IMG/VR virus record: IMGVR_UViG_3300020205_000654
Location: 1 to 27,709 of that record
Source: a virus
DNA length: 27,709 nucleotides
Direction: 5' to 3' (one strand)
Shown: positions 1 to 27,709 of the stretch, piece after piece
Layout: each line of letters opens with the position of its first letter
Numbering within the stretch: the stretch's first letter is position 1
Position numbers and translations under genes: made by a program
Notes under the pieces: model-generated
Database searches by the model: none
The model's input: only the letters and a program-made list of their open reading frames with translations
What the model was told of the DNA's origin: nothing

Positions 1-479
1 ACATTTGATCCAAAATATCCAGTCCTAACTCCATATCCAAGTTCGTTTTCTTTCTCTAAAGAAAACATATTTGTCGGAGAACTCAGAAAGGACTGCATAA
101 ATTTAGAATCATTCAATATCATTCTTGGTTCGTGATGAAAAAAATAATCATATTGAGATATTATCTCATCACATTCTCTCCATGCTTCTATCAATCCTGC
201 GCCTTTATTAAATTTACCATAATAGTTCTTCTTAAAAAGAACGACTTCTGTTTCTTTGCCTATAACACTCAATAGATTACTCGGAATCTCATCAATAGAA
301 GATATGGTGTTGTCAACCAATATAATTTTACAATTTACTTTATATTCTGAATTAATTTGGGAAAAGACATTATAAAATGAATACAATCCATTGCAATATT
401 GTTCAATTCTACTATCATCAAAATTGATATTGCTATCTTTTGATTTTATTGCGGTTCTAAGTTCAAATAGAATTTTCAT
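1..479 (-). CDS. Glycosyltransferase-like protein, 3' end beyond the window
   Basis: The frame opens with ATG at 477-479 (MKILFELRTAIKS) and stays open for 159 codons to the left edge, so the C-terminus is missing. It starts 10 bases after the stop of the rfbC-like gene and is the last visible gene of the sugar operon. A segment at about residues 81-115 (KKNYYGKFNKGAGLIEAW, then DYFFHHEPR) resembles conserved stretches of nucleotide-sugar transferase-like proteins found in polysaccharide loci. That assignment is from memory and rests mostly on context. No good Shine-Dalgarno sequence precedes the ATG, so translation may depend on coupling. The region is AT-rich like the rest of the left half of the cluster. 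Confidence 0.6.
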   Translation of the reverse strand, partial: MKILFELRTAIKSKDSNINFDDSRIEQYCNGLYSFYNVFSQINSEYKVNCKIILVDNTISSIDEIPSNLLSVIGKETEVVLFKKNYYGKFNKGAGLIEAWRECDEIISQYDYFFHHEPRMILNDSKFMQSFLSSPTNMFSLEKENELGYGVRTGYFGSN

Positions 480-489
480 ATCAGCACAT

Positions 490-1026
490 TTATAAGTAAA
501 ATTTAGGATTCGTATTGTATTCTTGAAATAAAGGCAAAGACTTATCTCTTTCACTTAGAATCAGAGAATCCTTTGTTGCTCCCCACTGGATATTTAGCCA
601 AGCATCGAAAGGGTTTATTCCGCTTTCAGCCTTGCTGTTGTACTTCTTAGAAGTTTTGTATTGAACATGAGTATTGTCTTCTAAACTAATAAATCCATGA
701 GCAAATCCAGCAGGAACCCATAGTTGTTTTCGATTAGACGAACTTAGTTCATAGTAAAAAACTTTACCATAGTTTTTTGAAGTTGATCGAATATCGACTA
801 TCACATCTATAATTGATCCATTTGAAACTCTTACAAGTTTATCTTGTGGCTCATTCCACTGATAATGTAAACCTCTAATCACATTCTTTTTAGAAATTGA
901 GTGATTGTCTTGAATAAACGCACAATTGATTCCGTTTTGCTGCATAAAATATTCAGAAAAGGACTCATAAAACAATCCACGATTGTCTTCATAAGCAGCA
1001 GTAATCAATATTTTTGGTTCATTCAT
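490..1026 (-). CDS. rfbC: dTDP-4-dehydrorhamnose 3,5-epimerase-like protein (RfbC/RmlC family)
   Basis: The 178-residue product has the usual length and cupin motifs of RmlC. RGLHYQ at residues 51-56 carries the catalytic histidine (H54), DVIVDIR lies at 74-80, PAGFAHGF at 105-112, and the tyrosine expected to act as general acid is near Y129. RmlC epimerises C3 and C5 of a 4-keto-6-deoxy nucleotide sugar on the way to dTDP-rhamnose or a related sugar in the cytoplasm. The start ATG (1024-1026) overlaps, as ATGA, the stop of the frame that continues downstream of the preceding gene. The rest of the rhamnose pathway (RmlA, B, D) is not in the window, so the substrate may come from the host or from genes further left; related epimerases act on other 4-keto sugars. 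Confidence 0.88.
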   Translation of the reverse strand: MNEPKILITAAYEDNRGLFYESFSEYFMQQNGINCAFIQDNHSISKKNVIRGLHYQWNEPQDKLVRVSNGSIIDVIVDIRSTSKNYGKVFYYELSSSNRKQLWVPAGFAHGFISLEDNTHVQYKTSKKYNSKAESGINPFDAWLNIQWGATKDSLILSERDKSLPLFQEYNTNPKFYL

Positions 1027-1139
1027 ATCACTTGAAAATTTTCAACTCTTCGACTATAAGAAGAACGATCTACCAACTCCCAATCATTTCTAATGAAACC
1101 AAGATAATCCAATTGCTCATATTCTCTTAAAAGAATATT
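1023..1139 (-). pseudogene. In-frame C-terminal continuation of the preceding transferase gene, cut off by a TAA
   Basis: Immediately after the TAA at 1140-1142 the same reading frame stays open for 38 codons, starting NILLREYEQLDYLGF and ending SRRVENFQVI. It stops at TGA 1023-1025, which overlaps the rfbC start as ATGA. That is the junction type used at several other places in this operon. The translated segment has a normal mix of residues and fills what would otherwise be the only unexplained gap of about 110 bases in this part of the cluster. It is most simply the former C-terminus of the gene at 1140-1973. A sequencing or assembly error, or programmed read-through, would give the same picture. 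Confidence 0.6.
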
Positions 1140-1973
1140 TTAATCAGACTTCAAACAGATATCAAGTAGCATTTTATAATATTGTTTTTCACCATATGGG
1201 CATTCATCAAGAGATGAATATATATCAGTTTTACACTCAGAGTACGATTTAACAGATCCAATCCATTGCCCCATTATCAAATCTTCTTCTTGAAGATAAC
1301 CCAATTTAATGCATTTTTCTATATCATCTACTTGATTTCCTAAAACTGAAATTTTCCCAGGATGTCTTCCAGAAATAGAAGATGGTTCTGGGTACTTCAA
1401 TGGAATCTTTAGTGAGCCTATAACTTTTACATCCATTTTTTGAATGTAATCAGATCCTATTAATTCAAACTCCCAAGGATTATTGATTTTTGACAGCACA
1501 TCTATCAACAAATGTCTACGCCAAATGCAAAGTTGAGTAGTTGCTGCATAATTTGCTTGCCCATTGAGCATATACACAGGATCTTCAACAACATCATAAT
1601 CAGAAACTCTATAAGATGGGCTTATTCCCAATTTAGCACAACCAATAGAAGAATCTTTAATCATGCGATTCACAAGATCAAGATAAGAACTATGATCTAA
1701 TGGATGGCTTAATAGATAATCATCCAATCCAAAAATAATAATATCATCTGTAAGTTTAGATAAGTATTCAATCAGATATCTTGACCAAGAATTTGATCCT
1801 CCCCTTTGTTCATCATCCAATGAAACATAAGTTCCAATAGCCAACTCTTCAGTATAATCGCCGTAATTGAGAAAAAAAATATCAAACTCATTTGGCATAT
1901 ACTTTTTTAATAAATATGAACTAGTAGAAAGAATCTTTTTGCTTCCACTATAACCAATGAGAATTATTCTCAT
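1140..1973 (-). CDS. Putative glycosyltransferase-like protein, probably C-terminally truncated
   Basis: The 277-residue protein starts with a beta-alpha-like MRIILIGYSGSKK. It has an acidic DDYLL motif near residues 84-88, preceded by hydrophobic IIIFG, that resembles a GT-A metal-binding site, and a later CIWRRHLL followed by NPWEFELIGSDY. That WR...WEFE...GS pattern is one I associate with transferases in polysaccharide clusters, but I cannot name the family with certainty. The start overlaps the stop of the upstream dehydratase gene as ATGA. The TAA stop at 1140-1142 is followed by 38 more open codons in the same frame (1023-1139), so the full protein may have had 316 residues. The sequence is AT-rich relative to the phage core. 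Confidence 0.75.
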   Translation of the reverse strand: MRIILIGYSGSKKILSTSSYLLKKYMPNEFDIFFLNYGDYTEELAIGTYVSLDDEQRGGSNSWSRYLIEYLSKLTDDIIIFGLDDYLLSHPLDHSSYLDLVNRMIKDSSIGCAKLGISPSYRVSDYDVVEDPVYMLNGQANYAATTQLCIWRRHLLIDVLSKINNPWEFELIGSDYIQKMDVKVIGSLKIPLKYPEPSSISGRHPGKISVLGNQVDDIEKCIKLGYLQEEDLIMGQWIGSVKSYSECKTDIYSSLDECPYGEKQYYKMLLDICLKSD

Positions 1974-2830
1974 ATCAACTCCATAATTTCTTCGATAGTA
2001 AATCTCTCAACTTGGGAAGAATTAAGACCACCTTCAACAATTATCTCATGGAAATTTTCTCCAGGTTGTAATCCTATTGTTTTTACTTTAGCAGTTTTTC
2101 CCTTTTGAAGATATTTACGAATCATTGCTTCAAGAAGATCACCAACTGCCATTGATTTCATTTCTGGAACATATGGTTTGGAATCTTTAGCATTTTGCAA
2201 ACAATCAAAAATAAGGTCTATTGCTTGACCAACGGTCCAATAGAAGCGAGTTGCTTTTGGATCAGTGATTATCACTTCTTCATCCTTTTGAAGACGCTCT
2301 TTCCATTTACAAAGAACCGATCCTGTCGAATACAGAACATTTCCATACCGAACTGTCCTATATTTTGTATTGGGATTTATCCTTTCATAATCCGTAAAGA
2401 GGCGTTCGTGAAGAAGTTTTGTTGCACCATAAACACCATTAACTTGTACTGCTTTGTCGGTACTAATACCTAACATAAATTCAATTGGATATTTACGAGT
2501 TAACTCAAGATAATTCAATGTTCCTGTTACATTGCCAAGAACACACTCACGAACATTATGTTCAGCAAGACCAACATATTTAAATGCAGCAAGATGAAAA
2601 ATCGCATCTACACCTTGTATTGCTTTTTCTGCACAATAAGGATCTGAGATATCACCAGGAATAATGTCTATAAATGGAAATTTTTCCTTAAGAGATACGA
2701 GTTTTCCTTCGTTTCTAGAAATTGTCACAATATTGTGACAATTTTCTTTTTGAAGACGAGCGATCAATTCTTGTCCAAGAAATCCACCACCGCCAGTTAT
2801 AAGATATCTGCTATTTTTATTCAAAACCAT
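1970..2830 (-). CDS. Nucleotide-sugar 4,6-dehydratase/epimerase, PseB/FlaA1/CapD-like (extended SDR)
   Basis: The 286-residue protein has the NAD(P)-binding glycine motif TGGGGFLG (12-19), GDISD at 59-63, FHLAAFKYV at 78-86, and the STDKAV (123-128) plus YGATK (134-138) active-site pair typical of the PseB/FlaA1 type of UDP-GlcNAc 4,6-dehydratase. RYGNVL (161-166) and the later TRF segment fit the same family. Such enzymes make a 4-keto-6-deoxy sugar nucleotide in the cytoplasm, which an epimerase such as the RfbC-like protein or an aminotransferase can take further. A strong ribosome site (AAAGGAG) precedes the ATG. It is separated from the methyltransferase gene by 128 bases that hold a gene relic. 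Confidence 0.88.
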   Translation of the reverse strand: MVLNKNSRYLITGGGGFLGQELIARLQKENCHNIVTISRNEGKLVSLKEKFPFIDIIPGDISDPYCAEKAIQGVDAIFHLAAFKYVGLAEHNVRECVLGNVTGTLNYLELTRKYPIEFMLGISTDKAVQVNGVYGATKLLHERLFTDYERINPNTKYRTVRYGNVLYSTGSVLCKWKERLQKDEEVIITDPKATRFYWTVGQAIDLIFDCLQNAKDSKPYVPEMKSMAVGDLLEAMIRKYLQKGKTAKVKTIGLQPGENFHEIIVEGGLNSSQVERFTIEEIMELI

Positions 2831-2861
2831 CCAAGGCTCCTTTGTTTACTCACTATAATTA

Positions 2862-2951
2862 TTAAATATTTACTGCTAGATAATCATCTTGTTCTCTTAA
2901 AGAGTGTTTCAGTCTATAACCATTCAAAATAACCAACACCGTTTCTGACAT
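2862..2951 (-). pseudogene. Relic of a glycosyltransferase N-terminus (29 codons)
   Basis: In the 128-base gap between the methyltransferase and the dehydratase there is an open frame of 29 codons from ATG (2949-2951) to TAA (2862-2864). It reads MSETVLVILNGYRLKHSLRE and then nine more residues. The ILNGYRxxHSLxEQ pattern resembles the first beta-alpha unit of GT-A glycosyltransferases (typically VILN.Y.RP..L.EQ). No Shine-Dalgarno sequence precedes it and nothing recognisable continues in other frames after the stop. It is best read as the remaining 5' end of a lost transferase gene. It could instead be a real short peptide or chance. Confidence 0.4.
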
Positions 2952-2958
2952 AAGAATG

Positions 2959-3711
2959 TCATTTGATTAAGTATGAATTTATGCCAGATATTACTGCCAC
3001 ATCATTCTCAATACATCCTTTCTTCAAAAGAATTTCTCTTAAGTATGAGGATTCTTTGAAGAAAGGTATATGATTTCCACATTGATGAAGTGCAACCAAA
3101 ACGCCTTTGTCTAACAAATTTGAGCCAGACACCATATCTATGGTGTCTGTTGTGCATTCACTCAAAGCCCAAGTGCTTATAAAAAGAGAACAATCTTCTG
3201 CTTTTTCTATACAGTCTAGTTTTGTACTATCAATAAGATCAACACCCTCTATACTCATTCTATTCAAATAGTTTTTTTGTATCTCTCCCATTTTTGGAAG
3301 ATCAAATATTGTGTATGATCCAATATATTCCGAAAAGCAATATGAAAATACCTTTGCCATATTTCCATAGCCACCACCCCATTCAACAATGTCCAATTGT
3401 TCATTTAGTTTTTCAATTGAACTAAAATATCTACACAGATGATAAAGATGATGTGTGTCATTCGGACAAAGTTTGATTCCTTTGTAATCATACAGTGTTG
3501 CGCTAGACAATACAGGAGCATCAAAAAGTGCTTCTAATCGCATTTGATGATTGGTTTTTAAATACTCTATTTCTTTCGAAAATAGAGAGTAATCAGACTG
3601 ATACATTGTTCTTATTATTGTCTGATCTTGCAACAAATATTCTATGTTTGATCCAACAGATAATAATTGATTTTGATTTCGCACCCATTCATCTTTAACT
3701 AAATTCATCAT
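2959..3711 (-). CDS. Putative sugar O-methyltransferase (SAM-dependent)
   Basis: The 250-residue protein has a class I SAM-binding loop, VEWGGGYGN (109-117), and TIFDLPK (134-140), as in the putative sugar O-methyltransferase families of O-antigen and capsule clusters. An N-terminal helical part of about 100 residues precedes the Rossmann domain. The first ATG (3709-3711) overlaps the stop of the FkbM-like gene. A second ATG follows directly (3706-3708), and the Shine-Dalgarno GGGGAG is better spaced for the second, so the true start may be one codon later. Its likely role is to methylate a hydroxyl of a nucleotide sugar or of a sugar already in the chain. The exact position methylated cannot be told from sequence. 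Confidence 0.78.
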   Translation of the reverse strand: MMNLVKDEWVRNQNQLLSVGSNIEYLLQDQTIIRTMYQSDYSLFSKEIEYLKTNHQMRLEALFDAPVLSSATLYDYKGIKLCPNDTHHLYHLCRYFSSIEKLNEQLDIVEWGGGYGNMAKVFSYCFSEYIGSYTIFDLPKMGEIQKNYLNRMSIEGVDLIDSTKLDCIEKAEDCSLFISTWALSECTTDTIDMVSGSNLLDKGVLVALHQCGNHIPFFKESSYLREILLKKGCIENDVAVISGINSYLIK

Positions 3712-4322
3712 ATTCTCCCCACAGAAATTATATCAGAATATTCCATATTGTTAAATAAGAAATTTGAGTATTTTTCTTCTTTGATAAAACTAGGATCTAT
3801 GTACCAATCTTCGAAAGGATTGCCCGAGTTTTTAACATTTTCTACTATTAGTTTATATCCATAATATTCTAAAAGTTGTCTTGCTTTGAATTTATATTCA
3901 GTCCCACTTGTGTATAGATCGTGTTCAAAAGTTATGACATTGAATCTATATTCATCTAAAGGTATCTTGCTCAAAGCCATATAAGTATTATATGGTGGTT
4001 CAATGTCAACACTCAAATAATCTATTCTTTTTTCATTGAAATTTTGGTCAAGGATTTCCTTATAATTTGCAGTTGTTGCATCTGCACATATACATTTATT
4101 TTTTCTCTTTGATTTAAAAAACTCTACTAAATCTTGTCTTATTTCAATAGAAAATCCATTCCAACCAAAATCATTTTCTAACAAATAAGTATTACTAATA
4201 GAAATAGGTTCGTTCGCACCTATTTCTAGATAAGAACCGTTCTTCTTATAGTCTAAAATTTCTAGCACGAATAAATCTTGATTTGCTTGTGAAAAATTGG
4301 TTTTTACTTTATCTATAATCAT
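3708..4322 (-). CDS. FkbM-family methyltransferase
   Basis: The 204-residue protein follows the FkbM (Methyltransf_21) plan: SQANQDLFVLE (11-21), the SAM loop YLEIGANEP (31-39), FSIEIR (57-62), and DYLSVDIE (101-108) ahead of FNVITFEHD. Family members O-methylate sugars or natural products and are frequent in surface-glycan clusters. The start overlaps the end of the upstream glycosyltransferase by 14 bases, with GAGGGG as ribosome site inside that gene. The stop overlaps the next methyltransferase as ATGA. Two neighbouring methyltransferases suggest a glycan carrying more than one methyl group, or one enzyme acting as a chain cap. AT-rich. Confidence 0.85.
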   Translation of the reverse strand: MIIDKVKTNFSQANQDLFVLEILDYKKNGSYLEIGANEPISISNTYLLENDFGWNGFSIEIRQDLVEFFKSKRKNKCICADATTANYKEILDQNFNEKRIDYLSVDIEPPYNTYMALSKIPLDEYRFNVITFEHDLYTSGTEYKFKARQLLEYYGYKLIVENVKNSGNPFEDWYIDPSFIKEEKYSNFLFNNMEYSDIISVGRI

Positions 4323-5148
4323 TTATACCCCTCAATAGTGAAAAATAGTTTTTAGAAGATTGGATCAATGATAGGGATTCAACAATAAACTGTCTTGGTT
4401 TGAAACTATCTAATTTACTATAAAATGATACAAATCCATCCATAGATTTATGCTTTTCCCCACACCTCTCATCAAAATATGGAACTGATGTTGCGGGAAA
4501 AGAGAAACCTTCATAATCATCCCACATATCTTTATCTAAGACATAACAAGGAACACCCATAGACAATATCTCTTGATAAGCAATTCCTTGGCTTTCTGTT
4601 TTTGTAAGTAGAACACAAGATTTTGATTTTCTAACAAGAGATATAAACTCTTCTTCTTTATAGTTTCCATATCTCACAATAGCAACTCGCAATCCAATAT
4701 TCTCTAAATATTCCTTTACTGTGCTTATCTGGGATTCTCTTCCCTTCACATAAAGGAGAACATCCCATTGCTTCTTCTCTTCTGATGGGCAAAATTTATC
4801 TGTATCTATTCCCACAGCCCAAATATTCAATTTTGCTGTCCCTCTTTTTACGCATTCAAAATTTGAGTATTTATTCATAACCCATTGGCACGGAACTACT
4901 ACATTTTCAAATCTATTCCATATCCATCCCATTTCGGTTGGAATCACACAAAGATTTGGGCCAACTAGAGTATTTCTGCTCAATTGAGACATGGGAGTTC
5001 CCCAACTTTGTAAACAACCATTATACTCTCCCAATTGGTTGTGTAGAACTTCTATTCCGTTGAGTTCCAATCCTTTTACAAGATTTGATACAACTTTACC
5101 AGGACCATTGTTATTTCCTTGTGTTGAATAGAACAATCCAACTTTCAT
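4309..5148 (-). CDS. GT4-like glycosyltransferase (GT-B fold)
   Basis: The start is taken at the ATG of 5146-5148, giving 279 residues beginning MKVGLFYSTQ, because it overlaps the preceding stop as ATGA; four more codons upstream are open but add nothing conserved. NNNGPGKVV (12-20) matches the N-terminal acceptor/nucleotide loop of GT-B enzymes, and TESQGIAYQEILSMGVP (184-200) is the GT4 E-x7-E-like donor-binding segment, here with S before Q and E193 as the second glutamate. The protein is shorter than typical GT4 enzymes (about 350-400 residues). It should transfer a sugar from a nucleotide donor in the host cytoplasm. This gene marks the upstream edge of the AT-rich half of the cluster. 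Confidence 0.82.
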   Translation of the reverse strand: MKVGLFYSTQGNNNGPGKVVSNLVKGLELNGIEVLHNQLGEYNGCLQSWGTPMSQLSRNTLVGPNLCVIPTEMGWIWNRFENVVVPCQWVMNKYSNFECVKRGTAKLNIWAVGIDTDKFCPSEEKKQWDVLLYVKGRESQISTVKEYLENIGLRVAIVRYGNYKEEEFISLVRKSKSCVLLTKTESQGIAYQEILSMGVPCYVLDKDMWDDYEGFSFPATSVPYFDERCGEKHKSMDGFVSFYSKLDSFKPRQFIVESLSLIQSSKNYFSLLRGINDYR

Positions 5149-5909
5149 ATGACAGTCCACCCTTCACAATATACATCATTCCATTGTTGTGGAACGGTTG
5201 GATCGCTTCCAAACCATTTGGAAGGAGCAACAACATCTTTCTCTTTGCCTAACCATGCCCCCCACCAACTCAATGAACTATTCGCAACGATTGCGCTAGA
5301 ACACTCTGTCATAAGAGCAAAATCATATCCTAAATCCATTTGAGAGAATGGTGAATAAAGAGGGTCAAGAAATGAAAGATTCTCCTTGCACCAAGGAATA
5401 TCATCAGACAGAACTACAAACTTCTTTGCCTTGGAAACCTCTACCGCTCTCTTTATATATTCGACTGTAACAGGAGGATGGCAATGTGAAAAATTGAGAT
5501 AATCACCTCTCCGTACATGGATAAATCCCAATCCTTCATGGATTTGTACAAACTCTTTTGCCTTCTGCACAAACTCTCCCTTGATTCTTAAGTGTTCCCG
5601 CAAAGAATCAGCACAATGAGAAAAATATTTCGGTGATTGGAAATACCCAACAAGATCCGTACCATCAGGTATCTTGTCAATGTCTTCAAGATATACTGTA
5701 GCCGCTCCCCCCGGTTCTCCTATTCTCTGCTTGATGTCACTTGGTTCGCCAAAACGAATCCCATCGAACACATCTCCTAATGTGCATTTAGGGCTTTTTG
5801 GTATGCAGAAATCGTAACCATTCTTCTTGTGCAATCCGAAAAGAACAGCATATTGAAAGAGTTGGTTTCCAAATCGACCGTAGTTACCTATGTTGTAGAA
5901 AGTAATCAT
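5145..5909 (-). CDS. GT11 family alpha-1,2-fucosyltransferase-like protein
   Basis: With the ATG at 5907-5909 (ATGA overlap with the preceding stop) the product has 254 residues. GRFGNQLFQYA (11-21) and the diagnostic HVRRGDY (131-137) are the GT11 fucosyltransferase motifs, followed by FVVLSDD and the C-terminal SSLSWWGAW motif. GT11 enzymes transfer fucose (or a related 6-deoxyhexose) from GDP-fucose to galactose or similar acceptors. They are common in O-antigen clusters. No GDP-fucose synthesis gene is in the window, so the donor must come from the host or from genes outside. Base composition is like the phage core, unlike the genes downstream. Confidence 0.9.
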   Translation of the reverse strand: MITFYNIGNYGRFGNQLFQYAVLFGLHKKNGYDFCIPKSPKCTLGDVFDGIRFGEPSDIKQRIGEPGGAATVYLEDIDKIPDGTDLVGYFQSPKYFSHCADSLREHLRIKGEFVQKAKEFVQIHEGLGFIHVRRGDYLNFSHCHPPVTVEYIKRAVEVSKAKKFVVLSDDIPWCKENLSFLDPLYSPFSQMDLGYDFALMTECSSAIVANSSLSWWGAWLGKEKDVVAPSKWFGSDPTVPQQWNDVYCEGWTVI

Positions 5910-6517
5910 GCTATGCTCTTGTTCGTCCAAAAGGTATTGCGTTCGCATACTTGAAAGAAATAGTGCTTTGGTGTGGCTAGTACATTGTACTGTTCCTGCA
6001 ACATAGCCAAGGCTACATCACAGTGCCTATTCCCTGAAGGATTTTCCAAATAACTCTTCATTGAATCTCTAGCCGCCATACCGTATTCCTTCGTCAAATA
6101 CAACACTGCATGAGCAGATGTCATCCTCTTGATACGGTACAGATCGCCTTGCTTGCTGATAGATGTGGCAGAAGGCATAACGGACTGCTTTGCCCTCTCC
6201 CCATCCCATGCCCACCAACTGTATCCAAGATACAGAGCATCGGCATCGTTTGGAACAGAGACTTCATTGGAATATGCCCCAGTAGTCTGCACATCGTCTT
6301 CCAAGACCAACAAGGGTTCCGAGAAATCATGTGAAGTCAGTACGCCAATGTGGGAAAGAGCACAACCTACAACTGGATCTTTTGACTCAACTCCATCGAA
6401 GAAAGTCCAACGCTCATATCCCAATCCCCCGAGAAGCCTTTTGATTCCATCTCTCCGAAGGGTGGATTTCTGCATGGATATACAGATTGTCTTGATCTTT
6501 CTTAGATCAACTTCCAT
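5906..6517 (-). CDS. GT25-like glycosyltransferase (LgtB/LPS biosynthesis type)
   Basis: The longer open frame begins upstream, but the start is placed at ATG 6515-6517 (MEVDLRKIKTICISMQKS) because AGGA sits seven bases before it and the family usually begins close to this strand. The product is 203 residues. VGCALSHIGVL (50-60) and PLLVLEDDV (68-76) are the two conserved GT25 blocks, the second containing the acidic metal-binding residues. Family members add galactose, glucose or similar sugars to lipo-oligosaccharide or protein. The gene overlaps the GT32-like gene by 11 bases and the fucosyltransferase as ATGA, so the three are translated as one unit. Confidence 0.84.
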   Translation of the reverse strand: MEVDLRKIKTICISMQKSTLRRDGIKRLLGGLGYERWTFFDGVESKDPVVGCALSHIGVLTSHDFSEPLLVLEDDVQTTGAYSNEVSVPNDADALYLGYSWWAWDGERAKQSVMPSATSISKQGDLYRIKRMTSAHAVLYLTKEYGMAARDSMKSYLENPSGNRHCDVALAMLQEQYNVLATPKHYFFQVCERNTFWTNKSIA

Positions 6518-7148
6518 ATTCGTATCCTGATCCTGGAGTGCTGCCCCACAACTGTCTGGCGTAAATCTTTGCTCCACCTGTGTATTCCATTCCTGTATAG
6601 TGACGGGGGATGAAATAGAAACTAGGATAGACAGCAAGATTTGAATATTTGTACTTGTGTACGGTTTCGGTCAAGAACACAGGGCCTACCGTTTTCCATG
6701 CACTCTTTCCACCTTCCCAAATTTTGGTGTGATCCTTTGCATGGAGATCGTTGACAAGTATCTTGATAAGACTATTATTCTTGCAAACTCCAAGATATCC
6801 TGCGGCTATAAGACCAGGGCGAACCAACTCGTTCTCATAGCAGGCAAAGGAATCATTCTGTAGAAGATAATCATCCAGCGGATTCACACAAACGGCATCT
6901 GCATCTAGAAAGAATCCACCAAAACGCTCAAGGATTTCCCAACGGGCAATGTCGCATTTGCCATTCCACTCAGGCATATAATCGTAGTGCTTCTGATTAT
7001 ACAGCCCATTTGGGAAGTATTCATGGAGCATCTCTTCTGTCCATAGAATATGCTCCCAAGTGGGATGTGCATCTTTCCAAGTTTGGATGAGATTCATTGG
7101 AGGTGGCTTAGGGCCTACCCAAAACTGATGGATAATCTTCGGTATCAT
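6507..7148 (-). CDS. GT32-like glycosyltransferase with DxD motif (Gly_transf_sug)
   Basis: The 213-residue protein begins IPKIIHQFWVG, the classical start of the DXD-sugar transferase family (GT32, OCH1-like and capsular transferases). CDIARWEIL (65-73) and GGFFLDADAV (77-86), with D82 and D84 as the DxD pair, complete the donor-binding site. A GAGG ribosome site lies eight bases ahead of the ATG. It is the first gene of the sugar operon, directly downstream of regA, where gp43 (DNA polymerase) would be expected in T4-like genomes. Base composition is like that of the core genes. Confidence 0.9.
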   Translation of the reverse strand: MIPKIIHQFWVGPKPPPMNLIQTWKDAHPTWEHILWTEEMLHEYFPNGLYNQKHYDYMPEWNGKCDIARWEILERFGGFFLDADAVCVNPLDDYLLQNDSFACYENELVRPGLIAAGYLGVCKNNSLIKILVNDLHAKDHTKIWEGGKSAWKTVGPVFLTETVHKYKYSNLAVYPSFYFIPRHYTGMEYTGGAKIYARQLWGSTPGSGYEYGS

Positions 7149-7172
7149 AATATAAACCTCAATGTGCTAGAG

Positions 7173-7253
7173 TTATCTCTTTCCTTTGTCAGCATCTATA
7201 TGTATGCCATCTACAGATGAGCATTGGCGTTTTGTAACACTCAGTTTTGACAT
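7173..7253 (-). other. 26-codon open frame in the regA to sugar-operon gap, ending in a copy of the regA 3' end
   Basis: The 117-base gap after regA contains one open frame, ATG 7251-7253 to TAA 7173-7175, reading MSKLSVTKRQC and ending HIDADKGKR. RegA itself ends HIGKDKGKR, and the last 30 bases of the two frames differ at only a few positions. No convincing ribosome site is seen at the ATG. GATAAATA (7263-7270), one base from the late motif TATAAATA, overlaps the regA stop and could serve the sugar operon, but this is weak. I regard the frame as a duplication scar more likely than a gene. Confidence 0.3.
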
Positions 7254-7283
7254 ATAAGTATATATTTATCTCTTTCCTTTGTC
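7173..7283. repeat. 18-bp perfect direct repeat at the regA 3' end and 93 bases downstream
   Basis: TTATCTCTTTCCTTTGTC occurs at 7173-7190 and at 7266-7283 on the plus strand. The right copy is the end of regA including its stop codon; the left copy ends the 26-codon frame. Flanking bases differ on both sides, and weaker similarity extends about 12 bases further into regA. The pair brackets the border between the conserved replication genes and the sugar operon. Confidence 0.85.
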
Positions 7284-7694
7284 CTTACCAATATGATACT
7301 TTGGCTCTAGAGTCCACTCCTTCTTCTCGGAGTGAGCAAGAATCTTGATTTGGTTGATCTCACAAGCAGGATCAGCCTTTGTGGGATCCACTATCTTGAG
7401 CAAGCCCCACTCCTGTAAAAGCAAGCCAATCTTGTTTCGGCGGGCAATGTCCTCTTCACCCAAGTTCGTAGGCAAACCGTCAAGGGCAAACAGTTCCTTG
7501 AAATGGGTAACATAATACTTGCCACGCTTGTGCAGGATATGGCAAGACTGCCACAGTTTCTTATCTTTATTGGAACAAACCCCGATACGGGTCAGGGTTT
7601 CTTTTACCTTAAGAAAGTTTTCGGCAGTTACTAATTCTACTTCAAGTAAATCTTTAATATCAATATCAATATATTTTTCTTCTTTATCACTCAT
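7266..7694 (-). CDS. regA: RegA translational repressor
   Basis: The 142-residue product matches T4 RegA (122 residues): ENFLKVKETLTRIG (25-38), LWQSCHILHKRGKYYVTHFKE (47-67) and the C-terminal EWTLEPKYHIG are all recognisable. RegA binds the start regions of early phage mRNAs and blocks ribosome binding, including on its own message in T4. The first 20 or so residues (MSDKEEKYIDIDIKDLLEVE) are extra relative to T4. The gene follows gp62 with an 82-base spacer that can fold into a long hairpin containing the ribosome site. T4 has DNA polymerase gp43 next; here the sugar operon follows. Confidence 0.95.
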   Translation of the reverse strand: MSDKEEKYIDIDIKDLLEVELVTAENFLKVKETLTRIGVCSNKDKKLWQSCHILHKRGKYYVTHFKELFALDGLPTNLGEEDIARRNKIGLLLQEWGLLKIVDPTKADPACEINQIKILAHSEKKEWTLEPKYHIGKDKGKR

Positions 7695-7697
7695 GCG

Positions 7698-7776
7698 TAC
7701 AACCTCATTCTGGTGTTTGTTTCCCCAACTCTTATGTATGTAATAAGGGGGGTCTAAACATCAGAATGAGGTTGTA
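7698..7776 (-). promoter_or_regulatory. Long RNA hairpin between gp62 and regA enclosing the regA ribosome site
   Basis: The arms TACAACCTCATTCTG (7698-7712) and CAGAATGAGGTTGTA (7762-7776) are perfect 15-base complements. After one mismatch five more pairs follow (7714-7718 with 7756-7760). Inside, CCCC/GGGG (7723-7726 with 7749-7752) and CTTAT/ATAAG (7731-7735 with 7743-7747) can extend the stem. The 5' arm in the mRNA begins directly after the gp62 stop codon. The 3' arm contains the only Shine-Dalgarno-like GAGG before the regA ATG at 7692-7694. Folding would hide that site, and a ribosome finishing gp62 would open it. The repeat is seen directly; the coupling role is inference. Confidence 0.75.
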
Positions 7777-8157
7777 TTACTCTCCGTGGGCGGTTTCATA
7801 TTCTTGTAATATTTTACCGCTGTCTTCGGGAGTTAGAATTTGTAAATATTCTTCTGCACGGCGACGGGATATTTCATAAAACCATGCAACTGCTTCTGTA
7901 CTCTTTGATTCTTCCTTTTTCTGCCAAGGAGAAAACCGCTTGCGCTTTCGCACAGAACCAAAAAGATAATCATAGTGCATCTTTCGATCTATAACCATTT
8001 TTGAATTCAATTCATTTGCATAAAATATTGTGTCAGGAAAATTTGACAAACATCGGGCTATGATATAGGGAACATATTCCCGCTCATTATCCCGATTGAT
8101 TATCGGTTCCTTGCCTGTATTGATGGAGTTAAGAATATCTCCCAATTTCAGTTTCAT
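7777..8157 (-). CDS. 62: Clamp loader small subunit (gp62-like)
   Basis: The 126-codon gene lies between gp44 and regA, where T4 has gene 62. The similarity to T4 gp62 is limited but visible: RCLSNFPDTIFYANELNS, HYDYLFGSVRKRKRFSPW and the following acidic-helical part correspond to ALSQFPE..., FNYLMAAVPRGKRYGKW in T4. At 126 residues against 187 it is clearly shorter, lacking much of the N- and C-terminal parts, as in other distant T4-like phages. gp62 joins four gp44 subunits to load the gp45 clamp. The ATG overlaps the gp44 stop as ATGA, which fits the coupled synthesis of the two subunits. Confidence 0.85.
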   Translation of the reverse strand: MKLKLGDILNSINTGKEPIINRDNEREYVPYIIARCLSNFPDTIFYANELNSKMVIDRKMHYDYLFGSVRKRKRFSPWQKKEESKSTEAVAWFYEISRRRAEEYLQILTPEDSGKILQEYETAHGE

Positions 8158-9104
8158 TGAAACTCACACTCCATCATCAGATGGACAAGACAAGCCGTGA
8201 GATTGATCTCGGGATCAGCAACAAATGCCGCCTTGTATTGGTAGTCTGACAGAATCAGAACAGCCTGTGGAATGGATTGTGATTGAAAATACCCATAGAG
8301 ATTATCATAAATTTGACGGAAAATACGGGTCTGATCGTTGTCCAAGTTTTGAACAACCCACTTGCGAACCTCGTTAAAGTTCTTCTCCTTCATAAAGCCC
8401 ACAAGTTCTTTCGTCTTGATTTCACCCAAGACCTGTAGAATACCCACATCAATCTCACCACTCACCGAATACCTCTGTAGTTCGTTTAGAACCTTGCGGA
8501 AGTCAGGGAAATAGCGCATGATGAGTTCGGCAACCACCTTCTCATCGTACTTAATCTGCTCTTCTTGAAGAATTCCTTTTACACGATCCATGAACTGTCC
8601 AGCCAACTTTGGCTTTTCCTTTGCAGGAATAGAAAACTCAATCGTTGTGCATCGGGAATGCAGAGGTTCGATAATCCTATTCTTAAAATTGCAAGTCAGG
8701 ATAAACCGACAGTTTGCAGCAAACTCCTCAATGAATCCACGCAGAGCGGGTTGGGTGGATTGAGCATTAGAGTAGTCAAACTCGTCAAGAATCACAACCT
8801 TTTTGCCACCAGCCAACGAAACCGTGGAGGCAAAATTGCGAATCTTTGTTCGCAGGGTATCAATGTTTCCATCCTCAGAGCAGTTGATAAGCATGAAATC
8901 GCAACCCAATTCATCACAAAGAGCCTTTGCAATGGTGGTCTTGCCTGTTCCTGCCGTACCCGACAGGAGGAGGTTATGAATCTCCCCTTTGTCAACCATC
9001 TCTTGAAATGTCTTCTTGATTCCTGACGGTAGTACACAATCTTGAACCCGCTTGGGTCGATATTTTTCAACCCAAAGCAAATTCTGAAGATGAGATGCGG
9101 TCAT
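8154..9104 (-). CDS. 44: Clamp loader large subunit, AAA+ ATPase (gp44)
   Basis: The 316-residue protein is a typical RFC-like clamp loader ATPase: LWVEKYRPKRVQDCVLP (10-26), Walker A SGTAGTGKTT (48-57), Walker B VVILDEFD (103-110), sensor 1 TCN (137-139) and the SRC arginine-finger motif (150-152). T4 gp44 has 319 residues. It forms the 4:1 complex with gp62 and opens the gp45 clamp onto primer-template DNA using ATP. AAGGAG precedes the start in the three-base spacer and end of gp45, so translation follows gp45 directly. Confidence 0.97.
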   Translation of the reverse strand: MTASHLQNLLWVEKYRPKRVQDCVLPSGIKKTFQEMVDKGEIHNLLLSGTAGTGKTTIAKALCDELGCDFMLINCSEDGNIDTLRTKIRNFASTVSLAGGKKVVILDEFDYSNAQSTQPALRGFIEEFAANCRFILTCNFKNRIIEPLHSRCTTIEFSIPAKEKPKLAGQFMDRVKGILQEEQIKYDEKVVAELIMRYFPDFRKVLNELQRYSVSGEIDVGILQVLGEIKTKELVGFMKEKNFNEVRKWVVQNLDNDQTRIFRQIYDNLYGYFQSQSIPQAVLILSDYQYKAAFVADPEINLTACLVHLMMECEFQ

Positions 9105-9107
9105 TTC

Positions 9108-9806
9108 TTACTCCTTTTCGTCGCCAGTCTTATAATCCATAGCGATGAAATACTTCAAATCTTCAGTCTTGTGAGTGAAGCGGGAAACAATGTTCTTGGA
9201 AATCTCAAGAACATAATCTCCAGGAATCAACTTTAAAGTCTCGACCTTGAACGATACAGAGAAAGGCTGATCGTAATCTGCCTGCAATTCTACTGTGTAT
9301 TCATTAGAAGAAGGATCGCTCTTGTCATACAAGATGGCAACTGCTGTGTCTTCTCCCTTTGACTTGATCTTTAGATTCGGCAACTGCATTACTGCTGAAG
9401 CCTTAAGGAGTTCAGAGATTCGTTGACCACTAATCTCCAACTTGGCTACCACAGCCGGCATGGAGAGTTTCTTTGTAACAGGCTGAACAATTGCAGGATC
9501 AGAAAGAATCCACTTAATCTTGCTTCCACTGCTTCCACTAATTACAACATTGTCATCAGTAAATGCAAGTTCAGGACTCTGAATAAGGGACAGCGAAGAG
9601 AGAAACCGATTAAGATCGTGTATACGAACAGTATGGTCAAACTGCTCGGCTACTTCGGCTTCTGCCATGATGTTTTTTGTTTGCGAAAGGGTGACAATCT
9701 TGTTTCCCTCAGTAATACAAATACTTGGATTGATTGATGCAAAGTTCTTAAGGATTTCGTGGGTTTTCTTAGAGAGAATCATAGTATTGGTTTCCACAGT
9801 TGGCAT
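9108..9806 (-). CDS. 45: DNA polymerase sliding clamp (gp45)
   Basis: The 232-residue protein (T4 gp45: 228) begins MILSKKTHEILKNFASINPSI from residue 8, the usual clamp start, and shows the repeated beta-alpha-beta pattern of the trimeric clamp with ICITEGNKIVTLSQTKNIMAEAEV and IPGDYVLEISKNIVSRFTH in the expected places. In T4 the clamp tethers polymerase to DNA and also acts with gp55 and gp33 to activate late transcription, so it links this replication block to the late promoters. The ATG overlaps the stop of the small upstream gene (TAATG), with AGGAG nine bases upstream. Confidence 0.96.
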   Translation of the reverse strand: MPTVETNTMILSKKTHEILKNFASINPSICITEGNKIVTLSQTKNIMAEAEVAEQFDHTVRIHDLNRFLSSLSLIQSPELAFTDDNVVISGSSGSKIKWILSDPAIVQPVTKKLSMPAVVAKLEISGQRISELLKASAVMQLPNLKIKSKGEDTAVAILYDKSDPSSNEYTVELQADYDQPFSVSFKVETLKLIPGDYVLEISKNIVSRFTHKTEDLKYFIAMDYKTGDEKE

Positions 9807-10003
9807 TAGGGTTGTCTCCTATTTTGTGTTTCATGGTCTTTGTAAAGTTCTTCACAATCTTCAATATTATTGGATGCAAGAGCATTCTTGATATTGTGTT
9901 TAAAATCACTTCGCCCATGTTTCTTGTCAGCGTGTTTTGCTGCTCTACGGGCATCACGGTTATCGTCATATCCATTACGGTTGCTTCGTCTATCTCTGCT
10001 CAT
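9806..10003 (-). CDS. Small highly charged protein of unknown function
   Basis: The 65-residue product (MSRDRRSNRNGYDDNRDARR at the start) is rich in Arg, Asp, Asn, His and Lys, has no membrane segment and no family that I recognise. It occupies the place between gp46 and gp45 where T4 carries rpbA and small 45.x genes, but does not resemble RpbA, which is about twice as long. AAAGGA lies 16 bases upstream of the ATG, which is far; a start-stop ATGTGA falls between them. The stop overlaps the gp45 start as TAATG. Gene status is supported by that tight junction; its composition suggests nucleic-acid or polymerase binding, which is inference only. Confidence 0.65.
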   Translation of the reverse strand: MSRDRRSNRNGYDDNRDARRAAKHADKKHGRSDFKHNIKNALASNNIEDCEELYKDHETQNRRQP

Positions 10004-10024
10004 CTCACATCTCTATCCTTTCGA

Positions 10025-10873
10025 TTAAAACTCATCTATACACTCCATCAGATTCTTCAATCGGTGTTCCATAAAGTAGTTTATCAGTTTGGAGCGTGAA
10101 GAGTCGTGTGGTTGTTCCCACTTATTTATGATCTCAGCCTCCACATCTGGAGGAATTTTTGAAAGATCAATAAGAGTCTTGTTTCGTTCCCAATTCTTGC
10201 GAATAGTTTCGTTAAAGAACAGATTATCCGAACCAAGTGATTCTTGTAGTTCAGCCAATCTTTTTGCCGTAATAGGCTTCTGTCGCTTACCATCAACAAT
10301 AAAACAATCGTCTTCTGAAAGAACATTAGGAACACCATCTCCCGAATCACCACGAATAATGTGTTCGTTCAGAGTGGCAATAGGATCTTTGTAGACCACC
10401 TTGTTCTTTGTGGTCGGAGAATACTGTTCAACTCCAGGATATTGCTGCAACTGAGCAAAATCCTTGTCCGAGGAGACAATGATAATGGGTTCACGCTTAT
10501 GAAAGTGCTTTGCAAGCACACCAATCACATCATCTGCTTCACAACGACTGATTCGCATATGCTTATACGGAAAATTATCCCGTACCTCGTCACGAATCTT
10601 GCTCATTATGCTCAAGGCACGATCCCACTTGGCTTCGCTTCCTTCCCGATCCTTCTTGCGATTAGCCTTGTAGTGTGGAAACACTTCTTTGCGCCAAGAG
10701 TTTGCATCTTGACACAAGACGATCTCACCATACTTGCCCTTGAACTTGGTTCGGTACATACGGTAGGTATTAAGAGCAATATGGCGTACCATTTCCTCAT
10801 CAATAGTGGAAATATCCTTGACCTGTGCAAAAATTGTAGAAAGAAGAAGTTGTGTGTTGTCAATAAGAATCAT
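10025..10873 (-). CDS. rnh: RNase H, 5'-3' exonuclease family (T4 Rnh-like)
   Basis: The 282-residue protein (T4: 305) has the FEN-1/T4 RNase H metal-binding acids in order: ILIDN (D5), LCQDANSWRKEVFPHYKANR (D55 with the basic helix), CEADDVIG (E111, D113, D114), SSDKDFAQL (D135, D137) and GDSGDGVPN (D175, D178). T4 RNase H removes RNA primers and some adjacent DNA from Okazaki fragments. The gene sits inside the replication cluster, and its start overlaps the upstream unknown gene as ATGA. In T4 rnh is elsewhere in the genome, so the position here is a difference from T4 itself. Confidence 0.93.
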   Translation of the reverse strand: MILIDNTQLLLSTIFAQVKDISTIDEEMVRHIALNTYRMYRTKFKGKYGEIVLCQDANSWRKEVFPHYKANRKKDREGSEAKWDRALSIMSKIRDEVRDNFPYKHMRISRCEADDVIGVLAKHFHKREPIIIVSSDKDFAQLQQYPGVEQYSPTTKNKVVYKDPIATLNEHIIRGDSGDGVPNVLSEDDCFIVDGKRQKPITAKRLAELQESLGSDNLFFNETIRKNWERNKTLIDLSKIPPDVEAEIINKWEQPHDSSRSKLINYFMEHRLKNLMECIDEF

Positions 10874-11604
10874 TTAGACATTTTCTTATGTCCCCACAAC
10901 AAAACTGTATGGGGATTCATTCTGCCATTAGGCATTGAAGGCTTTGCCCGAATATCATCAAACTTGCGCTGAACCAAAGCAAATCCTACACTAACAAAAT
11001 GAACAAGAGTTTCCTTTGGCTTTCTTAGCCTTTTTGCCTGAGACTTCTCCGAGAAGTTCAGAATAGTAGACCCCTTTACTCCCAAACCACCTTCTTTGGC
11101 ATAATAAACGGTAAGGGTACGGGTCTTTGTATTAAAGACTGTTATGATGTCTGCACCAAGTATATCACGGGAAGGAATAGAAGTCAAACCAAAGTCATCA
11201 TCTTTTTCTTTATATTTAAGATTCTTTACGGCTTTAGCAGGATCAACAGGCTTCTTGCGGCGGATCTTCTTGGGATACTTTGTATCAATATATTTCGTTG
11301 CATCATCGTGTGCATCACAAATAAACTTATGATAACGATTTAGTTTAGGCTTAGAGAGATAAGAATACCCCTCCCGCTGATCCGATTTAGGATCGTCCAC
11401 AGCAACTTGCAACTCTGAACGGGTTCGAACAAGAGTTTCCTCTGTGTCCTCTGCAACCGTCTTGCTTGCATTTGTGGATTTGAGCCAACGACCAATATCA
11501 ACTTTAGTTTTATCTTCAGAAATTATTTCTGCAAGACCACGATCAAGCAAATTGTTAAAATAACAAAGAGCATCAAAATCTTCTGGTTTCACTTTTATCT
11601 CCAT
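10870..11604 (-). CDS. Conserved-looking basic phage protein of unknown function
   Basis: The 244-residue protein is not recognised. It starts with a short acidic helical part, has a very basic middle (TKYPKKIRRKKPVDPAKAVK at about 108-127) and ends with a more folded part reading GADIITVFNTKTRTLTVYYA, then GLGVKGSTILNF and NPHTVLLWGHKK. The basic centre suggests nucleic-acid binding, which is inference. ATG 11602-11604 overlaps the previous gene by 10 bases with no clear ribosome site. A GTG at 11590-11592 in the same frame has GGAGA correctly spaced and starts just after the upstream stop, so it may be the true start. It overlaps rnh as ATGA and probably belongs to the replication operon. 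Confidence 0.75.
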   Translation of the reverse strand: MEIKVKPEDFDALCYFNNLLDRGLAEIISEDKTKVDIGRWLKSTNASKTVAEDTEETLVRTRSELQVAVDDPKSDQREGYSYLSKPKLNRYHKFICDAHDDATKYIDTKYPKKIRRKKPVDPAKAVKNLKYKEKDDDFGLTSIPSRDILGADIITVFNTKTRTLTVYYAKEGGLGVKGSTILNFSEKSQAKRLRKPKETLVHFVSVGFALVQRKFDDIRAKPSMPNGRMNPHTVLLWGHKKMSK

Positions 11605-12362
11605 TCAGAAAATACTTTTTGCATTTCCCCTGTTTTTGGAGAATATGCATAATAAGCAGTTTGTTTCTTTATATTACCCACAGTTAACAGGTCTAATCTT
11701 TCTTTTTCATTTTTTACATCATCCAAGCAAACTCCTGAAGGCATTATGTAATCTTCGATACGGCTTATGATAAACCTCTCGTTGTTTTCCCAACCGATCA
11801 CCTTATCATAGGCGAAGGTTATACGAATGTCAACCTCTTGATACGGAAGTTTTGTTAAATCCTTTATCTTATAAAAATGTATCTCGTCAGAATCAATAAA
11901 ATCACTTGGCTTTGATTTACAAAACCCTTCTATGGCGATACATTTTTTGTTTGGAGAAATATAAAAATCTGTTATCTGTAGGGCAAGTTCCCGCTTTGAC
12001 TTTTCTGGAATAAAATCGTATTTTTTCCCATCAGTAATATTTACTAATGTGAACCCTTGATAATCCTCGGCACATACAAGATAATCCTTGCCGTCTTGTT
12101 CTTCGATAAACAGAAAAGGAAAATCCGCCTCGTTACGAATAATCTTTCCCATTCTTTCGCCGTCAGATATTCTAACGATTTCCACCACAGAATAAAACGG
12201 ACAACGCATACCGTTTACAGCATAAGGTGTGAGTTCTAATTTATATTTTTCGGAAGGAGATTTTCTAATCTCTTTTTTGCCTTTGAGGGGTCTACCCAAA
12301 GAAACGGCTTTAATCACCCGATTTCTCCTGTCCTCATACCAAGGATCTGTGGCGTAATTCAT
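11595..12362 (-). CDS. Unknown protein with beta-propeller-like strand repeats
   Basis: The start is placed at ATG 12360-12362 (MNYATDPWYEDRRNRVIKA) because AAAGGAGG stands eight bases before it; the frame is open slightly further upstream. The 255-residue product has no family I can name. It shows repeated strand-turn patterns of the sort VVEIVRISDGERMGKI, TLVNITDGKKYDF, ITDFYISPNKKCIAIEGF and KVIGWENNERFIIS, which look like WD40- or TolB-type propeller blades, though 255 residues would make only a partial or small propeller. Lines sampled here are lower in GC than the neighbouring genes, and T4 has no gene of this kind between 46 and 45. It may be a later insertion into the operon. Confidence 0.75.
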   Translation of the reverse strand: MNYATDPWYEDRRNRVIKAVSLGRPLKGKKEIRKSPSEKYKLELTPYAVNGMRCPFYSVVEIVRISDGERMGKIIRNEADFPFLFIEEQDGKDYLVCAEDYQGFTLVNITDGKKYDFIPEKSKRELALQITDFYISPNKKCIAIEGFCKSKPSDFIDSDEIHFYKIKDLTKLPYQEVDIRITFAYDKVIGWENNERFIISRIEDYIMPSGVCLDDVKNEKERLDLLTVGNIKKQTAYYAYSPKTGEMQKVFSEWR

Positions 12363-12385
12363 ACACACACCCTCCTTTGACAAGA

Positions 12386-14116
12386 TTAGTTCGTGTAATC
12401 GGAAAGCGTCGAAAAGTTATTTTTCTTTTTAAACACCATACGATTCTTGAACTTATCCCCCATTGATTCTGGATTTTTATGAGATATCACAAATACTCTC
12501 ACCGAACTATCTATGCTTTTAAGTATATCCAAAAAGGCATCTGTTGCACTATCATCCAACGATCCATCTAAAATCTCGTCAAGAACCAAAAGATTACAGT
12601 TCACAGAGTTCTTTTGTTGTGCAATTGATCTCCATGCAAACAGCAGAGCCAAGTCAATTCTTCGTTTTTCTCCCTCGGAAAAACTCTCATAGGTAAAATC
12701 ATCACGATGTCGTGACTTTATTTTTTCCTCAAAGTTATCATTTAATTCAAAACTAACAAAGAAATTCATGCGGGTAAGATATGCATTGATTGTTTTGTTA
12801 ATAATAGGAAGATAATGTGAAATGATCTTCTTCTTGATACCTGTATCCTTCAAAAGAAGCGTAGCGGCTGCATAAACCGCCGAAGTCTCGTTTGTATCCG
12901 TCTTGTTACAAGAGATATCACTCTCCATAGTCTTGAACTTGAAGAGTTTTTCGCTTTCCGTTGATTCGTCGGAACGGTCTTCTTGGATTCGCTTGATTTC
13001 TGATTGGAGTTGTTTGATGTGCTTTTCTGAGGCAACTCTGGAAGCAAGAAGAGTATTAATCTTTCCCTGCTTTTCTTGTATTCTTGCAAAGTCCATCTTT
13101 GTTTCATAGAGATCATTTTGAGTCTCTGTGATTTTGATGTTGATTTCATCAATAGCCCCTTGCATTTCTTGGAGTTTTATCTGCTTACTGCTGACTTCTT
13201 TAGTCTTGTGTTCAGCACAGATTCCTTGATGGCAAGAGGGACAAACATCATTCTTCTCATAGAAGATGATTTCATTTGTCAAGGATCTAACATTATTTTT
13301 AATTTGGTTGTAGAGAGTATTTAGTCTGCTAATAGTCTTTTCATCGTTTATTTTCTTCGTTTCCGCAGAGTAAAGTAAATCCTTTACTTCTGCCTGTAGA
13401 CTGTCGGTTTGTCCTAATAGTTCGTTTACTTCTGTCTCGGTAACAAGAATAGCGGCTTGTTTGTCTGTCACAAGACCGTCGCTGCGGGACTTTAGATTAG
13501 TTATAAACTTGGTCTGCATATCAATCTTTTCACGAATCAAACCTAATCCGTTGTCGATCTCACGCATCTTTTCTTTTATTGTGACCTGACGCTCCTTGAG
13601 CAACACATTCATTGTTGAGAAGATGGAGATATCCAACAGCGATTCCACAATGGAACGCCTATCCGCAGCCGTAAGGCGCATGAACGGCACATAGTTTGTG
13701 GAACCAAGAATAACAACTTGGCAAAAGGACTTCTGATTAAACTTCAGAATCTGTTCTTCAAGAACCTTTTGGTAATCCTTGGAATTTGCACAGACATCCA
13801 CCAACTTGCCGTCCTTGAATATCTCAAAGATCTTGGGTGCAAGTCCCCGACGAACATGGTATTCATATCCACCAACCGTAAACCAAATCTCCACAAGGCA
13901 ATCCTTCTCATTGATAGAGTTTGTTAACTGTGGAATATTGATGTTTCGGTATGCTTTTCCAAAAAGCACAAAGGTGAGAGCGTCAAGCATTGTTGTCTTG
14001 CCTGCACCGTTCTCACCTGTGATTAGGGTTGTGTTGTGTCGCAACAAATCCACTTCCGTGAAAGTGTTGCCTGTAGAGAGAAAATTACGCCAACGAATCT
14101 TAGACAGAATTAGCAT
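12386..14116 (-). CDS. 46: Recombination endonuclease subunit gp46 (Rad50/SbcC-like ATPase)
   Basis: The 576-residue protein (T4: 560) has Walker A GENGAGKTT (34-42), a Q-loop region, coiled-coil halves flanking a zinc-hook CPSC (292-295), the ABC signature FSEGEKRR (479-486), Walker B LLVLDE (509-514) and the H-loop ISHK (544-547). With gp47 it resects DNA ends and prepares 3' tails for UvsX. Unlike its neighbours it has no Shine-Dalgarno sequence: the ATG is preceded by TTATACT, and a late-promoter-like CATAAATA lies 15 bases upstream. The gene is separated from gp47 by the 392-residue unknown gene. Confidence 0.96.
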   Translation of the reverse strand: MLILSKIRWRNFLSTGNTFTEVDLLRHNTTLITGENGAGKTTMLDALTFVLFGKAYRNINIPQLTNSINEKDCLVEIWFTVGGYEYHVRRGLAPKIFEIFKDGKLVDVCANSKDYQKVLEEQILKFNQKSFCQVVILGSTNYVPFMRLTAADRRSIVESLLDISIFSTMNVLLKERQVTIKEKMREIDNGLGLIREKIDMQTKFITNLKSRSDGLVTDKQAAILVTETEVNELLGQTDSLQAEVKDLLYSAETKKINDEKTISRLNTLYNQIKNNVRSLTNEIIFYEKNDVCPSCHQGICAEHKTKEVSSKQIKLQEMQGAIDEINIKITETQNDLYETKMDFARIQEKQGKINTLLASRVASEKHIKQLQSEIKRIQEDRSDESTESEKLFKFKTMESDISCNKTDTNETSAVYAAATLLLKDTGIKKKIISHYLPIINKTINAYLTRMNFFVSFELNDNFEEKIKSRHRDDFTYESFSEGEKRRIDLALLFAWRSIAQQKNSVNCNLLVLDEILDGSLDDSATDAFLDILKSIDSSVRVFVISHKNPESMGDKFKNRMVFKKKNNFSTLSDYTN

Positions 14117-14131
14117 AGTATAAAATCACTG

Positions 14132-14139
14132 TATTTATG
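14132..14139 (-). promoter_or_regulatory. Possible late promoter ahead of gp46 (CATAAATA)
   Basis: On the minus strand CATAAATA differs at one base from the T4 late consensus TATAAATA. Its end is 15 bases upstream of the gp46 ATG, so a transcript would have a leader of only about 10 bases without a ribosome site. The same octamer occurs before the prohead core gene and between the tail tube genes. In AT-rich spacers it could be chance. Confidence 0.4.
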
Positions 14140-14191
14140 AATATAATTTATCAGCCTTTGATCTGCGCTGCTTGGATTCCTTGTGAGATCC

Positions 14192-15370
14192 TTATTCTAA
14201 ATCACCGTGGAATGTATGGAACGACATGATGACTGCGGATGTTCCTTCTGCATGGGTCTTGTCGCCAAGCAAAGGCTTAACCTTGTTGTTCACAAGAATC
14301 TGACGGATTCCCTGACGATCCTTGTCACCAATCATAATGCCACCACCCATGTCTGCTGCCTTTAATTTCTTGCCATACTTTGCCTTGATCTCTGCAACGG
14401 CACTCTTTGGGAGAGCCTCAAGCCAATCGTCATATGCTCCCGAGATTCCACCCTCGCTGAGTGTTTCTTCATCAACTTTTGTCTTCTTTCGGGAGCGAAG
14501 CACTCTGAGGTCTTCGGCATCAATCTTATTGTTCTTATTGACATCAATTTTCTTCTGTCCACCAACAAGTTCTTCTTCCACAACTTCACTAGAAGCCTTT
14601 GCACCCTTTTTCACGCTGGCATAAGCCGAAGGATTGCTTGTCACAATATTGATAAGCGACGAAAGCATATTGATAAGATCAGAACGAACAGCAGGATTAT
14701 TCATTGCCTTATCAGGATTTTTGAGGGCATTGCGAACACGGGAAATACTTCCACTATCCACCAAACCAGACCGCATAAGGGCAGTCACACGATTAGGATC
14801 TTGCAGAGTCTCGCATATCTGCGTGGCGGTATACCGAATATTTTCCTGTATCGAAAGCGGGTCAACACCTTCGGCATCACGAAGCATCTTACGAACTTGT
14901 TCATTTAGGTTCTTGTACTCGTCAATCTTATCCATCTTATTCTCCTTAAGGTCTGTTTTCTTTGTAATAAATTGTCTTGTTGTTTTCTCAAGCATTTTCT
15001 CAAACTCTTCTCGAATACGACTTGGTGTGTTTTCTTCATTTTTCATCAAAAAGAGTCTAAATCGAGCAAAAGATGCAGGATCGGAAACCACAATATAGTT
15101 CAGAGTTTTAATCATAAGATCATACAGTTTATCTCTCATTGGTGGGGAAACACCAAATCGCTTGGGATCCTTGAGAACATTAGCCATTTTCGAAACCATA
15201 TCATCAGGAACCAATCCTGCTTTTGCCAATTGCAAAAGCCGTGGATAGTTCTTTATAGAGTATTCAGGATCTGTCTCGGGAGCAGGAATCTGCTCGGCTT
15301 CCAACAGTATACCCTGCCGAATAAAGGCAAGAATACTCTGTATTTCTTCTGATATTTCGATTTTATCCAT
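14192..15370 (-). CDS. Unknown protein made of two related halves, with an EF-hand-like loop
   Basis: The 392-residue product is not recognised. It contains two related segments: residues about 46-106 (LAKAGLVPDDMVSKMANVLK, then RDKLYDLMIKTLNYIVVSDP) and about 196-252 (ALMRSGLVDSGSISRVRNAL, then RSDLINMLSSLINIVTSNPS). Both halves begin MDKI. The second start, ATG 14933-14935 (residue 146), has AAGGAG six bases upstream, so a shorter 247-residue protein is probably also made. A calcium-loop-like stretch DVNKNNKIDAED (276-287) has acidic or Asn residues at loop positions 1, 3, 5, 9 and 12. The first ATG also has a good GGAGA. The gene sits between gp47 and gp46; a role with them is only suggested by position. 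Confidence 0.8.
   Translation of the reverse strand: MDKIEISEEIQSILAFIRQGILLEAEQIPAPETDPEYSIKNYPRLLQLAKAGLVPDDMVSKMANVLKDPKRFGVSPPMRDKLYDLMIKTLNYIVVSDPASFARFRLFLMKNEENTPSRIREEFEKMLEKTTRQFITKKTDLKENKMDKIDEYKNLNEQVRKMLRDAEGVDPLSIQENIRYTATQICETLQDPNRVTALMRSGLVDSGSISRVRNALKNPDKAMNNPAVRSDLINMLSSLINIVTSNPSAYASVKKGAKASSEVVEEELVGGQKKIDVNKNNKIDAEDLRVLRSRKKTKVDEETLSEGGISGAYDDWLEALPKSAVAEIKAKYGKKLKAADMGGGIMIGDKDRQGIRQILVNNKVKPLLGDKTHAEGTSAVIMSFHTFHGDLE
14933..14947 (-). promoter_or_regulatory. Strong internal ribosome site and second start inside the 392-residue gene
   Basis: AAGGAG (14942-14947) stands six bases before an in-frame ATG (14933-14935) that begins MDKIDEYKN. This is as good as the sites in front of undisputed genes here. 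It falls exactly at the border between the two related halves of the protein, as expected if two tandem genes were fused and the second kept its own ribosome site. Confidence 0.7.
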
Positions 15371-15410
15371 GCGTTCTCCGAGCCATTAAAACTACTTATA
15401 TGTATTAATT

Positions 15411-16448
15411 TTACTGACTAAGGCTATCAACATATAGTTCACGAATGGTTGTTTTTAGTTTTTCCTTGTTTACTGCTATTTCCATTTCATCAATTGCATC
15501 ATTAATGAGTTCTATGGTTCCCTTGCTTAAGTCGATCTGATGGGGCAGAGAGGCTTCCTCTGACAGTTCTTCCACGATGGACAGATTGGCTACCCCTGCT
15601 GCCACAAGGCTCTCACAGAGGCTTGTAAAGGCAATCTCGTCGGCTTTGCGGGTTACAACGATTCGTAGGTAGCAATCCTTGTATTTCTCACAAACAAATT
15701 GTGAATAGTCTGCGGTTGTGTCGTTGTAGTAGAGTTTATGGTACATCTTGTACGGATTCTCAATAAATGTAAGATTAAGATTATCTGTATCAAAGATATG
15801 AAATCCCTTACGCTCGGCGACATCCGAAAAGGTAAGGTCATACTGTGTACCCAAATACCAAATATGACCACGGTTCTGCTTGCAATGAAAATGCCCCGAC
15901 ATAACCAAATCAAACTTATCTAAAATATTATCACCCATTCCACCGTTATGATTAATGCCTCTCATAACCTCATAACCGTCCAACTCAAGGTGTCCCACAA
16001 GCACAGGGGCTGTGCTTGATTCCAAGGCATTCTCACACTCTTGGCTGTTCTCCTTGTTGATCCAAGGAAGGAAAAGCACAGAACAACCGTCAAAATCAAC
16101 GGTTGTAGGCTTCTCGTAAAGGTGGATCTCATCGTGGAATAGTTCCCGAAGCGAGTTTAGATCATTGGTATTCTTCCAATAGGTGTCATGGTTTCCTGGA
16201 ATACAGTGCATCTTTATGCCACGGTCAAGCAGGGGCTGAAAGAACCGCTTCTTGACCTGTGTAAGTGTATTAAAGTTTATATACTTGCGTCGATCCAACA
16301 GGTCACCCATGTGGATAACCGTGTTGATTCCGTTGGCTTCCAAATAAGGAAAAAAGATCGACTCAAAGAACTTTAGAGAGTATTCCAAAAATAGCGGAGA
16401 ATCATTGCGGATTCCAAAGTGGGAATCATTTATTATCGCCAAACGCAT
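15411..16448 (-). CDS. 47: Recombination endonuclease subunit gp47 (Mre11/SbcD-like nuclease)
   Basis: The 345-residue protein (T4: 339) has all metallophosphoesterase motifs in order: INDSHFG (6-12, D8 and H10), GDLLDRR (48-54), GNHD (85-88), GHLEL (152-156) and SGHFH (184-188). The C-terminal third is the capping and gp46-binding part. With gp46 it forms the nuclease that processes double-strand ends for recombination-dependent replication. GAAGGAG precedes the ATG. The gene follows gp55 with a 13-base spacer and should share its transcript. Confidence 0.97.
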   Translation of the reverse strand: MRLAIINDSHFGIRNDSPLFLEYSLKFFESIFFPYLEANGINTVIHMGDLLDRRKYINFNTLTQVKKRFFQPLLDRGIKMHCIPGNHDTYWKNTNDLNSLRELFHDEIHLYEKPTTVDFDGCSVLFLPWINKENSQECENALESSTAPVLVGHLELDGYEVMRGINHNGGMGDNILDKFDLVMSGHFHCKQNRGHIWYLGTQYDLTFSDVAERKGFHIFDTDNLNLTFIENPYKMYHKLYYNDTTADYSQFVCEKYKDCYLRIVVTRKADEIAFTSLCESLVAAGVANLSIVEELSEEASLPHQIDLSKGTIELINDAIDEMEIAVNKEKLKTTIRELYVDSLSQ

Positions 16449-16461
16449 TGTGCTTGCTCCT

Positions 16462-17073
16462 TCAAATATCGGTATCCTCTAAAAGATTTTCAAAACCCTT
16501 TGGTTTTCTCTTCTTTGCAGTCTTTCCTTTGCCACGCTTATCTTCTTTGTTTAGATCTTTTGTAAAGTTGTCAATATCGTTTTCAGTAAGATCAAATGTT
16601 TTTGCTGCGGGATCACGGTACTCCATCGTGGAATCTTGGTCTTCCATACCCCTCATTCTAAACACAAACTTTCCCATATTTCCATCTCCCACACGATCAC
16701 GCACCAACTTGTATTTGATGAATGCTTGTTTCTTTTCACGCTGAATGCGGCGAAGAAATGCATAATATGTGATTTGTGTAAAATAAGAGAATGGATTTGA
16801 ACTCTTATCAGGATCAAAGTTTGCGGCATACACCACACAGTTCTCCACAGCATCGCATATCATTTCTTCACGATATGCATAGTGTGCAAAGTTTGGCTTG
16901 GTTGAAAGTTGTTCCGCAATCTTCAGAAAGCATTCTCCAATGTAAGCAGGAATTCTTGGCTTTGGATCATCAGTATTTTCTGCTTCCCGAATAGCATTCT
17001 TCCATTCTTGCATTACTTGAAAGAACTTTGGATTATCTATATAATGTTCTCTTTTTTCTCTTTTGTTGCTCAA
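16462..17073 (-). CDS. 55: Late-transcription sigma factor gp55, TTG start
   Basis: The start is taken as TTG 17071-17073 (reading MSNKREKREHYIDNPKFF), because AAGGAG lies seven bases upstream and this gives a protein of 203 residues, near T4 gp55 (185); a GTG further upstream would lie within the promoter region. FAHYAYREEMICDAVENCVVYAANFD and NPFSYFTQITYYAFLRRIQREKK (roughly 60-112) match the sigma region 2-like core of gp55, which recognises TATAAATA. The C-terminal tail is basic and then acidic. It directs host RNA polymerase to late promoters together with the gp45 clamp. A host-type promoter lies directly upstream. Confidence 0.93.
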   Translation of the reverse strand: MSNKREKREHYIDNPKFFQVMQEWKNAIREAENTDDPKPRIPAYIGECFLKIAEQLSTKPNFAHYAYREEMICDAVENCVVYAANFDPDKSSNPFSYFTQITYYAFLRRIQREKKQAFIKYKLVRDRVGDGNMGKFVFRMRGMEDQDSTMEYRDPAAKTFDLTENDIDNFTKDLNKEDKRGKGKTAKKRKPKGFENLLEDTDI

Positions 17074-17095
17074 TATGTGTCTCCTTGATAGAGAG

Positions 17096-17123
17096 ATTAT
17101 GCACAGTTTTCCGCAAAAGTCAA
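17096..17123 (-). promoter_or_regulatory. Sigma-70-type promoter for gp55
   Basis: On the minus strand TTGACT (17118-17123) and CATAAT (17096-17101) are separated by 16 bases. Transcription would start near 17089, giving a leader of about 16 bases that contains AAGGAG (17081-17086) and leads into the TTG start of gp55. A near twin with the same TTGACTT and 16-base spacing precedes uvsY. Confidence 0.7.
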
Positions 17124-17130
17124 GAGGATT

Positions 17131-17157
17131 GTTCACTATTTTATTCTAACTGTGAAC
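17131..17157. promoter_or_regulatory. Spaced inverted repeat directly upstream of the gp55 promoter
   Basis: GTTCAC (17131-17136) and GTGAAC (17152-17157) are perfect inverted half-sites with centres 21 bases apart, two turns of B-DNA. They end seven bases before the -35 hexamer. A dimeric regulator could bind here. The half-sites are short, so chance is possible. Confidence 0.4.
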
Positions 17158-17168
17158 TTACTTTTCGG

Positions 17169-17234
17169 TACTGGTCATACTGCTTGCATAAGTAGTGTGT
17201 CTGGATTCAATGAAGAATCCTATAAGGACCAGTA
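17169..17234 (-). ncRNA. Candidate structured RNA (three-way junction) upstream of gp55
   Basis: Minus-strand RNA from this 66-base stretch can form a closing stem TACTGGTC/GACCAGTA (plus-strand 17169-17176 with 17227-17234, eight perfect pairs). It encloses two hairpins: GGATTC/GAATCC with a six-base loop (17203-17220), and ACTGCTT/AAGTAGT with a GCAT loop and one mismatch (17179-17196). It occupies the 165-base gap between the Sm-like gene and gp55, upstream of the gp55 promoter, so it would be at the 3' end of the Sm-like transcript. It has no hammerhead core and I know no family for it. Confidence 0.45.
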
Positions 17235-17238
17235 GAGA

Positions 17239-17973
17239 TCACTTAGGGAAGCCGAAGCGACCGTGCCATTCACCAGAAGGTGGTGTATCATCGTCCTGCT
17301 TTGGCTTCTTCTTCTTATTAGAAGCCTTATTCTTTGGTGGGGGTGGAGGGGGTTTGTCTCCCTCTGAATCCGTGTCATCTTCACCATCATCAGAACTTTC
17401 ATCCCCACTACCACCCCATCCATCAAACATAGGCATATTCAATACAATATTCAAGAATACATCTGGAGGTATAGAGAATGTAGCCGTTACCATTGATGAT
17501 GACAGAGGAGGTTGGGGAGGTGGCTCAACGGGTCGTTGATTGTTTGTATTCTGTGCAGGGTTAAAGGCTTGAGGCGGCATGAAAGCCTTGAAATACTGAT
17601 CAAGTAAATCTTCTGTTTCTGCCTTTGATTGTTTTTGAATTTTCGTTTTAGGTTCGGTGTATTTATTGGGATTATCTAATTTATCTAATTCTATTAGATA
17701 TCTTTCCACCATTTCTGGCGTAGGAATAACATTCAAAATAATAGACTCTACTGCAATCTCACATTCAATGTCTGTTGCAAATTCAAGCCAATCACGAAAT
17801 ATACAGATATTCTTCTTTATGCTACCTGTAATAGGGTCAAGAAAGGTTGATCTGTTTATTTGAAGAGGGCGACTAAGAAGCAATGCTCCCTTTTTTACAC
17901 CACTCTTCTTTGCAATGATTTCATCACCATTTTTAAGTTTTAGGAGTACATATTGTGATTGATCTTGTGACAT
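17239..17973 (-). CDS. Phage protein with Sm/LSm-like N-terminus and low-complexity tail
   Basis: The first 90 or so of 244 residues resemble an Sm fold: YVLLKLKNGDEIIAKKSG (8-25) looks like the Sm1 motif, followed by GALLLSRPLQI and CEIAVESIILNVIPT. T4-like phages of cyanobacteria carry a related gene near uvsW, as far as I recall. The middle is Gln/Pro-rich and the C-terminus alternates Asp/Ser/Glu runs, PPPPPP and a Lys-rich stretch, then GEWHGRFGFPK. A strong TAAGGAG site precedes the start, within the last codons region and short gap after uvsW. An RNA-binding role is inferred from the Sm-like part only; an RNA-fold candidate lies immediately downstream. Confidence 0.8.
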   Translation of the reverse strand: MSQDQSQYVLLKLKNGDEIIAKKSGVKKGALLLSRPLQINRSTFLDPITGSIKKNICIFRDWLEFATDIECEIAVESIILNVIPTPEMVERYLIELDKLDNPNKYTEPKTKIQKQSKAETEDLLDQYFKAFMPPQAFNPAQNTNNQRPVEPPPQPPLSSSMVTATFSIPPDVFLNIVLNMPMFDGWGGSGDESSDDGEDDTDSEGDKPPPPPPKNKASNKKKKPKQDDDTPPSGEWHGRFGFPK

Positions 17974-17983
17974 AATAATCTCC

Positions 17984-19549
17984 TTATAGGTCCAATCGTA
18001 CCAAATGATAGTCGAACTTCTCTTGTATGTATAGGTTTACCCGTTCGGTTAAGTGCTTGAGCGTATGGTTGCGGTGTGCCTTAATGCTCAGGTCATCACC
18101 AATATCAAACAGCCTTGCACAAGTTTTGTGTTCAGATTTACGAAGTTGTCGTCCAATGGATTGCAGCACACGAATACGGGATTTTGATGGAGATGCAAAG
18201 ATGATATTGTGTAAACGCCGAATAGAAATTCCTGTGGAGAATGTTCCATAAGACGCAACAATGATTGCATTCTCATTAGCCTCTGCAAGCAAGCGCACTT
18301 CTTCCCGTGCATCTGCTTCGGTTGCACCGTACACCAAGAAGACTTGGTGCTTGCCATCGGAAAGTTTCTGTATCTGCTTATGCAGCATCTTTCCGTGTTC
18401 TACAAATTGAAACAAGACAAGGGTGTTTCCCTTTAGATTCACCGCCATTTCAGAGATGAATGAATTGCGTTTGGTATTCTCTGTTAGCCACTTGATCTCG
18501 TCTGCATATTTCATGCCCTTTACTTCACGCCGTTGATCTTCTGGATACTTCAGAGTAATGCATTCAATAGAGAGATCAGACAGCAGATTCTTGTCCATCA
18601 AATCCTTGGTGCTTGTTACTTTTACTACCTTGCCAAACAATCCTTCAATCACCAACTTATGTGTTTGTGTGCCATCAAGGGTTCCTGTTGTTCCGATGCG
18701 GTAGTATGCAGACTTTGCCTTTTCCATGATGGACGAAAGGCTTTTTGCCTTGAACAGATGGCATTCGTCTCCAAAGACTGCAAAGAAATCCTCATAGTAT
18801 TCACCCTTCAAGCGGAAAATAGATTGCCAAGTAGAAATAACCACACGGGCTTTTGATGTTTTCTCTTGACCAGAGAAAATCTTTTGACACAGGTGTTTTA
18901 CATCCCAACCATTGTTTTGCGAATAGTCAAGAAAGTCTGCATACATTTGGTTCACAAGACCAACTGTTGGAACAACCAAAAGGATCTTCTTTTTGGGATT
19001 TCTTTCAACCTGATCCAATAGGTAGCGAATGGTAGCGTATATTATGAGTGATTTACCACTTGCCGTTGGAGACAGCAACAAACACCGTTGATCGTTTAGA
19101 GCCGTCATTATTCCATCAACTTGATGATCGTGCGGAGTAATCGCTTTTCCTGCTGCCGTTAGTTGCAGCGAGGAAAGGTATTCTTTTAGTTCATCCCGAT
19201 TCATTGGAAACGGAGGATATGTGCTTTGCTTCCAATAGTTGAAAGGATATCCACGATCCTGTGCAAATTTGCCAAGGTAATCCGCAAGTCCTGCATATAT
19301 TTTCTTGTCGTAGGTATTAAACAGTCGGATATTTCCATCCCACATCTTGTTGCGGTATGCGGGCATGAACTGATATCCAGGAACTTTGAATGTAAAGAAA
19401 TCGGAGAGTTCCTGTGCCACACCACGCTCACATTCCACTTTGAGGTAAACAGCATCAGATTGGGTCACGGTGATATCATTCATTTCATCCTTATTTATAG
19501 GATGAATATCGTCTATAATATCAGCGGCTTCCCAAGGGTATGATGTCAT
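17984..19549 (-). CDS. uvsW: Recombination DNA/RNA helicase UvsW
   Basis: The helicase motifs are clear: SPTASGKS (160-167 of this product), DECH (261-264), a GTTGT motif III-like segment, VASYGTFSTGIS and QSIGRQLRKS. T4 UvsW (503 residues) resolves recombination intermediates and unwinds R-loops, shifting replication from origins to recombination. The start is uncertain. ATG 19547-19549 overlaps the uvsY stop as ATGA and gives 521 residues. ATG 19481-19483 (MNDITVTQSD) gives 499, aligns with the T4 N-terminus and has AAGGA four bases upstream. An exact late motif TATAAATA lies between the two, fitting the late expression of T4 uvsW. Confidence 0.96.
   Translation of the reverse strand: MTSYPWEAADIIDDIHPINKDEMNDITVTQSDAVYLKVECERGVAQELSDFFTFKVPGYQFMPAYRNKMWDGNIRLFNTYDKKIYAGLADYLGKFAQDRGYPFNYWKQSTYPPFPMNRDELKEYLSSLQLTAAGKAITPHDHQVDGIMTALNDQRCLLLSPTASGKSLIIYATIRYLLDQVERNPKKKILLVVPTVGLVNQMYADFLDYSQNNGWDVKHLCQKIFSGQEKTSKARVVISTWQSIFRLKGEYYEDFFAVFGDECHLFKAKSLSSIMEKAKSAYYRIGTTGTLDGTQTHKLVIEGLFGKVVKVTSTKDLMDKNLLSDLSIECITLKYPEDQRREVKGMKYADEIKWLTENTKRNSFISEMAVNLKGNTLVLFQFVEHGKMLHKQIQKLSDGKHQVFLVYGATEADAREEVRLLAEANENAIIVASYGTFSTGISIRRLHNIIFASPSKSRIRVLQSIGRQLRKSEHKTCARLFDIGDDLSIKAHRNHTLKHLTERVNLYIQEKFDYHLVRLDL
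19492..19499 (-). promoter_or_regulatory. Exact T4-type late promoter motif at the start of uvsW
   Basis: TATAAATA on the minus strand is the full T4 late -10 consensus, recognised by gp55. It lies between the two candidate starts of uvsW, and its end is eight bases before ATG 19481-19483, so the transcript would be almost leaderless. T4 uvsW is a late gene, which favours function; the AT-rich codons here could also produce it by chance. Confidence 0.45.
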
Positions 19550-19980
19550 ACACCACCCAAGAACTTTTTCCAATCAATGGCATTGCGAATAACCCATCCA
19601 CGATTGGCAATGCCCTTGACTACGGATTCAATGTACTCTACCCGTTCTTCTTGAAGTTGGATACGACCACGAATTTTGAGGATATCCTTGTCTCCATCAA
19701 GATACATTTCAATATCGTTCTTGAGGATACGAAGCAAAAATGGCTCCCAACCCTTTTCCTTTAGGGTGGTTTCGTCAATTTTACCAGTATAATACTCGTA
19801 CTTTAGACGGGTAAGTTCACCTGTATCATTACGAAGTTTCTTTAGCACCAATCTTTCAGAGTACAGGTGCTTTAGATACTTGTTGTGAAGTTGAGGAATA
19901 CGCAGGGATTCTGTATCCAACTGCGTTTCATCAAAGGCAAGGTCTTTTTCGATTTCTTGTTGTAGGTCTTCAAAGGTCAT
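19546..19980 (-). CDS. uvsY: Recombination mediator protein UvsY
   Basis: The 144-residue product (T4: 137) matches UvsY in length and at the N-terminus (MTFEDLQQEIEKDLAFDETQL against MRLEDLQEELKKDVFIDSTKL in T4), in LKYEYYTGK near residue 65, in DKDILKI and in the final ANRGWVIRNAIDW. UvsY loads the UvsX recombinase onto gp32-covered single-stranded DNA. No Shine-Dalgarno sequence precedes the ATG. A strong host-type promoter ends six bases before it, so a leaderless message is predicted. It overlaps uvsW as ATGA. UvsX is not in the window. Confidence 0.92.
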   Translation of the reverse strand: MTFEDLQQEIEKDLAFDETQLDTESLRIPQLHNKYLKHLYSERLVLKKLRNDTGELTRLKYEYYTGKIDETTLKEKGWEPFLLRILKNDIEMYLDGDKDILKIRGRIQLQEERVEYIESVVKGIANRGWVIRNAIDWKKFLGGV

Positions 19981-19986
19981 GGTATA

Positions 19987-20014
19987 AGTATAACATTGTT
20001 AGAAGAGAAGTCAA
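19987..20014 (-). promoter_or_regulatory. Extended -10 sigma-70-type promoter for uvsY, predicted leaderless
   Basis: On the minus strand TTGACT (20009-20014), a 16-base spacer ending in TGT, and TATACT (19987-19992) form a good host promoter with an extended -10 (TGn). Six bases separate the -10 from the uvsY ATG (19978-19980), so transcription should start at or next to the A of ATG. The -35 overlaps the stop codon of the preceding gene. Confidence 0.65.
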
Positions 20015-20550
20015 AAAGTTTCGACGGTGAATTCAGAAAACTCAAAGTTTGCTGTTATTGTTATTGGATCAATTTCTGTAGATGCAGAATTAAACTCAAA
20101 ACCAGCAAGACTTATTGGGAAACAGTTATTGAAAGTTATCTTCTTCTTTAGTTTCTTGGCATTGTTATAAATGAGAACAATGATGGGCGAATACTTGTCA
20201 ATACTGATGTTTGATGATGCAGAGTTTTCATCTGTAGGAACTATATCGGTCATCCAATCGTACACCTCTTGCCAATTCTGCATATTTTCATCAATTGTAA
20301 AATTAATGATAAGGTCATCCGAGAGATCAAGAATGGATGGAGCCTGTTGCTTTGGAAGCCCCTTGAATGCCGGAATCTCCATCATTCCCACTACAATAGT
20401 AGGAATGCTGACGGATTGTATAAAATAAGTAAATCTCGGCATTTTGGGTACAATGACACGAAAAGCCGTAGGAGACAAGTAGTTATATGCTACCTGTGAT
20501 CTTTCGATAGGTTGGAGTGTATGGAATGTTTCGTCAAGGCTTTCACTCAT
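20011..20550 (-). CDS. 3: Probable tail terminator / sheath stabiliser (gp3-like)
   Basis: The 179-residue protein (T4 gp3: 176) has the tail-tube-like beta pattern: SPTAFRVIVPKMPRFTYFIQSVSIPTI (26-52), LIINFTIDENMQNWQEVYDWM, KKLKKKITFNNCFPISLAGFEF and a final ITANFEFSEFTV. Its position directly after gp23 and before uvsY is where other T4-like phages of aquatic hosts carry gene 3. gp3 caps the tail tube and sheath so that the tail can join the head. The family is remembered rather than aligned; another tail-tube-fold protein is possible. GGAGA is seven bases before the ATG. The gene follows the gp23 terminator. Confidence 0.7.
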   Translation of the reverse strand: MSESLDETFHTLQPIERSQVAYNYLSPTAFRVIVPKMPRFTYFIQSVSIPTIVVGMMEIPAFKGLPKQQAPSILDLSDDLIINFTIDENMQNWQEVYDWMTDIVPTDENSASSNISIDKYSPIIVLIYNNAKKLKKKITFNNCFPISLAGFEFNSASTEIDPITITANFEFSEFTVETF

Positions 20551-20566
20551 ATTTGATCTCCAATAC

Positions 20567-20574
20567 TATGTATA
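20567..20574 (-). promoter_or_regulatory. Possible late promoter for the gp3-like gene (TATACATA)
   Basis: TATACATA on the minus strand is one base from TATAAATA and lies just after the gp23 terminator hairpin, 17 bases before the ATG of the gp3-like gene. It would restart transcription after the terminator. One mismatch in an AT-rich stretch makes this uncertain. Confidence 0.3.
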
Positions 20575-20607
20575 AAAGAAACAGGAGGGGATTTCTCCCC
20601 TCCTGTT
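20570..20607 (-). terminator. Factor-independent terminator after the major capsid gene
   Basis: In the minus-strand RNA AACAGGAGGGGA and TCCCCTCCTGTT (plus-strand arms 20580-20591 and 20596-20607) form a perfect 12-base-pair stem with a GAAA tetraloop of the GNRA type, followed by TTCTTTTATA. It starts about 30 bases after the gp23 stop. This is the strongest terminator in the window and suits the end of the highly expressed capsid transcript. Confidence 0.9.
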
Positions 20608-20639
20608 CAGCATAACCTTAGAATCTATCTTTTATACTA

Positions 20640-22037
20640 TCAGGAGGCTGTTACACCGTGAAGATTAGTGATTGAGAAGATACGGTAGTACGAATTTGTA
20701 CGCAAGCCTACACCAAGGTTGTAGTCAAGAACCGAAGTACTTGTCGTGGCAAATGGATTTGCTGCAATGCCGTAACGAGTCTTGAAACCAATCTTTGGTT
20801 GGAAGGTTGTTGGGTCAATTGCACGAACCATCTGTAGCGGAACATATGGGCAGTAGAAGAAGCCAGCGTCGTATTGGGATGTTCCCTTATAACCAACAAC
20901 AGCAAAATCTGTTCCTGCTGGTACATATGGATCAATAAAGACCTTGAAGCGACCAATGGTTCCAACGAATGTGGTTCCTGTATCGTCTACATCCTTGCCG
21001 AATGCACCAGCCTGATTGGATTCAAGCAATCCTGTCATAGAAAGAGCAGATGCAACATCCGACGAGCAGATGATGATATTACCCTTGCCACGGCGGGTTT
21101 CCTTGGCAATCGTGTTTGCTTCACGCTCAAGTTGGAACATAAGTCCACGGAAGCGTTCTGCCGACCAACGACCATCCGAGTTACTCTGAACATTGAATAC
21201 ACCAGCATCCAATGGAGACTGTTTGCAACCAAGAGTTGCAATTTGGTACACTGTACGAACAACTTCACGGTTGATTTCTGCAAGAACTTCATTCGTGAGA
21301 ATGTTTGCCAACTCTGTTTCAACATCAAGACCGTGAACAGCCTTAAGGTCTTGTGCAATTTCAGCAGAGTATGATGCTTGCAATGCACGGGAACGGGCAA
21401 CAACAGATGTGCGCTCAATTGAGAAGCCCATTTCGTTGAAGCCATTGTTTTCCAAATTCGAAGTGGCTGATCCAACACCAGAGTATGCTTGTGCGCCGGA
21501 TTGACCAGTAGACGAACCAATAAGAGTTGCAAGTGCAACTTCAGCAGTGGCTTGGGTTGTACCAACATACAGACCAGTGTGTGAAGGGAAACCGCTTGTA
21601 TTACCAGCAGATGAACCGCTGTAGAAGGTTTGAGCCGCATTCAATCCAAGGGCTTCTGTTTGTGTCTTGTCAACTGCACCATTGCCGTTTGCCGCATAGC
21701 GTGACTTCATGCAGAAGATCAAGCCTGTTGGTGCTGTCATTGGTTGAACACCACAGATGTCATATGCAATCAGATTCGGCATTGCACGCCGAACCAATGA
21801 GATCATCACGGGATCAAATGACTGTAGTGACGAGTTTCCGGTCTGTGCAAGATTTGCCAAACCACCACCCAATGAATTCACTGGTGCGGCTTCATTTATT
21901 GCATTTTGCTGATTCTCAAGCAAAAGGGCAGTAACTGATTTACGATATGGGTCTTTGATTGCACCAAGTTCGGGATGCTCAAGAATAGGCTTCCACTTCT
22001 TTAGTGCTTGTTCTGTTAGGTATGCTGTCGTGTCCAT
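20640..22037 (-). CDS. 23: Major capsid protein (gp23)
   Basis: The 465-residue protein (T4: 521) has the gp23 landmarks: FDPVMISLVRRAMPNLIAYDICGVQPM (74-100), PTGLIFCMKSRY, a variable insertion region, HGLDVETELANILTNEVLAEINREV, GNIIICSSDVASAL and the C-terminal NPFATTSTSV...NSYYRIFSI. A likely prohead protease site is INE|A at residues 47-50, which would remove a 49-residue N-terminal peptide during maturation. AAAGGAGAG precedes the start. It follows the scaffold gene in the usual T4 order and is closed by a strong terminator. Confidence 0.98.
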   Translation of the reverse strand: MDTTAYLTEQALKKWKPILEHPELGAIKDPYRKSVTALLLENQQNAINEAAPVNSLGGGLANLAQTGNSSLQSFDPVMISLVRRAMPNLIAYDICGVQPMTAPTGLIFCMKSRYAANGNGAVDKTQTEALGLNAAQTFYSGSSAGNTSGFPSHTGLYVGTTQATAEVALATLIGSSTGQSGAQAYSGVGSATSNLENNGFNEMGFSIERTSVVARSRALQASYSAEIAQDLKAVHGLDVETELANILTNEVLAEINREVVRTVYQIATLGCKQSPLDAGVFNVQSNSDGRWSAERFRGLMFQLEREANTIAKETRRGKGNIIICSSDVASALSMTGLLESNQAGAFGKDVDDTGTTFVGTIGRFKVFIDPYVPAGTDFAVVGYKGTSQYDAGFFYCPYVPLQMVRAIDPTTFQPKIGFKTRYGIAANPFATTSTSVLDYNLGVGLRTNSYYRIFSITNLHGVTAS

Positions 22038-22100
22038 TTTTTCTCTCTCCTTTGAAGATTGTAGATTCTACTTGGTTATGTAGTTTTTATTTGATTTGTG

Positions 22101-23114
22101 TTATACCGTCTTACGAGTCATAGCCTTTAGATAGGCAGACACTTCGGGTGTGGTGGATTCGTTAAGGGTTTGTGGTTCTTCAATCTCTTCTACTTGAATA
22201 GAAGAAACTGTTGGCTTGTTTATATTCTTGGTAAAATTTTCCTTGAGGATATTCAGTTTAGCCTTGAACTCTCCGTTATCGGAAAACTTCATGCCTTCTG
22301 CCAATCCACGGAGTTTTTCAACCTGAGCAGAAGACAAGCCATCGGTTGTCTCGGCAAAAAGTTCGGCTCTTTGGTACTTCTTGAGTTCTTCGGTAAGATC
22401 AACAGTCTTTTTCATCTGAGAATTGAGTTGCTCGGTTACCTTTTGAAGATTGTTGGCTGTTTCGTCCAAGAGATCGGTCTGACCTTCAGGAACAGCAATA
22501 TTGTGTTCGTTGAAAAGATCTTTCAAGCCAGTAATAAAGGATTCGGCAACATCTGTACGAATGCCACGCTCAACGGCGAGTTTGTTTTCTTCCATCCACT
22601 CGGTTACAACATAGTTCAAGTAGGAATCGACCTTTTCGGTGAGATCATTGGCTATTTCTTCTACTTCTGATTCCAAAAGTTCGGTGAACTTGTTTGCCAA
22701 CTTGTTTTCAACAATTTTTACACGGGTGTTAACAGCAGCCTCAAAAAGTGTGCTCATCTTGAGTTTAAACTCTTCGGTGAGTTCTTGACCGCTGAAGATT
22801 TCATTGAATGATTCCTTCATATCGTCTTCTTCGTCTTCTTCGTCTTCTTCGGTGTCTGTTTCGTCCTCGGCAGCATCTTCTGCATCATCGGCAGCAGAGC
22901 CTTCTTCCTCGGAATCTTCCATATCTTCCTCGGCGGCTTCTTCCATTGAGCAGCCCTTTTCTTCCTTTTCAATATCGTACTCGTCTTGTACTTGTGCACG
23001 ACCAGTCTTGGAAAGAGACTTCATTGTTTTTGCTTCAGTTACAGGAGTTGTCTCTGGGGCAATATTGCCTTTAGTCAACACTTCTTCTGTTTTAACTTTT
23101 ACTTTATTTGCCAT
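22101..23114 (-). CDS. 22: Prohead core scaffold protein (gp22)
   Basis: The start is placed at ATG 23112-23114 (MANKVKVKTEE), with GGAG nine bases upstream, instead of five codons earlier where no ribosome site exists; the product has 337 residues (T4: 269). The N-terminal third is extremely acidic, with Asp/Glu/Ala runs at about 55-100 encoded by short tandem repeats. The rest is long helical scaffold sequence with AELFAETTDGLSSAQVEKLRGLAEGM and a C-terminal YLKAMTRKTV. gp22 forms the inner core on which gp23 assembles and is then degraded by gp21. Position between gp21 and gp23 fixes the identity. Confidence 0.93.
   Translation of the reverse strand: MANKVKVKTEEVLTKGNIAPETTPVTEAKTMKSLSKTGRAQVQDEYDIEKEEKGCSMEEAAEEDMEDSEEEGSAADDAEDAAEDETDTEEDEEDEEDDMKESFNEIFSGQELTEEFKLKMSTLFEAAVNTRVKIVENKLANKFTELLESEVEEIANDLTEKVDSYLNYVVTEWMEENKLAVERGIRTDVAESFITGLKDLFNEHNIAVPEGQTDLLDETANNLQKVTEQLNSQMKKTVDLTEELKKYQRAELFAETTDGLSSAQVEKLRGLAEGMKFSDNGEFKAKLNILKENFTKNINKPTVSSIQVEEIEEPQTLNESTTPEVSAYLKAMTRKTV
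22822..22848. repeat. Three perfect copies of a 9-bp tandem repeat in gene 22
   Basis: TCGTCTTCT is repeated three times without error and begins a fourth copy. It encodes part of the Glu/Asp-rich tract of the scaffold protein. Repeat-length change here would keep the frame. Confidence 0.85.
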
Positions 23115-23164
23115 TGAGTTATACTCCATTTATTCTAAGGGTTAATGCTTTTGTATATATGAAA

Positions 23165-23812
23165 TCACAGTTTTGATAAAAAATCTTGGAATACCCTTAC
23201 AGCATTTTCTTCTAAATTGCGCCGTGTAGATTCTTTGATTAATTTCTTGTATTTTTCTATTTGGCGTTCTTTAATCACGCCGCCCTCCCAAATCCACTCT
23301 TTTCCTTCCATAATGCCATTAACAAATGCATTAGGAGCAGAAGGATCTGCAACAATATCAACGGTGGCAAGCATAAAATCATCCTGCACATAGTTCACGC
23401 CATTCTTTTCTTGGAGTGAACCCATGCCTCGGGAGGAAACACCAAACTTACAGCCTTCATTCAAAAGATTTTTTGCTATCTTTCCCATAGGGGTTTCAAG
23501 AATCTTGGCTTTCCCGTATACATTTTTGCCTTCAACACGAAGGTCTTTAATAATATGGGAAACCCGCTCAAGATTTACGGTAGGGCCTTCGGGATGACCC
23601 AATTCACCCATTGCACGATTTTGTTGAACAAATTCTTCATTGTATCGTTCTATTTCTTTTGTAAGAATAGATTGAGGATATACACGCCCATTACGATTTT
23701 TTACATCGGACTGCATGAATACGCCTTCAATAAAATACTGTTTTTCACCCTTTTCGGTTGCCTCGGTGAGAAAGCGTATATCTCTATGGGTTGTTTCTGT
23801 TATCAGATACAT
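23165..23812 (-). CDS. 21: Prohead maturation protease (gp21)
   Basis: The 215-residue protein (T4: 212) has NRNGRVYP (39-46), GELGHPEG with the catalytic histidine H73, VSSRGMGS with the probable nucleophile serine at 126-127, and VDIVADPSAPNAF (151-163), the pattern of the T4-type prohead serine protease (peptidase U9/S78-related). It cleaves gp23, the core proteins and itself during capsid maturation. The start overlaps the end of the small core gene as TAATG. Recognition usually follows a hydrophobic-x-Glu site, as in INE|A of gp23. Confidence 0.96.
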   Translation of the reverse strand: MYLITETTHRDIRFLTEATEKGEKQYFIEGVFMQSDVKNRNGRVYPQSILTKEIERYNEEFVQQNRAMGELGHPEGPTVNLERVSHIIKDLRVEGKNVYGKAKILETPMGKIAKNLLNEGCKFGVSSRGMGSLQEKNGVNYVQDDFMLATVDIVADPSAPNAFVNGIMEGKEWIWEGGVIKERQIEKYKKLIKESTRRNLEENAVRVFQDFLSKL

Positions 23813-23979
23813 TATTCTTCCTTGTTTTCGCCGTTATAAAGCGAGTCCTTGATTTCGGTTTCCCGCTTACCAATAGCCTCGCTCATTTTGTGGGCAAGAG
23901 CAGTATTGATGTTTTCCTTCGCAGCAATAATGTTTTCATCGGATACATTGCGTAAAAAATTGATAATCTCTGTATTCAT
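23812..23979 (-). CDS. Small prohead core protein (gp67/gp68-like)
   Basis: A 55-residue protein (MNTEIINFLRNVSDENIIAA at the start, ending DSLYNGENKEE) lies exactly where T4 has genes 67 and 68, between the portal and the protease. GGAGA stands five bases before the ATG, and the stop overlaps the gp21 start as TAATG. The helical segment with spaced Ala, Lys and Glu (AAKENINTALAHKMSEAIGKR) resembles the core helix of gp67/gp68 proteins. T4 gp67 has 80 residues with a long acidic tail, gp68 has 141; this one is shorter than both, and I cannot tell which it replaces. The role would be part of the prohead core. Confidence 0.75.
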   Translation of the reverse strand: MNTEIINFLRNVSDENIIAAKENINTALAHKMSEAIGKRETEIKDSLYNGENKEE

Positions 23980-23997
23980 AATATTCTCCAAATGCTT

Positions 23998-24005
23998 TAT
24001 TTATG
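23998..24005 (-). promoter_or_regulatory. Possible late promoter for the core-protease-scaffold genes (CATAAATA)
   Basis: CATAAATA on the minus strand, one base from the T4 late consensus, lies 18 bases before the ATG of the small prohead core gene, leaving room for its GGAGA ribosome site. It would drive the core gene, 21 and 22, and perhaps 23. Confidence 0.5.
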
Positions 24006-24020
24006 TATAAAATCTTGTTT

Positions 24021-25943
24021 TTAGTTAACTCTATTAAGTGTGTTTTTTAGTATCTTTTTACCAAAAGGAGAGATATTGCTTTTTGATAGGGTTATAAACG
24101 GATTATTTTTATTTTCTAATATTATCTGTGGAACACTTCTGCCCTCAACAGGATGATAAAAGTCGTCAAACGAAGAAATCATATGGTCAACGCTGTCTTT
24201 TACAACTCCACCTGTTCCGCCAGTACCACTTTCTTCGTCTGCAAAAATACCTTCAATCTCCGGAATATCCTCTAATCCTAATTCGGATTCAATGTCATCC
24301 ATTCCTACATCCTGTGGTTCCATTTCAGACTGTCCCACGGGAGCACCAAATGCCCCCTGTGGAACCATAGACTGATCCCCAGGCATTTCGCCTTCCATTC
24401 CCATTGCTGGTTGCTGTGCAGCCGCTTCTGCTGCATCTGCTTCCATTTCAGACTTCATTTTCTTTATAGAATCATCCGTCATTTGCAGTATGTTCTTATT
24501 CACCCAATCCTTGGAGAAGAACTTGCCCATATATGGGTCCACTTCACGCAGTGTGAGCAGACGGGTCATAGTCATCTCGTTTTCCTTTAATTCTGAGAAG
24601 TATGAGTCTTTCGCAAAATCAAACAAGAAGTCATAGGAATACTCCTTCCACTCGTCTTCGGTTAGAATATTCTTTGCAATAAGTTGAACCCGCAGCAACT
24701 GCATGAAAATCTCAGAGAATTTGCTTTGAAGACGGTTGACAAACTTGGTGAAACGAACCTCGTCACGGGTAATTTCCGCAGCCTTGCCCATGTTAAACCC
24801 TGCATCATCCTTGAAACGGGACGGAGGAACATGAAGCGAGATATAGAGTTTTCTTAGAAAGTAATCCACATCCTGCAACTCTCCAAGATTCTGCCCTCCA
24901 GGAAGGGTTTGTACCTCTGTTCCCTTTCCACCTTCACGGCGGGGCATCCAAAAGTCCTCAAGCATGGATAAATGTCGCTTTTCATCACGCATTTCTCCTG
25001 TAGTGGTATCGTATACCAACTTGTTGCGATATCGGTTCATGATATCACGCAGATACTGCTCGGACTTGTTCTTTGGTAGAGAACCAACATCAATGTAGAA
25101 AATACGGCGTTCTGGGGCACGGGAAATGCGGTAGATGACTATTGAGTCTTCAAGCATTCTCAACTGATTAAGGGGCTTGATTGCCTTGTGTAGATGTCCC
25201 ATTACACGCTTTGTTCCAGGATCAATAAATCCAGAATTAGCATAGGCAACTGAATCGTTTGGTAGAATGATGCCTTCACTGCTGTAGCGATAGTTGATTG
25301 TATCACGACCATTTCCAACAAAATCGTCTGCACTATAGAGATAGTATTCCTGTATGCGCTTGATGAATTTTACCCCATTGTCTCCGACCTCTCTTTCAAT
25401 ATTTCTAACCTTTTGTATCTTGATAGGGTCAATAACACGCAGTTCTGCAATTCCTTTTCTTTGCTTCTTTTCATCCATGAGAATCTGAATATAGAGGCGA
25501 CCATCAATATACCACTTGCGGAATAGTTCAGCACCACGGGTGTTAAACTGCATTAAACGCAGGATTTCTTCAAATTCTGCGTTTATCTTTTTCTTGGTTG
25601 CAACAGGAATGGATGATTTATCTAAATTTAGATTTAATGTATTTGTTTTTTCATTCAGAACAATAGCCTGTGTTACTATATCATCAACTGCTGTTTGAAT
25701 TTCAGCATGATCGTGCATTTGACGATATTTGATAATTTGTTCGCCATCACTTCTATAGACAAGATCGTAGTTTAGCATTTGAACGCCAAACCCATATCCT
25801 CCCACAAAGTCAACAACAGAAGCCCCGTCTTCAAAGTCCGGGGGGATAAAAGATTTTACAGGTTGATCTGCGCTGCTTAGTTGAGGAATAGTTTTTGCTG
25901 TTCGTCGCCGTCCGAGTTCAAATCCAAAGATATTTATTGGCAT
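24021..25943 (-). CDS. 20: Portal vertex protein (gp20)
   Basis: The 640-residue protein carries the gp20 core: YRSDGEQIIKYRQM (62-75), LRVIDPIKIQKVRN, RISRAPERRIFYIDVGSLPKNKSEQYLRDIMNRYRNK (about 272-308), FWMPRREGGKGTEVQTLPGGQNLGELQDVDYFLRKLY and RFTKFVNRLQSKF. It forms the 12-fold ring at one vertex through which DNA is packaged. T4 gp20 has 524 residues; the extra length is a C-terminal part from about residue 498, rich in Ala, Gln, Met, Gly and Glu and ending in a basic tail. AGGAG is seven bases before the ATG. Confidence 0.97.
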   Translation of the reverse strand: MPINIFGFELGRRRTAKTIPQLSSADQPVKSFIPPDFEDGASVVDFVGGYGFGVQMLNYDLVYRSDGEQIIKYRQMHDHAEIQTAVDDIVTQAIVLNEKTNTLNLNLDKSSIPVATKKKINAEFEEILRLMQFNTRGAELFRKWYIDGRLYIQILMDEKKQRKGIAELRVIDPIKIQKVRNIEREVGDNGVKFIKRIQEYYLYSADDFVGNGRDTINYRYSSEGIILPNDSVAYANSGFIDPGTKRVMGHLHKAIKPLNQLRMLEDSIVIYRISRAPERRIFYIDVGSLPKNKSEQYLRDIMNRYRNKLVYDTTTGEMRDEKRHLSMLEDFWMPRREGGKGTEVQTLPGGQNLGELQDVDYFLRKLYISLHVPPSRFKDDAGFNMGKAAEITRDEVRFTKFVNRLQSKFSEIFMQLLRVQLIAKNILTEDEWKEYSYDFLFDFAKDSYFSELKENEMTMTRLLTLREVDPYMGKFFSKDWVNKNILQMTDDSIKKMKSEMEADAAEAAAQQPAMGMEGEMPGDQSMVPQGAFGAPVGQSEMEPQDVGMDDIESELGLEDIPEIEGIFADEESGTGGTGGVVKDSVDHMISSFDDFYHPVEGRSVPQIILENKNNPFITLSKSNISPFGKKILKNTLNRVN

Positions 25944-26029
25944 TCATAGTCTCCTATTCACATATCTATGCTTCATATAAACTTCCTATAAATTATCATG
26001 TTATCCGAGTCGATCCCGTCTGTGGAGTG

Positions 26030-26575
26030 CTACTTGCTACTTGCTGTTCCTGCTTTTCCTGTCGTCATTTCATGATAAGAATATTGGAATGTTACTTGGT
26101 ATTCCATTGGTGCAGTTTGCTCATCAAAGGAAAGGTCAATCTGTCCAACAGCCGATGGAAATGCACCATAGAGTGTGAATGCGATTGCATCGCTCTGATC
26201 GCCCTTTTGAACAGCAACTGTTATATCGGTCAATTTGGAAGGATCACGAATACCTGTAGAAGAACCATCAAGAAAATTCATCCATTTCTCAAAGGTTGCT
26301 CGCATTTCCATGCCCGCAGTTTCCATCACAGTAACTGTCCACTCGCTGAATGATCTTTGAGAAGGAACCTTTAGTTTTCTACCACGGTAGGGAACTTCCA
26401 TTACACCTAATTCGGATGATGGAACCTGTGATCCTTTTGCTCGAAATTCAAGTAATGTAGAAAGATCACCCGATCCAACTGAAGGCATTGTTATCTTGAA
26501 AAGATTGGTATAAGCCATTCCTTTCTTAACGGTTGATGCAACCTCTGAAATACTTTTTGCGTTCTTGATAGCCAT
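26030..26575 (-). CDS. Tail tube protein, second copy (gp19 paralogue)
   Basis: The start is ATG 26573-26575 (MAIKNAKSISEVASTVKKG), with AAAGGAG correctly spaced; the open frame extends 12 codons further without a ribosome site. The 181-residue product is closely related to the copy upstream: FRAKGSQVPSSELGVMEVPYRGRKLKVPSQRSFSEWTVTVMET and TLYGAFPSAVGQIDLSFDEQTAPMEYQVTFQYSYH match block by block. It differs by a longer N-terminus and an Ala/Ser/Lys tail. T4 has one gp19 (163 residues). The second copy may be a minor tube component or a specialised ring. Confidence 0.9.
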   Translation of the reverse strand: MAIKNAKSISEVASTVKKGMAYTNLFKITMPSVGSGDLSTLLEFRAKGSQVPSSELGVMEVPYRGRKLKVPSQRSFSEWTVTVMETAGMEMRATFEKWMNFLDGSSTGIRDPSKLTDITVAVQKGDQSDAIAFTLYGAFPSAVGQIDLSFDEQTAPMEYQVTFQYSYHEMTTGKAGTASSK

Positions 26576-26609
26576 TTTATCTCCTTTTTGTCTGTATCTA
26601 TAAATACAC

Positions 26610-26638
26610 AAATACTGGTGTGATTAGCACCAGTATTT
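26610..26638 (-). other. Perfect hairpin between the two tail tube genes
   Basis: AAATACTGGTG (26610-26620) and CACCAGTATTT (26628-26638) pair perfectly over 11 bases with a seven-base loop. The RNA continues GTGTATTTATAG, not a U-run, so full termination is unlikely; attenuation, or protection of an RNA end between the two tube messages, is more plausible. A late-like CATAAATA (26634-26641) overlaps its first arm, 58 bases upstream of the second gene's ATG. Confidence 0.6.
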
Positions 26639-26666
26639 ATGTTTCTTTTTACTTGGCTTCCGAGTA

Positions 26667-27170
26667 TTATACCACCTTGTGGTATGAATATTGGAATGTT
26701 ACTGAATACTCTAATGGGGCTGTCTGCTCGTCGAACGAGAGATCAACCGATGCCAAACTGCTTGGAAATGCCCCGTACAGAGTATAGGTGATGGATGGGG
26801 TTGAATTGTCTCCCTTGAGAAGAATAACATCAATCGTAGAAAGTGCTGCCGTGTTACGCTTGATTTCGTCTTCTGCATCCATTACGGACATCCACTTCTC
26901 GAATGAGCGGCGGACATTCATATCATTAGTTTCCATCACAGTTACTGTCCATTCAGTGAATGAACGCTCTGCCGGAATCTTTACCTTACGACCCTTGTAT
27001 GGAATTTCCATGATACCCATCTCGGCTGTTGGCAATTGTGCACCTTTTGCACGAATATCCAATCCGCTTGGGACTACTGCACCGTTCTCGCCTCGGAAGA
27101 CGAGTTTGTACATATTTGTTTTTGCAGGATTCTTAAATCCTGAGATGAAATTTGTGAGTGATTCTGCCAT
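26667..27170 (-). CDS. 19: Tail tube protein (gp19)
   Basis: The 167-residue protein (T4: 163) directly follows the sheath gene, as in T4. NMYKLVFRGENGAVVPSGLDIRAKGAQLPTAEMGIMEIPYKGRKVKIPAERSF (19-71) and DLSFDEQTAPLEYSVTFQYSYH near the end are the conserved tail tube blocks. Hexamers stack into the inner tube that carries DNA. GAGGAG precedes the ATG by nine bases. It is the shorter and more T4-like of the two copies. Confidence 0.95.
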   Translation of the reverse strand: MAESLTNFISGFKNPAKTNMYKLVFRGENGAVVPSGLDIRAKGAQLPTAEMGIMEIPYKGRKVKIPAERSFTEWTVTVMETNDMNVRRSFEKWMSVMDAEDEIKRNTAALSTIDVILLKGDNSTPSITYTLYGAFPSSLASVDLSFDEQTAPLEYSVTFQYSYHKVV

Positions 27171-27205
27171 GTGATTTTACTCCTCTTTTAGATTCCTCGG
27201 TGAGA

Positions 27206-27709
27206 TTAGATTGAGACTACTGCGCCGACTTCAGAGAAGTTGGCTTGACTGTTTGATGCAATAAAGTTGAGTTGGACATAGTTCACGGTCTGATTTGCCT
27301 TCACGAAGATGTCAGCATTAAACTGATTCTTGGCGACGACTTCAGGGCCGTTATTAGTCTCATCACAGATGATTTTGTACTCAGAGATTCCCTTGCTTCC
27401 TTGAACTTCACGAAGGAATGGTTCGATGAGTCCAAGAAAGTTTGCTCGGGAGAACTCATCGTTGAATTCAAAGAGTTGGAACTTTGCAGCAGTGGCTACA
27501 GCCTTTTCCAATGCAACGAACAGACGACGAATACTAAGACGGTCGAATGCACTTGGCTTGAGAAGAGCAGTCTTGTCGCCAAGAAGCACTGTTCCTGAAC
27601 CTGCTTGAGTTACAACAGGATTTACTTGATATGTTACCAATCCGTCACGGTATGGCTTGCCTGGATTAAATGCCAACTTGATACAGTTACGGATAATACC
27701 ACGGTTATA
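27206..27709 (-). CDS. 18: Tail sheath protein (gp18), C-terminal part
   Basis: The frame is open to the right edge and the translation there (YNRGIIRNCIKLAFNPGKPY) runs into the rest, so the TTG at 27674-27676 is not a start; the gene is cut by the window. The 167 visible codons show the conserved C-terminal sheath domain: LSIRRLFVALEKAVATAAKF, LFEFNDEFSRANFLGLIEPFLREVQGSKGI and YKIICDETNN, ending in NYVQLNFIAS. The sheath contracts around the tube to drive it through the host envelope. The gp19 gene follows after 35 bases. Confidence 0.95.
   Translation of the reverse strand, partial: YNRGIIRNCIKLAFNPGKPYRDGLVTYQVNPVVTQAGSGTVLLGDKTALLKPSAFDRLSIRRLFVALEKAVATAAKFQLFEFNDEFSRANFLGLIEPFLREVQGSKGISEYKIICDETNNGPEVVAKNQFNADIFVKANQTVNYVQLNFIASNSQANFSEVGAVVSI

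Follow-up and report, generated by a model that had tools for sequence, protein, structure and literature searches.

A probable late-promoter hairpin switch in the gp62-regA spacer of a T4-like phage

We propose that the spacer between gp62 and regA in the virus record IMGVR_UViG_3300020205_000654 (27,709 bases, analysed at its full length and called the window below) is a two-state timing switch, built around a late-promoter hairpin like those at T4 gene e and I-TevI; we give this reading a probability of about 70%. On the long early 45-44-62-regA message, the hairpin would hide the regA Shine-Dalgarno (SD) sequence, such that little RegA is made, although ribosomes finishing gp62 may allow some RegA synthesis to leak through at this stage. 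Later in infection, RNA polymerase carrying the gp55-type sigma factor would initiate at a TACATA sequence in the hairpin loop, and the resulting short RNA would start past the hairpin's 5' arm, leaving the SD free for RegA to be made. The onset of late transcription would thereby, through RegA, switch off translation of the replication genes. In T4, the gp45 clamp activates late transcription, and the clamp and clamp-loader messages are repressed by RegA; it is because of these two activities that late transcription could shut down replication-gene translation. By analogy with T4, RegA feedback on the clamp operon is plausible in the phage studied here.

The hairpin and the regA ribosome-binding site

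The minus strand of the window carries genes 45, 44, 62 and regA, collinear and in T4 order, with no called terminator in the spacer. The gene for gp62, the clamp-loader small subunit (7777..8157, minus strand; PHROG 225, E 2.2e-37; Pfam Phage_clamp_A), ends in a TAA at 7779-7777. The distance from this stop to the ATG of regA is 82 nt, with stop and start neither overlapping nor adjacent. regA itself (7266..7694, minus strand; PHROG 242, E 5.5e-54) encodes a translational repressor of 142 aa that matches the RegA family (Pfam PF01818, Translat_reg) with 141.8 bits against a curated cut-off of 25 (E 1.3e-41). On the 3' side of regA, where T4 has DNA polymerase gene 43, positions 490-7148 are occupied by glycosyltransferase and sugar-nucleotide genes.

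Structure prediction confirms the hairpin noted in a preliminary description of this DNA. Inverted-repeat search and folding place its 5' arm at 7756..7776 and its 3' arm at 7698..7718 on the minus strand, and the stem consists of the 15 perfect pairs first described, a single A x C mismatch and then five more pairs, plus inner helices. The 171-nt strand has a minimum free energy (MFE) of -47.0, against -22.9 +/- 3.2 for shuffled sequences (z -7.57; 0/200 shuffles as stable), and the arms, 21 nt long and 95% complementary, are by far the best inverted repeat in the window for distances within 200 nt, with no other exceeding 82%. The 5' arm directly follows the gp62 TAA, bearing out the earlier statement that the hairpin begins at that stop codon. 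It was also correctly noted that the only SD-like sequence for regA lies in the 3' arm: this is GAGGT at 7702-7706 on the minus strand, 7 nt 5' of the ATG, and it pairs with 7768-7772 in the 5' arm, 4-8 nt past the gp62 stop. An SD can be recognised in 15 window genes, and regA is the only one of them whose SD is significantly buried; in that comparison, opening it costs 14.7 kcal/mol, against 4.1 kcal/mol in shuffles (0/100). Nothing in the window matches Rfam.

A candidate late promoter in the hairpin loop

The apical loop contains a feature absent from the preliminary description, namely two overlapping TACATA hexamers on the minus strand (7742-7737 and 7738-7733). We propose that the combined sequence, TACATACATA at 7733..7742, is a late-promoter -10 element. 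T4 late promoters have TATAAATA at -13 to -6, and phage Aeh1 uses the variant CTAAATA (PMC1524935). In the window together with contigs of the relatives L001 and L003, no intergenic hexamer is more strongly enriched than TACATA, with 16 occurrences against 0.65 expected from coding DNA, and the antisense strand of the same intergenic stretches has none. Since TACATA is not enriched across the window as a whole (14 versus 12.8), it is its intergenic position that constitutes the evidence. We took as a reference late promoter the TACATA at 22077..22082 (minus strand), which lies 45 nt 5' of the gp23 ATG and is conserved in L164 and L165. Upstream of gp23, the window and two relatives all have TACATA at a distance of 42-45 nt, inside a conserved CTACATA. 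Judged by these sequence patterns, TACATA is likely to be the late promoter of the window's lineage and a form of the T4 element, and the gp55-type late sigma factor encoded at 16462..17136 (minus strand; PHROG 234, E 8.2e-55) would be its expected reader in the loop. Counting against a late promoter at regA, Nolan et al. found late promoters solely before late genes in five phages (PMC1524935).

In this clade, as represented by the window and L176-L179 (contigs of L001 and L003), TACATA seems to have replaced TAAATA as the late-promoter hexamer; L004, whose RegA is 71% identical, carries TAAATA. TACATA also precedes g14192 and g17239 in the replication gene region (15399-15404 and 18026-18031), where the SDs are unburied and the copy before g17239 lies inside the end of a helicase gene.

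With T4 geometry, the predicted +1 of the late transcript is at 7727 on the minus strand, the sixth nucleotide after the second hexamer, and the position and geometry of the hexamer are compatible with a late transcript that lacks the 5' arm. The regA SD is predicted to cost 16.3 kcal/mol to open on RNA that begins upstream of the gp62 stop and 1.2 kcal/mol on RNA from the predicted late start; when RNA is folded from 7727, its MFE structure leaves the SD unpaired. When the sequence upstream of the predicted start is shuffled, the mean cost is 3.8 kcal/mol, with 0/50 shuffles reaching the native value. These values depend on how much upstream sequence is included: 20 nt excludes the 5' arm of the window and gives 2.4 kcal/mol, 45 nt gives 16.3 kcal/mol, and the RNA in the larger set described below extends past the gp62 stop. 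Folding thus predicts an SD that is hidden on the long RNA by pairing with an upstream arm, as expected for a T4-type late-promoter hairpin, and regA translation from that RNA would be low. We infer that the loop hexamer is active as a promoter, with transcription starting at or near 7727.

The same arrangement has been established experimentally for T4 gene e and I-TevI. On the early read-through RNA of T4 gene e, which encodes lysozyme, the ribosome site is hidden, and the late RNA lacks the 5' strand of the hairpin (PMC3014915). The late promoter of gene e is situated within the DNA that encodes this 5' strand, so that its late RNA omits the strand, as is predicted for the late RNA of the window; the promoter is in the arm in gene e and in the loop in the window, and gene e belongs to the late lysis genes, whereas regA is a repressor gene inside the replication operon. 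Similarly, the ribosome-binding sites of I-TevI, I-TevII, I-TevIII, segB and mobE are buried on early or middle transcripts and freed on late ones (PMC2988022); the predicted burial in the window is alike, but those are mobile-element genes and regA is a core phage regulator. In T4 and RB69, RegA binds unstructured operators located at start codons (PMC3014915). These operators share RegA and the clamp-loader genes with the window, whose hairpin requires no RegA binding; the hairpin is not a T4 RegA operator, and it also differs from the T4 regA junction. We found no report of a late-promoter hairpin at regA in the literature searched, which mostly excluded subscription journals.

gp62-regA junctions in related phages

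We surveyed 225 distinct gp62-regA junctions in related phages, taken from viral contigs as well as named phages. In 149 of them the spacer measures 20 nt or more, and 139 of these spacers contain TAAATA or TACATA, compared with 36 expected from shuffled spacers and 11 on the opposite strand. By contrast, none of the 74 tight or overlapping junctions (74/223) has the hexamer. These counts come from related sequences and hence are not independent; after clustering at 80% identity, the hexamer is found in 34/39 spacer clusters versus 0/38 tight clusters. On supported branches of a RegA tree, the tight-junction label changes at least six times and the hairpin label at least 12 times, and supported pairs are too few for an independent-pairs test on this tree to reach 0.05. 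The survey shows that there are two gp62-regA layouts, one tight and without a promoter hexamer, the other with both spacer and hexamer, and that phages have switched between them several times. In T4, where the gene order 45-44-62-regA is the same, one base separates the gp62 stop from regA, and in S-PM2, Syn1, P-SSM4, HTVC008M and Mosig the two genes overlap by 4 nt; across the cultured cyanophages and pelagiphages compared, the overlap is about that size. At the junctions of T4 and these five phages, spacer, promoter hexamer and hairpin are all missing. A spacer of 33-34 nt with TAAATA occurs in KVP40-like Vibrio phages. The spacer layout is common to many relatives of the window, and T4 and most of the cultured relatives checked lack it. 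In L052, L053, L283, L313 and others, the gp62 stop TAA is itself within the TATAAATA hexamer region before regA.

Burial of the SD was assessed in two sets of junctions, using SD sites picked by a simple rule. In the first (45 nt upstream of the hexamer, 100 shuffles, significance at no more than five shuffles), the SD is significantly buried at 24/39 regA sites versus 2/39 gp23 control sites with the same hexamers. Mean opening costs for regA are 6.53 on the long RNA, 1.81 on the late RNA and 2.75 in shuffles; the corresponding values for gp23 are 2.44, 2.10 and 2.56. In the larger set (RNA extended past the gp62 stop, 50 shuffles), the SD is significantly buried in 54 of the 109 testable promoter-bearing junctions, 58 differ by more than 2 kcal/mol, and a further 30 promoter-bearing junctions fall outside the SD test. 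Thus, wherever there is a spacer the promoter is nearly always present, whereas the hairpin is common yet optional: the SD is significantly buried at only around half of the promoter-bearing junctions that could be tested. In most of 49 clear hairpins, the SD partner ends 2-7 nt past the hexamer, just 5' of the predicted start; in the others, the window among them, the partner is upstream and the loop contains the promoter. Starting transcription at the sixth nucleotide, the T4 position, relieves 49/49 of these hairpins, and offsets of 3-11 nt relieve from 41/49 to 46/48 or more. The energy runs for the 39- and 109-junction sets and for the ribosome test described below used the seventh nucleotide past the hexamer rather than the sixth, a choice to which the results are insensitive.

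The window clade, as listed, has eight members (the window, L001, L002, L202, L003, L198, L199 and L203; L200 resembles L198), and all eight have TACATA 41-45 nt before the regA start. The SD is significantly buried in the window, L001, L002 and L202. The stem conservation sought by the preliminary description did not hold up across the clade, since the other four members have no significant SD hairpin and keep the promoter hexamer. Those four (L003, L198, L199 and L203) share a different hairpin, ACCGTTTTCCTACATAT...GACGGT, with TACATA in its loop and the SD outside. Between the window and L002, the outer stem has two compensatory pairs (U-A/C-G and C-G/A-U) and one broken pair, a count from two sequences that does not beat a shuffle control (120/500). 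L202 and L001 have their 5' arm elsewhere, and it pairs with the same conserved 3' arm. In an alignment of four sequences the 3' arm is conserved and the 5' arms shift; this alignment was unsuitable for pair counts.

Alternative explanations and implications

The preliminary description had proposed that regA is translationally coupled to gp62, with a ribosome that ends gp62 translation opening the stem so that regA is made in step; the hexamer in the loop would then be a chance occurrence. This is physically possible in the window: the SD partner lies just 4-8 nt past the gp62 stop, and with the 9-15 nt beyond that stop occupied by a ribosome, the SD is computed to open for 0.6-1.9 rather than 16.3 kcal/mol; moreover, tight junctions suited to coupling are common among the relatives. 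Nonetheless, we consider it an unlikely account. A ribosome at the gp62 stop halves the opening cost in only 25, 27 or 33 of the 49 clear hairpins, the window's included (footprints of 9, 12 and 15 nt), because many SD partners lie 19-33 nt, and once 51 nt, past the stop; with a late start, 48-49 of the 49 are unblocked. The near-constant presence of the hexamer in spacers and its absence from all tight junctions also speak against coupling, and an AUG 82 nt from the stop is beyond the reach of simple reinitiation. Coupling may thus act in the window, but it lacks support as a mechanism that is general or exclusive. The 74 T4-like relatives that do look coupled have neither spacer nor promoter. 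The stronger claim, that regA is made only when gp62 is translated, would also fail if the loop promoter is active.

Somewhat less likely again is that both processes act, with leaky coupling from the early message and full expression from the late one. Each mode of opening was computed for the window, but this combination is inseparable from the timing switch by sequence alone and differs from it just in the early yield of RegA. A long perfect stem might also suggest an RNA processing or stability element, such as a double-strand cleavage site at which cutting frees the SD; we regard this as improbable, since it fails to predict the association of spacer, hexamer and a 5' arm that precedes the start. 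Lastly, despite the strong hairpin at a gene junction, a terminator or repeated mobile element can be dismissed almost entirely: no T run follows the hairpin on either strand, the terminator scan does not list it, and its sequence occurs once, with no second copy within the window.

Returning to the timing switch, a device known from T4 late genes and homing-endonuclease genes seems to be located at a core regulator of many lineages of T4-like phages. We suggest tentatively, at slightly under even odds, that many T4-like phages seen only in metagenomes time RegA, their global translational repressor, by a late-promoter hairpin switch that replaces the tight junction found in T4 and cultured cyanophages, such that clamp-activated late transcription shuts off translation of the clamp operon before it. 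Under this proposal, RegA would be made late in phages with the spacer layout, unlike in those with the T4 layout, and it would link a gp45-dependent late promoter to the shut-off of the gp45 operon.
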